Of a stretch of DNA of 64,000 nucleotides, positions 1 to 64,000 are shown in pieces (the stretch's first letter is position 1; every line of letters starts with the position of its first letter). Made by a program: the position numbers and the translations under genes. This stretch comes from Armatimonadota bacterium. Its GTDB lineage: Bacteria > Armatimonadota > Fimbriimonadia > Fimbriimonadales > GBS-DC. Location of the stretch: the NCBI GenBank assembly GCA_013359125.1, contig JABWCR010000005.1:1-64000 (forward strand). Direction: 5' to 3'. The notes below the pieces were generated by a model, which made no database searches, was not told where the DNA came from, and saw only the letters and a program-made list of their open reading frames with translations.

Positions 1-132
1 GAGGAGGGGAACGAAGTCAAACAGGCATTCCTCACAAACGGCCTTTTCAAAAAATGTAGCACAATTTTAGGTACGGATCAGACCCTCAAAACCCGCTCGG
101 GAGGGCGAGCGTCCCCGCGAGCCAGCTCCTAG
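1..132. repeat. Intergenic repeat block: one element end plus 26-bp repeat
   Basis: No gene is seen here. Bases 52-87 (AAAATGTAGCACAATTTT core) match the right end of the inverted-repeat element found whole at 55551-55817. The opposite end would lie left of the window. Bases 98-123 are the reverse complement of a 26-bp GC-rich sequence (GGCTCGCGGGGACGCTCGCC...) that also occurs at 26683-26708 and 55726-55751. The block abuts the leader-distal end of the CRISPR array. Confidence 0.6.
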
Positions 133-1321
133 AGCCAGTCCCCAAATGCATGGGGCAAACTAATTCGCAATTCTTAATTCGTAATTGATTTAACGGTTCA
201 TCCCCACATGCGTGGGGCGTAGTAGTCGCCCGCCCGCTTGGGCGAATCGTCCGACGGTTCATCCCCACATGCGTGGGGCGTAGCCGTAAGCTACCACGGT
301 CGCGCAGTCACCTATCGGTTCATCCCCACATGCGTGGGGCGTAGGGCCTCTAACCACCCCAGATCATCGTATGACTCGGTTCATCCCCACATGCGTGGGG
401 CGTAGCTTGACGGCCTGATCGAAGGCCTGATCGACGGCGGTTCATCCCCACATGCGTGGGGCGTAGCGAAACCACCGGCGGCCGTACAGTCGCCGGACCG
501 GTTCATCCCCACATGCGTGGGGCGTAGGCAGACGAAGAGTTTGAGCGCAGATTGTCGGCCGGTTCATCCCCACATGCGTGGGGCAGGCGCCGCCGCCCAT
601 TCTTTCCATAGAAGCGGGCGAGGTTCATCCCCACGTGTGTGGGGCAGGCGCGAACCCGGAACTTAGAGGGTTTGACGCCAGGGGTTCATCCCCACGTGTG
701 TGGGGCAGGCTAGCGGCGGCCGCCCTGGGAAACGTTCGTCCAGGGTTCATCCCCACGTGTGTGGGGCAGGCGCAGTATACGCGCGTCAATGTCCAGAAGA
801 GGAAGGTTCATCCCCACGTGTGTGGGGCAGGCTCGAGCCCCGCCCGCATCGGCTTCATCCCGCGGGGTTCATCCCCACGTGTGTGGGGCAGGCGTAGTCT
901 ATATGGGCGACGATGGCGCATGGTGTGGTTCATCCCCACGTGTGTGGGGCAGGCGCGGGCTGGTGGCAGGAGACCCTTTGCGGGATCGGTTCATCCCCAC
1001 GTGTGTGGGGCAGGCGCCCTTCCCAATTCCCACGCCTTGCAATTCTTAGGTTCATCCCCACGTGTGTGGGGCAGGCTTCGTTTCAAGAGCCATCTATCCA
1101 TCTTTGCCCGGTTCATCCCCACGTGTGTGGGGCAGGCTGAGGCATATGCCGACAAGATGAACACGATACAGGTTCATCCCCACGTGTGTGGGGCAGGCTA
1201 CGGCTGGGGGTTAGGCGGCCGCCGGACTGGGGGTTCATCCCCACGTGTGTGGGGCAGGCTAAATACGACGGGCGTTTAGCCTGTTGGGTTCTGGGTTCAT
1301 CCCCACGTGTGTGGGGCAGGC
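133..1321 (-). CRISPR. CRISPR array, type I-E-like repeats in two versions with a chimeric junction repeat
   Basis: There are 19 clear 28-bp repeats, starting at 195, 256, 317, 378, 439, 500, 561, 622, 683, 744, 805, 866, 927, 988, 1049, 1110, 1171, 1232 and 1294, at 61-bp period (last interval 62). A degenerate terminal repeat lies at 133-160, where 16 of 18 core bases match. Every repeat has the same 6-bp stem (CCCCAC/GTGGGG on the plus strand) and begins GGTTCAT. Repeats 1-6 have loop ATGC and end CGTAG (version A). Repeats 8-19 have loop GTGT and end CAGGC (version B). Repeat 7 (561-588) has the A loop and the B end. Spacers are 33 nt between 28-bp repeats. Transcription is on the minus strand: cas genes and leader lie on the right, and the degenerate repeat is leader-distal on the left. 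crRNAs would carry an AUGAACC-type 5' handle. Confidence 0.97.
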
Positions 1322-1400
1322 TCTAAAAGTTACCAGGTTGCTACGCATTTTACCAGGTTTTTCATCCGTTTGTCAAGGAGCTTTGTGCAATCCGCCAGAC
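1322..1400 (-). promoter_or_regulatory. CRISPR leader with promoter for the array
   Basis: Read on the minus strand, TTGACA (1371-1376) and TAAAAT (1347-1352) are separated by 18 nt. This is a good sigma70-type promoter placed to start a transcript about 10-20 nt before the first repeat (ends 1321). The decamer TTACCAGGTT occurs twice, at 1330-1339 and 1350-1359, exactly 20 bp apart, next to the insertion end of the array. A duplicated leader motif could be an anchor for Cas1-Cas2 integration or a host-factor site; that role is inference. No conserved protein is encoded here. Confidence 0.75.
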
Positions 1401-1487
1401 GCTCTGTCGGCGTCTCGGTCTCGAACCCCGCAGTCTTTACAGCGTCCGAGGCGTCCATTATACCCCGTTGTCAAGCCCCGAGCCGAT

Positions 1488-1713
1488 GTGCTCAAAATTG
1501 TGCTACAAATTCGAAAAATCCCGTTGGCGCATGGCGTAGAAAGCCTCCACACCCGCCGTTTGGTGCGGAGGGATCCAAGGGGCGGAAAGGGGGCGTTCCG
1601 AGGGGCGGAAAGGGGCCAGGCGGAAGCCTGGCGTTCCAAGGGGGCGTTCCGAGGGGCTTTGCCAGGCGGAAGCCTGGCGTTCCAAGGGGGCGTTCCGAGG
1701 GGGGCGTTCCACG
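1488..1713. repeat. Element fragment and REP-like hairpins between leader and cas2
   Basis: Bases 1491-1507 (CTCAAAATTGTGCTACA) match one terminal inverted repeat of the element at 55551-55817, but no second end follows, so this is a truncated copy. It is followed by two copies of an 18-nt perfect hairpin (stem GCCAGGC/GCCTGGC, loop GGAA) at 1615-1632 and 1661-1678. Each is followed by GTTCCAAGG, with further GGGCGTTCCGAGG units around them. The block runs right up to the cas2 stop codon and separates the cas genes from their leader. No gene is seen. Confidence 0.7.
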
Positions 1714-2001
1714 CTACCGCTTGGCTTTGGTCTTAAAGCGCATGAGGGTGATGCCGTCGTAGTCGACGGGCTCTCGATCCGGATCGCCGCAGACGCGGAT
1801 GGCGAAGCCTTGTTCGGTGTCGGCGGTGTAGACGAGGGCGGCGCTGCCCTCGCCGGCTTCTTCGGTTACGATGTCCCACAGGCCGTCGCGCACACGGGCC
1901 GAGAGCGCGCCGACAAAGACTCCGGCCGACACCTCGATCATCCATCGAGAGAGCTGGCCGCGCAGGGAGGGCTTGACGGCAGTCATAACGAGCACGACCA
2001 T
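1714..2001 (-). CDS. cas2: Cas2, type I-E-like (CasB2 family)
   Basis: This 95-residue protein is the small structural partner of Cas1 in the spacer-integration complex. It matches the type I-E Cas2 family rather than the type III/I-A form: an N-terminal VVLVMTAV strand, then SLRGQLSRWMIEVSAGVFVG, WDIVTEE, and a late PVDYDGI turn that parallels the E. coli PVDLDG. Its length equals that of the E. coli protein. The ATG at 2001 follows the cas1 stop codon by one base, so the pair is translationally coupled. It is the last gene of the cas operon. The REP-like block begins immediately after its TAG. Confidence 0.93.
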   Translation of the reverse strand: MVVLVMTAVKPSLRGQLSRWMIEVSAGVFVGALSARVRDGLWDIVTEEAGEGSAALVYTADTEQGFAIRVCGDPDREPVDYDGITLMRFKTKAKR

Positions 2002-2002
2002 G

Positions 2003-2833
2003 CTACTCTTCTTGCTCGCCTAAGAGCTCGTCCAAGTCTGCCACGATCTTTTGGAGAAAGCGGCTTTCTTTAAAGGCGTCGCGCATGGCATGGCGCACGC
2101 GGCGCTCCAGTAGATGTTCGCCTTGGGCGGCCTGTTCGAACGCGACGGGCACGGAAAGATCGAGCTTATAGAGGTCTGCCATATCGTACGCCAGGCTCAG
2201 TTGGTTGCCGGTGTGGACAAAGCCGAGACCGGGGCTGTAGCCCAGGGCGAGGATGGCGGCGCAACAGACCCCATAGAGGCAGGCATTGGCGGCGGAGAGG
2301 GCGCGATTGACGGGGCTGGCATCGTGCCAGTCGGCTTGGTCGTAGTCTCGGCCTTCCCATTCGATGCCGTATTGGTCGGCCAGTTTGCGGTAGGCGGCTC
2401 GGACTCGGGCGCCTTCCATGCCGCGGATCTGGTCGATGGAATGCTCGGGGCTGATGGGTTGTTTGAACCGCTTTTCGTACATTTTGCGGGCGACGGCGGT
2501 TCGTTGTTCGGGATCTGTGGCGAGTTTGGCTTGTCGGACCAGGTTGGCGCTGCTGCGGGGGCCGCCAAAGCCGTAGGCGTATGTGCGGACGCCTTCTTCT
2601 CCGACCCATGCGACGAGGCAGTCTTCTTTGACCAGTTGGGACATGGCGGCGTGGGTGAGGTTGGCGCCCGGGCCGAGCATGAGGAGGGCGACCCCGGCGA
2701 TGGGGGCTTGGGTTTTGCCGTCGTCGGTGAAGGCGGCGACGGAATGGAGGTCGCGCTCGATAACGGCGCGCTCGACGTAGAGCACGCTGAGCTTTTCTTT
2801 AAAGACCGGCAAGAGTTGTCTGCCTATCGCCAT
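2003..2833 (-). CDS. cas1: Cas1, type I-E-like spacer integrase
   Basis: Metal-dependent integrase that inserts spacers with Cas2. It shows the I-E family signatures IRGMEGARVRA, LGFVHTG and YDMADLYKLD. I chose the ATG at 2833 (276 aa) over an in-frame ATG at 2857. With that start the metal ligands fall at E140, H207 and D217/D220, within one position of E. coli Cas1 (E141, H208, D218, D221), and a GGAG lies 11 nt upstream. All catalytic residues are present, so adaptation should be active. It sits between cas6e and cas2, with effector genes of type III origin upstream. Confidence 0.95.
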   Translation of the reverse strand: MAIGRQLLPVFKEKLSVLYVERAVIERDLHSVAAFTDDGKTQAPIAGVALLMLGPGANLTHAAMSQLVKEDCLVAWVGEEGVRTYAYGFGGPRSSANLVRQAKLATDPEQRTAVARKMYEKRFKQPISPEHSIDQIRGMEGARVRAAYRKLADQYGIEWEGRDYDQADWHDASPVNRALSAANACLYGVCCAAILALGYSPGLGFVHTGNQLSLAYDMADLYKLDLSVPVAFEQAAQGEHLLERRVRHAMRDAFKESRFLQKIVADLDELLGEQEE

Positions 2834-2886
2834 GTCGCTGGTCGCTCCTATCGGCATTATTGGCAGGGCGGCGCCCGATCTTGAGG

Positions 2887-3528
2887 TTAAGGGATTGGGG
2901 CGAGGCTGAGGAGGCCGAACCCGTAGGACTTTTGGGGCCCGACGCCGTTGGCGACGGCTTGGAGGAGGGCTTCTTTGTCGGTTACGGTCAGGATGCCGTC
3001 GAATTGGACGGCGTGGAGTTCCTTTGGGCTGCCGTCGGATTTATACTCCTTGACCTTGGTGTCGAACCAGACGCGGTCGGTGAGGCTGACTTGTTCGATT
3101 TTGAATCCGTGCTGGTCGCCTTTGCGGTTTAGCCAGTCTCGCTGTTCGGGTTCTTCGGATAGGGCGAAGCGGCGGTTTTTGTGTTGGGGGTGCTTTCTGG
3201 GCGTTTTCCAGGAGGGTTTGGCCAGGAGTCGGAAGCGGAGCTTGTCGCCGGGGTTGCAGGGGGGGAGCTGCAGGGGTACGGGGCCGGAGACTTTGACGAA
3301 GGGGGGTAGTTTGGACCAGTCGGGCGGGGTTTTGGACTGGACGCAGATGTAGCCATGGTCGCCGTCGATGTCGAAGCGATAGAGGACTCGGGCTTTGGTG
3401 GCGGTTTGTTTGTCGGGGAAGCCTTTGTAGACGAGTTTGTGGAGCTCGTAGAAGTTTTGCCATCCGTCGGCGGCGATTTCGGTCGTGATGGGCGCGCTGA
3501 TGGCTGTGATGTAGAGTTCTTGGTTCAT
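2887..3528 (-). CDS. cas6e: Cas6e-type crRNA endoribonuclease
   Basis: A 214-residue protein that would cut the hairpin repeat transcript to give crRNAs with an 8-nt handle. The N-terminal LHKLVYKGFPD segment (with H30 as likely catalytic histidine), RVLYRFDID, and the C-terminal glycine-rich GVGPQKSYGFGLLSLAP loop are hallmarks of Cas6e/CasE/Cse3 of type I-E, not of the Cas6 usually found with csm genes. The ATG at 3528 was chosen because the family starts with a short beta strand (ELYITAI) at once; a longer frame upstream overlaps csm6. The start lies two bases after the csm6-like stop. The repeats in the adjacent array have the stable stem that Cas6e needs. Confidence 0.9.
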   Translation of the reverse strand: MNQELYITAISAPITTEIAADGWQNFYELHKLVYKGFPDKQTATKARVLYRFDIDGDHGYICVQSKTPPDWSKLPPFVKVSGPVPLQLPPCNPGDKLRFRLLAKPSWKTPRKHPQHKNRRFALSEEPEQRDWLNRKGDQHGFKIEQVSLTDRVWFDTKVKEYKSDGSPKELHAVQFDGILTVTDKEALLQAVANGVGPQKSYGFGLLSLAPIP

Positions 3529-3530
3529 GT

Positions 3531-4781
3531 TTAGGTCCAGAGTTTGGGGAGGTTGGGGACGCGGAAGTCGGGCAGGCTCGCGTCCAGAGTTCGAAGACGC
3601 TGTTCGATGGAGGCGACAAACCGCTCGACTTTGTCTTTCTTTGCGGGAGTCCAACCATGCGCCAATATCGAGAGGTTGCGGATTTGGAGGTAGTCGTCGA
3701 AGAGGAAGCGATTGCCGTCGAAGAAGGATTGGGCTTCGGGCATTCCAAGGGCTTTAGATAGACAGAAGGCGTCGGACAGCCCCAGTTTTGAGGGCCTTGA
3801 GCCTTCTGCCGATTTAGCCAGGGCGAGGAAATTGTTTACGGCGTCCTGTGGGATTTTGCTCCAATCTATCGCGGAGGGCTTGAGGTTTCGCAGGGAGAGG
3901 AGCCATTCGCCGATGGCTTCGAGCGCGCGGTAGGCGCGGGCTCCGGCGTCGTCGTATCGGCCTGCTTTGAGCTTGCGGCGGGCGTTTTGGAGCAGGTCGG
4001 CCACGGCGCAGAGACTGGGTTTTTCGTCTTGGCTGACGCGGCGTATCTGTGCCGATAGCGTTGTCATTTCGTCGCACCATTGCGCGAGGCTTTGGTTTCG
4101 GACTTCTTGAGCGACGAGTTTGATTTCGGCCGCGGCGTCCTGTAACTTTGTCGCCGGTCTGTCGTTGTCGTAGTGGTCGAAGCGGTCCCAATCGCTTAGA
4201 CTGCTGCTGACCCCGACCAGCGATCGGTAGAGGCGGTAGGGCGCAGAATGAGAGGGGGCGATTTGAGCGAAGGCGCCGGCGGCGCCCTCGAAGTCGCTTC
4301 GGTTGAACAGTTCGACCGCGGCATCGCAGGCGATCATTCCGAGGGAATCGTCGGCGCTGCCTAATTGAACGAGTCGTTCCTCACCCGGAACGGGTTTGCC
4401 TTCCTTAAAATCCACATCTACGTAGAGCAGCACGGCTTCGGTGCGACCGGCGAAGAGGGTGATTCCGGCGCTCATCCATTTTCGGCCTGCGGTGGGGTTG
4501 ATGGCGATGCGTCCTTGGTCGCCGATCTGTTCTCGAAGCCAGACATAGGCTTCATGCGCTTTGGCCACGAAGTCGTTGAGTTTGGTCGGGTCGTCTTCGA
4601 CCTGTCTGACGTCGTATTGCGACGGTTTGAGGCCGGTTTCTTGGACGATCTCGTCGATTTTGGGCCGCGATCCGCTGGTGCACAGGAATGCGACGCGCTC
4701 TGGCTGGAGTTGTTTGATGGAGTAGATCTCCGATCCGACGCTCATTCCTACTGAAAGCAAAAGTCCGTCAACTTTGTCCAT
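3531..4781 (-). CDS. CARF-HEPN ribonuclease, Csm6-like (TIGR02710-type)
   Basis: A 416-residue protein. The N-terminal half looks like a CARF sensor for cyclic oligoadenylate: LLLSVGMSVGSE near residues 7-18, VAFLCTSGSR near 30-40, and NPTAGRKWMSAG further on. The C-terminal half ends in a HEPN motif, R368-N-L-S-I-L-A-H375 (RX6H), the catalytic pair of this RNase fold. Such proteins are activated by the cOA that Cas10 makes and then cut RNA nonspecifically. The gene takes the place in the operon where csm5 is expected. Its start overlaps csm4 by 14 nt, which implies coupled translation. It resembles the TIGR02710 group more than classical Csm6. Confidence 0.85.
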   Translation of the reverse strand: MDKVDGLLLSVGMSVGSEIYSIKQLQPERVAFLCTSGSRPKIDEIVQETGLKPSQYDVRQVEDDPTKLNDFVAKAHEAYVWLREQIGDQGRIAINPTAGRKWMSAGITLFAGRTEAVLLYVDVDFKEGKPVPGEERLVQLGSADDSLGMIACDAAVELFNRSDFEGAAGAFAQIAPSHSAPYRLYRSLVGVSSSLSDWDRFDHYDNDRPATKLQDAAAEIKLVAQEVRNQSLAQWCDEMTTLSAQIRRVSQDEKPSLCAVADLLQNARRKLKAGRYDDAGARAYRALEAIGEWLLSLRNLKPSAIDWSKIPQDAVNNFLALAKSAEGSRPSKLGLSDAFCLSKALGMPEAQSFFDGNRFLFDDYLQIRNLSILAHGWTPAKKDKVERFVASIEQRLRTLDASLPDFRVPNLPKLWT

Positions 4782-5646
4782 CGCTGACCTCGGACATCAT
4801 AAGCGGCCACGTTGGGGCCAGGCCGTAGTGAACGTATTTTGAATTCGAGTCGGTGTCTGGCTTGCGCAGTTCCCCGACGCTCGCCCGATCATGGCCAAGT
4901 GGAAAACTGGAACCCGTCGCCAGCATGGGGGCGAAGGCGAGCTGGCCTTGGTTGCCCAAGGCGGGGTTGTCGCGTCTTCTTATAGGCACGCCGGTCCATC
5001 GCCAATAGCCGTCGGCGGGCAGGTCGTCGGTTGGGTGGATGTGGCCCAGGGCGGCGACGCAGTGGCCGGCGTCGGGCCGGTCCAAAGGGTAGATGCCGTT
5101 GAGGTCGATGGCGCCGTAGCCGTAGCTGAGGCCGTAGCCCCAGCCTTCGAAGCAGAGGTAGTTGACGAGGGAGCGGAAGTCGTCTTCGCTCAGGTCGTCG
5201 GAGAGCATGGCGACGATGAGGATGCCGTCTTTCGGATGCCAGCCTTTTTCGGTGCGGAGGGCGGCCTCGCCGACTGTGCCGGTCTCTCGGCCGATCATGA
5301 CGTGGGTTCGGTTGAGCTCGGGCACTTCTTCTTCCTTTACATCGGGCCAAGCGCCGTTCTTACAGAGTTCGAGCCAGGCGGCCCACGGCAGGGTTTTGGG
5401 CTTCTTGCCCTTATGGGGCAGTTCGGCCTGGTAGAGCGCGGGCACGGGCACGGCCTCCTTGGGGAATCCGTCGCTGACGACGAGAGGCGGGCGGTTCTCT
5501 TCGTAGGCTTGCAACCACTTTTCGATCGTCCAGCCTTTGGCGGCGCCGTTGGCAACGCCCCAGGTTAACCGTCCCCAGAGCGTGGCGTTGCGCCATGGGG
5601 TGAGATAGGGCGATGCGCAGATCAGATCGACCTGAACGCAACGCAT
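4768..5646 (-). CDS. csm4: Csm4, Cas5-family RAMP subunit of a type III-A complex
   Basis: A 292-residue RAMP protein that caps the 5' handle end of the crRNA next to Cas10 in the Csm complex. Visible features are the N-terminal TPWRNATLWGRLTWGVA segment (equivalent to the DTLFGAL stretch of the family), VVSDGFPKEAVPVP (the conserved S-D/A-FP), and a glycine-rich GWGYGLSYGYGAID loop. Start and stop are unambiguous: csm3 ends TAA directly before this ATG. Csm4 and Csm5 are both RAMPs, but the SDGFP-type motif and position after csm3 favour Csm4. No second RAMP of Csm5 type follows. Confidence 0.85.
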   Translation of the reverse strand: MRCVQVDLICASPYLTPWRNATLWGRLTWGVANGAAKGWTIEKWLQAYEENRPPLVVSDGFPKEAVPVPALYQAELPHKGKKPKTLPWAAWLELCKNGAWPDVKEEEVPELNRTHVMIGRETGTVGEAALRTEKGWHPKDGILIVAMLSDDLSEDDFRSLVNYLCFEGWGYGLSYGYGAIDLNGIYPLDRPDAGHCVAALGHIHPTDDLPADGYWRWTGVPIRRRDNPALGNQGQLAFAPMLATGSSFPLGHDRASVGELRKPDTDSNSKYVHYGLAPTWPLMMSEVSDGQS

Positions 5647-6330
5647 TTAGGCGGTGGCTCCCAGTTTGGCGCTTTTTTCGCTCCATGTCAGGCCTTCGAA
5701 CTTGACCTGGCCGTAGCCTCGGGTTACGGAGCCGCCCATGCCTTCGCTTTCGAGCAGGCTGAGAGCGTGCAAGAGCGCTTGCTTCATATGCCCTTCGTTG
5801 TCGCCTTCCAGCACGCGGACGGTAACTTGGAAGTTGAGCTTGGCTCCTGCGGGGATGCGGTCCATGCTTCGGGGGCCGGCCTGGCCGACCTTGCCCGTGC
5901 TGCGATCCATGGTGACCTCGGCTTTGACCTCGCTGTAGAAGATGCCCTCGCTCATGAGCGGTTTTAGGCTCTCAAGGCTTTCTGGAAGCATCGTGCAATC
6001 CCTAAAGATCAATCGCGAAGGCTCTTGGGCGTCCTGTGCGCGGCCGCAGCCAAAAAGCCAGCAAACGGCGCAGTTGTTGCATCCGCACGGACCGGTCGTC
6101 GCTCGCGGCTCGGTGAAGTTGCCAACTTGGAAGTTGCTGACTTCGAGCAAGCTGCGGAGTTTGCCTTTGAGGGACGAGCCGGGCACGTAAGGCTGGCGAG
6201 TTACAGGATGTCTGACGATGGGGTTGTCGAGGCCGCCTATCTCGAGGCTGGCGCCTCCGGCCCCGATTCTCAAGCCAGACAGCACGACCATCGTGCCGGT
6301 CAGTTCCATGTGTTTGACGAGCGCTTTCAT
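5647..6330 (-). CDS. csm3: Csm3, Cas7-family backbone and target-RNA nuclease
   Basis: A 227-residue protein, multiple copies of which form the crRNA-binding filament of the Csm complex and cut target RNA at 6-nt intervals. The family's catalytic aspartate is present as D35 in EIGGLDNPIVRHP. Also visible are PYVPGSSLKGKLRSLLE, a CGCNNCAVCWLFG cysteine cluster (zinc site), and the C-terminal GSVTRGYGQVKF glycine-rich loop. A perfect AAGGAGGT lies 9 nt before the ATG. It is expected to be catalytically competent. Confidence 0.95.
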   Translation of the reverse strand: MKALVKHMELTGTMVVLSGLRIGAGGASLEIGGLDNPIVRHPVTRQPYVPGSSLKGKLRSLLEVSNFQVGNFTEPRATTGPCGCNNCAVCWLFGCGRAQDAQEPSRLIFRDCTMLPESLESLKPLMSEGIFYSEVKAEVTMDRSTGKVGQAGPRSMDRIPAGAKLNFQVTVRVLEGDNEGHMKQALLHALSLLESEGMGGSVTRGYGQVKFEGLTWSEKSAKLGATA

Positions 6331-6336
6331 TGTTCG

Positions 6337-6774
6337 CTACCTCCTTAAGTAAGCCATGACGCTTTGGAACAGTTGGTAAAAGCCTTCAAAGTTCTTGTCG
6401 TCTTTCAACACCGCCTCGCAGTGGGGATGAATGAAGCGTTTGGCCTCGTCCCACGTTCGGTCTCTCCCCGCTTGATATTGTGCAAATCGATGCAAGGAGC
6501 CAATGCCGGACGACAGAACCGCCTGCCGATCTTCGCCCATCTTGATCCTGAAGTTCATGGATGAAACCAGATCGAACGCGCGGCGCATATTGGTGCGGCT
6601 GACGCGAATGTTGTCGGCAATTTCCTTTGGCCACTTGACGAAGACGTCTTTTCTGAGATTGCCTTTCTCGTCAAAGTAGTCTGTCATGGCCTGGTAATTG
6701 ACGGCGCTTTGCGGCTGTTGGCCGCCTTGGTGGGGCGGGCGACCGCCTCGGTCGTCTCTGCGTTGTTGGTTCAT
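6337..6774 (-). CDS. csm2: Csm2, small subunit of the type III-A complex
   Basis: A 145-residue protein that lines the crRNA-target groove of the Csm complex. After a Q/R/G-rich disordered start (MNQQRRDDRGGRPPHQGG), the helical core is typical of Csm2: VSRTNMRRAFDLV, then a long basic helix, and FEGFYQLFQSVMAYLRR at the end. The ATG at 6774 overlaps the cas10 TGA in ATGA and has AGGAGG 5 nt upstream, so a longer upstream frame is rejected. Confidence 0.88.
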   Translation of the reverse strand: MNQQRRDDRGGRPPHQGGQQPQSAVNYQAMTDYFDEKGNLRKDVFVKWPKEIADNIRVSRTNMRRAFDLVSSMNFRIKMGEDRQAVLSSGIGSLHRFAQYQAGRDRTWDEAKRFIHPHCEAVLKDDKNFEGFYQLFQSVMAYLRR

Positions 6775-8213
6775 GGTTCCTCCTGTCGCGTCTTGGTGTT
6801 CCAGCCCGCCAGCGTGCCGACCAGCGAAGCGATGGGCCAATCGGTTTCCTCATTAGAGAGCGATTCGAAGAAATCCTGCAACGGCTTGGGCCATTGGCTC
6901 GTTTTCCACTCGTTGCGCCGCGAGCGCAAGTAGGCAAACTGGGGGATGGAGTGGTATCGCATATTCTTAAAGGGCTCTGGCGCGCCGGGCAGGAAGGGCT
7001 CGCCCAAGTGTCTTAGGAGCTGGAGCGCGCCGCGGTTGATCGATTTCTCAGCGATGGCATGCACCAAGGCATCGGTCAGTTCGGTGGCTTTGTGGAACTG
7101 GGGCCAGGGGTGCAGGCTGCCGGCAATGGATATCCGATTACGCTCTTCTTTGGCGATGTCTAACTGAACGTCGGCGCTCTCGACCGCCTTGAGGATGGGA
7201 TAGTTGCGGCTATAGAAGCTGACGCCGGCCGATACGGTTCCTAAGCCAAGGGCTGCGAACTCGCGCTGGATCTGCCCTGCCGCGCGCAGAACGCCCCAAA
7301 AATGGCCGGTCAGCACCAAATCGTCTCCGCCGGAGTAGACCAGGTAGAGGCGGGGGTATTCCTTTTCCAGCATCTCCGGCACTCGCTGGCAGAAGAAGCC
7401 GGTTAGTTGTCGGCTGGTTTCTTCGTACTGCTGCTCGCCCTTGTCGAGGGCGTCCTTCATCCTATTGCCGATGCCGTCGCCGTCCAGTTTGAGCAATGCG
7501 AGGTAGGGCGCCCCTTGGCCCTCTTCGGCCAGTTTGAACAGTTCGGATACGGAATCGTCTCGGTCGAGCGGGGCGTAGAGCGGCAGACCCAAGTTGACCC
7601 TGCCGTTGGCTTTGCCGGTCAGGCCGATGTCGGGGTCGTGCTCTGTCGGCTGGATGCGCCAGGGGCCGACCTCCCAGCCGTATTGCCCTGTTTTGAAGCC
7701 CACGATTCTGGGCGGTCTTGGCAGCCTGCCGCCTTGTTCGCTTTCGAAGGCTGCTCTATCGTCTTGCGACTGTTTGGTGATTGGCTGAATGCCGACGGAG
7801 CCGAACCAATGGCCGCCGTTATCGCGCCCGGATCGCCACTTGGCGGCGTTCAGCGCTTTTAGAAGCTCTTGGAGGCTCGATCCGTCCGGAAGGCTTGCCC
7901 AGTGGAGGCCGAGCGCGCCGGAGGAGTTTTTGACGAGCCAATCGTAGAGTTCGGGCAAGTCGCGCTGTAGATTCTCGATTGCGTCCGCACTGGCCTCGGC
8001 CAACAGTTTACCGCCGCCCAGGTAGATCTCTCGCGCATTTGGGTCGGCCTCTTTGAGCTTGAGGAACGCGACCGCGGGCAACAGGCTGAGCAATGTGGAT
8101 CGGTATCGCAACCGCTTGGCGGCGTTTTCTTGGGTAAAGCGGCGGTCGGCCACATCTTGCGAAACGTCGAAGACGTAGCTTTGCAGGCCGGATAGCGCGA
8201 GTCCAAACTTCAT
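6771..8213 (-). CDS. cas10: Cas10/Csm1 without HD domain, cyclic oligoadenylate synthase
   Basis: Large subunit of the Csm complex, 480 residues against about 750-850 in most Csm1. It starts straight in the first palm domain (LALSGLQSYVFDV, then YLGGGKLLAE near 64-74). The second palm has LKLDGDGIGN at 241-250 and the intact GGDD at 295-298, needed to make cOA from ATP. The N-terminal HD nuclease domain is absent, and I see no cysteine-pair zinc finger between the palms. ssDNA cutting by Cas10 is therefore not expected; signalling to the CARF-HEPN protein should be the main output. It is the first gene of the cas operon; the next gene overlaps its stop. Confidence 0.93.
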   Translation of the reverse strand: MKFGLALSGLQSYVFDVSQDVADRRFTQENAAKRLRYRSTLLSLLPAVAFLKLKEADPNAREIYLGGGKLLAEASADAIENLQRDLPELYDWLVKNSSGALGLHWASLPDGSSLQELLKALNAAKWRSGRDNGGHWFGSVGIQPITKQSQDDRAAFESEQGGRLPRPPRIVGFKTGQYGWEVGPWRIQPTEHDPDIGLTGKANGRVNLGLPLYAPLDRDDSVSELFKLAEEGQGAPYLALLKLDGDGIGNRMKDALDKGEQQYEETSRQLTGFFCQRVPEMLEKEYPRLYLVYSGGDDLVLTGHFWGVLRAAGQIQREFAALGLGTVSAGVSFYSRNYPILKAVESADVQLDIAKEERNRISIAGSLHPWPQFHKATELTDALVHAIAEKSINRGALQLLRHLGEPFLPGAPEPFKNMRYHSIPQFAYLRSRRNEWKTSQWPKPLQDFFESLSNEETDWPIASLVGTLAGWNTKTRQEEP

Positions 8214-8317
8214 TCAAGAACCTTTGTAGACAAATTGATTATGGATGATGAGCGGCCGTGCCGCGCATTGTAACCTCATGACAGTTACTGCGATGAGAAG
8301 CATGAACGGTTGACGCT

Positions 8318-8349
8318 AGTATACCCCAAGGGTTATCCGGCAATATCAA
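8318..8349 (-). promoter_or_regulatory. Possible promoter of the cas operon
   Basis: Read on the minus strand, TATACT (8318-8323) lies about 105 nt before the cas10 ATG, with TTGATA (8344-8349) upstream. The 20-nt spacing is longer than the usual 16-18, so only the -10 is convincing. The whole gap 8214-8485 between cas10 and the divergent gene holds no other feature I can support. Confidence 0.3.
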
Positions 8350-8485
8350 GGGTTAAATGAAGGATTTCTCATCCGTTCATCCTGCGCGGGATATGCGTTC
8401 GACATGCGTCGGGACGCAGGATAAAGGGAGGGCGCCAGCAAGACAAAGGCTGATGAAAGGGGCGAGAACAGCCGACAATAGGCCT

Positions 8486-9145
8486 ATGTCTAGGATAAAG
8501 TTGGGCGCGTTGGCGGAGGCGATCAGCGGCAAGAGCGGCAACACGATCTTTTATCGTCTGAACGATGAGTTGCACGTAAAGGATTATGCTATTCCTGCCG
8601 ATCCCAGGACGCCGGGGCAGTTGGCGGCGCGCGATCGGTTGGGACGGGCGGCGGACGCTTGGCGGTCGCTGAGTTGGGAGGAGGCGCAGGCTTGGCGCGA
8701 TTACGCCCAGTCGCTGGCCGTGCGGCAGACCGGCACGACCAAGGTGCAAACGCCCCGCGCGCAGACGCTTTTTTGTCGGTTGGCGATGAAGTTTTTGCAG
8801 GCCAATCCGGGCGCCGATCCGCCCCGGACTCCGCCGACCTCGCCTTTCTTGGGGGATGGTCTGGCCGTTACCGTAGTTGCGGACAACGGCATTCGGTTCG
8901 ACGCCAGCGCGCCGAACACGCCGGGGGTTGTTACCGAGCTGCTGCTCCAACCGATGCGTTCGGCGGCGAGCATGCCTGTTCTTCGCTCATACCGAAGTCA
9001 GGCGTTTGTAGCGTTCCTGCCGGGTTCGATGTCGTACAGGGTGGATGCGGAACGGGGCTTGTATGCCTGCGGGTATCGGTTTGTGAGGGCTGCGACGGGT
9101 CAGGCGACGGAGATTGCGTTTGCGGGGTTGGTCGCGGTTGGGTGA
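8486..9145 (+). CDS. Hypothetical protein with GNTIFYR-type N-terminus
   Basis: Function not recognised. From the ATG at 8486 it has 219 residues: SGKSGNTIFYRLNDELHVKDY, then IPADPRTPGQLAARDRLGRAADAWRSLSWEEAQAWRDYA. The pattern 'G-x-G-N-T-x-F/Y-R ... NP/DP-x-TP-x-Q ... W ... AW' recurs in short phage-like or hypothetical proteins of environmental bacteria. The second half looks beta-rich. No signal peptide is seen. The frame is open further upstream to 8357, but that part is poorly protein-like and lies in the cas promoter region. The start is uncertain because no good ribosome-binding site precedes 8486. It is divergent from cas10. Confidence 0.6.
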   Translation: MSRIKLGALAEAISGKSGNTIFYRLNDELHVKDYAIPADPRTPGQLAARDRLGRAADAWRSLSWEEAQAWRDYAQSLAVRQTGTTKVQTPRAQTLFCRLAMKFLQANPGADPPRTPPTSPFLGDGLAVTVVADNGIRFDASAPNTPGVVTELLLQPMRSAASMPVLRSYRSQAFVAFLPGSMSYRVDAERGLYACGYRFVRAATGQATEIAFAGLVAVG

Positions 9146-9259
9146 GCCAACCTCTATTTAGCAATAAGCGATGAACGGCCGCTTTGGTCGGGTGTTACGA
9201 TCCCAATATTCAATCGTTCGTTGGCTAGTTGCGTTCAGATAGGCGGCAACGGCGCGCAA

Positions 9260-9613
9260 TCACCCCATTGATCGCGCGTTCGGGTCAAGAATGGCTTCGA
9301 GCTGTCTGAACAACCGGGGAAGATGGTTGACCACTACGTCCCATACGATATCATCATCGATGCCAAAGTAGTGGCGCACAACTTTGTCGCGGATTCCGGC
9401 TGCCTGCCGCCATGGAACCGCTAGGTGCAACTGACGGAACGCGGCAGGAACTCCCTTAGCGGCTTCGCCAATCACAGTTAGACAGCGAACGATGGCGTCG
9501 AAGGTTTTGGTATCTGCCGCTATGTCCTCCTTCGTCATCCCGTTTGCATACGCAATGGCGCGCCGACACGCCTCGGACATTTCTTCAATGTAGAGCAGAG
9601 GATCGCGCAACAC
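9260..9613 (-). CDS. hepT: HepT-like HEPN toxin (DUF86) with altered motif
   Basis: A 117-residue all-alpha HEPN RNase toxin. The family motif RX4HXY normally reads like RDKVVHHYFG. Here it is R75-D-K-V-V-R80-H81-Y82-F-G, so the usual catalytic histidine is an arginine, while a histidine remains one place later and the target tyrosine is kept. It may be attenuated, or use the shifted histidine (RX5H still fits the broader HEPN pattern). It overlaps the partner gene mntA by 29 nt, as is normal for these pairs. Confidence 0.85.
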   Translation of the reverse strand: MLRDPLLYIEEMSEACRRAIAYANGMTKEDIAADTKTFDAIVRCLTVIGEAAKGVPAAFRQLHLAVPWRQAAGIRDKVVRHYFGIDDDIVWDVVVNHLPRLFRQLEAILDPNARSMG

Positions 9614-9896
9614 GGATTGAATGCTCGTCTATGGTGCGGAGGAGGCGCGGTCGCAAGCCCTTTCGAGTTACAAGATCAACCCTAACGCCCAGCAGGCTCT
9701 CCAGGCGATCGTGAAGTCCAAACAATCGATCGAACGCGGCTGTGCCTTCAAATTCAACGACAACATCTACATCGTTCTCGGGCGTCCAGTCGGCGGTCGT
9801 AACCGACCCAAAGAGCGCCATAGACTTGACTCCATAGTCACTTGCCAGTTCCTTTGCCACGTTGGCCAGAGTTGTTACAATGTCCTCTCGCTTCAT
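9585..9896 (-). CDS. mntA: MntA-like minimal nucleotidyltransferase antitoxin
   Basis: A 103-residue protein with the nucleotidyltransferase signature GS-X10-DxD (LFGSVTTADWTPENDVDVVVEF) and a later VDLVTRKGL strand carrying the third acidic residue. Enzymes of this family AMPylate the tyrosine of the HepT motif and so neutralise the toxin. It precedes hepT in the same transcript with overlapping frames. It lies close to the CRISPR-Cas operon, consistent with a small defence cluster. Confidence 0.88.
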   Translation of the reverse strand: MKREDIVTTLANVAKELASDYGVKSMALFGSVTTADWTPENDVDVVVEFEGTAAFDRLFGLHDRLESLLGVRVDLVTRKGLRPRLLRTIDEHSIRVARSSALH

Positions 9897-9922
9897 AGGG
9901 ATAGTCTATCCCAGAATTTGCC

Positions 9923-10582
9923 CTAGTACACCACGAACCGCTTCAGCATCTCGTCCAGGACGGGTTTGACGCGGGGCTTTTCGCTCTCGGCGGTTACCAA
10001 GGTGAAGGTATAGGCTTTGCCCGGTTTGACCCAGATGTAGGAGTAGATGAGGCCGGCCTTGGCTCTGCCTTCCATAGTCAGCGCTTTGCCGGCAGGAAAG
10101 GTTTTGTGGGAGAAAGCAAACTGGATGCCCATGTCTGAAACCTGCCCCTTCGCGCTCTTTTCGTACTGTTCGGCTGTTACTTTTGGGTCTATCTCTTCCA
10201 CCACCACGTTCACGTTAGTGAAGACGCCCGTATTGATCTTGTCGCTTTTGGGGTCGCCGGCTATGAACTTGACGCCCTCGGCCACCATTGCGGCCGCCTG
10301 CCCTGCCAGCGATCGCTTCAGCTCGTCCTGTTCTTGCGCGGCTTTTCTCATCATGGTTTCGACATCGGCGGATGTGAGGTCGATCTGAACCCAGTCGTCC
10401 GGGAGTTCGACCGCAAAGCCTTCCGACCGTCGGTCGTAGCGCGTCCACCCATCGCCCTTTTCTTCTTTGACGACTTTGGGCGGCTCTTTTTCAGGCGGCG
10501 GCTGGGTTGCAACGCTCTTTTCTTCTTTGCCGCAACCCGCGATCAGCGCGGCCGCCAAGGCCAGCCAGGCAATCCGTTTCAC
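9923..10582 (-). CDS. Lipoprotein of unknown function
   Basis: A 219-residue exported lipoprotein. From the GTG at 10582 the sequence is VKRIAWLALAAALIAGCGKEE, a clear signal peptide with lipobox LIAGC. A proline/glutamate/lysine linker follows, then one domain with GFAVELPDDW, AEGVKFIAGDP and a C-terminal YTFTLVTAESEK...VLDEMLKRF. That pattern resembles PsbP/DUF1795-like domains, which recognise 'F-x-hydrophobic-PxxW', but this is a weak similarity. The longer upstream start is rejected because it adds a non-signal segment overlapping the divergent gene. Confidence 0.75.
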   Translation of the reverse strand: MKRIAWLALAAALIAGCGKEEKSVATQPPPEKEPPKVVKEEKGDGWTRYDRRSEGFAVELPDDWVQIDLTSADVETMMRKAAQEQDELKRSLAGQAAAMVAEGVKFIAGDPKSDKINTGVFTNVNVVVEEIDPKVTAEQYEKSAKGQVSDMGIQFAFSHKTFPAGKALTMEGRAKAGLIYSYIWVKPGKAYTFTLVTAESEKPRVKPVLDEMLKRFVVY

Positions 10583-10621
10583 ATTCGTAAGAATACCTAA
10601 GCGGGTAGACTTGAAGCGAAG

Positions 10622-11470
10622 ATGATCAACGGACTGCACCACGTAACGGCCATCGCGGGCGATGCTCAGCGCAACATCGATTACTATACGGGCGCGCTGG
10701 GCCTACGGCTCGTTAAGGTTACGGTCAACTACGACGACCCGGGCGGCTACCACTTTTACTATGGCGACGAGCAGGCGAGCATCGGCACGCTGGTTACTCA
10801 CTTTCCCATTGTGGGCGGTCGGCACGGTCAGCCGGGCGCGGGCCAGGCGATCGAGATGGCCTATGCCGTGCCCGACTTAAGCCGATATGCGCACTTGGGA
10901 GAGACGACCGAGCGATTTGGCCAGAAGGTTATCGCGTTTCAAGACCCGGACGGCATCGGTCTGGCATTTGTCGAGGCGCCCGGCGATTTGCGGTTGCACA
11001 GCGTTACCCTGTTGGAGCGCGAGATCAAGCCGACCGAATCGCTGCTGATCGGCGAGATGGGGGTGACGTTTGAGGCGGAAGAAGGCGGGCGCAGGCGATA
11101 CCGAACGGGCGATTGTTATGTGGACTTGCTAATCGATCCGGGCGCTTGGCCGGGGCGCATGGGCGTCGGCGTTATCCATCACACTGCATTTAGGACGGAG
11201 AACGAAGCGACACAATTGGAGCATCGTTCGCGCCTACAGGCGCTGGGCGCAAACGTCTCGCCCGTGCGCGACAGGCAGTACTTCCGTTCGATCTACTTTT
11301 TTGAACCGGGCGGCGCTCTCTTTGAGATTGCGACAGAGGGCCCGGGCATCGGCATTGATGAGACGGTCGAGGAGTTGGGCAGCTCGCTGAAGCTGCCGCC
11401 GATGTACGAGGATCAGCGCGCCCAGATCGAGGCTAAACTGCCGAAAATCCGTGTGCCAAGGAAGGCATAA
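10622..11470 (+). CDS. VOC-family ring-cleaving dioxygenase (MhqO/MhqA-like)
   Basis: A 282-residue protein with two vicinal-oxygen-chelate halves. The first starts INGLHHVTAIAGDAQRNIDYYTGALGLRLVKVTVNYDDP; the second begins at GVGVIHHTAFRTENE. Metal ligands are likely the HH histidines and a late glutamate (GGALFEIATEGPG). The family opens hydroquinone or catechol-type rings with Fe(II). Its last base is the first base of the ATG of the next gene, an MhqD-like esterase. The same pairing is known in quinone-resistance operons. Confidence 0.85.
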   Translation: MINGLHHVTAIAGDAQRNIDYYTGALGLRLVKVTVNYDDPGGYHFYYGDEQASIGTLVTHFPIVGGRHGQPGAGQAIEMAYAVPDLSRYAHLGETTERFGQKVIAFQDPDGIGLAFVEAPGDLRLHSVTLLEREIKPTESLLIGEMGVTFEAEEGGRRRYRTGDCYVDLLIDPGAWPGRMGVGVIHHTAFRTENEATQLEHRSRLQALGANVSPVRDRQYFRSIYFFEPGGALFEIATEGPGIGIDETVEELGSSLKLPPMYEDQRAQIEAKLPKIRVPRKA

Positions 11471-12075
11471 TGGCCGAATTGAGCTACATTCACCGGTTCG
11501 TTCCGGGCGGCGATCCGCCCATATTGGCGCTGCACGGCACGGGCGGGGACGAGTTTTCGATGTCTCAAGTGTTGCGTTTGGTCGCGCCGGAATCGGCGGC
11601 GCTTTACCCTCGCGGCAAGGAGACCGAGCGCGGCGAGACGCGATACTTCAAGCGATTTGACGACGGGACTATCGACGGGGAAGATGCCCAGCGACGAGGG
11701 ATCGAGTTGGCGGAGTTTGTTCGCGAGGCTGCCGCCGAATATGGCTTCGATCCTGAGAAACTGGTCGCCATCGGATACAGCAATGGGGCGAACGCGGCGG
11801 TCGCGATGGCGCTGGCGGGCACTGGCTTGCCGAAGCGGATGGCGCTGCTACGACCGATGATCCCATTCAAACCGGACCCCTTGCCTGATCTCGCAGCCTT
11901 TACTGCGCTTATCCTGGCGGGAGTGCAGGATGCGACGACTCCAATGGCTCGTGCGGAGGAACTGGCTTATCTTTTGATCGATTGTGGGGCAGACGTCCAG
12001 ATGCTGACAGTGGGCTCAGGGCACGGGTTGATTACGGCCGACTTCCACGCCACCCGGAACTGGATATTGGGTTAG
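11470..12075 (+). CDS. Phospholipase/carboxylesterase, MhqD-like alpha/beta hydrolase
   Basis: A 201-residue cytoplasmic alpha/beta hydrolase. The oxyanion strand ILALHGTGGDE, the nucleophile elbow GYSNGAN (serine), an aspartate near GVQDATTP and the final histidine in GSGHGLI form the expected triad. Start and upstream stop overlap (TAATG), so it is translated with the dioxygenase before it. The pair suggests handling of quinone-type compounds. Its end overlaps the convergent ABC permease gene by 4 nt. Confidence 0.85.
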   Translation: MAELSYIHRFVPGGDPPILALHGTGGDEFSMSQVLRLVAPESAALYPRGKETERGETRYFKRFDDGTIDGEDAQRRGIELAEFVREAAAEYGFDPEKLVAIGYSNGANAAVAMALAGTGLPKRMALLRPMIPFKPDPLPDLAAFTALILAGVQDATTPMARAEELAYLLIDCGADVQMLTVGSGHGLITADFHATRNWILG

Positions 12076-12860
12076 GAGCTGGCGCTGCTGTAATGGCGGA
12101 GCGAAAATCGCCAGAACATCCTGGAAAAGACAAAGAAGGCAATGGCCCAAACCGCGGCAAACGCAAGGAAGGCCGGGCTGGCTCGGCCCAGCAGCGCTTT
12201 GGCCGGAATAGTCGCCAAAAACGCCACAGGCAGGAAATAGGTGAAGATTCGGCGCAGCACAGCGTCGAAGATGTCGGTTGGAAAGCGCGCGGTCTGCGCG
12301 TAAACCTCCATCAGCGCCCACAGGTTCTCGACCCGCACGAACCAGATACCCAGCGTCATGAGCATGAAGTAGAACGAATAGAAGATCAGCATTCCGCACA
12401 GGATCATGAGGAAGTAGAGGCCGAACCGCTCCCAGTTGGGCAGGGTCTGCATCTTGGACAGCGCGTACGCGCCCAGGGCAAACGCGCCGATCAGGCTGCC
12501 CGTTTGGTCGAGGCTGACCCTTCGCGCGCTGAGCCAGAACTGCGAATCGGCAGGCTTGAACAGCGCGAAGTCGAGCGTGCCGGTGCGAACCATGCTGGGG
12601 ATTTCGACCAGGCCGCCATGAAAGAGCGTGTAAACGACTGATTCTAAGAAGAGACAAGTGGCGGTGAGCAGAAAGGCCTCTTCGCGAGACCATCCTGCGA
12701 CCTGCTTAGTGTGGTCGAACACGATTTGCAGGGTAACGACGAAGAATCCGATCCAGAGAAGGTTAGTGGCGATCTTGGCCCAGAAGTTAGCGCGGAACTC
12801 GGCTTCTCGGATGAAGCTGGCCCGCCAGAAGGCTTTGTAGAGCCGCCAATAGCGTTGCAT
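12072..12860 (-). CDS. ABC-2 type transporter permease
   Basis: A 262-residue membrane protein with about six helices (for example LLWIGFFVVTLQIV, FGLYFLMILCGMLIFYSFYFML, AFAAVWAIAFFVFSRMFW). The N-terminal YWRLYKAFWRASFIREAEFRANFW and the FPTDIF segment fit the ABC-2/DUF990 permease group. These usually pair with a second permease and an ATPase, neither of which is adjacent here. The substrate is unknown. Confidence 0.75.
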   Translation of the reverse strand: MQRYWRLYKAFWRASFIREAEFRANFWAKIATNLLWIGFFVVTLQIVFDHTKQVAGWSREEAFLLTATCLFLESVVYTLFHGGLVEIPSMVRTGTLDFALFKPADSQFWLSARRVSLDQTGSLIGAFALGAYALSKMQTLPNWERFGLYFLMILCGMLIFYSFYFMLMTLGIWFVRVENLWALMEVYAQTARFPTDIFDAVLRRIFTYFLPVAFLATIPAKALLGRASPAFLAFAAVWAIAFFVFSRMFWRFSLRHYSSASS

Positions 12861-12874
12861 CGGGCAGAGTCTAC

Positions 12875-13558
12875 CTATTGGGCGGCGGTCAACTCGGGTT
12901 GGTCGGCGATCTCTATCTCCAAGCCGCCCTCGCGCAGCAGCGATTGGATCGCCTCCATTACTATCCAGCCAAATCGGTCGCGGGCTTCCTTTTCACTCAT
13001 GCCTTGGGTCGCTTCGGCGTAGTCGAGCGGCTTGCCAAAGATGACCATGATTTTTGCCAAGCGGGGCTTTTTGCCGCGCGGCCACGCTTTCTCGGTGCCG
13101 ATCACGCCGACGGGCATCACTTTGGCGCCGCTCATTTTGGCCAGCAGCGCCACGCCCATGTTGGGAGGTCTTAGCGCCGTGCCATTGTTGCGCCCGCCTT
13201 CGGGGAACATGAGGGTTGCTTCGCCTTTCTTTAGTTCGGCCAGCGCTGTCCGAATGGCGGCTAAATCGGCCGTGCCGCGCTGAACGGGGAAGCCGTGGAC
13301 GCCTCGCAAGACCATTGCGACGAAGCGATTGCGGAACAGTTCGGCCTTTCCCATAAAACGCATGGGCCGATGCGAAGCGCACCCAACGACGGGCGGATCG
13401 AGGTAGCTAAAGTGGTTGGGCGCAACGATCAGCGGGCCCGACATGGGGATGTTTTCTAAGCCGCAAGCCTCCATTCGAAAGAGGAGGCGCAACCAGAAGC
13501 GCAAGAAATACCACGCAAAGCCATAGAACCAGTCGTCGGCTCGGAATTTTAGTCGCAT
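12875..13558 (-). CDS. plsC: 1-acyl-sn-glycerol-3-phosphate acyltransferase
   Basis: A 227-residue membrane-associated acyltransferase that makes phosphatidic acid. It has the NHX4D catalytic motif as NHFSYLD, the acceptor-binding FPEGGRNNG motif (usually FPEGTRS), and MRFMGKAELF between them. An N-terminal hydrophobic, aromatic stretch (FYGFAWYFLRFWLRLLFRM) would anchor it. It overlaps the acetyltransferase gene upstream by 10 nt, so the two are co-translated. Confidence 0.92.
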   Translation of the reverse strand: MRLKFRADDWFYGFAWYFLRFWLRLLFRMEACGLENIPMSGPLIVAPNHFSYLDPPVVGCASHRPMRFMGKAELFRNRFVAMVLRGVHGFPVQRGTADLAAIRTALAELKKGEATLMFPEGGRNNGTALRPPNMGVALLAKMSGAKVMPVGVIGTEKAWPRGKKPRLAKIMVIFGKPLDYAEATQGMSEKEARDRFGWIVMEAIQSLLREGGLEIEIADQPELTAAQ

Positions 13559-13980
13559 CGCTTTCGCATGATGATCTCGTGCTTGCCGGGGACGATAAAG
13601 TCTTCTAAAAGGCCGATCTTTTTGTAACCGTGTCGCTCATAGAACTCGATGGCGGGATGATTGAAGTCCGAGACGAGCAGGAAGAGATTTCTTGACCGTT
13701 CGAATGCACGGCGTTCGCATTCTGCCATGAGCGCCGAGCCGATGCCCTGCCCGGGCGCCACGGCATAAAGCAGTTTGAGGTAGGGCTGCAGCACACCGTC
13801 GAAGGTCAGCACGGCACAACCGACTGCGCGTTCGCCTTCAAAGGCGCCCAAGCCGTCGCTCATCGTTTTTTCCAAGACGTCCGCTCCGATGCCCAAGGTA
13901 GTCCACGGATCGACGTTGGCCGCTTGCGCGGCCAGTTCTCTCGCCCGTTCTTCGTTCAGTTCGCCAAACGTCCAACCCAT
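13549..13980 (-). CDS. GNAT-family N-acetyltransferase
   Basis: A 143-residue protein with the GNAT acetyl-CoA loop as VAPGQGIGSALMAECE, followed by RNLFLLVSDFNHPAIEFYERHGYKKIG. These are motifs A and B of the fold. The substrate cannot be told from sequence. It is upstream of and overlaps plsC. Its start is close to a divergent membrane-protein gene. Confidence 0.88.
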   Translation of the reverse strand: MGWTFGELNEERARELAAQAANVDPWTTLGIGADVLEKTMSDGLGAFEGERAVGCAVLTFDGVLQPYLKLLYAVAPGQGIGSALMAECERRAFERSRNLFLLVSDFNHPAIEFYERHGYKKIGLLEDFIVPGKHEIIMRKRCD

Positions 13981-14021
13981 TGCTCTCTATTCTATCTTAC
14001 GGTTGGGTATCTTTCTTTGCG

Positions 14022-14543
14022 ATGACCATCTTGTTAGAATGGAAGATGCCCGAGCAAGCGGCCAAGCAAGAGTGGGATCGCGCCATGCCTGGGGTTAAGA
14101 CGGCGCTTTCGATGCGGATCGCGCTCTGGCTGCTCATTTCGTCGGTCGGGCTGCTGATCTTTCGGTCGCTGTCGCCCGAGGAGTTTGCAAAGGGTCTACC
14201 GATGATCGTTATCATCGTGGCGGGCTATCCCTTTGTGCTGTTGCTGACGCTCTACATGCTGCGCGCGACTCCGGGCCGTTATGCGATGACCGATGCCGGG
14301 CTCATGTTTAGGGGATTAGGCCGTCGGCCAACGATCTATCGGTGGGAAGAAGTTTCGGGCTTTCAGTTCAACGACTATAAGCCGGATCCATCGTTGCGCG
14401 CGTTAGAGTTCGTCATTGCGGGCGGAGCGAGGGGCAAGCGCTGGGTTTTCGACCCGACGCAAGTGAGCGAGGAAGAGATTAAGAGGATAATGTCCGAGCG
14501 AGCCGGTCAGCCGGCCCGCTCGGCTACAGCGTCAGATTCCTAA
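14022..14543 (+). CDS. Small two-helix membrane protein with PH-like tail
   Basis: Not recognised by name. From the ATG at 14022 it has 173 residues. Two hydrophobic helices (IALWLLISSVGLLIF and MIVIIVAGYPFVLLLTLYML) are followed by a soluble domain. There, GRYAMTDAGLMFRGLGRRPTIYRWEEVSGFQF resembles the bacterial PH-like (YcxB/YdbT-type) pattern 'y-x-l-t-x-x-G-l ... w-x-x-I'. The tail is polar. Its end overlaps the convergent neighbour by 12 nt. Confidence 0.6.
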   Translation: MTILLEWKMPEQAAKQEWDRAMPGVKTALSMRIALWLLISSVGLLIFRSLSPEEFAKGLPMIVIIVAGYPFVLLLTLYMLRATPGRYAMTDAGLMFRGLGRRPTIYRWEEVSGFQFNDYKPDPSLRALEFVIAGGARGKRWVFDPTQVSEEEIKRIMSERAGQPARSATASDS

Positions 14544-15368
14544 CTCGTCGAAAGAGCTGGGCACTCGGGCCTTTAGATGGTCGATGAGCGTTGCGCCTTC
14601 GAACTTAGGCTTTTCTTTTTCGAACGGCTTGATCTCGAGCTCTCTTTTCAACAAGCGATCAATGTGCTCTTCGAGCATCTTGTGGTCGAAGTGGAACTTT
14701 GGTCCCAAGATTCGGTAGCCTTCCAAGGCCTTGCCTAGGGCGCCATGGTCCAACATCAGACCTTCCTTCAAACTTTCGGGCCCAAAGATCTTGATGTTGT
14801 CCGGGATGGGCGATTCGATCCATTGCTTGGTGTCTGGATCGTACTTGAAGAACTTTTTGCCGTCCGGCGTTACTTCGTATCGGTAGCCGTGGAACTTCTT
14901 CATCGTGTCTGGGCTAAGCTCCCAGAGTTTCATGTGCTCTTTCCAATTGTCTGGCGTGTAGAACTGAAACTCAGAGCCGTCAAATAGCTTCCATTCCTTC
15001 GAACCAGGGTCAAATTGAAAGCCCTTGAACTTGTCCCCTAGTTTGAACTGGCTGTAAAGTTCAGGGTCTATCTGCCACAGTTTCATGTCGAACGGGATGT
15101 TATCGCCTCGCAGTTTGCGCGCGCGCTCCATGGCTTCGCGGGCCTTCTTCATGTGCTCGCGGGCTTCGGCCATGGCCTTTTCGGCCTCAGCGATCGCCTT
15201 CTCGTCGACTTTCTTCTGGCCAGCTTCGATCTGTGCGATCTGCTTCTCGATCTCGGCCTTCTGTTTTCTCAGCTCTTCCAGTCTTCGCTGCTCTGCGCTC
15301 TTGTCCTGGACCCAGGCGACTCCCCCGACGAGCGAGACAGCGGTCAGTAACAGCAACAAGCGTTTCAT
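14532..15368 (-). CDS. Secreted coiled-coil protein, unknown
   Basis: A 278-residue protein with a signal peptide (MKRLLLLLTAVSLVGGVAWVQ), then a highly charged heptad coiled coil at about 24-90 (repeats of AEAEKAMAEAREHMKKAREAM type). The rest has repeated phrases of the form 'KLWQIDPE', 'KLWELSPD', 'KFFKYDPD' and 'FQFDPGS', suggesting a repeated short beta/turn unit. No family recognised. It is transcribed toward its left neighbour and could share a transcript with the LolA-like gene 61 nt upstream. Confidence 0.65.
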   Translation of the reverse strand: MKRLLLLLTAVSLVGGVAWVQDKSAEQRRLEELRKQKAEIEKQIAQIEAGQKKVDEKAIAEAEKAMAEAREHMKKAREAMERARKLRGDNIPFDMKLWQIDPELYSQFKLGDKFKGFQFDPGSKEWKLFDGSEFQFYTPDNWKEHMKLWELSPDTMKKFHGYRYEVTPDGKKFFKYDPDTKQWIESPIPDNIKIFGPESLKEGLMLDHGALGKALEGYRILGPKFHFDHKMLEEHIDRLLKRELEIKPFEKEKPKFEGATLIDHLKARVPSSFDELGI

Positions 15369-15429
15369 GCCTGATCCTCCTTCAACTGTTTCTGTTGGTG
15401 AAAAAGACGAACAAGACGTTGTGCCGGTT

Positions 15430-16188
15430 TCATTGTCCGGGACGGCCTACTTTTGCAGGCGCAAAGTCTGTATCCTCAAGTTCAGGATTGAGGACGGGCT
15501 TGAACTCCATATCCACGACCATCAGCGCCTTGTGGTTTTCATACTTGATCGAGACGCTCATCTTCATGCGCTGCATCAAGTTGTCGGGGCCGAGGACGAT
15601 TTCAAGATCGACCGGGCGGTTGCTCTCATCGCGGGTCTTCCCGGTTAGGAGCGCGCCGCTCTCCTGTCTGGTCATCCGAAGCTCGGTGATCTTGCCCAGA
15701 AAGCGCTCGGTTTGGGTGCGACCGCCCAGTAGGAACACCATATCGGGCATCGGCTCGACGTTGAATTGGGGCAGGAACTCGAGCAGCACGGCTGAATTGG
15801 GGCTGGTCTTGACGCTCTTACGGCTGGTGTGCACCTGCTGACCGTCCCATCGCCCTTGGTTTTGCCACAGTTCGCCGTTCTCCCAGTAGACGTGTTCGAC
15901 GATATTGGGCAGTTTGGCGCCTGGCTGGCTGAACTCGCTGCGCTTGATCCAGAGGCGGCCGGCGCGGTTGAAGCGATACTCCAACTGCATCGTCTTGAGC
16001 TCGGCGTCGTTCTTGGAATCTTGAATGTGCACGTAGAGTTTGGTCGTTGTCGTGCTGGTAAAGGTATTGGCCTTGGCATAGGCTTCTACGGTCTTTAGGA
16101 GCGCCTCTTTTGCATCGGCCTGGCCAGCCTGGCCCAATGCGATTGCTGCGCATGCAACGGCTGACACCACAGCGAAAAGCCTGATCAT
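15430..16188 (-). CDS. Secreted LolA/LolB-like (DUF2092-type) protein
   Basis: A 252-residue protein with a signal peptide (MIRLFAVVSAVACAAIALGQAG) and a series of antiparallel strands (TSTTTTKLYVHIQDSK, LEYRFNRAGRLWIKR, HVYWENGELWQNQGRW, KALMVVDMEFKPVLN). This is the half-barrel pattern of LolA-like lipoprotein carriers and DUF2092 proteins. It is probably periplasmic. It precedes the coiled-coil secreted protein and is 4 nt downstream of the adenosyltransferase gene, so transcription is likely shared. Confidence 0.6.
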   Translation of the reverse strand: MIRLFAVVSAVACAAIALGQAGQADAKEALLKTVEAYAKANTFTSTTTTKLYVHIQDSKNDAELKTMQLEYRFNRAGRLWIKRSEFSQPGAKLPNIVEHVYWENGELWQNQGRWDGQQVHTSRKSVKTSPNSAVLLEFLPQFNVEPMPDMVFLLGGRTQTERFLGKITELRMTRQESGALLTGKTRDESNRPVDLEIVLGPDNLMQRMKMSVSIKYENHKALMVVDMEFKPVLNPELEDTDFAPAKVGRPGQ

Positions 16189-16192
16189 CCTC

Positions 16193-16762
16193 TCACCTCT
16201 CCGAGTTCTTGCGTCTTTCTACAAACCCTGATTCCCATTCGACGTCGCCGATGTGGTTCATGTGGTTTAGATACCGCGCGGCAACGAACAAGAAATCGCT
16301 CAAGCGATTCATATATTGGACGATTACGGGACGGACCGGGTTGCTATCGATTGTTGCGATTATCCTCCGCTCGGCGCGTCGGCATACGGTACGAGCGACA
16401 TGGGCTTGTGCCGCCTGCGAACTTCCGCCCGGCAGAACAAAGCGCGTCAATGGCGCAAGTTCGCCTTCCATCTCGTCGATCTGCGATTCGAGCCTGGAGA
16501 CAGCGGTCTCGGTAAGCGTTTCAACGTCCTTTCGAAGGTTATCGGTCGAGGCCAGTTCGGCTCCGATCTCAAAGAGCTCGCGCTGAACTTGATAGAGCCA
16601 TTCGTCAAGGCGCCCAGCGCCCAAAGAAACCAAGAGCCCAATGTGGGCGTTCAGTTCGTCAACGTCGCCGTATCGCTCGACTCGCGGGTCGGCTTTGGAG
16701 GTTCTTTCGCCGCCCAACAGCCCGGTTTGGCCCTGATCGCCGCCCCGGGTGTAGATTTTCAT
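16193..16762 (-). CDS. Cob(I)alamin adenosyltransferase, PduO type
   Basis: A 189-residue enzyme that adenosylates cobalamin using ATP. The N-terminal IYTRGGDQGQTGLLGGERTSK is the ATP-binding signature, then YGDVDELNAHIG. RFVLPGGSSQAAQAHVARTVCRRAER and YMNRLSDFLFVAARYLNH near the end contain the conserved arginine and asparagine/aspartate of the corrinoid-binding face. No other B12 gene is adjacent. The spacing to the upstream regulator gene is 10 nt. Confidence 0.93.
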   Translation of the reverse strand: MKIYTRGGDQGQTGLLGGERTSKADPRVERYGDVDELNAHIGLLVSLGAGRLDEWLYQVQRELFEIGAELASTDNLRKDVETLTETAVSRLESQIDEMEGELAPLTRFVLPGGSSQAAQAHVARTVCRRAERRIIATIDSNPVRPVIVQYMNRLSDFLFVAARYLNHMNHIGDVEWESGFVERRKNSER

Positions 16763-16772
16763 AACTCGCAGT

Positions 16773-17951
16773 CTACCTGAGCGCGAGAAGGGAGTCGGGC
16801 AACAAGTCGAGCGTCAGGACGGTTGCCTTGGGATCGGCCAAAGCCACGGCTCGCTCGATCGCATTCTCCAGTTCGCGAACATTGCCCGGCCAATCGTGCG
16901 CCTTCAGCGCGCGCATTGCCTCTGTTTCGATAGACTCTAGGCAGCGGCCATTCTCGGCGCAATGCTTCGCCAAAAAATGCAGAGCCAGCGGCTCGACGTC
17001 CTCGATTCGGTCTCGAAGCGGCGGCAGTTCGATCTGCACGACCTGCAGGCGATAGTAGAGGTCGTTGCGAAAGGTCCCTTGTTTGACGGCCTCTTCCATA
17101 TCGCGATTGGTGGCCGCTACAAATCGCACGTCCACCTCGATCGGCTTGTTTCCGCCGAGGCGTTCGATCTGCCGTTCCTGCAAGGCGCGAAGAAGCTTCA
17201 CCTGCACCAGCGGCGGTATGTCTCCTATCTCGTCCAGGAAAAGCGTTCCGCCGTCTGCCTGTTCAAACTTCCCGATGCGGTCTGAATCGGCACCTGTATA
17301 GGCGCCCTTGAGGGCGCCAAAGAGTTCGACCTCTAAAAGAGTCTCTGGGATCGCGGCGCACGAGACGGCGACGAACGGCTTGTCGGCGCGGGCGCTCTTT
17401 TCGTGGAGCATTTTGGCAATCATTTCTTTGCCTGTGCCGCTCTCTCCGGTTATAAGCACGGTGGCGCGAGCGTCCGCCGCGCGCTCCACTATGGCCAGGG
17501 TCTTTTTGATCGCTTCGCTCTGGCCGACGAACTGAACGCTGCTCTTGGCCTTGTGTCGGCCGTTCTTAGCATTTTTCGGCTTGGGTTCCTGAAAACTGAC
17601 CTTGACCAATCGTTTCAACACATCCAGGTCGAACGGTTTGGTCAAGTAGTCCAGCGCTCCATTGCGCATAGCGTCGACAGCCGAAGGGATTGCGCCGTAA
17701 GCGGTAATGATGACTGCGGGGAGGTTGGGATGCGCTTCTCGAGCCTTCTTCAGCAGGTCCAGCCCGTTCATATCGGGCATCACTACATCTGAAATCATGA
17801 GGTCGACCGGCTCTTCGGCTAACTTCTTGAGGGCCAAATGTCCGTTGGGCGCGGTCAACACGTTATAGCCCTCCTTAGAGAGGGCGGCGGTCAGTACTTT
17901 CCTAATGTTCTCTTCGTCGTCTACGACCAGTACGGTTTTCGTTTCTTGCAT
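16773..17951 (-). CDS. NtrC-type sigma54 activator lacking the C-terminal HTH
   Basis: A 392-residue response regulator. The receiver domain (1-120) has the phosphoacceptor D55 in ISDVVMPD. The AAA+ domain has Walker A GESGTGKE at 169-176, GAYTGA at 216-221 (the sigma54 contact loop, tyrosine instead of phenylalanine), Walker B GGTLFLDEIGD, and ends with WPGNVRELENAIERAVAL. The protein stops about 25 residues later, so the Fis-type DNA-binding helix-turn-helix is missing. It may activate from solution or be recruited by a partner. Its 3' neighbour is the adenosyltransferase. The kinase upstream is its likely partner. Confidence 0.9.
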   Translation of the reverse strand: MQETKTVLVVDDEENIRKVLTAALSKEGYNVLTAPNGHLALKKLAEEPVDLMISDVVMPDMNGLDLLKKAREAHPNLPAVIITAYGAIPSAVDAMRNGALDYLTKPFDLDVLKRLVKVSFQEPKPKNAKNGRHKAKSSVQFVGQSEAIKKTLAIVERAADARATVLITGESGTGKEMIAKMLHEKSARADKPFVAVSCAAIPETLLEVELFGALKGAYTGADSDRIGKFEQADGGTLFLDEIGDIPPLVQVKLLRALQERQIERLGGNKPIEVDVRFVAATNRDMEEAVKQGTFRNDLYYRLQVVQIELPPLRDRIEDVEPLALHFLAKHCAENGRCLESIETEAMRALKAHDWPGNVRELENAIERAVALADPKATVLTLDLLPDSLLALR

Positions 17952-18032
17952 CCTTCGCTCATCCTCCGCTCATCCTTCCAGTCGGTTCTACCTAAAGTCA
18001 ATTGTCGGAATAACTTGGGATTGTCTCAATGT

Positions 18033-20537
18033 CTATGACGCGCGTTGCGCCAGTGGCAAGAAGACAGTGATTTCGGCGCCATAGCCCTCGTTGCTTTCGA
18101 GCGCGATCGTTCCGCCGTGCGCTTCCACAATCTTTTTGACGACGCTCAAGCCCAGGCCTGTTCCCTGCACCTTTGTCGTAAAAAAGGGCGTAAAGATCTG
18201 TTCCTTGATCGCTTCGGGTATGCCGCAGCCCGAATCTTGGACCGAAAACCACCCAAATCCATCCTTCGCTCCTGTCGAAACGGTGATTGTTCCGCCGTTC
18301 GACATTGCCTGCGTCGCGTTTTGAATCAGGTTCTGAAGGATCTGCTCCACTCTTGCAGGATCGGCGTCGACCTCCGCCTTCTCCGCTAATCGAAGGCGGG
18401 CCTCTACGCCGTGCTCTGTCAAAAACGGCTCAAATATCCTTACCGTTCGCGATGCCAGGCGTCCTAAGTCTACCCGCCTCCGGCTCAAAGCCAGGGGCTT
18501 GGCAAACTCCAAGAATTCGTCCGCGATCGCGTTGAGACGATTGACCTCCTCTGTAATAATTTGTAGGAAATCGGCCGCTTCGTCCGACAGCGGCTCCTGC
18601 GCCAACAATTGGGCGGCGCCGCGCACCGCGGTCATCGGATTGCGCAACTCGTGAGCGATAGTGGCCGTCATCTGTCCGATCTCGGCCATGCGCGACATCA
18701 GCCCCATCTGCTCTTCCATCTTGGCTTGTTCTGATACATCCTCGAATACAACGACGGCGCCCAATGTAGCGCCGCTCTGATCGATCAGAGGGTTGATGGC
18801 AAAGTCGACGAGCGTCAGGCGGCCGCTCTGTTCGCAGCGCTGCTTGTACAAGCGGCTTGGTTCGCCCTTGTCCAACGATCGGCCGATCGCATCGGCTACG
18901 GCGGGCCCGTCGTGATTGTCCAAGCAGAGCGCTGCTCGGAAATTCATGCCCTTGGCCTGCTTGGCGGATCGACGGGCTATCTGTTCGGCCGCCCGATTCC
19001 ATTCGATCACTCTTCCTTCGCGATCCAGAGTTGCAACGCCGGCCCCGATCGACCTGAGAACGTTGTCTAAAAACGCGGCCATCTGCTGGTTCTCTTTGAA
19101 CCGCTGTTCCATCGCGCCAAAGAGCCGAGCGTTTTCCACTGCGGCGCCGGCCTGATTGACAAACGCGGACAAGAGGCTCAGCTGCTCCTCGCCAACCGGC
19201 TTTGCAGAGCCTGGGTGATCGGCCGCCACGACACCGATACAGCGACCTCGGACTGTAATCGGAAGGGCGACATAGTGATCGGCGCCGATCTGCCGACCAA
19301 ATCCTTTCATAGGCTGCGGCATCAGGCGCGCGTTTCGCGCTATGATCGCCTTGTTCTCCTTGGCGACCAGACCGATGACGCTTTGGCCCCTTTTGAATCC
19401 TGCTGGCGGGAAGATCGATTCGTGATAGCCCCTTGCAACGACGGGCATCAGCGTTTGGCCCTTGTCCGATGACAAAAAGACGGCGCAGCGCTCGAAACCG
19501 GCGACGCTCAGTATTTGATCGGCAACGGCGTTCAGCACCGTCCCAACGTCCAGCGTGGAGTTTACGATGCGGCTCATCTCGATCAGCGTCGTCAGCTCTT
19601 TTAGGCGCAGATTCAAATCGTGGTGCAGTCGGGCATTGGAGAGCGCCAAGCCGACCTGGCTGGCAAAGACGGTGAAGAGTCGCAAATCCTCAGCGCTGTA
19701 GGGCGGTGAAGGGTGCAGCCGACGTATCGTCAGCACGCCAAAGCTGCGTCCATCGCCATCCTTTAGCGGCACGCAGATAGACCCGCTTATGTCGGGCCTT
19801 GCTTTGACCCCTTTTAATCTGGGGTCCAGCGCCGGATCAGTAATCATCATGGGTTCTCCCGAAGTCGCCACCTGTCCTGCTATGCCTTCTCCCAAGTTGA
19901 CGCTGGTTTCCTCGACAATGTGCGCAGGCAAACCGTGCGTAGCGGCAATTCTGAGCCTTTCGCCCTCCATCAACATAAGGCTGCAGGCTTGTGAGTCCAT
20001 CACTTGCGCGGCTCGCTCGGTGATGAGGCTGAGGAACGATTCTAGCCCGCTGCGCTCGATTGCAAGCGAGGTTTCGTAAAGCGTCGCCACCTCGACCAGG
20101 CGCTTTTCCGTCTCGATTCGCGCGCGCTCCAGCAGGGCCGTCATCGCCTCGTGCTTCAGAAGGAGCATTATGCATGTCTTCCAGGCGACCGAGACGGGAT
20201 CGCCATACTGGGACGCAATGGCTATGACCGTATAGTTAGCGCACGGCCATCCATAGAGCGTTAGGCCGCCTGGAACGCCGATCTCGACCGGTTGGCCCTC
20301 GAGCGCCGCTTTGACCGCCGTCTCCTTTGGAAGCGGGGACTCGCTCCAATCGCCCTCCGACCCCATGATCATGGAGCCGCCCGCCGTGTAGATGCCCGTC
20401 CAAACGGCTCCCCATTCGTCCGCGACAGAGATCAATTGGCACAGGGCCTCGGTTCCCGGCCTGGAAGCTGCTCTCTCCAGAGCATCGCTGAGGGAGAAAG
20501 TGGAAGCCGCCGCCGCTTGCTTGGTCATGCTTTCCAT
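18033..20537 (-). CDS. GAF/PAS sensor histidine kinase
   Basis: An 834-residue soluble kinase. It has an N-terminal GAF-like region, two clear GAF domains (one around IERSGLESFLSLITERAAQVMDS with SICVPLKDGDG; one around LNAVADQILSVAGFERCAVFLS), and a PAS domain (VLRSIGAGVATLDREGRVIEWNRAAEQI). HisKA carries the H box IAHELRNPMTAVRGAAQLL, and the HATPase has the N box NLIQNATQAM, G1 DSGCGIPE and G2 GTGLGLSVVKKI. No membrane helix is present, so it senses something inside the cell. The next gene downstream, 81 nt away, is the HTH-less NtrC-type regulator. The start at 20537 is less sure than the frame; an ATG at 20528 is possible. Confidence 0.92.
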   Translation of the reverse strand: MESMTKQAAAASTFSLSDALERAASRPGTEALCQLISVADEWGAVWTGIYTAGGSMIMGSEGDWSESPLPKETAVKAALEGQPVEIGVPGGLTLYGWPCANYTVIAIASQYGDPVSVAWKTCIMLLLKHEAMTALLERARIETEKRLVEVATLYETSLAIERSGLESFLSLITERAAQVMDSQACSLMLMEGERLRIAATHGLPAHIVEETSVNLGEGIAGQVATSGEPMMITDPALDPRLKGVKARPDISGSICVPLKDGDGRSFGVLTIRRLHPSPPYSAEDLRLFTVFASQVGLALSNARLHHDLNLRLKELTTLIEMSRIVNSTLDVGTVLNAVADQILSVAGFERCAVFLSSDKGQTLMPVVARGYHESIFPPAGFKRGQSVIGLVAKENKAIIARNARLMPQPMKGFGRQIGADHYVALPITVRGRCIGVVAADHPGSAKPVGEEQLSLLSAFVNQAGAAVENARLFGAMEQRFKENQQMAAFLDNVLRSIGAGVATLDREGRVIEWNRAAEQIARRSAKQAKGMNFRAALCLDNHDGPAVADAIGRSLDKGEPSRLYKQRCEQSGRLTLVDFAINPLIDQSGATLGAVVVFEDVSEQAKMEEQMGLMSRMAEIGQMTATIAHELRNPMTAVRGAAQLLAQEPLSDEAADFLQIITEEVNRLNAIADEFLEFAKPLALSRRRVDLGRLASRTVRIFEPFLTEHGVEARLRLAEKAEVDADPARVEQILQNLIQNATQAMSNGGTITVSTGAKDGFGWFSVQDSGCGIPEAIKEQIFTPFFTTKVQGTGLGLSVVKKIVEAHGGTIALESNEGYGAEITVFLPLAQRAS

Positions 20538-20585
20538 TATTGGCAAGGCCGTGCCAACGATTCTACACTAACTAGTTGCCGCAGG

Positions 20586-20591
20586 TATAAT
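20586..20591 (+). promoter_or_regulatory. Possible -10 box before the secreted pair
   Basis: A consensus TATAAT lies 23 nt before the ATG of the gene at 20614, between the two divergent genes. No good -35 is seen at 16-18 nt, so this is weak. A GGAG ribosome-binding site follows at about 20601-20604. Confidence 0.35.
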
Positions 20592-20613
20592 CGAAAGCGA
20601 GGAGCCTATTGGA

Positions 20614-21390
20614 ATGAACGCTCTCGCAACGGGTCTTTTGTCGTTTCTCGCCCTTAGTTCCCTCTTTGCCCAGCCCTTCCGATACACATTGAAGGAGGGG
20701 CAGGTTCGCTCTTACAAGGTTATGGTGTCGCTAGACGGCAATTTGCCGATGCCGGGCGGATTGGGCGGAGACGGCAACATGAAGGTCAGCTCCGAGATGT
20801 TCTTCAAGGTCAAGAAGACGCTCGAAAGCGGAGACTCCGAAACCGAGGCGGGCCTAACGCAAATCGATATTGAACTGAACGGCCAGCCGTTGACGCTCGC
20901 GCTCGACATGGTTAAGCAGTACATCCCCGACAACGAGGCGGTGGTCTCCAATCGAGGCGAGGTCAAGAAAGTCAAGGGCGGCGGACAGCTTCCGGTGCAG
21001 TTGCCCGGCTTTGACCCTCGGAACATGGTCTCGCTCTTTATGCCGACCATTCTGCCCGAAGGAGACTTGGAACCCGGGGCGGCCTGGGAGTTCAAGCACA
21101 AGTTTGGCGAGGGCGCGACCGAGTTCATAACGCCGATGAAGGCCAAGTTCGAGGCCTGGGAGACGATCGACGGCGTCCGACTGATGCGCATTGGGCACGA
21201 GTTCGAAGCCAAGACGTCTACGACGACGCTAAAGGGCACCATGACGGTCTGGCTGGACCCTGCTAAGGGACTGCTCCAGAAGTCTGACCTGAAAGGGACG
21301 TATGAGACAAAGGCCGATGCGGACGCGCAGCCGATGAAGGCTCGAACGTCTATCCTAGTAGAATTGTTGCCAGAACCGAAAAAACCATAG
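20614..21390 (+). CDS. Secreted protein of a DUF6263-like group (first of two)
   Basis: A 258-residue exported protein: signal peptide MNALATGLLSFLALSSLFAQ, then FRYTLKEGQVRSYKV, a mid-section with 'MPTILPEGDLEPGAAWEFKHKF', and 'GTMTVWLDPAKGLLQKSDLKGTYE' near the end. The order 'r-Y-x-L-x-x-G-x ... LP-x-G-x-v-x-x-G-x-x-W ... D-x-x-x-G-x-l-x-k-s-x' is that of DUF6263-like beta-sandwich proteins. The family's function is not known. The next gene, 26 nt on, has the same layout. Confidence 0.6.
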   Translation: MNALATGLLSFLALSSLFAQPFRYTLKEGQVRSYKVMVSLDGNLPMPGGLGGDGNMKVSSEMFFKVKKTLESGDSETEAGLTQIDIELNGQPLTLALDMVKQYIPDNEAVVSNRGEVKKVKGGGQLPVQLPGFDPRNMVSLFMPTILPEGDLEPGAAWEFKHKFGEGATEFITPMKAKFEAWETIDGVRLMRIGHEFEAKTSTTTLKGTMTVWLDPAKGLLQKSDLKGTYETKADADAQPMKARTSILVELLPEPKKP

Positions 21391-21416
21391 ATTCCTAATC
21401 CAAAGGGGGCTTTACA

Positions 21417-22451
21417 ATGAAAAGAGGCTATGCCGCAGCAATCGTCGGGCTGATCGCCGTATTGGGCACAAGTTTCGCCCAAGATACAAAGTACACCCTG
21501 CGCCGCGCCTTCAAGACCAATGAAATCCAGAAGGTCAAGATGAGCGTTGAAATGAGTGGCGAGATGAACATGGGCAATGCCGAACAAGGCATGCCGATCG
21601 AGTTCGATATCCAGTCCGTTCTGCGCAATAAGATCGCTGGCATTGATCCTGCCGGCGTGGCCACGATGATTACCAACGTCGAATCGTTCTCCATGTCTAT
21701 GAACGGAATGGACATGGGGCCGGAGATGATGGGCCAGGACGATCCGACCAAGACCGTCATAACAACCTATCTGGACAACCGAATGAAGCCGCATCGAACC
21801 GAGTTGACGAACACGGGCGGCGGCATGTCTCCGATGATGGGGTCTCAGATGAACCCCGCTTCGATGATGCCGATGCTGCCCGAAGACCCGGTGGCAGTCG
21901 GCGAAAGTTGGGAAGGCGAGATGCCCAATCCGTTCGCAGCCCAGTTCCCTGGAGCGCCCGGTACGAGCCGCCCGGTCAAGACGACCAACACCCTTGTGGG
22001 CATCGGCGAACACGGCGGCAAACCCGTCTACCTCGTCAAGCAGGTTGTCAACAGCGAGATCAAGTTGGACGAGAACGCTCTGAAGTCAATGGCGCCCGAA
22101 GGCGCGCCCGACACGCCCTTTATGGGGAACATGGCGATGAAGATGAAGGGCGATATTCTGCATTATTTGGACAAGGCGACCGGTCGGATTGTGAAGAGCG
22201 AAGGCAAGACCGAAATCCACATGGACATTACTGGCGCGCCCAACGAAGAGGGCTCGACCCAGGCCGTTACCGCAATGTCGATGGCGATGACCGCCTCGCT
22301 CAAGATGACCGAAACCGAGTTCGCACTGCCGGCATCTGCGATCAAGGCTCCTACAAAACCTGCCGTCAAAGCGCCGACCAAGCCCGCTCCCAAAAAGCCA
22401 GCCGCCAAGCCCGCGCCCAAGAAGCCGGCAACGACGACCAAGAAAAAGTAA
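21417..22451 (+). CDS. Secreted DUF6263-like protein with Lys/Pro/Ala tail (second of two)
   Basis: A 344-residue relative of the preceding gene: signal peptide (MKRGYAAAIVGLIAVLGTSFAQ), KYTLRRAFKTNEIQKVKM, 'MLPEDPVAVGESWEGEMPNPF', and 'LHYLDKATGRIVKSEGKTEI'. It is methionine-rich in its middle. The last 35 residues are a low-complexity KAPTKPA/KPAAKPAPKK tail, a basic wall- or nucleic-acid-binding-like extension absent from its neighbour. It has GGGGG upstream of the ATG and is probably cotranscribed with the gene before it. The exact role is unknown. Confidence 0.6.
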   Translation: MKRGYAAAIVGLIAVLGTSFAQDTKYTLRRAFKTNEIQKVKMSVEMSGEMNMGNAEQGMPIEFDIQSVLRNKIAGIDPAGVATMITNVESFSMSMNGMDMGPEMMGQDDPTKTVITTYLDNRMKPHRTELTNTGGGMSPMMGSQMNPASMMPMLPEDPVAVGESWEGEMPNPFAAQFPGAPGTSRPVKTTNTLVGIGEHGGKPVYLVKQVVNSEIKLDENALKSMAPEGAPDTPFMGNMAMKMKGDILHYLDKATGRIVKSEGKTEIHMDITGAPNEEGSTQAVTAMSMAMTASLKMTETEFALPASAIKAPTKPAVKAPTKPAPKKPAAKPAPKKPATTTKKK

Positions 22452-22454
22452 GAA

Positions 22455-23297
22455 CTATCGATCCTTGCGTCGAGACAGCATCACGATCAGCACGGTCGCC
22501 AAGATGTTGAGCAAGATCACAAGGATCCATGACGCCGCGGCTGCCCGGCCTATCTGATTGAACGAAAAGCCGTACCGATAGGCCAGCATGGAGAGCGTTA
22601 CGGTCGTATCGCCCGGGCCGCCGCCCGTCATGATGAGGGGCAGATCGAACATCTTCAGGGTGTCGATTGCGCGGAACAGCAGCACGAACATCAACGGAAA
22701 GCGCAGATAAGGCAGCACGATCTCTCGAAATCTCTGCCAGGCGCCCGCATTGTCCAATCGCGCCGCCTCTTCGATCTCGGGCGGTATTGAGGCCAAACCG
22801 GCGGTCGCCATCAAGACGACGAACGGCGTCCACTGCCAAATTTCTGCTGTCAGGATCGCATTCATTGCTAAGTCTGGATCGATGAACCAGGCCTTTTGCG
22901 TTACATGGCCGATCGGACCATGGGCATCGAAAAAGTACTTGAAGAAGAAACCGACTACCAGCGGCGACAGCATCATGGGTAAGAAGACGCAAAGCCGGAT
23001 GATGCCAAACCCCGGTTTTTTTTGCCACAAGAAGAGCGCGATCGCCGTTCCTAACGCCAGTTCGACGATCAGGGCTTTTCCGGCGATTTCAAGGGTTACC
23101 CAAAGAGCGGAATAGAAACGAGGATCGGACAGTAGATCCTTGTATTGCTTGAAGCCGATCCATTGCCATTCCTGGCCCGTACGGTAGTCGGTCAGCGAGA
23201 CGGCCAGCGAGAAGAACATTGGGAAGACAGAGAGCGCAAAGAGCCATAGCAGCGCGGGCAGGTAGAAAGAAAGCGCTAAACGTCGATCCCGCACCAT
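22455..23297 (-). CDS. Sugar ABC transporter permease, MalF/UgpA type
   Basis: A 280-residue inner-membrane permease with six helices. The cytoplasmic EAA loop that docks the ATPase is clear (PPEIEEAARLDNAGAWQRFREIVLP), and TDYRTGQEWQWIGFKQYKDLL and TGGGPGDTTVTLSMLAYRYGF are typical of the sugar (CUT1) family. No second permease, binding protein or ATPase lies beside it, so it is an orphan component or the rest is elsewhere. It is convergent with the secreted pair (3-nt gap). Confidence 0.9.
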   Translation of the reverse strand: MVRDRRLALSFYLPALLWLFALSVFPMFFSLAVSLTDYRTGQEWQWIGFKQYKDLLSDPRFYSALWVTLEIAGKALIVELALGTAIALFLWQKKPGFGIIRLCVFLPMMLSPLVVGFFFKYFFDAHGPIGHVTQKAWFIDPDLAMNAILTAEIWQWTPFVVLMATAGLASIPPEIEEAARLDNAGAWQRFREIVLPYLRFPLMFVLLFRAIDTLKMFDLPLIMTGGGPGDTTVTLSMLAYRYGFSFNQIGRAAAASWILVILLNILATVLIVMLSRRKDR

Positions 23298-23346
23298 GGT
23301 ATGATTCTTTCTGCACGGGCGCCTCGGCTCCTGTCAATGCACACCG

Positions 23347-24288
23347 ATGCCCACAGCGTTAGTAGCCGGCGGAGCAGGCTTCTTAGGCTCGCACCTGGTC
23401 GATAAACTGATCGACGAGGGCTGGCGCGTTCTAGCCATCGACAATCTGATCACGGGCGACTGGTCGAACTTGGACCATCAGCCAGATGTCGTGCGAATCG
23501 AGGCCGATGTTTCCCGGCCGCTCACTATCGACGAGGCGATCGACGGCGTCTTTCATCTCGCTTCTCCCGCCAGCCCGGTCGATTTTGCACGGATACCGTT
23601 CGAGATACTTCATGCCGGTTCTATCGCGACCGAGAGGCTGTTGGAGTTGGCGATTGCTAAGAACGCTCGCTTTTTATTCGCCTCCACCTCAGAAGTTTAT
23701 GGCGACCCTCTGGTCCATCCTCAGAGCGAGACGTACTGGGGCAACGTCAACCCGATCGGCGTGCGCGCGGTGTACGACGAAGCAAAACGTTTTGGCGAGG
23801 CGACGACTATGGCCTTTGCGCGGTATAGGAGCGCCGATGTGCGAATCGTCCGTATCTTTAACACTTACGGCGAGCGGATGCGACTGGGCGACGGCCGCGT
23901 GGTGCCCAATTTCGTCGGCCAAGCGCTGAGAGGCGAGCCGCTCACGGTCTATGGCGACGGCTTGCAGACTCGAAGCTTCTGTTATGCGAAAGACCTCATC
24001 GATGGCATTTATCGACTGTTTCAAAGCGGCTGCGCCGAGCCGGTCAACATCGGTAATCCGACCGAGCACACCATCTTGGAGTTTGCCAAGGCCGTGCAGC
24101 GACTAACCGGCAGCCAATCGCCCATCGTGCATCGGGAGTTTGTAACGCCGGACGATCCCAAACAGCGGCGACCGGACATCGCGAAGGCTAAGTCGATTTT
24201 AGGGTGGGAGCCTGCAACCTCGTTAGACGATGGCCTAAAGCGCACGATAGAGGACTTTCAGAAGCGGATCAGCCGCGCGCAACCTTGA
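23347..24288 (+). CDS. UDP-glucuronate decarboxylase (UDP-xylose synthase)
   Basis: A 313-residue short-chain dehydrogenase-fold enzyme. NAD is bound at [16 protein letters not shown]. The catalytic serine/threonine region is [11 protein letters not shown] and the Tyr-X3-Lys pair lies in [10 protein letters not shown]. The phrase [19 protein letters not shown] closely follows the UXS signature ([19 protein letters not shown]), which distinguishes it from GalE and dTDP-glucose dehydratase. The product, UDP-xylose, feeds cell-surface glycans. Its 3' end overlaps the convergent E1 gene by 20 nt. Confidence 0.88.
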
Positions 24289-26437
24289 GCGCGGCTTGCA
24301 CAATTCGCTCGACGCTCGGCGCAAAGGCGTCCTCCAGAGGCTCGCTCATGGGCACGGGCGTATCCAGTTCCGTAATCAGTTCTGGCTTAACGTCCAGATA
24401 ATCAAATCCCGTGCGTCCGTTCTCAAAAGCGTGCTCCATTGTCTGCCGAGCAATCTCCATGGCTACGCCGCACATGGGGAAGCCCTCGCTGACGACGACC
24501 AGACGACCGGTCTTTCGGACAGAGTTCGCTATGCAGGCCGCATCGAGAGGTTTGAGAGAGCGCGGGTCGATCACCTCACAATCGATGCCTTGCTCGGCCA
24601 ACTGCCGTGCAGCCGCCAGCGCAAAGTAGAGCTGCCGACTATAGGCGACCAGGGTAACGTCCTTGCCTTCCCGCTTGACATCGGCAACGCCGATGGGCAA
24701 GACATAGTCCTCGCTCGGCACCGGCCCCATCGCTCCGGAATAGAGAAGTTTATGCTCCAAGAAGACTACCGGGTTCTCTGAGCGGATGGCGGCTTTTAGA
24801 AGCCCCTTAGCATCGAACGGCGTGGCCGGCATCACGACGTAAAGACCGGGTATGTGCATCATCCATGCCTCCATCGTCCCGCTGTGGTGGGCGGCGATAC
24901 AGCGCCCTACCCCGCCCTGCGACCGATAGACGACCGGCACGCTGGTCTTGCCGCCAAACATGAAACGATTGTACGCGGCGTTGTGCACAATCTGGTCGGA
25001 GGCAAGGGTAACGAAATCGACGTACTGAAACTCGACGACCGGTCTCATGCCTCTCATGGCCGCGCCGGCGCCTATGCCCGCGATAGCCAGTTCCGAGATC
25101 GGCGTGTCCATCGCTCGGCGGGCGCCAAACTCTTGAAAGAGTCCCTTTGTAGCCGCATAGGCGCCTCCGTACAGGCCAATGTCTTCGCCCATGACAAACA
25201 CGCTCTCGTCCCGCGCCATCTCCTCTCGAAGCGCCTCGTTCAGCGCCTCGGTGTACAGTTTGATCGGATGAGGCGAATCGATCTGCTCTTTCTTGATCTT
25301 GGGCATCGGCGTCGGCGACAGGCGGGCAATGGCCTCTTCGATGGGCCGCACGCTCGCCTTTAGACGCGCCTCGTTCTGGATGAGCTTGGCCTGCTCTTCT
25401 TCCGGCGTCGGTGCGTAGACATAGCGTTCGATCTCGGCTACCGATGGAAACGGGCTGGCCTCGGCAAAGTCGAACGCGGCTTCGATCGCAGCTTGCGCCT
25501 GTGCTTCGACCGAGTTCATCTCCTCTTCGGAGGCCGTGTTGGCAAGCGCGCCTCTCAATCGCGCGATGCAATCCTTGCCCTTCCACTCGGCGACCTCTTC
25601 TTTGGTGCGATAGAACTGCTGGTCGCTCATGGAGTGGCCGAAGTATCGGTAGCAGAGGGCCTCTAACAGGATCGGTCCCGATCCGCTCCGTATCTCGTCG
25701 AGCGCCTGTTTGGTCGCCTCGCGCACCGCGAGCACGTCCATGCCGTCGATCCTGCGTCCGGGAATGCCATACGCCGCCGCGCGCTCGGCCACAGTTGGTA
25801 CGGGGCTGCCGATAGGCGCTTCGGGAACCGAACGATCGAAGTAAGGCAAGCCCATCGCATAGAGGTTGTTTTCGCACAAAAAGAGCACGGGAAGGCGATG
25901 GATGGCGGCAAAATTGACCGATTCGTGAAAGGCGCCGTTGGCCACTGCGCCATCGCCAAAGAAGCAAAGCACGACAGCGCCAGAGCCGCGAAAGTCCTCG
26001 GCCAAAGCTGCGCCCACCGCGATGGGAATGTTGCCCCCCACAATACCCGTAGCCCCCAGGTTGCCTCGCTCCACGTCGGCGATGTGCATCGACCCGCCGC
26101 GCCCCTTGCAGTAGCCGGTCTCGCGGCCCAAAAGCTCGGCGGCCATGCGATTCCAGTGCTCCTGCCGCTCCTCATCGTTGGCCGACCACAGATTGCCGAT
26201 CGCGCCGCAGTGTCCGTGTCCGCGGTGCGTGCTGGTGATGTAGTCTTTCTTGGTCAGCGCGCCGATCGCCCCCGTGGCGACCGCTTCTTGGCCGACATAG
26301 ATGTGCGCGGCGCCCTTGATCTTGCCCCCGCGCACCAGTTCGTAGACCTTCTCGTCAAAGGCGCGGATTTCCCGCATGGTGCGGAGATCGTTGAGGAGCG
26401 AGGTCTTATCGAGCGCGATCTGTGTCTTCATTTCCAT
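24269..26437 (-). CDS. Thiamine-diphosphate dehydrogenase E1, alpha and beta fused
   Basis: A 722-residue fusion of the two usual E1 chains of 2-oxoacid dehydrogenase complexes. Residues about 1-345 are the alpha part, with the ThDP/Mg motif [17 protein letters not shown] starting at 161 and the substrate-loop THRGHGH. Residues about 391-722 are the beta part ([48 protein letters not shown]). Substrate could be pyruvate, branched 2-oxoacids or acetoin; sequence alone does not decide. No E2 or E3 gene is adjacent. Confidence 0.9.
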
Positions 26438-26518
26438 CCAAAAGGATACCCCTGCTATTCAGTTTGGGTCTTTTGGAGCGACGGGTTAGGTTTGTCCGGC
26501 ATGTGGGCGTCGGGGCTT

Positions 26519-26803
26519 GTTTCTTACTCAGAATTGTGCTACATTTTTGCGAAAGGCCGCTCAGTAGCTAGCGCTCGGTCTGACAACATCCTCCACAGGA
26601 CACGGTTCAGACGGTCGCGAAGGTTCTGCCGATCGAAGCGCCCTGTGGAGGGTTAAAAGTACCGCCGGCGTTCCCGTCTTTCGGCTCGCGGGGACGCTCG
26701 CCCTCCCGGTCGGTATGGAAGTCGGGCCAGGCAGGAGCCTGGCGTTCCGAAATGAACGGGAATCTTCGGAAATGTAGCACAAAACCGGATACGATTCTAA
26801 CCC
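26519..26803. mobile_element. MITE-like element, decayed copy, in a gene-free gap
   Basis: The gap 26438-26992 holds no gene. Inside it, the left arm (ACTCAGAATTGTGCTACATT at 26526-26545) and the right arm (26770 to about 26803, AATGTAGCACAAAACCGG...) are imperfect inverted repeats of the same sequence seen perfectly at 55560-55585 and 55782-55807. Between them lie the 26-bp GC-rich repeat (26683-26708) and a REP-like hairpin (26726-26743, GCCAGGC-AGGA-GCCTGGC, then GTTCCG). There is no transposase. Confidence 0.65.
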
Positions 26804-26942
26804 TGAACGCGGCGATCTGTTCAGGGGGCGCAAATCAGCGACATCTCGTTCGGGCCGCGCGGCGGCCGCTGTTGAAAGCGTGTTTTCCGCTTCCCGCCTC
26901 CGCGTAAACGGGTAGGAGACGGCCAGCGAGTTGGCTAAGGTC

Positions 26943-26966
26943 AAAGCGCCGGCTTACCGGCGCTTT
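26943..26966. terminator. Strong hairpin just upstream of the rsh gene
   Basis: A perfect 10-bp stem (AAAGCGCCGG / CCGGCGCTTT) with loop CTTA lies 26 nt before the Rsh start codon. It ends in only three T, so it is a weak intrinsic terminator in either direction. It could instead be a boundary or attenuator for rsh. A TATAATAATG string overlaps the start itself. Confidence 0.5.
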
Positions 26967-26992
26967 CCGAGGCTGCCTCCAAGGCTATAATA

Positions 26993-29200
26993 ATGTCAGT
27001 GAGCGCAATCGCCCAAGACATTGATCTGCCCGAATCGGTTACGGAGCTTGTGGAGAAGGTCCGCGCTTATCTGCCGTCCGAGCCGACCACCAAGATTATC
27101 GACGCCTATCACTACGCCGAGGAGATGCACAAGGGTCAAAAGCGAAGCTCTGGCGAGGCGTATATCACCCATCCTCTGGCCGTCGCGCACATTTTGGCCG
27201 ATATCAACATGGACTTGGAGACCGTCATTGCGGGTCTGTTGCACGATGTGATCGAGGACACCCCGGCGACCTACGATCAGGTCAAGAAGCGATTTGGGAA
27301 GACCGTCGCCGACCGCGTGCAGGGCGTTAGCAAATTAGAGTGGCCGACGGAGCTTTTGGAGCGCGAGAACGAGGTGGCGCGGAAGCGGCAAGAGGTTACT
27401 AAGATCGCCGAGAACTTGCGAAAGATGCTTCTGGCCATTTCGGACGATCTGCGCGTGCTAGTGATTAAACTGGCGGACCGACTGCACAACATGCAAACTC
27501 TGGAGAGTCTGCGGCCCGACAAGCAGGCCCGCATCGCCACTGAGACGCTTCAGATTTACGCTCCCCTTGCGCACCGTTTGGGCATCTGGCAGATCAAGTG
27601 GCAATTGGACAATTTGGCGTTCAAATATCTGTTTCCAAACGAATACAAGGACCTCTCCGAAAAGGTCTCCCGCAGCCGCCAAGAGCGCGACCGCGAGGTC
27701 GATCGTCTGGTCGTTGCGCTAAAAGAGCGACTGGCCGAGCAAGGCATCAAGGCAGAGGTGCGCGGGCGGTCGAAACACCTGTGGAGCATCTTTCAGAAGA
27801 TGCGGCGGGAGAACATCGAGTTCGAGCAGATTCACGACTTGATGGCCGTGCGCGTGATCGTGAACACAGAGGGCGAATGCTATCAGGCGCTGGGCATCGT
27901 TCACGATCTGTGGGTGCCCATTCAGGAGCTTTTTTACGATTACATCGGCAAGCCGAAGCCGAACGGCTACCGCTCGTTGCACACCAAGGTGATCGTGCCG
28001 ACGGGGCAGACGATGGAGGTGCAAATACGAACGCAAGAGATGCACAGGGTTGCTGAGCACGGGCTGGCCGCGCACTGGCAATATAAAGAGGGCAAGGAGG
28101 ACGCCGCTGCGGCCGCCAAGATGACCAAGCTGCGCGCTCAGCTTTCGGATTGGACGGACCCCAGGCACAGTTCGGAGTTCATGAACAGCCTCTTGGGCGA
28201 TCTCTATCCCGATCAGGTTACGGTTTGGACGCCCAGAGGCGACGTGATCGAGCTGCCGGTGGGATCGACGCCGATCGACTACGCCTATCGCATTCACACC
28301 GACTTGGGAGCGCACTGCTTTGGCGCCAAGGCGAACGGGCGGATGGTGCCATTGAACTATCAACTGCGCAATGGCGACGTGATGGAGATTCTGACCCGCC
28401 CCAGCGCCGCGCCGAGCATGGATTGGTTAAAATGGGTGAAGACCTCGAGCGCTCGGTCCAAGATTCGCGCCTACTTCCGCCGGATTCGGCGAGAGGGCTC
28501 GGTGGACCGTGGGCGAGAGTTGGTGGAACGCGAGGCCGAACGTTCTGGCTTTGCGCGAAATCTCCTGCAGGAGCACATCGAAACGATCGCGACGGCTATG
28601 CACTTTAACACGGTTGAGGATCTGCTGGCCAGCGTGGGCGAGGGTTTAGCCAGCGCGACCAACGCCATCACCAAACTCAAGGCGCTGTTGCCGGCCAAGC
28701 ACGAAGAGGCGGCAATCCCGACCGAAGTGAGCCGGCCCCGAACCGTGGTTTCGGAAGGCACGCACGACGTGCTCACGCGGCGGGCGCGCTGTTGCCTGCC
28801 CTTGCCGGGCGACGACATTTTGGGCTACATCACCCGAGGTCGCGGGATGGTGATGCACCGGTCGATGTGCCCTAACATCCGCGCCTATCAAGATCGAGAG
28901 CCGGAGCGCGTGATCGCGTTGGATTGGAACACGGGCGGCAAATCGATGTTTCCCGTTGGCATCCGCATCGACACGACGGATCGGATTGGGCTTTTGGGAG
29001 ACGTTACAACGATCCTGGCCGAGATGCAGTGCAACATCCGAGCGGCCAAAATTCGCGCGCATCAGAATAACACGGCGACCATCGAGATCGAGATCGATGC
29101 GCGGGATTCGGATCATTTGGCACAGGCGTTTCAAAAGTTGCGCACCTTGGGCGATGTGCTCAACGTCTACCGACAAGAGCCGAAGCCGAAGAAGGCTTAG
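26993..29200 (+). CDS. rsh: Bifunctional (p)ppGpp synthetase/hydrolase (Rsh)
   Basis: A 735-residue long RelA/SpoT homologue that makes and degrades (p)ppGpp. In order: HD hydrolase with HPLAVAHILADI and GLLHDVIEDT (intact HD, so hydrolysis is expected); synthetase with GRSKHLWSIFQKM and the EVQIRTQEMH...AEHGLAAHWQYK segment; TGS (TPRGDVIELPVGSTPIDYAYRIHTDLG); a conserved-cysteine region (RARCCLPLPGDDILGYITRGRG); and an ACT domain at the end (GLLGDVTTILAEMQCNIR). No other RelA is visible nearby. Its end overlaps the convergent galE. Confidence 0.97.
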   Translation: MSVSAIAQDIDLPESVTELVEKVRAYLPSEPTTKIIDAYHYAEEMHKGQKRSSGEAYITHPLAVAHILADINMDLETVIAGLLHDVIEDTPATYDQVKKRFGKTVADRVQGVSKLEWPTELLERENEVARKRQEVTKIAENLRKMLLAISDDLRVLVIKLADRLHNMQTLESLRPDKQARIATETLQIYAPLAHRLGIWQIKWQLDNLAFKYLFPNEYKDLSEKVSRSRQERDREVDRLVVALKERLAEQGIKAEVRGRSKHLWSIFQKMRRENIEFEQIHDLMAVRVIVNTEGECYQALGIVHDLWVPIQELFYDYIGKPKPNGYRSLHTKVIVPTGQTMEVQIRTQEMHRVAEHGLAAHWQYKEGKEDAAAAAKMTKLRAQLSDWTDPRHSSEFMNSLLGDLYPDQVTVWTPRGDVIELPVGSTPIDYAYRIHTDLGAHCFGAKANGRMVPLNYQLRNGDVMEILTRPSAAPSMDWLKWVKTSSARSKIRAYFRRIRREGSVDRGRELVEREAERSGFARNLLQEHIETIATAMHFNTVEDLLASVGEGLASATNAITKLKALLPAKHEEAAIPTEVSRPRTVVSEGTHDVLTRRARCCLPLPGDDILGYITRGRGMVMHRSMCPNIRAYQDREPERVIALDWNTGGKSMFPVGIRIDTTDRIGLLGDVTTILAEMQCNIRAAKIRAHQNNTATIEIEIDARDSDHLAQAFQKLRTLGDVLNVYRQEPKPKKA

Positions 29201-30174
29201 TAGCCGTCTGGGTGGGTCTGATGCCAGACCCAAGCATGGCGGACGATCTCCTCTAAGTCCGGATAGTCGGGTTGCCAACCCAACTCGCCGAGCGCTCTTT
29301 CTGAAGATGCCACCAAGGTTGCCGGGTCGCCAGGACGGCGGGGCGCCGGTTCCCAAGCAATGCGTCGATCCGTTACCTTCTCTGCGGCCTGGATGACCTG
29401 CAGAACGCTGTAGCCCTTACCGTTGCCCAGATTGTAGGCAGAGGTTTGAGCGCCGCTTCTCAGTCGTTGCAGGGCCTGATAGTGGGCCTGCGCCAGATCC
29501 CAGATGTGCACATAGTCGCGCACGCAGGAGCCGTCCGGCGTCGGCCAATCGGCGCCGAAGACTTTCATGCCCGCCCGCTTGCCCAGCGCGACTTGCAAAA
29601 CGATAGGGATTAGATGCTCTTCGGGATCGTGGTCCTCGCCCAATTCGCCTTCGGGGTCGGCGCCCGCCGCATTAAAGTAGCGCAGACTGACGGAGCGCAG
29701 GCCGTATGCCTGGTCGTACCAGCCTAACATCCGCTCCATGACGAGTTTGGTCTCGCCGTATGGGTTGGTGGGCGATTTGGGGCAAGATTCATCTATTGGA
29801 ATGCTCTCCGGTTCGCCGTAGACGGCGGCGGAAGAGGAGAAGATCATCATCTTGACGCCGCGGCGCTGCATGGCTTCTAACAGGCGGCAGCATCCGACGA
29901 CGTTGTTATCGTAGTAAAGATCAGGCAAGCGCATCGATTCGCCGACCGATGCATAGGCCGCAAAGTGCATGACGCACTCGATCGAGCGGTTTGAAAAGAG
30001 GCGATTAAGGTCGTCCGGATTGCGCAAGTCGCCTTGGACCAGTTCGGCGCCGCTCACGGCTTCAAGATGGCCTTTGGAGAGGTTGTCGAACACGACGACC
30101 GGTTCGCCCTTCTTTCTTAGATACTTCACCATGTGCGAGCCGATATAGCCCGCGCCGCCGACGACAGCGATCAT
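29197..30174 (-). CDS. galE: UDP-glucose 4-epimerase
   Basis: A 325-residue enzyme interconverting UDP-glucose and UDP-galactose. It has the NAD motif VVGGAGYIGSHMVKYL at the N-terminus, FSSSAAVYGEP (catalytic serine), PYGETKLVMERML (Tyr-X3-Lys) and NLGNGKGYSVLQVI. The ATG at 30174 is chosen because the family begins directly with the NAD motif. It overlaps the upstream gene's TGA as ATGA. Confidence 0.95.
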   Translation of the reverse strand: MIAVVGGAGYIGSHMVKYLRKKGEPVVVFDNLSKGHLEAVSGAELVQGDLRNPDDLNRLFSNRSIECVMHFAAYASVGESMRLPDLYYDNNVVGCCRLLEAMQRRGVKMMIFSSSAAVYGEPESIPIDESCPKSPTNPYGETKLVMERMLGWYDQAYGLRSVSLRYFNAAGADPEGELGEDHDPEEHLIPIVLQVALGKRAGMKVFGADWPTPDGSCVRDYVHIWDLAQAHYQALQRLRSGAQTSAYNLGNGKGYSVLQVIQAAEKVTDRRIAWEPAPRRPGDPATLVASSERALGELGWQPDYPDLEEIVRHAWVWHQTHPDGY

Positions 30175-31670
30175 ATCTCCTCCTTGCGCCTGGCTTCTAT
30201 TTTGGCCGCCTCGGAGTTGCGACCGCAGGCTCTTAAGGCGTTGGCCAGCGCAGTCCATGCTCTCGGTCCGGCGTTTGGCAGAGCGGCGGCTTTTTGCAGC
30301 AGCGTTACTGCTTGCTCTGGCTGACCGAGAGACAGCAGTCGCACTCCCAGGAGCGTTTGGGCTTGCCAGTCGCTGGCCGCTTGTTTGAGGCCTTCGACGG
30401 CGGACCAGTGGCCAGGCATATCGCTGCCAAGGTCTCCTCTTTGCGCCAATTTGTGCTGCTCGGCAGACCCTGCGGCCCATTGGGGCTGCAACGAGTAGAG
30501 CCATGCTAGTTGATGCCTTAGACGAGCGTTATGATGGGCAAGGACGGTGCAGAGTCGGGCCGCGTCTTCCAGCATTCCTGCATCGACGTAGCCGCCGACG
30601 GCCGATTCCATTGCGCTGGGATGGTCGAACAGCGGTTTGACGATCGATTCATCGTCGGAGTCCATGCCCAGAAACGTCTCGGCTCGGTGCATCGGGTCGA
30701 ACGGCGCGAGCGCCCACGCTGCCGCCATCGCCTCTTCTCTGCCCTCTTGCGACCGCAATTGGCGCTGGGCTGCGGCGTAGACGATGTAAGCTCGCGCGGC
30801 GCCGCCGTTGTGGAGGAGCGCCTCGTGGGCGCGTTTTGCAACCATTGGCCAATCGCCCCTCTTGGCAGCAATCGCGGCCAAGTGAAGGTTGGCCCAAGAT
30901 CGCGTTGCAAGGTGCAGTTCGGCCTCGGAGAGCGCTGCAGGCGAGGGCGGCGCGTAGTCTGCTTGGATCTCTGTCAAACGCTCGCCCGCTATCGGCGGAT
31001 CGGGCGGCCGAAGGTCCATGAACGCCAGGCGGCTGCCTTCCATGTCGTACAGTTCGATCTCGCTGATCTCTTTGTCGGCTTCGATCGGTTGCTCGGGATG
31101 AAGGGAGAGTCGCTCCTGTCGGTCGTCCAGGATGAGCAAGGCGCTGGGCAGAAACCGCATGGGATGCAGGATTGTGCGCCCATCCAGTACTTGCGCCACA
31201 AGATAGGCATCGGCAATGCGGCGGCTGTCCGGCTTCAGCCCATCGACCAAGCAGATTGAAAACCCCGCTTCGTCGCAGCGATGCGGGTCGATGCGCCTGA
31301 CCGTTGGGTTGACGAAGCGGCTGCCGTTCATTCCGGGCGCAGGCATCGAGACGACAACATTGTCCGGCGTCTGAAGTTCGAACCCGTACTCCAAGGGATA
31401 GGGATTGGGATTGTATGCGCAGAGACTCGCTTGCACGGAGAGCGATTGGGGTTCCAACGCCAGTTTCAAACGCCATAGCAGTCCAAGCTCGCTGTCGAAA
31501 TCGCCGATCAGCAGGCCGTCCGGCATTGATTGGCATTGAGGCGGGCGTTTGGACATCCTGGGAAGCAGGCGGCATTTTAGGTTGGCGCCGTTGATAGACA
31601 ACTGGACGCCCGAAGCGAGATCGATTCCTACCTGGAGAGAGTCGTTTTGAAGGGCGGCGCGCAGGCTCAT
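30171..31670 (-). CDS. Large protein with C-terminal helical (TPR-like) repeats, unknown
   Basis: A 499-residue protein whose function I do not recognise. The N-terminal 200 residues are beta-rich (for example LQVGIDLASGVQLSINGANLKC, DFDSELGLLWRLKLALEPQ). From about residue 250 on it becomes alpha-helical with repeating A/L-rich pairs (WANLHLAAIAAKRGDWPMVAKRAHEALL, RAWTALANALRACGRNSEAAKI), a TPR-like pattern. The start at 31670 was chosen because upstream codons overlap the divergent cdsA and are not protein-like. It is translationally coupled to galE. Confidence 0.65.
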   Translation of the reverse strand: MSLRAALQNDSLQVGIDLASGVQLSINGANLKCRLLPRMSKRPPQCQSMPDGLLIGDFDSELGLLWRLKLALEPQSLSVQASLCAYNPNPYPLEYGFELQTPDNVVVSMPAPGMNGSRFVNPTVRRIDPHRCDEAGFSICLVDGLKPDSRRIADAYLVAQVLDGRTILHPMRFLPSALLILDDRQERLSLHPEQPIEADKEISEIELYDMEGSRLAFMDLRPPDPPIAGERLTEIQADYAPPSPAALSEAELHLATRSWANLHLAAIAAKRGDWPMVAKRAHEALLHNGGAARAYIVYAAAQRQLRSQEGREEAMAAAWALAPFDPMHRAETFLGMDSDDESIVKPLFDHPSAMESAVGGYVDAGMLEDAARLCTVLAHHNARLRHQLAWLYSLQPQWAAGSAEQHKLAQRGDLGSDMPGHWSAVEGLKQAASDWQAQTLLGVRLLSLGQPEQAVTLLQKAAALPNAGPRAWTALANALRACGRNSEAAKIEARRKEEI

Positions 31671-31700
31671 GGGATTCTCTCCAGAGGATACCTGAGTATA

Positions 31701-32528
31701 ATGGAGCGGATGGGCGGATGGGCGCGAGTAGCTACGGCGGCGGTCGGCATTCCGCTCATGTTGGGGGCGCTGTACTGGCAAGGCGGGCAGTTGTGGGGGA
31801 TTCTGGTTTGCCTGGTCGCGATGTTGGCTGCGTTTGAACTCTATCGAGCCTATAAGCCTGTCGTTAGTCAAAGGCCGTTGCTGGCGGCAGGGCTGACGGC
31901 CGGGGCTTTCTATTCGATTATGGGCTTTGTTCTTGGCTGGAGCGAGGACCGGAGCCTGACCATCGGCCAAAGCCCGACGGCCGGTTTGGTGATTCTGGCA
32001 CTGCTCATTTGGTCGGCCCGTTCGGGCTGGCTCCCGACCAAAGATAACCCAGCGGCCGATGCCTTCGGAACTCTGATTGCGGCCGGCATGGGCGGACTTT
32101 ACTTAAGCCTGTTCGAGTATTTGCTCCAGTTGCGGGAATCGGGTGCGAACGCTGCAGTGGCCGTGTTAGCGACGATTTGGGCAGGAGACACTGCGGCGTA
32201 TTACGTCGGAAGGGCCATTGGAAAGAGACCCTTGGCGCCCTCTGTCAGCCCGGGGAAGACGATAGAGGGCGCTCTTGCGAACTTCGTTGCCTGCAGCGTC
32301 GTCGGCTTGATCGGGACGCACCTGGCGGGATATACGCTCCTGCAGGGGCTCTATATCGGCGCCGGCGCGGGCATACTGGGTCAGGCGGGCGATCTGTTCA
32401 AGTCGTCGCTCAAACGATCGTTGGGTCTAAAGGATTTTGGCGCTTTGTTGCCCGGTCATGGCGGCGCGATCGATCGTTTCGACAGTCTGCTGTTTGTCGG
32501 TCCTTGGGCTTGCCTTGCTCTTGGGTAG
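31701..32528 (+). CDS. cdsA: Phosphatidate cytidylyltransferase
   Basis: A 275-residue integral membrane enzyme making CDP-diacylglycerol for phospholipids. There are about eight hydrophobic segments. Its C-terminal signature is complete: SPGKTIEGALANF, GDLFKSSLKRSLGLKDFGALLPGHGGAIDRFDSLL, which includes the K-R-x-x-K-D-x-x-x-x-x-PGHGG-x-x-D-R-x-D motif. The ATG at 31701 is used; 31710 is an alternative. It is divergent from the TPR-like gene. Confidence 0.93.
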   Translation: MERMGGWARVATAAVGIPLMLGALYWQGGQLWGILVCLVAMLAAFELYRAYKPVVSQRPLLAAGLTAGAFYSIMGFVLGWSEDRSLTIGQSPTAGLVILALLIWSARSGWLPTKDNPAADAFGTLIAAGMGGLYLSLFEYLLQLRESGANAAVAVLATIWAGDTAAYYVGRAIGKRPLAPSVSPGKTIEGALANFVACSVVGLIGTHLAGYTLLQGLYIGAGAGILGQAGDLFKSSLKRSLGLKDFGALLPGHGGAIDRFDSLLFVGPWACLALG

Positions 32529-32555
32529 AATCTCGGTAACAAGGAGTCTCTCCCT

Positions 32556-33635
32556 ATGAAATCCCTTTTTGACTATAAATCCGCTTTCGAAACGCCGCCC
32601 CAGCTGACGGTTACCCTTACGATGCCGACCCATACGGGCGCGCACGACACGGGAAAGGACAAGCAGATTTGGCGGAATCTGATGCGCGAAGCCGAGCTGA
32701 ACATGGCGCGCCAGGGCTTGCCGTCCGAGACGGTGGAGACCGTGCTTTCACCCGCTCGTCAGATTTTGGAAGATATCGAGTTTTGGGCTGGGCCGGAGCA
32801 TGGAACGGTTGGCATATTCAAGGAAGATTCTCATTCGATCGTGCGCGCTCCCTACTCCCTGCCAGAGGCTTCGGTCGTTTCTTTAAGGCCGTATCTGATC
32901 GGACCGGCGCTGGCCGAGGCGGACAACGGTTCTTACTTTCTTTTGGCGGTCAGCCGCAATTTGGCGCGTCTTTTCAAGTGCGATCGCTACGACATAATCC
33001 CCATGACTGCGCCCGAGATGCCTGAGAACATGGAAGACGCGCTGGGCGGCGAGGAGTTAGAGAAGCAGTTTCAGGCGCGAGGCCATCCGAACCAGGGCAC
33101 CTTTGGGCACGGGCACGACACCGATTCCGATGTGGAGAAGGACCGAACCTTGCGCTACTTTCGGGCCATCGACAAAGGCATTCGCCCAGTGTTAAACAGT
33201 TTGCCCCTTGTGTTAGCTGCGGTCGATTACTTCCATCCGATCTACTACAAGGCCAACAGTTATGCTCACTTGATGATGCGCGGCGTGGTGGGCAATCCGG
33301 ACGAACTTCGGCCCGATCAGCTTCGAGACGAGGCTTGGAAGGTCGTCGGCGATTATTTTGCCGAGACAGCTCGGATGGATTTGGGGCATTTGCAGCAAAA
33401 GTTGGGCACAGGCTTGGCAACGACCGATCTGATGCAGATTCTTCCGGCGGTCGCCACTGGCCGGGTCGAGGCGCTGTTTGTGCCCCCTGGAGCGCGGGTC
33501 TGGGGCAAGACGGCCGACATGGAGTTTGAACTGTCGGACGACGGCGAGGATCTCTGGAACTGGGCCGCGCTGGGCACATTGGCCTACGGCGGCCGCATTC
33601 ATGCCGGAGAGCCGGGCGCTCTACTCAGAGGCTAA
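32556..33635 (+). CDS. BaeRF-type (bacterial eRF1-like) protein
   Basis: A 359-residue cytoplasmic protein resembling the bacterial archaeo-eukaryotic release-factor families: an N-terminal VTLTMPTHTGAHDTGKDKQIWRNL, a middle domain with YFLLAVSRNLARLFKCD, and a C-terminal domain with VDYFHPIYYKANSY and DLMQILPAVATGRVEALFVPPG. The last phrase resembles the eRF1 'G-x-V-x-t-L-l-v' strand. Their role is unproven; links to ribosome rescue have been proposed. AAGGAG lies before the ATG. The last 15 nt overlap the thrS 3' end. Confidence 0.7.
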   Translation: MKSLFDYKSAFETPPQLTVTLTMPTHTGAHDTGKDKQIWRNLMREAELNMARQGLPSETVETVLSPARQILEDIEFWAGPEHGTVGIFKEDSHSIVRAPYSLPEASVVSLRPYLIGPALAEADNGSYFLLAVSRNLARLFKCDRYDIIPMTAPEMPENMEDALGGEELEKQFQARGHPNQGTFGHGHDTDSDVEKDRTLRYFRAIDKGIRPVLNSLPLVLAAVDYFHPIYYKANSYAHLMMRGVVGNPDELRPDQLRDEAWKVVGDYFAETARMDLGHLQQKLGTGLATTDLMQILPAVATGRVEALFVPPGARVWGKTADMEFELSDDGEDLWNWAALGTLAYGGRIHAGEPGALLRG

Positions 33636-35354
33636 TCGGGCTCTAAAGTCGGCGACCGACATGGGGCCTAGATCGCCTTCCTCGTGCGAGCGCGCGCTGA
33701 CGGTCGAGGCTTCGATGTCTTTGTCTCCGCAGATCAGCATGTAGGGAATCTTCAGTTGCTGGTTGGATCGAATCTTCTTGCCGAGAGTTTCTCGACGGTC
33801 GTCCACCTCGATGCGATAGTCGCCCAGCTGCTCGGCGATCTGCTCCGCATACTCCACATGCCGGTCGGCGATGGGCAGCACAACGATCTGAACGGGCGCC
33901 ATCCAGAATGGGAACGCCCCAGCATAGTGCTCGGTCAGCAGGCCGATCATTCGTTCGAGCGATCCAAACGGCGCGCGATGAATCATGATGGGCCTATGAG
34001 GCTTCCCGTCTTCGCCGGTGTACTCTAATTCAAACCTCTCCGGCAGGTTGTAATCGACCTGTACGGTTCCCATTTGCCATTCCCGTCCCAGCGCATCTTT
34101 GATGATGAGATCGAGCTTTGGGCCATAGAAAGCGGCATCGCCCTCAGAGAGCTCGTAATCCAGTTGGAGGTCTTTACAGGCTGCTTCGATGGCGGCCTGC
34201 GCCAGTTCCCAGTTCTCATCCGAGCCGACGTACTTGTCGCTGGACCGATCGCGCAGTCCCACTCGGACGCGATACTCCTCCAGTCCAAGTTTCTTGAGGA
34301 CGACCAGCATGAGGTCGACGACGCCTTTGAACTCATCTTGGAGCTGATCGGGAGAAACGAACAGGTGGCTGTCGTCTTGGGTAAAGCCGCGCACTCTGAG
34401 CATTCCGGCCAGTTCTCCGCTCTGCTCGTAGCGATAGACGGTGCCAAATTCGGCCAGGCGTATGGGCAGATCGCGATAGCTTCGCGGCTCGTGCTGATAG
34501 ATTTCGATATGAAACGGGCAGTTCATCGGCTTGAGGATAAAGGTTTCTTTCTCTTCATCTTCCATGAAGGGGAACATCTTTTCGCGAAAGGTGTAGACGT
34601 GCCCCGATTTTTCGAACAGTCGGGACGAGCCGATGTGCGGGGTCACGACGCCTTGGTAGCCGCGCTGTTTCTGTTCGTTTAACAGGAAGTCGTGCAAAAC
34701 TTGACGCAGCGCCGCGCCTTTTGGCAGCCACAGTGGGAGCCCCTGACCCACTCGTTGAGAGAAGAAAAAGAGCCCCAGTTCGCGCCCCAATCGCCGATGG
34801 TCGCGCTTCTTGGCCTCTTCCAATCGATAGAGGTACTGCTCTAACTCTTCGGCGCTCTCCCAAGCGGTGCCGTACAGACGGGTGAGCATCTTGTTTCGTT
34901 CGTCGCCGCGCCAATAGGCGCCGGCCACGTTGAGCAGTTTGAAGTGTTTAAGTTCCCCGGTCGAGCGGACATGGGGGCCGCGACAAAGATCGGCAAAATC
35001 GCCTTGTTGATAGAAACTAATCGCCTCGTTTTCGGGTATGTCGTCTAGGAGTTCGATTTTGTACGGCGCTTGCCCCATTTTCTCGATGAGCGCTTTGGCT
35101 TCGTCGCGAGAGAGTTCGAATCGCTCGATCGGCAAGTCCTGCTTGGCGAATTCGGCCATTTTGGCCTCGATTTGCGCCAGGTCTTCCTCCCCGATCGGTT
35201 TTGGCAGGTCGAAGTCGTAGTAGAAGCCGTTTTCGATGGGCGGTCCGATCCCCAACTTGGCTCCGGGACGCAGCGCCAGGACGGCCTGCGCCATCAGATG
35301 CGCGCAGGAGTGGCGCAGTTTGTAAAGCGGGGTTTCGGGGTAATCGGTCTTCAT
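33621..35354 (-). CDS. thrS: Threonyl-tRNA synthetase lacking the TGS domain
   Basis: A 577-residue class II synthetase. It starts directly in the editing-domain region (LRHSCAHLMAQAVLALRPGAKLGIGPPIENGFYYDFD, with HSCAH as the zinc-type editing motif), so the roughly 60-residue N-terminal TGS domain is absent. Catalytic motifs are intact: motif 2 (GTVYRYEQSGELAGMLRVRGFTQDDSH), motif 3 (HRAPFGSLERMIG) and a C-terminal anticodon-binding domain (VVLPIADRHVEYAEQIAEQL). Editing should be retained. Codons just upstream of the ATG at 35354 do not restore a TGS. Confidence 0.95.
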   Translation of the reverse strand: MKTDYPETPLYKLRHSCAHLMAQAVLALRPGAKLGIGPPIENGFYYDFDLPKPIGEEDLAQIEAKMAEFAKQDLPIERFELSRDEAKALIEKMGQAPYKIELLDDIPENEAISFYQQGDFADLCRGPHVRSTGELKHFKLLNVAGAYWRGDERNKMLTRLYGTAWESAEELEQYLYRLEEAKKRDHRRLGRELGLFFFSQRVGQGLPLWLPKGAALRQVLHDFLLNEQKQRGYQGVVTPHIGSSRLFEKSGHVYTFREKMFPFMEDEEKETFILKPMNCPFHIEIYQHEPRSYRDLPIRLAEFGTVYRYEQSGELAGMLRVRGFTQDDSHLFVSPDQLQDEFKGVVDLMLVVLKKLGLEEYRVRVGLRDRSSDKYVGSDENWELAQAAIEAACKDLQLDYELSEGDAAFYGPKLDLIIKDALGREWQMGTVQVDYNLPERFELEYTGEDGKPHRPIMIHRAPFGSLERMIGLLTEHYAGAFPFWMAPVQIVVLPIADRHVEYAEQIAEQLGDYRIEVDDRRETLGKKIRSNQQLKIPYMLICGDKDIEASTVSARSHEEGDLGPMSVADFRARLASE

Positions 35355-35398
35355 GTCGGTTCGATTTTTTGGTTCAGGATATTACCTTATAGCCGGGT

Positions 35399-35893
35399 AT
35401 GCTCAGATTCATGAAAGAAAGCAAAAATCCCTCGGAGAGCCGGGTGGCGCTGACACAGATGATGCAGCCCGAACATGCCAACCCCCTCGGCAACGTGCAC
35501 GGGGGATATGTCCTAAAAATGATCGACGAGGCAGCGGGGATTGCAGCCGCCCGCCATGCGAGAAAGCCCTGCGTTACGGCCGAGATCGACTCGGTCAGTT
35601 TTCGCGCGCCGGTGCATGTGGGCAACTTGGTCGAGGTTGAGGCCAAGGTAACGCGAAGCTGGACGACATCGATGGAGATTAGAGCCATTGTAACGGCAGA
35701 AGACCTGCTGACGGGAGTGCGCACAACGACCTCTGTCGCCTACTTGGTCTATGTCGGCATTGATTGGGACGGCAAGCCCACGCCCGTTCCAGAGCTGATC
35801 CCCGAATCGGACGATGAGCGCCAGATGTGGGAGATGGCCGGTCTGCGCCGCGACGAGCGATTGGCCCGTCGCGAGCGCGAGAACGGACGCTAA
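35399..35893 (+). CDS. Acyl-CoA thioesterase (hotdog fold, YciA-like)
   Basis: A 164-residue protein with the YciA/acyl-CoA hydrolase signature: PEHANPLGNVHGGYVLKMIDEAAGIAA, where the NP-x-G-x-x-HGG is diagnostic, then the second strand set SVSFRAPVHVGNLVEVEAKVT. It hydrolyses CoA thioesters of medium or long acyl chains. The C-terminal tail (MAGLRRDERLARRE) is charged. Its end overlaps the next convergent gene by 4 nt. Confidence 0.9.
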   Translation: MLRFMKESKNPSESRVALTQMMQPEHANPLGNVHGGYVLKMIDEAAGIAAARHARKPCVTAEIDSVSFRAPVHVGNLVEVEAKVTRSWTTSMEIRAIVTAEDLLTGVRTTTSVAYLVYVGIDWDGKPTPVPELIPESDDERQMWEMAGLRRDERLARRERENGR

Positions 35894-37806
35894 AGCTCGA
35901 TGACCGTGATCGAGTAGCTGGGCACGGTAACGATGAGCGGCCAACCATTGAAGGGGATGCGCATCTCACGAATGTTGGCGTTATTCGCATCCTCTTCTCG
36001 ACCATATCGATATGCCTTGAGCTGCGAGGTGATGATCGGTCGTTTATAGCCGTCGATGTTGATCTTGCCGGTGAGCGCCTGATCCCGCGATTTGTTGATG
36101 ATCATGAGTTTGAGCCTGCCCGTGTCGGCAGACTTGACGGCGTGAACCACAAAGAGGCTGTAGTTGCTATCGGCGCGCACTAGGGTGTCGCCCGGCTTGG
36201 CAAACCGGTTGATCATCTTGAACCCAAAGTAGGCAGGGTAGGGCGTGTTGAGAGGCGCTCCGACGTTGTGCTCGCGGCCTTGCGACAGCAATCCAAAGTC
36301 GCCATAGCTTCGCCATCCATATAGCGTTACGCTGTTGTTGTGAAACGGCCATGCGCCGTTATGAACGTTCCACCACATGAAGGAATCAACGCCGATCAGA
36401 CAGGCGTTCGCCCAAGAGTCGGCGGCATACAAAGCATTGACCAAACTCAACGACTGCTTGCCGACGCTGGCCCATGCGCAGTTATTCTCGGCGATGAAAA
36501 GGGGCACCGAGTCGCCTACCGGGCCCAGGTAGTCGCGCAAGAGGCTCCGGGCGCGGGAGTAGACGTCGTTCCAAAGGGACGTGGACTGCAACAGATGAGA
36601 ATCGGCTTCGCGTCCGGGCGAGTTGGGATAGAACTTGATGTCGTAGAAGTCGGGCGTGATGCCCATCTCTCTCAGTCGCGTTAGCAGCACCGGGGTCCAT
36701 CCGTTCCAGCTTAGGCCAGTCCTTGGATTTTGAACGGTAAAGCGCTGAGGAAAGTCGTTCTCTTTGATCGAACCGATGACGCCGATTTTGATGCGAGGAT
36801 CGATGGCCTTTGCCAGTGCGATCGTGTCTCGAACAAACTGGGCATAGAGGGTCGCGTCCTGTCTAAACGAATGCGTGTCGTAAGACCATGTGCCGTACGA
36901 CTCGTTGCCGACCGCCCAGTACATGACGTTGCCGTTCAGCTCGACGTTGGCGTGGCGGACCCAGTCTGCCGCTTCCTCGGGAGTGCCGCTGCCATAGTTG
37001 AAGCAGATGAGTTTCTGCGCTCCGAGTTGGTCGCAAACGTTGATAAAGGCTTGCGTATCGGTCCAGTAGACCTCGCCGTTTCGCTTGTTTCTGTTGTTCC
37101 TAAAGTCGTATTGGTCCGCGGTTGCTCCGCCTGGATAGCGCACAATCTTGAAGCCTGTTTGCTTGAGCCTGTTGACCGTATCGGGATAGGTTAGGAACGA
37201 ATCCCAGGTCGCGCCGTTGACGCCAAAGAGGAGGTTGGTCAACTGTCGGCGATTCACATTGTAGTTGACGAGAGCGTTTACCTGCCCGGTGAATGCGGGC
37301 TTGACCACCTTAATATCGTCGATGTAGAGCGGCGGCTGGGTGATGCCGTCAGGTTCGATAAAGTAGAGCTGATTGAATCTTGCGACGTTCGCGAGCCCCA
37401 GGTGCGTCAACGGAATCACAACCCGTCGCCACTCCGTCGCGCTGATGGTTACGTAATCGGTCAGATTGACCATGGTTCGAAGCGTAAAGAAGTCGGCGCC
37501 CCGAATCTTGACGTGGTGCGTAGTCGCTCCGCCACCGTGGACCCAGAACTCGAGATGGGAGAATCCGTAGGTCGCATGGCCGCCATCGTTGTGGTGGAGT
37601 TTGGCCTGTCGGTTGGGCTCCAGGTGAATCATGTAGGAGGACCGATGAGACCGCCTGTACTCGATGGCTTGCTGGTCGACGTAGGTGTTGGATTGATCGT
37701 ACCAACCGCCGCAGGGATAGTCTATGTAGATGTCGATGTCTTCGTTATCGTCCGCCCAAGCGGTGAGCATCGCCAAAAGCGCGCAGAGCGCAAAAATTGT
37801 TTTCAT
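35890..37806 (-). CDS. Secreted clan-A glycoside hydrolase, arabinofuranosidase/GH51-44-like
   Basis: A 638-residue exported enzyme: signal peptide (MKTIFALCALLAMLTAWAD), an N-terminal beta-sandwich to about residue 180 (DIYIDYPCGGWYDQ ... YFIEPDGITQPPLYIDDI; carbohydrate-binding-like), then a TIM barrel. The barrel shows VRYPGGATADQYDF, acid/base E302 in WAVGNESYG and nucleophile E440 in FIAENNCAW, followed by a beta C-domain. The FRYPGG and GNE pattern is that of GH51/GH44-like enzymes, so arabinose- or glucan-containing polysaccharides are likely substrates. It is third in a coupled gene set; the upstream gene's stop overlaps its start. Confidence 0.75.
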   Translation of the reverse strand: MKTIFALCALLAMLTAWADDNEDIDIYIDYPCGGWYDQSNTYVDQQAIEYRRSHRSSYMIHLEPNRQAKLHHNDGGHATYGFSHLEFWVHGGGATTHHVKIRGADFFTLRTMVNLTDYVTISATEWRRVVIPLTHLGLANVARFNQLYFIEPDGITQPPLYIDDIKVVKPAFTGQVNALVNYNVNRRQLTNLLFGVNGATWDSFLTYPDTVNRLKQTGFKIVRYPGGATADQYDFRNNRNKRNGEVYWTDTQAFINVCDQLGAQKLICFNYGSGTPEEAADWVRHANVELNGNVMYWAVGNESYGTWSYDTHSFRQDATLYAQFVRDTIALAKAIDPRIKIGVIGSIKENDFPQRFTVQNPRTGLSWNGWTPVLLTRLREMGITPDFYDIKFYPNSPGREADSHLLQSTSLWNDVYSRARSLLRDYLGPVGDSVPLFIAENNCAWASVGKQSLSLVNALYAADSWANACLIGVDSFMWWNVHNGAWPFHNNSVTLYGWRSYGDFGLLSQGREHNVGAPLNTPYPAYFGFKMINRFAKPGDTLVRADSNYSLFVVHAVKSADTGRLKLMIINKSRDQALTGKINIDGYKRPIITSQLKAYRYGREEDANNANIREMRIPFNGWPLIVTVPSYSITVIEL

Positions 37807-38054
37807 AATCTCCGTCCTTCCGCGCCGGTAGCGCGGTCTACAAACTCGTCCAGTCGAATCCGCGCGTCCCGAAGCGGCGTTCGGTAGGCCGCCCGTTGCA
37901 AGCTTTGCGCAAGGCCGAGATCGGCTTCGTTCAGCGCCCGAACGGCCAAAACCTCCCAGACGGCGGCATCGAACTTCTTACAGCCGGATATTCGCCGCCA
38001 AACTTTCTTGGTCGTTCGCGCTTCTTTGACCAGATTGGCAGTTTGCTCTTTCAT
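37803..38054 (-). CDS. Small charged protein, unknown
   Basis: An 83-residue protein (MKEQTANLVKEARTTKKV...) rich in K, R and A, mostly helical, with no signal peptide. Not recognised. It is real on context: its ATG overlaps the upstream gene's TGA, and its own stop overlaps the next gene's ATG, both as ATGA. So it is translated between an exported protein and the glycosidase. Confidence 0.6.
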   Translation of the reverse strand: MKEQTANLVKEARTTKKVWRRISGCKKFDAAVWEVLAVRALNEADLGLAQSLQRAAYRTPLRDARIRLDEFVDRATGAEGRRL

Positions 38055-38911
38055 GGATCTCTTCTTGCAATTCGATTGCAGCCCGGCGGCTCGTCCCACG
38101 AAACGCCGTCGAGCCCCCTCGGCCCGACGACTTTGCCCAGCCAGGCCGGTTTGACGAACGTCCTCACTCCGCCCTGGGCGCAACGGGTCGTCTCCTGCCA
38201 TTCCCACCGGCCATCGACGCATTTCCACGCGTCGATGTACCATGCGCGAAAGTGCCAGGTGCTCATCTCCTCGTAGTCGATCTTGGAGCCGACCCGAAAA
38301 TCGAAACCGATTTTGAGCAGCTCTCCTCGAATGCCGCTATTGACCGTCAGCGTCTTCTTCTTCCAAACGCCGTTGATCGGCGGCGGACCGTAGTCTCTCG
38401 ATCGAACCTCTTTGGCCTCGCCGTTGCGACAGTTGCGGTCGGGCGGCGGGCCCCAGGCGCCGATCTTCTTGGCCTTCCTCGGCTGGTCAGTCGCCTGCCC
38501 TCCGACCCAACGGAGAGTTACCCCGACCTGGTCTTGCTCCAAAGGCGCCTCGAACGCGGGCTCGGCAGACGCATATCCCTCGGTCGTCGTAGAAACGAGC
38601 AGAACGGCCTCTCGGCCGCTTTCCGCCGTCCCGACCGCATACGACAGGGGGACATCCCCTGAAACCGCAGAGACGCGCAAATAGCCCGGTTCCTGAACTA
38701 TCTGCACGCACGGGTCGTCGGTTCGCCATGTCAAGGGTTCGTCCGAAACGACGGCGAACTCGGCGGCTTGGCCGGGCTCTAAGATCAGCGCCGTCCAGGT
38801 CGTTTCGGGCTCTTGCGCTTTGGACGCTCGATGCGACAGGACGAGGCCTATCGCGGCTCCCAGCCCGACGACCAGGAGGGGCCGCGCCAGAAACTTCAAT
38901 CTCTTGTTCAT
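38051..38911 (-). CDS. Membrane-anchored or exported protein, unknown
   Basis: A 286-residue protein. An N-terminal hydrophobic helix (LLVVGLGAAIGLVLS) acts as an anchor or signal. The outer part has beta-rich stretches (ALILEPGQAAEFAVVSDE, LTWRTDDPCVQIVQEPGYLRVSAVSG), the pattern of an Ig-like or similar domain, and an unusual cysteine- and tryptophan-bearing end (DAWKCVDGRWEWQETTRCAQGG). Function not recognised. It is the first gene of the three-gene coupled set ending in the glycosidase. Confidence 0.6.
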   Translation of the reverse strand: MNKRLKFLARPLLVVGLGAAIGLVLSHRASKAQEPETTWTALILEPGQAAEFAVVSDEPLTWRTDDPCVQIVQEPGYLRVSAVSGDVPLSYAVGTAESGREAVLLVSTTTEGYASAEPAFEAPLEQDQVGVTLRWVGGQATDQPRKAKKIGAWGPPPDRNCRNGEAKEVRSRDYGPPPINGVWKKKTLTVNSGIRGELLKIGFDFRVGSKIDYEEMSTWHFRAWYIDAWKCVDGRWEWQETTRCAQGGVRTFVKPAWLGKVVGPRGLDGVSWDEPPGCNRIARRDP

Positions 38912-39072
38912 CTTTTTCTCCGTGCTACCTATCCGGGTAGCATCGTCTCTTAGCCGAGAAGGCGCCTATGGTCAAATTATACCGCGATTCGACCTTAAAT
39001 GAACCTGGTAATCGCGTCGGTCGGGTATGTTAGTTAGCAGTTAGAACAGCGAAATCCAAGGAGGGGTTCCCC

Positions 39073-40431
39073 ATGTTGCTTGCCGACCGATTGGCAGAAT
39101 ACTCTCGTTCTTTGGCCTACGATGCCCTGCCCGAAGAGGCGGTGCACGAAGCCAAGAGGCGATTCATCGATTCCATAGCGTGCGCATACGGCGCTTGGCG
39201 CAGCGAAACGGCTCAACTGGTTCGAAAAACGGCCTCAACCGTTCGTTCCAGTAATGGCGCGACGGTGATCGGCACCGATCATAAAGCATCGCCAGACTGG
39301 ACGGCGTTTGCCAACGGCCTGATGATTCGGTATCTGGACTACAACGACACCTATCTATCCAAGGAGCCGGCGCATCCGAGCGACAACTGGGCCGCGATTT
39401 TGGCGATTGCCGAATCTGAAGGCTGCTCTGGTCGAGACGCCATTCTTGCGGCAGTTCTTTCTTATGAGATTCAGTGCCGGCTGTGCGATGCGGCGAGCCT
39501 GCGGTCTCGCGGCTGGGATCATGTGAACTACGGGCTGTTCTCTGCCGCTGCAGCCGCTGGACGCTTGATGAATCTCGATGCAAAATCGATTCGCCACGCG
39601 ATGAGCATTGCGGGAGTGTCGGGGTTGGCCATGCGCCAAACGAGAGTGGGCGAACTTTCTGATTGGAAAGGCTGCGCGTTTGCCAACTCGTCGCGCCATG
39701 CCTGTATGGCCGCCATGCTGGTAAAGGAAGGCATGACCGGACCGAGCGAGATTTTTGAGGGCAAGATGGGCTTCATGAAGCAAGTGTCCGGGCCGTTCGA
39801 ATTGGGCGCGCTGGGGGGCGAAGAGGGCCGCGGCTTTATGATCAACGACACCTATATCAAGTACTTCCCTGTCGAATATCACGCTCAGAGCGCGGTCTGG
39901 GCTGCATTGGAATTGCGCGATCAGGCGGGCGGGCCGGAGAATATCGCCAGCGTCAAGATTCGGACGTTCGAGGCGTCCTACTCGATCATCGGCAGCGAGC
40001 CGGAGAAGTGGCGGCCTCAAAGCCGAGAGACCGCGGACCATAGCCTGCCCTACATCACGGCGGCGGCGCTGTGGGACGGCAAGGTCGATCTGGCATCGTT
40101 CGATGAGGAAAAGTACACCCACGAGGCTCTGCTGGAATTCACCAGCCGCATCGTTGTGGAGCACGATACCAGCCTCGATCCGCGATACCCCGAAGGCATT
40201 CCGAACCACATCACGGTGATCACACGGGACGGCCGGTCGCATGAGAAGGAAGTAACCTTCCCGCGCGGACATAACAAGAACCCCATGACCGACCAAGAGG
40301 TGGAAGAGAAGTTCCGTCGTCTGGCCGATGGGCTGGTCTCGACCTCGCAACAAGACCGCATACTGGCGATCGGATGGGGATTGGACAACGTTGCCAATAT
40401 GCGAGAAGCGATGGCGGAATTGAAGGCATAG
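39073..40431 (+). CDS. MmgE/PrpD family protein
   Basis: A 452-residue protein of the 2-methylcitrate dehydratase/cis-aconitate decarboxylase fold. It has LPEEAVHEAKRRFIDSIACAYGA near the start, YLDYNDTYLSKEPAHPSDNWAAILA, and VSGLAMRQTRVGELSDWKGCAFANSSRHA, then the family's KYFPVEYHAQSAVWAALELRD. These segments line the active site in characterised relatives. Substrate unknown; there is no prpB/prpC beside it. AAGGAGG precedes the ATG. Confidence 0.92.
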   Translation: MLLADRLAEYSRSLAYDALPEEAVHEAKRRFIDSIACAYGAWRSETAQLVRKTASTVRSSNGATVIGTDHKASPDWTAFANGLMIRYLDYNDTYLSKEPAHPSDNWAAILAIAESEGCSGRDAILAAVLSYEIQCRLCDAASLRSRGWDHVNYGLFSAAAAAGRLMNLDAKSIRHAMSIAGVSGLAMRQTRVGELSDWKGCAFANSSRHACMAAMLVKEGMTGPSEIFEGKMGFMKQVSGPFELGALGGEEGRGFMINDTYIKYFPVEYHAQSAVWAALELRDQAGGPENIASVKIRTFEASYSIIGSEPEKWRPQSRETADHSLPYITAAALWDGKVDLASFDEEKYTHEALLEFTSRIVVEHDTSLDPRYPEGIPNHITVITRDGRSHEKEVTFPRGHNKNPMTDQEVEEKFRRLADGLVSTSQQDRILAIGWGLDNVANMREAMAELKA

Positions 40432-40435
40432 TCTC

Positions 40436-41170
40436 GTGGCGTATGCGTTAGCCGCCTTTACTGCGGCTTTGATTGTTTGGCGGCTCCGTCTGCTTTCGGC
40501 GGGCGGGGCCGCTTCTGCTTTTGTCGTCGGGTTTGTTGCCGTTTATGCAGGCGGATGGGGCGCTGCGGCTCCCTTGCTGGCCTTCTTTGTCGGATCAGCC
40601 GCATTAGGTCGATTGAGAGGCCGAGAGCGAGAAACGAGGGGGACCGGACAAGTTTGGGCGAACGGTTTGGCGGCGACGCTGTGTGCGATGGGCTCTCTTC
40701 TTGGCGTTGGAGAGTGGGTTTGGGCCGGTTATGCAGCGGCCTGGGCGCAAGCAGCGGCGGACACCTGGGCGACCGAGGTCGGCATTGGTTGGGGCGGACG
40801 GCCACGAAGCATTTTGACGGGCAGAGCGCTCGAGGCTGGCGAATCGGGCGGCATCACGCTGCTTGGGACGGTCGCAGCTTTTGCGGGGGCTCTATTCGTA
40901 AGCGTCATTGGTTCTGTCGCCCTGGGGTTGCCGTGGATCGTGCCCGCAATCGCCGGATTTGCCGGGAGCTTGTTAGATAGCCTTCTAGGCGCGACGCTGC
41001 AAGTTAGGTTCCGGTGCGCTGTGTGCGGCAGGATTGTCGAGACGCCGCGACACTGTTCAAAAGCCTCTCAAAGAATCTCGGGCGCGGCTTTGCTCACGAA
41101 CTCTGGGGTCAACGTGGCCAGCAACTTGGCCGCAACCCTGGCGGCTTGTCTGATCGCTTTCAGAAACTGA
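40436..41170 (+). CDS. DUF92 integral membrane protein
   Basis: A 244-residue polytopic membrane protein. It begins with GTG 5 nt after the PrpD gene and shows the DUF92 motifs RLLSAGGAASAFVVGFVAVYAGGWGAAAPLLAFF, AAADTWATEVG and GSLLDSLLGATLQVRFRCAVCGRIVETPRHC. The CxxC...C cluster near the C-terminus looks like a metal site. Plant relatives (VTE6) phosphorylate phytyl phosphate, so a polyprenyl or phytyl phosphate role is possible but not proved for bacteria. Confidence 0.8.
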   Translation: MAYALAAFTAALIVWRLRLLSAGGAASAFVVGFVAVYAGGWGAAAPLLAFFVGSAALGRLRGRERETRGTGQVWANGLAATLCAMGSLLGVGEWVWAGYAAAWAQAAADTWATEVGIGWGGRPRSILTGRALEAGESGGITLLGTVAAFAGALFVSVIGSVALGLPWIVPAIAGFAGSLLDSLLGATLQVRFRCAVCGRIVETPRHCSKASQRISGAALLTNSGVNVASNLAATLAACLIAFRN

Positions 41171-41234
41171 CAAATTCCCCGCCACGAATCGCCTCCGCGC
41201 CTGTCTAAACGGGCAGATTATGAGGAGGCGCACC

Positions 41235-42044
41235 ATGAAGCATCAACCTTGCGAGTCGATGATCGAGCTCTTGAGCCTTTACATCGACCAAATGACGAAC
41301 CCCAACGAGACGGCTGAGGCAGAGGCCCACCTTGAGCAGTGCGAGGGCTGTCGAGAGACAGTCGCCGCCTGGCGCGGGTTTTCTGCAGCCATAGCGCAGA
41401 CCGAAGAGGCATTGCCGCCGTCCGATCTGAGAGACCGCGTTTTGGCCGCTACGACCCGCAAACCTGTCCGTGCCTGGTTTTTGAGGCCGGCTTGGCTCGC
41501 GGCGCCCGCGCTGGCAGCGACGCTAGCGCTCTACGCCATCCTGACCAACCCGGGGCCAGTTCCAATCGATAAGGGTCCGGTCGTCTCGTCGGTAATGGAA
41601 GAGCGAACATTGCCCCTGGCCGAGACGCCGGTCGTGGTCGCTGATGCTCCGAACAGCGGCTTTACCGAAGACGCTGCTCCAAGGGCGTTCAATCGGACCG
41701 CCAATGCCAAACCGATTCCCAACACACCGATTGCGCGACGCAATGCGCCCATCGTCAGCGTGCCAACGGAAGAACCCATCGAGGTCTCTGAAGGGCCGCG
41801 GGAGCCAACGCTGGACGATCGGGTAATGGTCTCTTTCTTGGATGAAGCAGTCTATGAAGAACCCGAGGCGCCGCCCGTCAAATTGGCCAATCTGCTGCCG
41901 GAGCCGGAAACAACCCTGAAGGACGATCTGGCCGGACTGATGAAGGCGCAACTGGCAAAAGATCAAGACCGATTAGTCGACCTGAGACAGCGGAATGTGG
42001 CCAAACGAAGGATCGGCATTCCCATCGCGACCATTCGCTTCTAA
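41235..42044 (+). CDS. Zinc-finger (zf-HC2) anti-sigma-like membrane protein without a sigma gene
   Basis: A 269-residue protein. The N-terminal zf-HC2 motif is HLEQCEGCRETV (H-X3-C-X2-C), the zinc-binding anti-sigma domain. After it comes one hydrophobic segment (PAWLAAPALAATLALYAIL), then a proline-rich extracytoplasmic part and a C-terminal charged helix (LAGLMKAQLAKDQDRLVDLRQRN). The usual ECF sigma factor is not next to it. The ATG at 41235 is chosen because GAGGAGG precedes it; an upstream ATG at 41220 lacks one. It precedes the large envelope protein by 28 nt, so the pair may be cotranscribed. Confidence 0.75.
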   Translation: MKHQPCESMIELLSLYIDQMTNPNETAEAEAHLEQCEGCRETVAAWRGFSAAIAQTEEALPPSDLRDRVLAATTRKPVRAWFLRPAWLAAPALAATLALYAILTNPGPVPIDKGPVVSSVMEERTLPLAETPVVVADAPNSGFTEDAAPRAFNRTANAKPIPNTPIARRNAPIVSVPTEEPIEVSEGPREPTLDDRVMVSFLDEAVYEEPEAPPVKLANLLPEPETTLKDDLAGLMKAQLAKDQDRLVDLRQRNVAKRRIGIPIATIRF

Positions 42045-42072
42045 CACCGGAGATTGATGGAACGATAAAACC

Positions 42073-45000
42073 ATGAGGCGCGTCCTCTGGATCGGGTTGC
42101 TCGGGCTGGCCGCTTCGAGCGTAGTTTCGCAGGCGCAAAACGCGTCGGCGATTTCGCTCTATGGCGACCAGGGAAAATCGACCGCCGTCGCATCGAACGA
42201 AGTCGGGGTTGCCTCCTCAGATCTACTCCCCGGCAACGGCACTCGAGCCGGCTACACGCTTCGATACGCACCGATCATCCCAGGTTCAGAAAGCGTCTAC
42301 ATCGACGGCCGTCGGCTAAAGCGCGACGCGGACTACTTCCTGGATCGCGATTCCGGCACGATCGCCTTCGCCGAACCGGTGCGGCGATCTTCCTCTGTAA
42401 CGATCCACTATCGATACAGCAAGAACGGCCAAGCGACCAATGGCGCTAAGAACCTCTCGCTGATTGCGCTCTCGTTTGGCAACAGCGGAGGGATCAGCGC
42501 ATTGATGGCCACCACTCCGACCGAGCAAGCGGCGGATGGATCGGTCTGGCAATCGCAAGCGTTTGGACTTGCCCAGAAACTGGGCATCGGTCAGGGCGCG
42601 CAGTGGGACGGCCTGTTCTTTATGGGTTCTCGCCGCCAGCTTCAGGCCTATGCCGCGCCGCACGAGGCGGACGCCAAGTCGCCGGTACAAACGGGCGGCA
42701 GCCAAGAGCGGTTCGTATCGCAGAAGTTTGCTTATGACCGAGGCGGTCTCAAACTCAGCGTCAACTATCAGGACATTGGGGCGGGCTTCTCGGCAGCGAA
42801 GATGTTGGGCGGACAGTCGGGACTTGACGCCGCTCAGGTCGGCCAGTGGGATAAAGAGAAGGGCATACGAAGATTTGGCCTCGGATTTGGCATGGACCTT
42901 GGACACGGCGCGTCGCTCAAGCAAGATTTCAGCCGAATCACCGACTCGAAGGGGTCGATCGAGACCCGCTCGCTCCAGTTCGACTCCAAGAGCCTTGGCT
43001 TCTATTGGAACGACCGGCGCGCAGACGCCAGCTTCGCCCGGTTTAACGATTTGGCCGAACAGCAGCGCGGCGATTGGGCCAGAGAGAAAGGCATCTCTCG
43101 GACGGGCATGGGCGGCCGGATTGGACTCGGCGCCGGAGAGCTGAAGTTCGATCAATCCGCGATCGAAGAGGGCGGCGCATCGATCTCCCGACAGAACCTA
43201 AGCCTTGGTTTGGGACAGCTCAAGTTCTCGGCCTTTAATCAAGAGATCGGCAAGGAATTCAAACGGTTCGACCATCTGGCCGAAGGCGAGAAGGGCCAAT
43301 GGGCGCGAGAGAAGGGCCTTAAGCGAGAAGGCTGGAATCTTGGCTGGGGCGCAGAGGGCGGCAAGGCAAACTTCCTCTCGATCAACCAAAGCCGAATTGG
43401 CCAAGGCGAGGCCGGTTTCGAGCGTCAGAACTTTAGGATAGGCGGCAATGGCTGGACTGCTTCGCACATGCATCGCGAGGCCGACTCCGAGTTCAAGCGA
43501 TTGAACGACTTGGCGCCTGGAGAATTGAACGAGCTGGCTCTCGAAGTCAAGAGCTTCTACGACCCCAAAGCCAACGCGATCAACGACCAAGAGCGACAGC
43601 AAGCGGCCAAAGAATTGGGGCTTAGCCGAGATATGCAACGGTTTGGCGCCTCCCTTGGGAAGAACGGCCGTGTAGAATGGTCGAGATCGGCGATCAAAGA
43701 CGCGATGGGCGGCGACCTGCAGCAAGACCGCCTGAGCTATGCCTCGCCCAACTTTGCTTTCAACTACCTGACGCGATCCATCGATCAGGAGTTCAAGCGC
43801 ATGGGCGATTTGGCTCCTATCGAGCGGGCGCTGTTCCACAACGAGCGCGGAATAGGCCGAACGCAATGGGACGGCACGATCCAGTTAGGCAACGCAAGCC
43901 TCTATGCCGCTCAGACCGATGCAGACGCGGCAAAGGGCGGGTTCCATCGCGAGAGCTACAAGATCGCGCTGCCCAAGTTCGAGGCGGCGTTCAATCGTCG
44001 AAGCGTCGATGCCGAGTTCGCTCGCAGCGGAGACCTGGCAGAACAAGAAGGGGAAAGGAAACTGCTGGGCGCTCTCCGCGGCTCCAATCAGCAAGATTTG
44101 ACCATCAAGACCGCGCTCATCGCCGGCATCGGCGCAGAGCTGTTCCACTATGGCGCTTCGAACGCGGAGCAAAAGACCCGCACGAACCGTTTGCGCGGCG
44201 GTTTGACATGGAATCCCGACAAGTTGACGCAACTGAGCTTTAACGGCGATCGGTTTGACGAGAACGACCCTGAGAGGCCCCTGCTGTTCGACCATTACGC
44301 CAAGAGCGCGATGGAGAGGAACTTGGGCTTTGGTCAGTTGACCGCTTTCACTGAATCGCGCGAGACGGGCGGCGCGATTGGCCGACCGGTCGAAAAGAAG
44401 ACCGACTACTACAAGTTCGTCAGCCAAAACTGGCGTAGTCTTAATCTAACAGTCGAAAGCCGGGACACGAAAGCGGAAGGCGACGTGAGCGAGGATTATG
44501 ACTACCTCAACGCTCAGTACCAAATCAACAAGAGCGCTAAGGTTACAATGGCTGAGGCGCGAGCCATGCGCGAGGGCGCCCCTGACGAAATCGTGCGCGA
44601 GAGCAAGATCGAATGGACCTTGAAGCCTGGCAGCACGGTTAGTTTCTCCGAAACTCGTCGATTGGTCGAAGGTCAGAAAGGACACCGTGCGCTGTCTGCA
44701 AGCCTTACTCAGACAGCGTTTGCAGGTCTTGCGTTTAGCGGAACTTACATCGAGCAGCGAGTCGATAATCAGAGCGTGAAGTCCCAGTCCGACTTTGGTC
44801 TGAAGACGGTCAAACCGATCGACTTTCTATTCTTGAACAATGCGGAGTTCAGCTTCACGTTCAATTCTCTGGCCGACAAGGGCGCTTGGCACAAGGAGCA
44901 AAAGGGCTTCCAGTTCAAGGCCAATTGGGGAACGAGCCTGTTAGAAGCCAACTATGCGGGCGTCTTCGTTCCCGGAAAGGGTCGGGCGGCCGATCGCACC

Positions 45001-45564
45001 TTCAAGTTCGCCTCGAACGGCGATCCGAAACTGCCGTATCACTTGTCGGCATCCTATAAGATTCGAACCATGCCGGACGGCGCGCAGCATCAGATTCGCA
45101 ATTACCATCTGGACTACAAGTTGAACGACCGGTTGACCCTGGTTCACGATTTTGTGAGCTACCCTGAACAGGCGAGGGGCGATGTCGTGCTCGGCTCCAT
45201 CGTTCAGGCGACCGGATTTTCGAACTGGACGCTTCAATCAACCATCAGCAGTCGGTTGGGCTTAAAGGGCGAGTATCGGACGGAATGGCACGACCAACAG
45301 CGTAAGAAGACGCGCAAGGGCGGCCTCTCTTTGGTCGGCAAGGCGTTCGACCAAGCCAACTTTGAGTTTGGATATCGATTGGAATCGGAATCGATCGGCG
45401 CCGACAAGCGCACGGCGCACACCTTCCGCGTCGCCTTCGACCATAAGCTGAGCGCGGACAAGTTCATCGTTTTGGGATTGGAGAGCGCCTTTTACGAGCA
45501 TCGCAAGGACGGTTCGGCGCGGCAAAACCTGCGCGGCTCGTTAGAGTTCAAGACGCTCTTTTAG
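42073..45564 (+). CDS. Very large envelope protein with internal repeats, likely outer-membrane barrel
   Basis: A 1163-residue exported protein (signal peptide MRRVLWIGLLGLAASSVVSQAQ), then a beta-rich domain (SVYIDGRRLKRDADYFLDRDSGTIAF). Residues about 230-680 hold at least five copies, roughly 75-100 residues apart, of a unit like 'F-x-x-x-DLA-x-x-E-x-x-x-W-A-R-E-K-G-I-x-R-x-G' (for example RFNDLAEQQRGDWAREKGISRTG; RFDHLAEGEKGQWAREKGLKREG). The second half consists of alternating amphipathic strands ending in aromatic residues, with F as the last residue (EFKTLF), as in outer-membrane barrels. Family not recognised. It follows the zinc-finger gene. Confidence 0.75.
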   Translation: MRRVLWIGLLGLAASSVVSQAQNASAISLYGDQGKSTAVASNEVGVASSDLLPGNGTRAGYTLRYAPIIPGSESVYIDGRRLKRDADYFLDRDSGTIAFAEPVRRSSSVTIHYRYSKNGQATNGAKNLSLIALSFGNSGGISALMATTPTEQAADGSVWQSQAFGLAQKLGIGQGAQWDGLFFMGSRRQLQAYAAPHEADAKSPVQTGGSQERFVSQKFAYDRGGLKLSVNYQDIGAGFSAAKMLGGQSGLDAAQVGQWDKEKGIRRFGLGFGMDLGHGASLKQDFSRITDSKGSIETRSLQFDSKSLGFYWNDRRADASFARFNDLAEQQRGDWAREKGISRTGMGGRIGLGAGELKFDQSAIEEGGASISRQNLSLGLGQLKFSAFNQEIGKEFKRFDHLAEGEKGQWAREKGLKREGWNLGWGAEGGKANFLSINQSRIGQGEAGFERQNFRIGGNGWTASHMHREADSEFKRLNDLAPGELNELALEVKSFYDPKANAINDQERQQAAKELGLSRDMQRFGASLGKNGRVEWSRSAIKDAMGGDLQQDRLSYASPNFAFNYLTRSIDQEFKRMGDLAPIERALFHNERGIGRTQWDGTIQLGNASLYAAQTDADAAKGGFHRESYKIALPKFEAAFNRRSVDAEFARSGDLAEQEGERKLLGALRGSNQQDLTIKTALIAGIGAELFHYGASNAEQKTRTNRLRGGLTWNPDKLTQLSFNGDRFDENDPERPLLFDHYAKSAMERNLGFGQLTAFTESRETGGAIGRPVEKKTDYYKFVSQNWRSLNLTVESRDTKAEGDVSEDYDYLNAQYQINKSAKVTMAEARAMREGAPDEIVRESKIEWTLKPGSTVSFSETRRLVEGQKGHRALSASLTQTAFAGLAFSGTYIEQRVDNQSVKSQSDFGLKTVKPIDFLFLNNAEFSFTFNSLADKGAWHKEQKGFQFKANWGTSLLEANYAGVFVPGKGRAADRTFKFASNGDPKLPYHLSASYKIRTMPDGAQHQIRNYHLDYKLNDRLTLVHDFVSYPEQARGDVVLGSIVQATGFSNWTLQSTISSRLGLKGEYRTEWHDQQRKKTRKGGLSLVGKAFDQANFEFGYRLESESIGADKRTAHTFRVAFDHKLSADKFIVLGLESAFYEHRKDGSARQNLRGSLEFKTLF

Positions 45565-46475
45565 CGCCGAAGCAGGTTCTTGAGAACGAAGTAGAGATTG
45601 GCAGGGCGTTCGGCCAGGCGGCGGACGAAGTAGGGATACCATTGGTCGCCATACGGCACATAGATCAGCGTGCGATAGCCTTCCGATACTAGTTTAGTCT
45701 GCGTCTCTCGGCTGATGCCGTACAGCATTTGGAACTCGATGCTCCTCTTGTCGCGCTTCAACGCCTCTAATTGAGCTTTGGCCGAGGCGATCAGCTTGGG
45801 GTCGTGGGTGGCGAGCGCGGGCAAATTGCCTTGTTCGATCAGGCGGTGCATCAAGGCAACGTAGTTCTCGTCTACCTCTGACTTTCGCCGATAGGCGACT
45901 GTCGCCGGCTCGAGATAGGCGCCTTTGACCAAGCGAATGCGCGCGCCGAGCCCGAGCAGCCGGTCCAGATCTTCGGAAGTTCGGTAGAGATAAGTTTGAA
46001 GCACCGTGCCGACCTGTCTGCTCTGCGCATAGGCGGACTCAAAGAGGTCTAACGTCCGGTCGGTGTAGTCGCTGCTTTCCATATCGATCCAGACAAAGAT
46101 GTTTCTCTCGGTCGCAGCCTCGATTAAACCTAAGAGTTGATCTTGGCAGAGAGCTTGATCGACATCGAGGCCGAGCTGGGTCAGCTTGATGCTGATGGTT
46201 GAGTCGATGCCTGCGCGACCGATCTCGTCGACTAAGTGGATGTAGTCTTCCAGCGCCCGACGGGCTTCTGCCGCATCGCGCACGTTCTCGCCCAGATGAT
46301 CAAGAGAGACCTCAAAGCCGTTGGCCTCAAGATCCTGCGCGACAGCGATGGCTTCGGAAACGTCCTCGCCCGCAATGAAGCGGCGAATAAGGCTTTGCGT
46401 CAGGCGGCTGCGCGAAAACCAGTTGCGAATTCGGGGGCGGTCTGCCAATCGGAGGATGATCGTTCGACTGAGCAT
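45561..46475 (-). CDS. Proline dehydrogenase
   Basis: A 304-residue FAD-dependent monofunctional PRODH (TIM barrel) oxidising proline to pyrroline-5-carboxylate. It has GFEVSLDHLGENV, SIKLTQLGLDVD, FVWIDMESSDYTD, RIRLVKGAYLEP (the conserved R-L-x-K-G-A-Y), THD and EFQMLYGISRE, all family marks. Its partner P5C dehydrogenase is not adjacent. The 3' end overlaps the preceding convergent gene by 4 nt. Confidence 0.95.
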   Translation of the reverse strand: MLSRTIILRLADRPRIRNWFSRSRLTQSLIRRFIAGEDVSEAIAVAQDLEANGFEVSLDHLGENVRDAAEARRALEDYIHLVDEIGRAGIDSTISIKLTQLGLDVDQALCQDQLLGLIEAATERNIFVWIDMESSDYTDRTLDLFESAYAQSRQVGTVLQTYLYRTSEDLDRLLGLGARIRLVKGAYLEPATVAYRRKSEVDENYVALMHRLIEQGNLPALATHDPKLIASAKAQLEALKRDKRSIEFQMLYGISRETQTKLVSEGYRTLIYVPYGDQWYPYFVRRLAERPANLYFVLKNLLRR

Positions 46476-46493
46476 TCCGCTTTGAGCGCTTGC

Positions 46494-46928
46494 CTACTTG
46501 CCTTTCTCGGTCTTGACCGGCACCTTCTCCCACCATCGATCTATGACTTCCTTCTTGGGGTCGGCCTCGATCTCAACTTGCTTGCTGCCCGTTCCTAGTT
46601 GAGCCTTTTTGGGGTCGGGCTCCGGCAGTCCGGTGGTTGATTTGGCTTCTGGGTTCTTTTCGCCGTGGGGATGCTCGCCAGGACCGTGGTTGTGGCCTTC
46701 GTGGCCCGGTTCGGGCTTTGCGACGTTTTCTTGTTTAATGGCGGCCTGTGTCTTGGTTTTAACCTCGTCGACCGAATAGGGCTTGACCGGCTGATTGACG
46801 ACCGGCTCCTCGCCTGCCGACTCCATCGGGTCTTTGGGATCGAGATTGCGGCCCGAAAGGTTGGCGGCAAAGATCACAAGGATCAAGATAAGCGCAATAA
46901 GAGCGACCGAAATTCCGCGCTGTGGCAT
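46494..46928 (-). CDS. Small membrane-anchored His/Pro-rich protein
   Basis: A 144-residue protein. One N-terminal helix (SVALIALILILVIFAANL) anchors it. The rest is disordered, with a metal-binding-like stretch GHEGHNHGPGEHPHGEKN and K/P/E-rich tails. No family recognised. The histidine cluster could bind zinc, copper or nickel; that is inference. The preceding gene (in transcription order) is the desaturase, 67 nt upstream. Confidence 0.6.
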   Translation of the reverse strand: MPQRGISVALIALILILVIFAANLSGRNLDPKDPMESAGEEPVVNQPVKPYSVDEVKTKTQAAIKQENVAKPEPGHEGHNHGPGEHPHGEKNPEAKSTTGLPEPDPKKAQLGTGSKQVEIEADPKKEVIDRWWEKVPVKTEKGK

Positions 46929-46995
46929 GAGTGCATACCTCCGTTTAGAGTATACCGCCGTTTAGACGCTTTGGGTTCCCGCCTAAGTTCAAACC

Positions 46996-48024
46996 CTACT
47001 CGGTCTGGGTCTTCAGCGCGCGGAAGCCGACCAGTTCTTGCTTCTTCTCGTCCCACAGGTGCAGGAAAAGAGATTTGAAGCTCTTCCAGATGCTTATCGG
47101 CTCAATGTTCTGCAGCTCCGGCACCTCGTCGAACACCTGTTGAAGGGTGTAGTTGGGGATTCTCGGTCTAAGGTGATGGATGTGATGCAAGCCGATGTTG
47201 CCCGTAAACCACTGAAGCCACCCAGGCAACTTGTAGTACGAGCTTCCTTCGAGAGCGGCTTTGATCGGGTCCCATTCGTCGTGGCGCTGCCAATAGACAT
47301 CTTCGTATTGATGCTGGATGTAGAAGAGCCAGACGCCGAGCGTGCCGGAAATCATCATGATGGGGACCTGGATCATCAGATAGGTTTTGAGGCCGATCGT
47401 GTAATGCATCGTCACCCATAGGGCGACGAGAGCAACGTTTGTGATGTAGACGCTGCGCCGCTCGCGAGGCTGGGCGTTTTTGGAAGCAAATCGCTGCAAA
47501 ATCATGAACATCACCAGGGGACCGATGATGAACATGACAAAGGGATTGCGGTAGACGCGAAAAGCGACCTTGGTGTACCAAGGGGCGCTCTTGTATTCGT
47601 CGATGGTCAGCGTCCAGATGTCGCCGTGGCCGCGCTCGTCCAGATTGCCGACCGATGCATGGTGCTCGGCGTGGCTGAGTCGCCACTCTTCATAAGGCGT
47701 GTAGGTGATGATGCCTGTCAGATATCCCAGGAACGTATTCCACTTCTTTGACGGCAGAAACGAGCCGTGGCCGCAGTCGTGAAAGAAGATGAAAATCCGA
47801 ACCAGCAGGCCGGACGCCAGCACGAGGGGCGGCAACAACAGCCAATAAGAGTAGCCTTGATTGATCATCCATATCATGAGCGCCCAGAGACCAAAGAAAG
47901 GGAGCATGGTATCGAGCAACTGGCCTACGGCTTTCTTTACATCGGGCTTCTCATACTTCGATAACGAACGGTACCAATCGGCGCGCACAACGCTTGCCTT
48001 ATCGAAACTCACTGGCGCTTCCAT
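46996..48024 (-). CDS. Membrane fatty acid desaturase
   Basis: A 342-residue di-iron membrane enzyme with all three histidine boxes: HDCGHGS, HAEHH and HHIHH, and helices such as LPFFGLWALMIWMI and FVMFIIGPLVMFMIL. It would introduce a double bond into lipid acyl chains (Delta-type membrane desaturase). An electron donor is not adjacent. Confidence 0.93.
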   Translation of the reverse strand: MEAPVSFDKASVVRADWYRSLSKYEKPDVKKAVGQLLDTMLPFFGLWALMIWMINQGYSYWLLLPPLVLASGLLVRIFIFFHDCGHGSFLPSKKWNTFLGYLTGIITYTPYEEWRLSHAEHHASVGNLDERGHGDIWTLTIDEYKSAPWYTKVAFRVYRNPFVMFIIGPLVMFMILQRFASKNAQPRERRSVYITNVALVALWVTMHYTIGLKTYLMIQVPIMMISGTLGVWLFYIQHQYEDVYWQRHDEWDPIKAALEGSSYYKLPGWLQWFTGNIGLHHIHHLRPRIPNYTLQQVFDEVPELQNIEPISIWKSFKSLFLHLWDEKKQELVGFRALKTQTE

Positions 48025-48173
48025 GTGCCTCCTACAACTCTAAGTCAAGTCAATTTTTTGGCGAGTCGCCAAGTGGCTTATTATGACACGGAGTAAGGGC
48101 TTTCCGCAACATAGCCAGGAGTTCGCCCAGCGACGGCGAATTTGGCGCAAATCCCAAACTCACGGAGAAACGA

Positions 48174-49004
48174 ATGTACGTTGGCATATTGACGGCTCCT
48201 TTCGGCGATGCGCCTTTGGAGCATGTCTTCAAGTTCGCATCGCAAAACGGCTTTGGCGGGATCGAACTGGCCTGCGGCTATGGGCACCCTCACTTTGATC
48301 TGCGCCAGCCAAACACCGACCTGCTGAAGTCGATGATTGACAGCTACGGCGTGCCGCTTTCGGCCATCGCTTGTTACTGCAACAATACCGATGCCGATCC
48401 GACGCGCCGAGCCGAGAACAATGCGGCGATCAAGATCGCTATAGATGCAGCGGCAACGCTCGGGGTTGAGATCGTGTGCACCTTGGCCGGGTTGCCGCCT
48501 GCAGGCAAAAGCCGGACGCAGACGATCGAAGAGGATTGCCTCCAGGTGTTTCCGCCGTTGCTCGACTATGCCGGCGGCAAAGGCGTCAAGATCGCGCTGG
48601 AGAATTGGTTTGCCACCAATATCATGGCGCTCGACCATTGGCAGAGGCTCTTCGAGGTTGTGCCTCACGAGAACTTTGGCCTCAACTACGACCCTTCGCA
48701 CCTGCTCTGGCAAGGCATCGACTACGTTACCGCCGTCAGCCTTTTCGCCCCGCGCATCTTTCACACGCACGCCAAGGACACCGAGATCGTGGACGAGCGG
48801 CTGAGGTTTGTGGGCAATCACGGCTCGGGATGGTGGCGATATGTGATCCCCGGCTTTGGTCGCGTACAGTGGGGAGAGTACATAGCAGCCCTTCGCAAGA
48901 TCGGTTACAACGGCACGCTCTCTATCGAGCATGAGGACGGCGCGGTCGGGCGCGAAGAGGGATTCCTGATCGGTCGCAACTACCTTAAGCAGTTCATCGC
49001 GTGA
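48174..49004 (+). CDS. Sugar phosphate isomerase/epimerase family protein
   Basis: A 276-residue TIM barrel of the AP-endonuclease-2 superfamily (xylose-isomerase-like). Metal ligands appear as E66-like positions in GGIELACGYGHPHFD, the glutamate in IALENWFATN, FGLNYDPSHLLWQGID (D and H), HTHAKDTEI, and LSIEHEDG near the end. The substrate is likely a sugar or inositol derivative. GGAG precedes the ATG. The next gene starts inside its stop codon (GTGA). Confidence 0.85.
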   Translation: MYVGILTAPFGDAPLEHVFKFASQNGFGGIELACGYGHPHFDLRQPNTDLLKSMIDSYGVPLSAIACYCNNTDADPTRRAENNAAIKIAIDAAATLGVEIVCTLAGLPPAGKSRTQTIEEDCLQVFPPLLDYAGGKGVKIALENWFATNIMALDHWQRLFEVVPHENFGLNYDPSHLLWQGIDYVTAVSLFAPRIFHTHAKDTEIVDERLRFVGNHGSGWWRYVIPGFGRVQWGEYIAALRKIGYNGTLSIEHEDGAVGREEGFLIGRNYLKQFIA

Positions 49005-49672
49005 ACTGGGAGCGGCTTCAGGCAGACACGGTCGCCTGCGATCGATGCGCTCGGCTTCGCGATCACTGCAGGCGCGTCGCCGAGGTCAAGCGGGCGTCCT
49101 ATCGCGATCAGGAGTATTGGGCAAGACCGGTGCCGAACTTTGGCGACCCAGCCTCGCCTATCTTAATGGTGGGGCTGGCGCCCGGAGCGCACGGCTCGAA
49201 CCGGACGGGCCGAATGTTCACAGGAGACGGCTCGGGGGATTTTCTCTATCGAGCGCTCCATGCCGTGGGGTTGTGCAATCGGCCTTGGGCAGTCGGCCTG
49301 GACGATGGCCTGAAACTGAACGGGATCGCGATCACCGCCGTCGCCCGCTGCGCCCCTCCCGGCAACAAGCCGAACGCCGAAGAATTGGCCAACTGCCGCC
49401 CCTATTTCGAGCGCACGGCAGACCTGATGCCGAATCTAAAACTGTTTTTTGCCCTTGGCAAGATCGCCTTTGATGAAACGGTACGGCTTGCTCGATTGAG
49501 AGGTTGGTTGGACGCAAAAGCGACGTTTGCGCACGACAGCGCGATCGAGTTGACCGACGGTCGATGGCTGCTCGGTTGCTATCATCCGAGCCAACAGAAC
49601 ACGTTTACCGGCAGGCTCACCCCTGAGATGATGGTACGGGTGCTGCTGAGAGCCATTCGCTTGGCAGGATGA
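49001..49672 (+). CDS. Type 5 uracil-DNA glycosylase (UDGb-like)
   Basis: A 223-residue DNA repair enzyme that removes uracil, and in this family also hypoxanthine. Signatures are VGLAPGAHGSNRTGRMFTGDGSG (the motif-1 GLAPGxHG of UDGb) and CYHPSQQNTFTG (HPSxxN motif 2). The cysteines DRCARLRDHCRRV near the start, C(AP) in the middle and C-YHPS could hold an Fe-S cluster as in related types 4 and 5. GTG start, overlapping the upstream stop. Confidence 0.88.
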   Translation: MNWERLQADTVACDRCARLRDHCRRVAEVKRASYRDQEYWARPVPNFGDPASPILMVGLAPGAHGSNRTGRMFTGDGSGDFLYRALHAVGLCNRPWAVGLDDGLKLNGIAITAVARCAPPGNKPNAEELANCRPYFERTADLMPNLKLFFALGKIAFDETVRLARLRGWLDAKATFAHDSAIELTDGRWLLGCYHPSQQNTFTGRLTPEMMVRVLLRAIRLAG

Positions 49673-49699
49673 AGCGGCCCCTTGGCGAACGCAACTGGC

Positions 49700-52600
49700 A
49701 TGAAGATTCTCGCTGTCGCTTTGGCCCTGTTTGGGCATATTGCTTTCTCGCAGAACGCCGACATGCTCAGTCGGTTGGAGTTTCGCAGCATCGGACCGGC
49801 CAACATGGGCGGCCGCACGACAGACGTTGAGGGCGTCCCCGGCGATCCGGCAGTGATGTACGTCGGCACCGGCTCGGGCGGCGCCTGGAAGACGCTGAAC
49901 GGCGGCAAGACTTGGCGCGCGCTGTTGGATCGCAAGGGCACGCTTTCGGTCGGCGACATGGCGCTGAACCCCAACAATCCCGAAGAGATTTGGCTGGGTT
50001 CGGGCGAGGCCAACGTGCGCAACAGCGTTTCGTTCGGCAACGGGGTCTACAAATCGACCGACGGCGGCGAGACTTGGACCCACCTTGGGCTAAAAGAGAC
50101 GCGCCACATTGCGCGAATGCTCGTTCATCCGCGGGATTCCGATACGGTCTACGTTGCGGCGGTCGGCCACATCTATGGCCCGCATCCCGAGCGAGGCGTA
50201 TTTGTTACCAAAGACGGCGGAAAGAGCTGGAACAAGACGCTCTACATTGACGATCAGCACGGTGCCAGCGATATCGACATCGATCCGCGCAACCCCAACA
50301 TCGTCTACGCCGGAATGTGGAAGTTTGAGCGCAAGATGTGGACGCACACCAGCGGCAGCGAGAACGGCGGCCTGTTCAAATCGATCGACGGCGGGATGAC
50401 CTGGAAGAAGGTTACCAACGGCCTGCCTAAGCTAGTGGGGCGGATTGCCGTAAAGGTTGCCCCCAGCAGCCCGAACATCGTCTATGTTGCCGCAGAGACG
50501 AACGAGGGCGTGCTGTTTCGGTCGGACGATCACGGCCAATCGTTTAGACGGGTCAGCGAGCAGCAAGAGATCATCTCGAGAGGCTTCTACTACACGGACA
50601 TTCGAGTCGATCCGGTCAACCCGAATCGAGTCTATGCGCTGGCCGCTTCGATGTTTGTGTCGATCGATGGCGGGACGACTTTTCGGCGCATTTCTGGCTC
50701 GACGCACTCGGATTATCATGCGCTTTGGATCGACCCGAAAGACCCACGGCGCATCTGGCAGGGCCAGGACGGCGGCTTTGCCGTTTCGTACGACATGGGC
50801 GAGAACTGGGACCCGATCAACAACATCCCGCTCGGTCAGTTTTATCAGGTTTTCGCCGACAATGCCCTGCCCTTCTACAACGTCTCGGGCGGATTGCAGG
50901 ACAATGGAAGCTGGAGAGGCCCTTCGCGCACCAAGGAAGGCGGCATCGTCAACGATCATTGGAAGATGGTCAGCTTCGGCGACGGCTACTTTACGCTCGC
51001 CCACCCAAAAGACCCGGAATGGATGATCTCCGAATCGCAGGGCGGCAACGTCGTTCGCACTCACATGGGCCGCGGTATACAGGAGAACATCAGCCCCCAG
51101 CCCAGGCGCAACGACGGCGGCCCGGTCAATCAGCTCAAGTATCGCTTTAACTGGAACACGCCCGTCGTGCCATCTCCGCACGACGACAACACGGTCTATG
51201 TGGGCGGCAACGTGGTCTTCCGCTCCAAGGACTTCGGCTCGACGTGGGAGATTATCAGCCCCGACCTGACTACCAACGATCCGGCAAAGCAGGGCGAGGC
51301 AGGCGGTCCTATTTGGCGCGAGAACACGACGGCCGAGTACCACTGCACGATCATCTCGCTGGCCGAATCGCCCATCAAGCGCGGCGTTATCTGGTCGGGA
51401 TCGGACGATGGAAAGCTTTTTGTTACCATGGACGACGGTCGGAATTGGACGGAGTTGACGGTTCCCGGCGTGCCGGCGCATTCCCCCGTCTCGCACGTAG
51501 AGCCATCGCGCGCCGATGCCAACGTCTGCTACGTCGCCTTCGACCGCCACATGTTCGACGACTATCGGCCCTATATCTTTAAGACGACCGACGGCGGACG
51601 AACCTGGCGGAGCATCAGCGGCGATCTGCCCGAGATGGCCGAAGTCTGGGTCGTCAAAGAAGACCCGCGGAACACGAATCTGCTCTACGCGGGCACCGAA
51701 ATCGGACTGTACGCCTCTTGGGAGACCGGCAAATGGTTCTTCCTGGGGCTGGGCAATCTTCCGGACGTATCGGTGCACGACATTGCGATCCATCCGCGAG
51801 AGAACGACCTGATTGTTGGCACGCACGGTCGCAGTATCTGGGTCTTTGACGAGGCGACGCCCATCCAAGACCTGTCCAAGGCGGTCGCTGCGGGCGATTC
51901 CTATCTGTTCGAGGTCAAGCGAGCGATGCGGCACACCTCTCGCTTTGCTCGATTCGGAGGCGGGGATCGAGCGTATGTTGCGAACGTGCCGCCCTATGGA
52001 GCCCCGATCAGCTACTACCTGAAATCGAAGCCCGCGGGCCGGATGCAATTGGAGATACTGAACGACAAGGGCGAGGTTGTGCGGGAGATCAACAACGCTC
52101 CCACCGAGGCGGGCGTCAACAGAGTCTATTGGGACCTTCGCGTTACGCCGCCGCGCACTCGGCGCACGCCTCCGCCCCAACCTACAGGCGGTCGGGGGCG
52201 AGGCTTCTCGCCCGGCATTAACGCTCTGCCCGGCAAGTATACGGCGAGACTAACCATCGGCGATAAAAAGCTGGAAACACCCATCGAAGTTACCCTAGAG
52301 CCCGCATTGGAACCGGTCCGGCAGAACATCGTTCGCGGCCATGCCTTAGCCGTGGAAGGCACCGAAATGAACGCCGCGCTGAGAGAGGCGATCAATGCGC
52401 TGACCTCCGTCGAGGAGCAGCTGAGACATGTGCAGGGCGTGGTTCGGGCGAGGCTCGAAGGCGCAGCCCGTACAGAGTCAGAAAAGGCCGTGGAAGACGC
52501 CCTGAAACATGCGGGCGACCTCAAAGCGATTGCCGATGCGCCTGCCTCTAGCCCCCAATGGGCGAGCGGACCAAGGATGCGAAGCCGCCTACAGTCCGCA

Positions 52601-52792
52601 TCGGGAGCGATGGACGGACCAACGGGCCCAACCAAAGCCCAGATCGAGTTCTTTGAGGAGATGAAGGCCGAATATCGCGACTTTATGACCAAGGCGAACA
52701 GTTTCCTGACCCGCGAGATCGAAGGCGTCAACCAAGTACTGAAAAAACACAACGCGCCGATAATCCTTAGCGGCGGGGCGATCAATCCGTAG
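49700..52792 (+). CDS. Secreted VPS10/sortilin-like BNR-repeat propeller protein
   Basis: A 1030-residue exported protein. After the signal peptide (MKILAVALALFGHIAFSQ) comes IGPANMGGRTTDVEGVPGDPAVMYVGTGSGGAWKTLNGGKTW, then many Asp-box repeats of the type S-x-D-x-G-x-T-W (KSTDGGETW, KDGGKSW, KSIDGGMTW, RSDDHGQSF, KTTDGGRTW). This is a ten-bladed-type propeller as in sortilin-like glycosyl-hydrolase-annotated proteins. A C-terminal region has a Fn3-like strand set (GRMQLEILNDKGEVVREI) and then coiled coil. Role unknown: carbohydrate or peptide binding. The ATG at 49700 is chosen because it opens the signal peptide. Confidence 0.85.
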   Translation: MKILAVALALFGHIAFSQNADMLSRLEFRSIGPANMGGRTTDVEGVPGDPAVMYVGTGSGGAWKTLNGGKTWRALLDRKGTLSVGDMALNPNNPEEIWLGSGEANVRNSVSFGNGVYKSTDGGETWTHLGLKETRHIARMLVHPRDSDTVYVAAVGHIYGPHPERGVFVTKDGGKSWNKTLYIDDQHGASDIDIDPRNPNIVYAGMWKFERKMWTHTSGSENGGLFKSIDGGMTWKKVTNGLPKLVGRIAVKVAPSSPNIVYVAAETNEGVLFRSDDHGQSFRRVSEQQEIISRGFYYTDIRVDPVNPNRVYALAASMFVSIDGGTTFRRISGSTHSDYHALWIDPKDPRRIWQGQDGGFAVSYDMGENWDPINNIPLGQFYQVFADNALPFYNVSGGLQDNGSWRGPSRTKEGGIVNDHWKMVSFGDGYFTLAHPKDPEWMISESQGGNVVRTHMGRGIQENISPQPRRNDGGPVNQLKYRFNWNTPVVPSPHDDNTVYVGGNVVFRSKDFGSTWEIISPDLTTNDPAKQGEAGGPIWRENTTAEYHCTIISLAESPIKRGVIWSGSDDGKLFVTMDDGRNWTELTVPGVPAHSPVSHVEPSRADANVCYVAFDRHMFDDYRPYIFKTTDGGRTWRSISGDLPEMAEVWVVKEDPRNTNLLYAGTEIGLYASWETGKWFFLGLGNLPDVSVHDIAIHPRENDLIVGTHGRSIWVFDEATPIQDLSKAVAAGDSYLFEVKRAMRHTSRFARFGGGDRAYVANVPPYGAPISYYLKSKPAGRMQLEILNDKGEVVREINNAPTEAGVNRVYWDLRVTPPRTRRTPPPQPTGGRGRGFSPGINALPGKYTARLTIGDKKLETPIEVTLEPALEPVRQNIVRGHALAVEGTEMNAALREAINALTSVEEQLRHVQGVVRARLEGAARTESEKAVEDALKHAGDLKAIADAPASSPQWASGPRMRSRLQSASGAMDGPTGPTKAQIEFFEEMKAEYRDFMTKANSFLTREIEGVNQVLKKHNAPIILSGGAINP

Positions 52793-52888
52793 CCGGGCCG
52801 CGCTTTACTGGTAGATTTGGCGGATAACTAATCCCGCCAGAAGCGCCTAAGATTTACCTGGACGCAGTTTGCCAGGAGGGCGCGGTCT

Positions 52889-53773
52889 ATGTTCGTTATC
52901 ATTGGTACGGTCGTGATGTTTGGCGCCATTCTTGGCGGCTACATCATGCACGGCGGTCAGATCGGCGCGCTGATTCAGATCTCGGAAATCATCATTCTGA
53001 ACGGCGCGGCGCTCGGCGCCATGCTCATTGGCAGCGGCATGTCGGGCCTTATGACCGTCTTCAAAGCGGTGCTCGGCACGCTTAAACCCAGTCCCTACAC
53101 CAAGCCTGCCTTTCTCGATTCGCTCAAGATGCTCTATGCGCTCTTCACTTTGGCGCGAAAGGAGGGGCTGTTGGCGCTGGAACAGCATGTCGAACGACCG
53201 GAAGAAAGCGCCATCTTTAGCCAGAACCCGACCTTCTTGGCCAACCACCATGCCACTCACTTCTTTTGCGATACGATGAAGGTCGTTTTGACCGGCTCCG
53301 TGGGCGCGTACGAGCTGAGCGACCTGACCGAGACCGACTTGGAATCTCACCACCACGAGGCGATGAAACCGGTCGATATTCTCTCCAAGGTCGGCGATGC
53401 GATGCCTGCGTTCGGAATCGTTGCGGCGGTTCTGGGCGTCGTTATCACCATGGGCGCCATCGATGGATCGCCGGCCGAGATCGGGCACAAGGTCGCCGCC
53501 GCGCTAGTCGGCACGCTGTTGGGAATCTTGATGGCCTACGGCGTGTTTCAGCCGCTGGCGCAAGCGGTCGAGGCGATCGTAAAGGCCGAGGAGCAGTATC
53601 TGCAGTGCATTCGCCATGCCCTCATTTCATTCGCTCGGGGCGATGCGCCTATGACGTGCGTCGAGTTTGCCCGGCGCTCGATCGAACCGACTTACCGGCC
53701 CACCTTCGAAGAGTTGGAAGAGGCGGCGAAGGGCGCCGTCTCGGCCGCGGCCAACCAGGCGCAGGCGGCATAA
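52889..53773 (+). CDS. motA: Flagellar motor stator protein MotA
   Basis: A 294-residue stator subunit with four membrane helices (FVIIGTVVMFGAILGGYIM, ISEIIILNGAALGAMLI and, late, AFGIVAAVLGVVITMGAI and VAAALVGTLLGILMAYGVFQPLA). It has the MotA signature KVGDAMPAFGIVAAVLGVVITM, including the proline that couples ion flow to the rotor (P in MPAFG). AGGAGG precedes the ATG, and motB follows 3 nt after its stop. Confidence 0.95.
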   Translation: MFVIIGTVVMFGAILGGYIMHGGQIGALIQISEIIILNGAALGAMLIGSGMSGLMTVFKAVLGTLKPSPYTKPAFLDSLKMLYALFTLARKEGLLALEQHVERPEESAIFSQNPTFLANHHATHFFCDTMKVVLTGSVGAYELSDLTETDLESHHHEAMKPVDILSKVGDAMPAFGIVAAVLGVVITMGAIDGSPAEIGHKVAAALVGTLLGILMAYGVFQPLAQAVEAIVKAEEQYLQCIRHALISFARGDAPMTCVEFARRSIEPTYRPTFEELEEAAKGAVSAAANQAQAA

Positions 53774-53776
53774 GGC

Positions 53777-54628
53777 ATGGCTGACGAAATCCGCGTAATA
53801 AAGAAGAAAAAAGGCGGGCACGGACACCACGGCGGCGCATGGAAGGTGGCCTATGCCGACTTTGTAACGGCTATGATGGCCTTCTTCTTGGTCATGTGGC
53901 TGATCGGGCTGGATTCGGAAACGCGGCGAGCCATAGCGGGCTACTTTCGAGACCCAAGCGGCATCTTGGAAGTCCAGCCCCAGGGCAAAAGCCCCATTGA
54001 ATTGGAGGGCTTTAAGCCGCCGACCACGGCAAAGGACAACGAGTCGCGCGAAAGCCCGCAAGGCAAGAAGCCAAAGACCAAGGAAGAGCAGCAAAAGAGC
54101 TTCGCTCAGATCAAGCAATCGCTGGAAAAGGCCTTTGCAGCCATGCGCGATCTGGCCGCTCTGAAAGATCATCTGACGGTCAAGATCGTGGACGAAGGCT
54201 TGCGGATCGAACTAGTCGAAGGCGCGGAGCCGCTCTTTTTCGAGCTAGGAAGCGCGCGCATGAAGCCTGCCGCGGTCAAGGCGTTCGGATTGATCGGCGC
54301 AGAGGTTTCGAAGCTGGACAATCCGATCGTGGTCGAAGGCCATACCGACAGCCGTCCCTATGCTCACGGACGAAGCTACACCAACTGGGAATTGTCGTCG
54401 GACCGTGCGAATGCCGCCCGCCGGGCTTTAGAAGACTCCGGCGTGCCGACCGACCAAGTATCGAGCGTTCGAGGCTATGCAGATGCACGCTTGAGAGTAC
54501 CGAGCGATCCATACCACTTCTCAAACCGGCGCGTCAGTCTGCTGCTGCCCTATCTGTCGGACAAGAAGATATTGAGCGTTGAAGGCGGCGCGGTCGAAAG
54601 CGCGAACGAACCGCACGACAAGCGGTAG
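53777..54628 (+). CDS. motB: Flagellar motor stator protein MotB
   Basis: A 283-residue subunit with one N-terminal helix carrying the ion-binding aspartate D28 in VAYADFVTAMMAFFLVMW, a plug/linker region, and a C-terminal OmpA-like peptidoglycan-binding domain (VVEGHTDSRPYAHGRSYTNWELSSDRANAARRAL). It is paired with motA. No other flagellar gene is visible in the window, so this is a separate stator operon. Confidence 0.95.
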   Translation: MADEIRVIKKKKGGHGHHGGAWKVAYADFVTAMMAFFLVMWLIGLDSETRRAIAGYFRDPSGILEVQPQGKSPIELEGFKPPTTAKDNESRESPQGKKPKTKEEQQKSFAQIKQSLEKAFAAMRDLAALKDHLTVKIVDEGLRIELVEGAEPLFFELGSARMKPAAVKAFGLIGAEVSKLDNPIVVEGHTDSRPYAHGRSYTNWELSSDRANAARRALEDSGVPTDQVSSVRGYADARLRVPSDPYHFSNRRVSLLLPYLSDKKILSVEGGAVESANEPHDKR

Positions 54629-54640
54629 AATCGGAGCGCG

Positions 54641-55552
54641 ATGCGTTTCGTAGACCTCTTTTGCGGCATTGGGGGCTTTCATCTGGCGGCGGTCGAGGCG
54701 TGTCGCTCCCTTGGGATTTCCAGCGAATGCGCGTTCGCCTGCGACATAGACCCAGACTGCAGGCGCGTTTACCGAGTGAACTTTGGCTTTGAACCCGTAG
54801 GCGACGTTACAACCATCGCTTCCTCGGAGATTCCTGATCACGATCTGTTGCTGGCCGGTTTTCCCTGCCAACCCTTTAGCATCGCGGGCGCGATGAAGGG
54901 ATTCGAGGACACTCGCGGCACGCTCTTCTTTGAGATCGCGCGAATCTTGGACGCCAAACGACCGGCTGCCTTTGTGCTGGAGAACGTTAAAGCCCTGGCA
55001 GGCCACCGTAAAGGCGAGACTTTGCGAACGATCCTGGAAACGCTTCGAGGTTTGGGTTATCGGGCCGAATGGCGGGTAGTGAACGCGCTAGACTTTGGCC
55101 TCCCGCAAAAGCGAGAGCGAGTCTTCATTGTCGGGTTCAAGGACTCTCGCGCGAACTTTGAGTGGCCAACGGGCGGCGCACGAATGAGGCCCTTGTCAGC
55201 CCTATTGGAGCGTTCGGTGGCGGACAAGTTCTTCGCGTCGGAGGATATTCGACGCAAAAGAGCCATCGCGCATCGTCCGGGAGCAGAGCCGACCATCTGG
55301 CACGAGAACAAGAGCGGCCATGTGAGCAAGCACCCGTTCTCTTGCGCTTTGCGCGCGGGGGCGTCGCACAACTATCTTTTGGTGGACGGCGTGCGGCGGC
55401 TGACAGAGCGGGAGATGCTGAGATTGCAGGGCTTTCCGGAGGACTTTCAAATTGTCTGCACTTATAGCCAGACGCGGCGCCAAGCGGGGAATGCGGTGCC
55501 CGTACCGGTCGCTTCGGCGGTGATTCGGTCGGCGCTTAAGACGATTTTTTAG
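54641..55552 (+). CDS. DNA cytosine-5 methyltransferase (Dcm/Dnmt-like)
   Basis: A 303-residue m5C methyltransferase. The motifs appear in order: I FVDLFCGIGGFHLA, IV GFPCQPFSIAGAMKGFEDTRG (catalytic cysteine), VI ENVKALAG, VIII QKRERVFIVGF, IX LTEREMLRLQGFPEDF and X QAGNAVPVPVASAV. The target-recognition region is short. No endonuclease gene is adjacent, so it is an orphan modification enzyme or a solitary regulator/defence gene. Its stop codon overlaps the end of a MITE-like element. Confidence 0.95.
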   Translation: MRFVDLFCGIGGFHLAAVEACRSLGISSECAFACDIDPDCRRVYRVNFGFEPVGDVTTIASSEIPDHDLLLAGFPCQPFSIAGAMKGFEDTRGTLFFEIARILDAKRPAAFVLENVKALAGHRKGETLRTILETLRGLGYRAEWRVVNALDFGLPQKRERVFIVGFKDSRANFEWPTGGARMRPLSALLERSVADKFFASEDIRRKRAIAHRPGAEPTIWHENKSGHVSKHPFSCALRAGASHNYLLVDGVRRLTEREMLRLQGFPEDFQIVCTYSQTRRQAGNAVPVPVASAVIRSALKTIF

Positions 55553-55817
55553 GGTCGAATCGTACTCAAAATTGTGCTACATTTTCTCAAAAGGCCGTTC
55601 GTTGGGGGAACGCCCTTCGGAACGCCACCCTTCCGGGTGGCCCTTCTTTGCGTCTTTTGCGAGAACCGATCCTTTCCACGTAAGTTGCGCAAAGCGGGCC
55701 CGGCGATAGCGGCGTTCCGATCATCGGCTCGCGGGGACGCTCGCCCGCCCGTTAATTTGGTCTGACGAAAGGGATTTTTTCAAAATGTAGCACAATTTTG
55801 AGTACGAATCGAACCCT
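55551..55817. mobile_element. MITE-like element with perfect 26-bp terminal inverted repeat
   Basis: A gene-free stretch. Bases 55560-55585 and 55782-55807 are a perfect 26-bp inverted repeat (inner part AAAATTGTGCTACATTTT), and the match extends outward to AGGGT/ACCCT (55551 and 55817) with one indel. The interior contains the 26-bp GC-rich repeat (55726-55751) and GGAACGCCCTTCGG-type stem sequences. No open frame codes for a transposase. The TAG stop of the methyltransferase is part of the left end. Confidence 0.75.
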
Positions 55818-55834
55818 GTGCAATCCTAAAAGGG

Positions 55835-55852
55835 GCCAGGCGGAAGCCTGGC
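55835..55852. repeat. REP-like hairpin GCCAGGC-GGAA-GCCTGGC
   Basis: Same 18-nt hairpin (7-bp stem, GGAA loop) and GTTCC tail as at 1615-1632 and 1661-1678; a variant is at 26726-26743. It lies between the element and scpA. It probably forms a stem in RNA or DNA, but no function is known here. Confidence 0.6.
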
Positions 55853-55879
55853 GTTCCGAACGCCGTTACGGGAGGCCGA

Positions 55880-56599
55880 CTACGCTTCAATCCGCCTCAG
55901 CCAGAGTTTGCCGTCCTCTACGATCGCGTCCGCCTCGCCCAAGCGCAGAAGCTCCAAGACCGCCATGAAAAACAGCACCACGTCCAGTCGTGTGAATGGC
56001 GGCTCTAAGACCGACTCGAACTCGACCGGCTCTTCCGATCGGTTCAGCACGGCCAGCAGTTCGATCATTCGCATCTTGATCGAGTAGCGCGGTCGTTCGG
56101 GGATGGCGAGCGGCTCCCTCGACGCGCGCTCCAAAAGTCGCCTTAAAGATTTGGCCAGTTCGTCGGCGGGCAACGCGCCGAAAGGCGGCGGCAGTTCGTA
56201 ATCGTCATAGGCCGGATCGGCTCGGCGGAAGAAGACCAGCGACCGCGCGGCCTCCAGCGTCTTCAAGAGCCGACCCAACTCGCGATATTCGTCGGGCAGC
56301 GGTTCCGGCGGCTCTGGCTCTTCTTCCGGCTCGGGGGGAGGCGCCAACAGTCGTTCGGCTTTTCGTTCGACCAAATAGGCCAGCGCGGCCGCCGTATCCG
56401 CGCCTTCGTCCAAGTCTTGAACTTGGCGGAAGTAATCGATCAGCTCGGCGGCAAGGGGCGCAAGGGGCACGTCGATCAGGTCTAATTTGCGCCGTTGCAC
56501 TAAGTACAGTAGCCAGCCTAGCGAGCCTTCTCCCTGCTCCAGATGAACGGGCATGTGGGGAGGCGCTTGCTCGGCCGTGCCCAGGTGGAACTTGCGCAT
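55880..56599 (-). CDS. scpA: Segregation and condensation protein A
   Basis: A 239-residue kleisin of the SMC complex. The N-terminal segment MPVHLEQGEGSLGWLLYLVQRRKLDLIDVPLAPLAAELIDYF is the family pattern (F-x-GPLDLLLxLI-x-x-x-x-x-DI-x-x-I). Later SIKMRMIELLAVLNRSEEPVEFESVL and a C-terminal winged-helix part (VVLFFMAVLELLRLGEADAIVEDGKLWLRRIE) fit ScpA. A long acidic-proline linker (PPPEPEEEPEPPEPLP) lies in the middle. ScpB is not adjacent. Confidence 0.88.
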   Translation of the reverse strand: MRKFHLGTAEQAPPHMPVHLEQGEGSLGWLLYLVQRRKLDLIDVPLAPLAAELIDYFRQVQDLDEGADTAAALAYLVERKAERLLAPPPEPEEEPEPPEPLPDEYRELGRLLKTLEAARSLVFFRRADPAYDDYELPPPFGALPADELAKSLRRLLERASREPLAIPERPRYSIKMRMIELLAVLNRSEEPVEFESVLEPPFTRLDVVLFFMAVLELLRLGEADAIVEDGKLWLRRIEA

Positions 56600-56613
56600 T
56601 GAGCGGATTGTAC

Positions 56614-57087
56614 CTAAATCGACTGTCGCAGCCGATCCACGTTGACCCCGGAGACCACGGCTTTCCAAAGGCAGACATCGCGCGAGCCTTGCTCGTCCAC
56701 AGCGCCGAACACTGGATAGTTGGCGTCCTCCGTCCGCATCAGCGCGGCATCGAAGATGATCGGAGCGCCGGAGACCTCTACAACGTGGGAGGGCCAAGAG
56801 GCCGAGGGCAGCGAAACGTCGCGAATTGCAGCATAGGGCAGGAACTCTCTGGGTTGGTTGGCGCCCTCGAGGATCAAGCCGAAATCGAGAAACCGCGCCT
56901 CCCAATAGGGCGAATCGGGCGACGGACCAAGGCCATACACGAACCACAGCCTCTGGCCGTCCGGCGCATAGAGGCGCACATCGGGCGCGGCATAAAAGGC
57001 GGCGTATCGTCGGCACGACGGCTCGCACCAGCGGTAGAACTTCTGGCGCAAATGGCACAGTACCGATCGCCACGGGTGATGCCGCAT
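56614..57087 (-). CDS. Hypothetical protein between ligA and scpA
   Basis: A 157-residue protein of unknown function. It begins with a basic, cysteine-bearing stretch (RSVLCHLRQKFYRWCEPSCRRY), then APDVRLYAPDGQRLWFVYGLGP and further beta strands (VVEVSGAPIIFDAALM). No signal peptide or helix. The start is placed at 57087 because a much longer upstream frame overlaps ligA in reverse-complement-like composition. It sits 8 nt downstream of ligA and 14 nt upstream of scpA. Confidence 0.55.
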   Translation of the reverse strand: MRHHPWRSVLCHLRQKFYRWCEPSCRRYAAFYAAPDVRLYAPDGQRLWFVYGLGPSPDSPYWEARFLDFGLILEGANQPREFLPYAAIRDVSLPSASWPSHVVEVSGAPIIFDAALMRTEDANYPVFGAVDEQGSRDVCLWKAVVSGVNVDRLRQSI

Positions 57088-57095
57088 ACCCTTTA

Positions 57096-59908
<2,813 letters not shown>

Positions 59909-59916
<8 letters not shown>

Positions 59917-60256
59917 CCAGTATATCGACGGATCGCTCTATCCAGACGTCGAGGATCCGTCCCAGGTTCCAACCCGTTTGGAAACGGACGAGGAGAAGGC
60001 AGACTATTTGGAGCGGGTCTGCGGGGCGTTCGATTTCGACATTCTGCCGGACAAGGAGACCTTTGAGATGCTAAGAGGCTGGAAAGACATCTTCGATCGG
60101 TTTCCGCTGCCTCACTCTCCGGCCTATCACGCCTTCAGGCTTATTTTTGGCTGGGATCCGGTCGAACAAACTCCGAACCCCTCTATTCGATTGACCTGGG
60201 AGATCCTCGACCGGCTGGAAGAGAGAGACTTCGACCCGTGTTTTTATCAGATGTAA
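59909..60256 (+). CDS. Small acidic partner of the nucleotidyltransferase, unknown
   Basis: A 115-residue, strongly acidic protein (MLDQYIDGSLYPDVEDPSQVP...YLERVCGAFDFDILPDKETFEM...). No known domain. Its ATG lies inside the last codons of the upstream nucleotidyltransferase, so the two are translationally coupled. A candidate antitoxin or modulator on context only. Confidence 0.6.
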
Positions 60257-60346
60257 CTTTGCCTGGAACTTTTGCCCGACATTTGCCGTCTCATAGATCG
60301 GCGGATGCGGTTCCCTCACATCTCGTATAATACAGGAAGTCTCGCC

Positions 60347-62056
60347 ATGAGCCAGTATGCTTGCGGTTCGGTCGTCTATCGATGCTCACGGGGGGGTAGA
60401 ATCGTCCTCACCGCCTCGACCTTCGCAGTCTCCTTAGTCTTCGCTTGGACACAGTCCTGCAATCCGCCGACAGCTTCCGCGCGATTTGCATGGGACAAGA
60501 CCGATGCGACGGCTTACAACGATCTTGCGGCCAAAGCAGCCGTGGACAGCCAACGGAACGTCTACATCGTTGGAACCGACGTAAAGGACGGCGAATCGGA
60601 CATCGTCGTGACTAAGTACGACAAGGCCGGCACCCAGCAGTGGAGGGCGGCGTTCAACGGCAACTCCTCCAACCCCGGCGTGGACAAGGGGTACGGCATC
60701 GCGGTAGACGGTCTGGGCGCGGTCTATGTGTGCGGCGCGGCTACGCGCTCCAGCGGCATCGGCCTAGACTACGTCGTTGTCAAGTATCCGTACAACTATC
60801 AATCTGGAAACCCAGCATGGGTTCGATACTTCGACGGCGGACACGGAGACGACGAAGCGCGCGCGATCGCGCTGGACAGTCAGCAAAATGTGTATGTTAC
60901 AGGCCGATCGCTGGCCTCTAACGACAAGTTTGATGTGATTACGCTCCGATTAAACGGAAACGATGGGGAATTCAGCAATACCTGGGCAGAGCTGAACGAG
61001 AATAATCCCGTAGGCACGCGCCGGTACAACAACAACGCCAGCGGCCACGACGAGGGACTCTCCATCACGGTAGACGCAGATGGAGATCCCATACTTACAG
61101 GCAGAGCTCAAATCTCCGTATCGCCAAGCAACTATGATGTACTGACCGTAAAGTATGTTGGAGATGGCGGATCAGTAGACTTTGCCGAGGTCTTCGATGC
61201 CAGTTCCAGCACGACTGATTCAGCCGGAGTATCGGTAACGACGGACCCCTCTAAGAACGTCTACGTGGCGGGCCGCTTTGCCGGCCAAAACTCGACCGGC
61301 GCCCTCATCAAGTATCTGCCCGACGGCACGCTCTGTTGGTACGACGACCCCTATATCGGTAAGTCCGAGTTGGAGCAAGTCGTCTACGACTCGAACGGAT
61401 TTGTCGTTGCTGCAGGCTACTGTGTGCCTCAAGGCGAGGATAAGGAGGCCTACTTTGTCGCAAAGTACCATCGGAATTTTCGTGCAACGGGCGTTGACCC
61501 GGAGAACGAGCGCTCCATTGCCGATCCGCCGCAGCTGATCGCTCTTCCCATCTGGGAAAATGCATACGATGGCGGAGGCGATGGCGATGCAAAGGATTTT
61601 GCGCGCAGCCTTGCGGTCGATTCACACGGCTACATCTTTGTAACAGGCGAATCGGACGGCAATGAAGGGGAGGAGGATTTTTGGACCCTCAGTCTGCGCC
61701 CTAACGATGGCGCTATTTGCTGGCAAGCGCGCTACAAGGGCAACCTGACAGGCGACGACATTGAGAAGGGCGTTTGGATGGCCATGGACAGCGGCGGCAA
61801 CCTCGCCATCGTCGGCACGGCCACCGGCGCCGAAACGGGCACAGACATTGCCGTGATCCGGTATTGCAGGCTTCCCGGCGACGTCAACTCCGACGGCGTT
61901 GTCGACGATACCGATCTGGCGATCGTGCTGGAATGCTTCGGCAACAGCGCCGATGCCTGTTCGACGCTCGATCTTGACCGTTCCGGAACAGTCGACGACC
62001 CGGATCTTGCCATTGTGCTGGAGAATTTTGGCAAGTATTGCGGTACAGACTGGTAG
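60347..62056 (+). CDS. Secreted SBBP-type propeller protein with dockerin-like end
   Basis: A 569-residue exported protein. After an unusual basic start (SVVYRCSRGGRIVLTASTFAVSLVFAW) come repeats of the form 'AVDSQRNVYIVGTDVKDGESDIVVTKYD', 'AVDGLGAVYVCGAA', 'ALDSQQNVYVTGRS', 'TTDPSKNVYVAGRF' and 'AVDSHGYIFVTGES': a beta-propeller of the SBBP (beta-propeller repeat) family. The last 60 residues are two EF-hand-type units, GDVNSDGVVDDTDLAIVLECFG and DLDRSGTVDDPDLAIVLENFG, a dockerin-like calcium module. A TATAAT lies at 60326-60331. Confidence 0.8.
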   Translation: MSQYACGSVVYRCSRGGRIVLTASTFAVSLVFAWTQSCNPPTASARFAWDKTDATAYNDLAAKAAVDSQRNVYIVGTDVKDGESDIVVTKYDKAGTQQWRAAFNGNSSNPGVDKGYGIAVDGLGAVYVCGAATRSSGIGLDYVVVKYPYNYQSGNPAWVRYFDGGHGDDEARAIALDSQQNVYVTGRSLASNDKFDVITLRLNGNDGEFSNTWAELNENNPVGTRRYNNNASGHDEGLSITVDADGDPILTGRAQISVSPSNYDVLTVKYVGDGGSVDFAEVFDASSSTTDSAGVSVTTDPSKNVYVAGRFAGQNSTGALIKYLPDGTLCWYDDPYIGKSELEQVVYDSNGFVVAAGYCVPQGEDKEAYFVAKYHRNFRATGVDPENERSIADPPQLIALPIWENAYDGGGDGDAKDFARSLAVDSHGYIFVTGESDGNEGEEDFWTLSLRPNDGAICWQARYKGNLTGDDIEKGVWMAMDSGGNLAIVGTATGAETGTDIAVIRYCRLPGDVNSDGVVDDTDLAIVLECFGNSADACSTLDLDRSGTVDDPDLAIVLENFGKYCGTDW

Positions 62057-62115
62057 CGATCGACAAGTCCGGCGGGCGACACTGAGTCCGCCGGACATCT
62101 TGAGGAGTTACGAAA

Positions 62116-63669
62116 ATGTCATTGCCCATTGTTCGAATGTGTCTCATCGCAGTAATGATCGGCTCTACTTTCAGTCTGGCGTTCTGCCAGAGAGCCACGA
62201 TGGACTGGTGGCGACGATTTGACGGCCCCTTTCACGGTAGCGACATTCTGACAGACATGAAACTGCATCCGTCGGGCATCGTTTTGACTGGCCGATGGTC
62301 TGGCAATCCTGCTGGTTCCGATACGGGCACAATACTCTATCGGCCCAACGGTCAGATCGCCTGGATCGCTCACAAACCGCCGCTGAACTGTTGCCTCAAT
62401 CATGCTATCGCGCTCGATGTGGACGACGCGGGCCGAGTCCTGGTCGCCGGGTATCAGGACAACGCAGACCGCGTCAGCGACCTGTTCATCGTGTCCTACG
62501 ATGCCGAAGGCCGAGAGGAATGGCGGACCGTTTATGATTCGCCCTACGGCTTTCACGAGGTCGTCCACGACCTTGCGCTCGATTCTTCGGGCGCCGTCTA
62601 TGTGGCGGGCGAAGCCTACTACGACATCGAGGGTCGCCGCGCCTGGCTGGTGGCCAAGTTCGACCGGCAGGGGCGGTTGCTTTGGGAGCAGATCCGTCTG
62701 CCGTCGCCGCCAGTTACTATTAGCTCGAACGCAATGCAGCTAGCTGTGGATAAGGTTCGGGACAGAGTCTACGTCTCCGGCTCTTTCACCAACGGATTTG
62801 ACGACGAGTTTGTCGCACAAGGGCGCACGCTCTCCGTCGTCCGCATCGACCCGAGCAACGGTAGCATTATCTGGGAGAACCGCGATGCTGGGCCGACCGG
62901 TCGGGGCGGAAGCCCTTTCAGAATTGCAGTTGCGAAGGACGGCTCGCTTTATGGCTGGACGAGCATTTTCGTAATCTACAACAACGGATGGCAAAGAACT
63001 GGCGGTCTTGCCACACGCTGGACCGCCGAAGGAGATACCGTTTTCTACCGTCTTGACCAATCCGAAGATCCTCGACGACATTCAATAGGCTACCCAAACG
63101 CGACTCTATCAGAACAAGGTTCGTTAGTATTAGGAGGATTTCACAGAAACGATACGCTGGTTTCAAAAATTGATCAATCTGGCGTTTTTAGTTGGAGAAA
63201 CATATACTACTTCAGCACGTCGGACAATTACTGTCAAAGCGTCGCTACCGACATCGCCGGCAACGCCTTCATTGCAATCAACGTCCACTCCGACGAAGAG
63301 ATCGACGCCGGCGCCGCTCGACTTTATCCGGACGGACGTCTGGCCTGGTACCGCGTCTACCGCGGCGCCGCCCGCAACGTCGACAATGCGAATCAAGTCG
63401 TCATCGACGGCAAAGGCGGCGTCTACATCGGCGGCTCCACAGTGCACCAGTGGTCTAGCATCAGCGATTGGCTACTCATCCGATACTGTGATCCCATCGC
63501 AGACGCGGACGGCAACGGCCTAGTCGATATGCGCGACTTGGAGATCGTGCTCGAGACTTTCGGCACTGCGGACGCGCGGGCAGACCTGAACCAAGACGGC
63601 ATCGTGGACGACCTCGACCTCTCATGGGCGCTCGCCTTCTTCGGATCGCATTGCGTTCCTGAAAACTGA
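62116..63669 (+). CDS. Second secreted propeller protein with dockerin-like end
   Basis: A 517-residue relative of the gene before it: signal peptide (SLPIVRMCLIAVMIGSTFSLAFCQ), repeated 'ALDVDDAGRVLVAGYQDN', 'ALDSSGAVYVAGEAYYD', 'VDKVRDRVYVSGSF', and a C-terminal pair 'ADADGNGLVDMRDLEIVLETFG' and 'DLNQDGIVDDLDLSWALAFFG'. GAGGAG precedes the ATG. The intergenic gap is 59 nt, so the two may be one transcript. Role unknown: adhesin or secreted scaffold. Confidence 0.8.
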   Translation: MSLPIVRMCLIAVMIGSTFSLAFCQRATMDWWRRFDGPFHGSDILTDMKLHPSGIVLTGRWSGNPAGSDTGTILYRPNGQIAWIAHKPPLNCCLNHAIALDVDDAGRVLVAGYQDNADRVSDLFIVSYDAEGREEWRTVYDSPYGFHEVVHDLALDSSGAVYVAGEAYYDIEGRRAWLVAKFDRQGRLLWEQIRLPSPPVTISSNAMQLAVDKVRDRVYVSGSFTNGFDDEFVAQGRTLSVVRIDPSNGSIIWENRDAGPTGRGGSPFRIAVAKDGSLYGWTSIFVIYNNGWQRTGGLATRWTAEGDTVFYRLDQSEDPRRHSIGYPNATLSEQGSLVLGGFHRNDTLVSKIDQSGVFSWRNIYYFSTSDNYCQSVATDIAGNAFIAINVHSDEEIDAGAARLYPDGRLAWYRVYRGAARNVDNANQVVIDGKGGVYIGGSTVHQWSSISDWLLIRYCDPIADADGNGLVDMRDLEIVLETFGTADARADLNQDGIVDDLDLSWALAFFGSHCVPEN

Positions 63670-63751
63670 CGGATCGGCGCCAATCCGGGACTTTAGTCCC
63701 TTGTCTTTTGGGGCGCGACGACCGTAGATTATATTGAGGAACCCCGCCCCA

Positions 63752-64000
63752 TTGAGCAAGACAACCAACGCCCGCGAACGATGCAACCTGGTCGCCGTGC
63801 AGATGGCCTGGCAACTAGAGGATTACGCCTCGCCGGAAGCCTTTTGCGCCCGCATCGACGCGCTGGGCGAACAGATCGCCAGAAGCGCGGCCCAAAAAGC
63901 GATCGTGGTCTTCCCCGAAGACGTCGGCCTTGGCCTTGCGTTCACCCAACACTTTGATCTGGTCAAATCAGCCTCCAGCGCGATGGAAGCAGGCTCGCGC
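63752..64000 (+). CDS. Carbon-nitrogen hydrolase (nitrilase family), N-terminal part
   Basis: Partial: the window ends inside the gene. From a TTG at 63752 (GAGGA at about 63736-63740 upstream) it reads SKTTNARERCNLVAVQMAW, then LGEQIARSAAQKAIVVFPED. The strand ending in FPE holds the first catalytic glutamate of nitrilase-superfamily enzymes. The substrate cannot be inferred from this part. An upstream in-frame TTG at 63734 is possible. Confidence 0.6.
   Translation, partial: MSKTTNARERCNLVAVQMAWQLEDYASPEAFCARIDALGEQIARSAAQKAIVVFPEDVGLGLAFTQHFDLVKSASSAMEAGSR

What the first reader, a model, noticed from the sequence alone, without database searches (positions are those of the whole stretch)
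500..650. Two repeat versions joined by one chimeric repeat inside the array
Repeats 1-6 (195-527) have loop ATGC and end CGTAG. Repeats 8-19 (622-1321) have loop GTGT and end CAGGC. Repeat 7 (561-588) has the first loop and the second end. The paired stem CCCCAC/GTGGGG and GGTTCAT never change. Repeat 7 looks either like a crossover between two arrays within the repeat, or like a two-step change of the leader-proximal repeat, which is then copied at each new acquisition. Since growth is from the right, version B is the younger set.
Basis: seen in the sequence. Interest (0 to 1): 0.75.

Follow-up and report, generated by a model that had tools for sequence, protein, structure and literature searches.

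The report
CRISPR array with a recombinant repeat
One repeat in this bacterium's CRISPR memory array is a join between an older and a younger version of the array, and the join also marks where stored spacers stop starting with G, which suggests that the machinery that stores them changed its DNA-picking rule in a locus that now serves an RNA-guided type III effector.

Summary
In detail: six A repeats, one chimera (561-588), then twelve B repeats. The leader lies on the right, so B is younger. A degenerate 20th, A-like repeat sits at 133-160. The locus is type III-A (cas10, csm2, csm3, csm4, a CARF-HEPN gene) with type I-E cas6e, cas1e and cas2e. No Cas7e, hence no Cascade, was found in the genome.

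The junction separates more than repeat spelling. The first spacer base, which in type I-E is PAM-derived, is G at all seven A-side repeats including the chimera, but at only 2 of 12 B repeats. An unsupervised changepoint on that base falls exactly at the chimera. Relatives' type I-E-like arrays have G in 378 of 387 repeats. The genome's present Cas1 lacks two PAM-reading features: N replaces K211, and the C-terminal tail is missing.

Most likely an A and a B repeat recombined within GCCCCAC, deleting the middle of one array or joining two arrays, and so fused older PAM-selected memory to younger PAM-relaxed memory. A two-step change of the leader repeat is less likely: it needs 4-base and 2-base jumps plus a coincident base shift. 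No A array was found elsewhere and no protospacers, so the PAM reading is inferred.

The parts
561..588 (-).
195..527 (-). Six version-A repeats with their spacers (older, leader-distal tract)
622..1321 (-). Twelve version-B repeats with their spacers (younger, leader-proximal tract)
194..560 (-). Base 29 / first spacer base after each A-side repeat (positions 194, 255, 316, 377, 438, 499, 560): always G in crRNA sense, against 2 of 12 on the B side
133..160 (-). Probable degenerate terminal repeat, GTTTGCCCCATGCATTTGGGGACTGGCT, A-like loop, in register
   Evidence: 10 mismatches to A; next best place nearby 15
161..194 (-). Last spacer/trailer, homologous to the trailer of the C43 array
1322..1713 (-). 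Leader region; the part near the array is homologous to the leader of the C43 array
1714..2001 (-). cas2e
2003..2857 (-). cas1e, 284 aa, ends one base before the cas2 start; lacks the C-terminal tail; N at the E. coli K211 position
2887..3534 (-). cas6e
3531..4781 (-). CARF-HEPN gene (TIGR02710, Csx1/Csm6-like)
4768..5646 (-). csm4
5647..6330 (-). csm3
6337..6840 (-). csm2 (start uncertain)
6771..8213 (-). cas10/csm1, 480 aa, palm domain and GGDD motif, no HD family matched

Best explanation
Repeat 7 is the scar of one recombination between a version-A and a version-B repeat, with the crossover in the 7 bases they share between end and loop (GCCCCAC). It joins an older tract to a younger one, either by deleting the middle of one array or by exchange between two arrays. 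The two tracts come from different acquisition regimes: A spacers were picked by a PAM-reading, K211-type Cas1e that leaves G as base 29; B spacers were picked with relaxed PAM choice, as expected of the resident Cas1e, which lacks K211 and the PAM-sensing tail and serves a type III-A effector that needs no PAM. Shown here: the sequences, the base shift at the junction, the hybrid gene content, absence of Cas7e, and the Cas1 features. Inferred: that recombination happened, that the G reflects a PAM, and that the Cas1 changes caused the shift.
For: End, loop and base 29 all switch at one unit; the changepoint of base 29, found without using the repeats, is exactly there (permutation p 0.0025; Fisher 0.0007 within the array, 0.006 against all distinct B spacers). 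No intermediate repeats exist in the genome. Repeat-mediated rearrangement has happened in the sister array (spacers 9 and 10 identical) and relative G162 carries a block of foreign-looking repeats inside its array. Relatives' type I-E-like arrays have G in 378/387; G054, with csm genes and no Cas7e, is not G-selected. Resident Cas1 has N211 and no tail; residue 211 goes with the identity of base 29 over the loci compared. K211, Q287 and I291 are PAM contacts in E. coli (PMC6395717); the tail protects the PAM end (PMC10011333).
Against: Only 7 A-side and 21 distinct B-side bases. The C43 array has B repeats but G at 5 of 9 distinct spacers, so base 29 is not strictly tied to repeat version. 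No parental A array, no intermediate, no protospacer found. Tail-less G211 Cas1e elsewhere still give G. Stepwise change occurs in relative G139.
Confidence: 0.6

Rival explanations
1. Two-step change of the leader-proximal repeat: its end changed, one spacer was added, then its loop changed, and later acquisitions copied the result. No recombination is needed.
For: The order A, chimera, B is what such copying would leave, and G139 shows a graded series of end and loop changes in one array.
Against: Needs 4 bases and then 2 bases to change at once with a single acquisition between, and leaves the base-29 shift at the same unit as coincidence.
Confidence: 0.25
2. The repeat junction is real but the base-29 shift is chance, or G is a templated 29th base of repeat A, so no change in PAM choice happened.
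For: Small numbers; C43 has G at 5 of 9 distinct spacers with B repeats.
Against: p 0.0007 to 0.006; in relatives base 29 has rare non-G exceptions inside uniform arrays, so it is not copied with the repeat; the resident Cas1 lacks PAM-contact features.
Confidence: 0.3
3. Assembly error: two arrays joined through a short repeat.
For: Genome in 47 contigs, array near a contig end, and a second array with the same B repeat.
Against: Exact 61-base spacing, unique chimeric repeat with unique spacers on both sides, no other contig with A repeats. Reads not available.
Confidence: 0.03

Closest known systems
CRISPR array rearrangement by repeat-repeat recombination or replication slippage (review PMC8047081)
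   Same: Repeat-mediated loss and duplication of units, variant terminal repeats, stable old end.
   Different: There repeats are mostly identical, so joints are invisible; here two repeat versions make the joint visible to within 7 bases, and a second marker changes with it.
Type III arrays with or without a PAM, depending on whose cas1-cas2 fills them (PMC8482600)
   Same: Type III systems with their own cas1-cas2 rarely show a PAM (8%), those lacking it usually do (95%); in some type I-E repeats the last base is PAM-derived.
   Different: There the contrast is between repeat clusters of different genomes; here it seems to lie inside one array.
Type I-E CRISPR-Cas adaptation module (E. coli Cas1-Cas2)
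   Same: Cas1e, Cas2e, Cas6e, 28/29-base hairpin repeat, 32/33-base spacers, 61-base period, G as base 29 in the A tract.
   Different: No Cascade in the genome; Cas1 without K211 and tail; base 29 not G-selected in the B tract.
Type III-A (Csm) CRISPR-Cas
   Same: Cas10/Csm1, Csm2, Csm3, Csm4 and a CARF-HEPN RNase.
   Different: No csm5 seen, no HD match in Cas10, type I-E crRNA processing and adaptation genes.

Membership tests
CRISPR array | Regular direct repeats with unique spacers next to cas genes and a leader | tested here: met
Type III-A CRISPR-Cas | Cas10/Csm1, Csm2, Csm3, Csm4 in one operon | tested here: met
Type III-A CRISPR-Cas | Csm5 | tested here: not met
   No gene between csm4 and cas6e other than the CARF-HEPN gene and no Csm5 match of its own; weak Csm4-type match only
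Type III-A CRISPR-Cas | HD nuclease domain in Cas10 (common, not universal) | tested here: not met
Type I-E CRISPR-Cas | Cas1e, Cas2e, Cas6e and I-E repeat | tested here: met
Type I-E CRISPR-Cas | Cascade (Cas7e) | tested here: not met
   no Cas7e in the genome
PAM-derived base 29 as in type I-E | G after every repeat | tested here: inconclusive
   Met on the A side (7/7), not met on the B side (2/12); origin from a PAM not testable without protospacers
Repeat-repeat recombination product | A single chimeric repeat with one side from each parent and parental tracts on the matching sides | tested here: met
Repeat-repeat recombination product | Parental arrays or the deleted units seen in relatives | tested here: inconclusive
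   No relative in 290 other genomes of the phylum was found to carry A or B repeats (single copies in G146 and G204 not read out)

The most novel reading that the evidence does not exclude
One array records its own integrase losing PAM reading: the older part holds PAM-selected (G) spacers, the younger part holds PAM-relaxed spacers, in a locus whose type I-E-like adaptation genes now serve only a type III-A effector and whose Cas1e lacks K211 and the PAM-sensing tail. The same kind of loss happened separately in G054 (Q211, eroded tail).
Probability: 0.45. Interest if true: 0.75.

Novelty: new variant of a known kind. Interest (0 to 1): 0.6.

Why it matters
If true, the two parts of one array are a dated record of a change in the specificity of the acquisition enzyme, and the question whether adaptation genes lose PAM reading once they serve a PAM-free effector becomes testable. 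It also points to a simple rule seen over the loci compared here: the residue at Cas1e position 211 goes with the PAM-derived base (K or G with G; S and mostly H with C or T), which single substitutions in laboratory E. coli can test.

Tried and rejected
Looked for an A array in the genome (none) and for A or B repeats in family and phylum (none found). Exact B repeat in viral contigs: none. Protospacers: the whole array against phages and plasmids gave repeat-like matches and one marginal 31-base mycobacteriophage match (E 0.1); five spacer cores in viral contigs gave none. Drift of terminal repeats rejected: six A copies are identical. 'Type III effector always means free base 29' rejected: G158 has the csm core with G at 14 of 14 repeats, though its cas1 is deleted. 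'Tail loss alone frees base 29' rejected: tail-less G211 Cas1e still give G. A strict tie of B repeats to non-G rejected because of the C43 array. The pattern used missed most arrays and was replaced. Literature searches for chimeric or mixed-repeat arrays returned nothing on point; the library holds only open-licence papers.

Full report
Observation. The array at 195-1321 is as described: six identical A repeats, one chimera at 561-588, twelve identical B repeats. In crRNA sense (- strand) A is CTACG-CCCCAC-GCAT-GTGGGGATGAACC, B is GCCTG-CCCCAC-ACAC-GTGGGGATGAACC, and the chimera is GCCTG-CCCCAC-GCAT-GTGGGGATGAACC. A degenerate A-like repeat in register at 133-160 makes 20 units. The leader is on the right, between array and cas2, and is homologous to the leader of the second array; degenerate repeats lie at the other end. 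So B is younger.

Setting. Reading away from the array, the - strand carries cas2e, cas1e, cas6e, a CARF-HEPN gene, csm4, csm3, csm2 and cas10. This is a type III-A effector core, without a recognisable csm5 and without an HD match in Cas10, combined with type I-E crRNA processing and adaptation genes. No Cas7e, hence no Cascade, was found in this genome. Two other genomes of the phylum carry a close csm3 (69-74% identity), G054 and G158. Cas6e of the three forms one clade with full support, while the Cas1 proteins of this genome and of G054 are not sisters. The simplest reading is that effector and Cas6e travelled together and adaptation genes were exchanged separately.

A second marker. In type I-E the base after the 28-base repeat (base 29) comes from the PAM (PMC10011333; PMC8482600). 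It is G at all seven A-side repeats, the chimera included, but C5 T4 G2 A1 at the twelve B repeats. A changepoint on that base, found without using the repeats, falls exactly at the chimera (permutation p 0.0025); Fisher tests give 0.0007 against the B part of this array and 0.006 against all distinct B spacers of the genome. Relatives' type I-E-like arrays have G in 378 of 387 repeats; most of these genomes hold Cas7e (G119 is an exception, with no match). G054, with csm genes and no Cas7e, has C38 T14 A12 G8. G158, with csm genes, has G at all 14 repeats, but its cas1 is gone: a 75-residue frame begins like a Cas1 and ends like a Cas2. Those spacers may predate the loss or have been acquired in trans.

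Cas1. The Cas1 of this genome ends at residue 284, one base before the cas2 start. The other Cas1e of the phylum that were compared go on for 30-50 residues, most with a DPAxP-like motif; in G054 that stretch is shortened and altered. At the E. coli K211 position this Cas1 has N and G054 has Q, against K in the rest of the phylum. K211, Q287 and I291 contact the PAM complement in E. coli (PMC6395717) and the tail protects the PAM end (PMC10011333). Over all loci with readable arrays, K211 goes with G (351/360), G211 with G (59/59), S211 with C or T (717/733), and H211 mostly with C or T, with one mixed locus. These groups are few clades, so this is a correlation. It still makes the resident N211 Cas1 an unlikely maker of a G-only tract.

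Interpretation. One recombination in GCCCCAC between an A and a B repeat explains at one stroke why end, loop and base 29 all switch at one unit and why no intermediates remain. Whether it deleted the middle of a longer array or joined two arrays cannot be told here. Two facts fit deletion: the C43 array holds a tandem duplication (spacers 9 and 10), so repeat-mediated rearrangement happens here; and C43 carries the homologous trailer directly after a B-type repeat, as if its A part had been removed. C43, with B repeats but G at 5 of 9 distinct spacers, hints that the repeat changed before PAM reading was lost and that the joint in the window removed that stage. This is a hint only.

Rivals. 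A stepwise change of the leader repeat is possible, as G139 shows such a series with G throughout, but here it needs two multi-base jumps and a coincidence. G162 shows three AACCG repeats inside an AAGAG array, so exchange also seems to occur in this group. Assembly error is unlikely given exact 61-base spacing and unique flanks. The base shift could be chance at the 0.0007 to 0.006 level.

Known and new. Repeat-repeat recombination in CRISPR arrays (PMC8047081), PAM-derived base 29 in type I-E, PAM-free spacers in type III systems with their own cas1-cas2 (PMC8482600; PMC7515739) and Cas1 mutants with reduced PAM specificity (PMC10415146) are known. I found no report of one array in which repeat version and PAM-derived base switch together; the paper library is partial, so this is weak evidence of novelty.

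Limits. No protospacer was found, no relative shares the A or B repeats, and reads were unavailable. The link from Cas1 residues to base 29 is comparative, not experimental.

Noticed in passing
Cas1e of L052-L103 and L114-L129, E. coli position 211: The residue at position 211 goes with the base after the repeat: K 351/360 G, G 59/59 G, S 717/733 C or T, H mostly C or T.
   Followed up: partly
L125 4529-4756 (genome G158): A 75-residue frame starts like Cas1 (MPADFHLVSKFRD) and ends like Cas2 (FWEKVEREAG...), apparently an in-frame deletion scar that removed most of cas1 and the start of cas2.
   Followed up: partly
L122 (G162) and L116 (G139): Other within-array repeat changes: three AACCG repeats inside an AAGAG array, and a graded series AATCG, AAATG, AACTG, AACCG with loop changes towards the old end.
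   Followed up: partly
L021 5676-5820 (contig C43): Spacers 9 and 10 of the second array are identical (tandem duplication of a unit); its last repeat has ATGAGCC in place of ATGAACC.
   Followed up: partly
L129 spacers (G054): Base 29 is depleted in G (8/72) and rich in C (38/72), so the choice there is biased rather than random.
   Followed up: partly
window 622-1321: The last base of all 12 B spacers (crRNA sense) is A or C; noticed after the fact, not seen in C43 or G054.
   Followed up: no
L129 13052-14218: In G054 the place of the CARF-HEPN gene is taken by a CARF-RelE gene (PADLOC CARF7--CARF_RelE, 1e-86).
   Followed up: no
window 9260-9896: HepT-like RNase and nucleotidyltransferase pair (HEPN-MNT toxin-antitoxin type) close to the CRISPR locus.
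   Followed up: no
window 1564-1702; L021 6870-7900: Interspersed repeats (GCCAGGCGGAAGCCTGGCGTTCC, GGGAGGGGAACGAA) near the arrays and contig ends.
   Followed up: no
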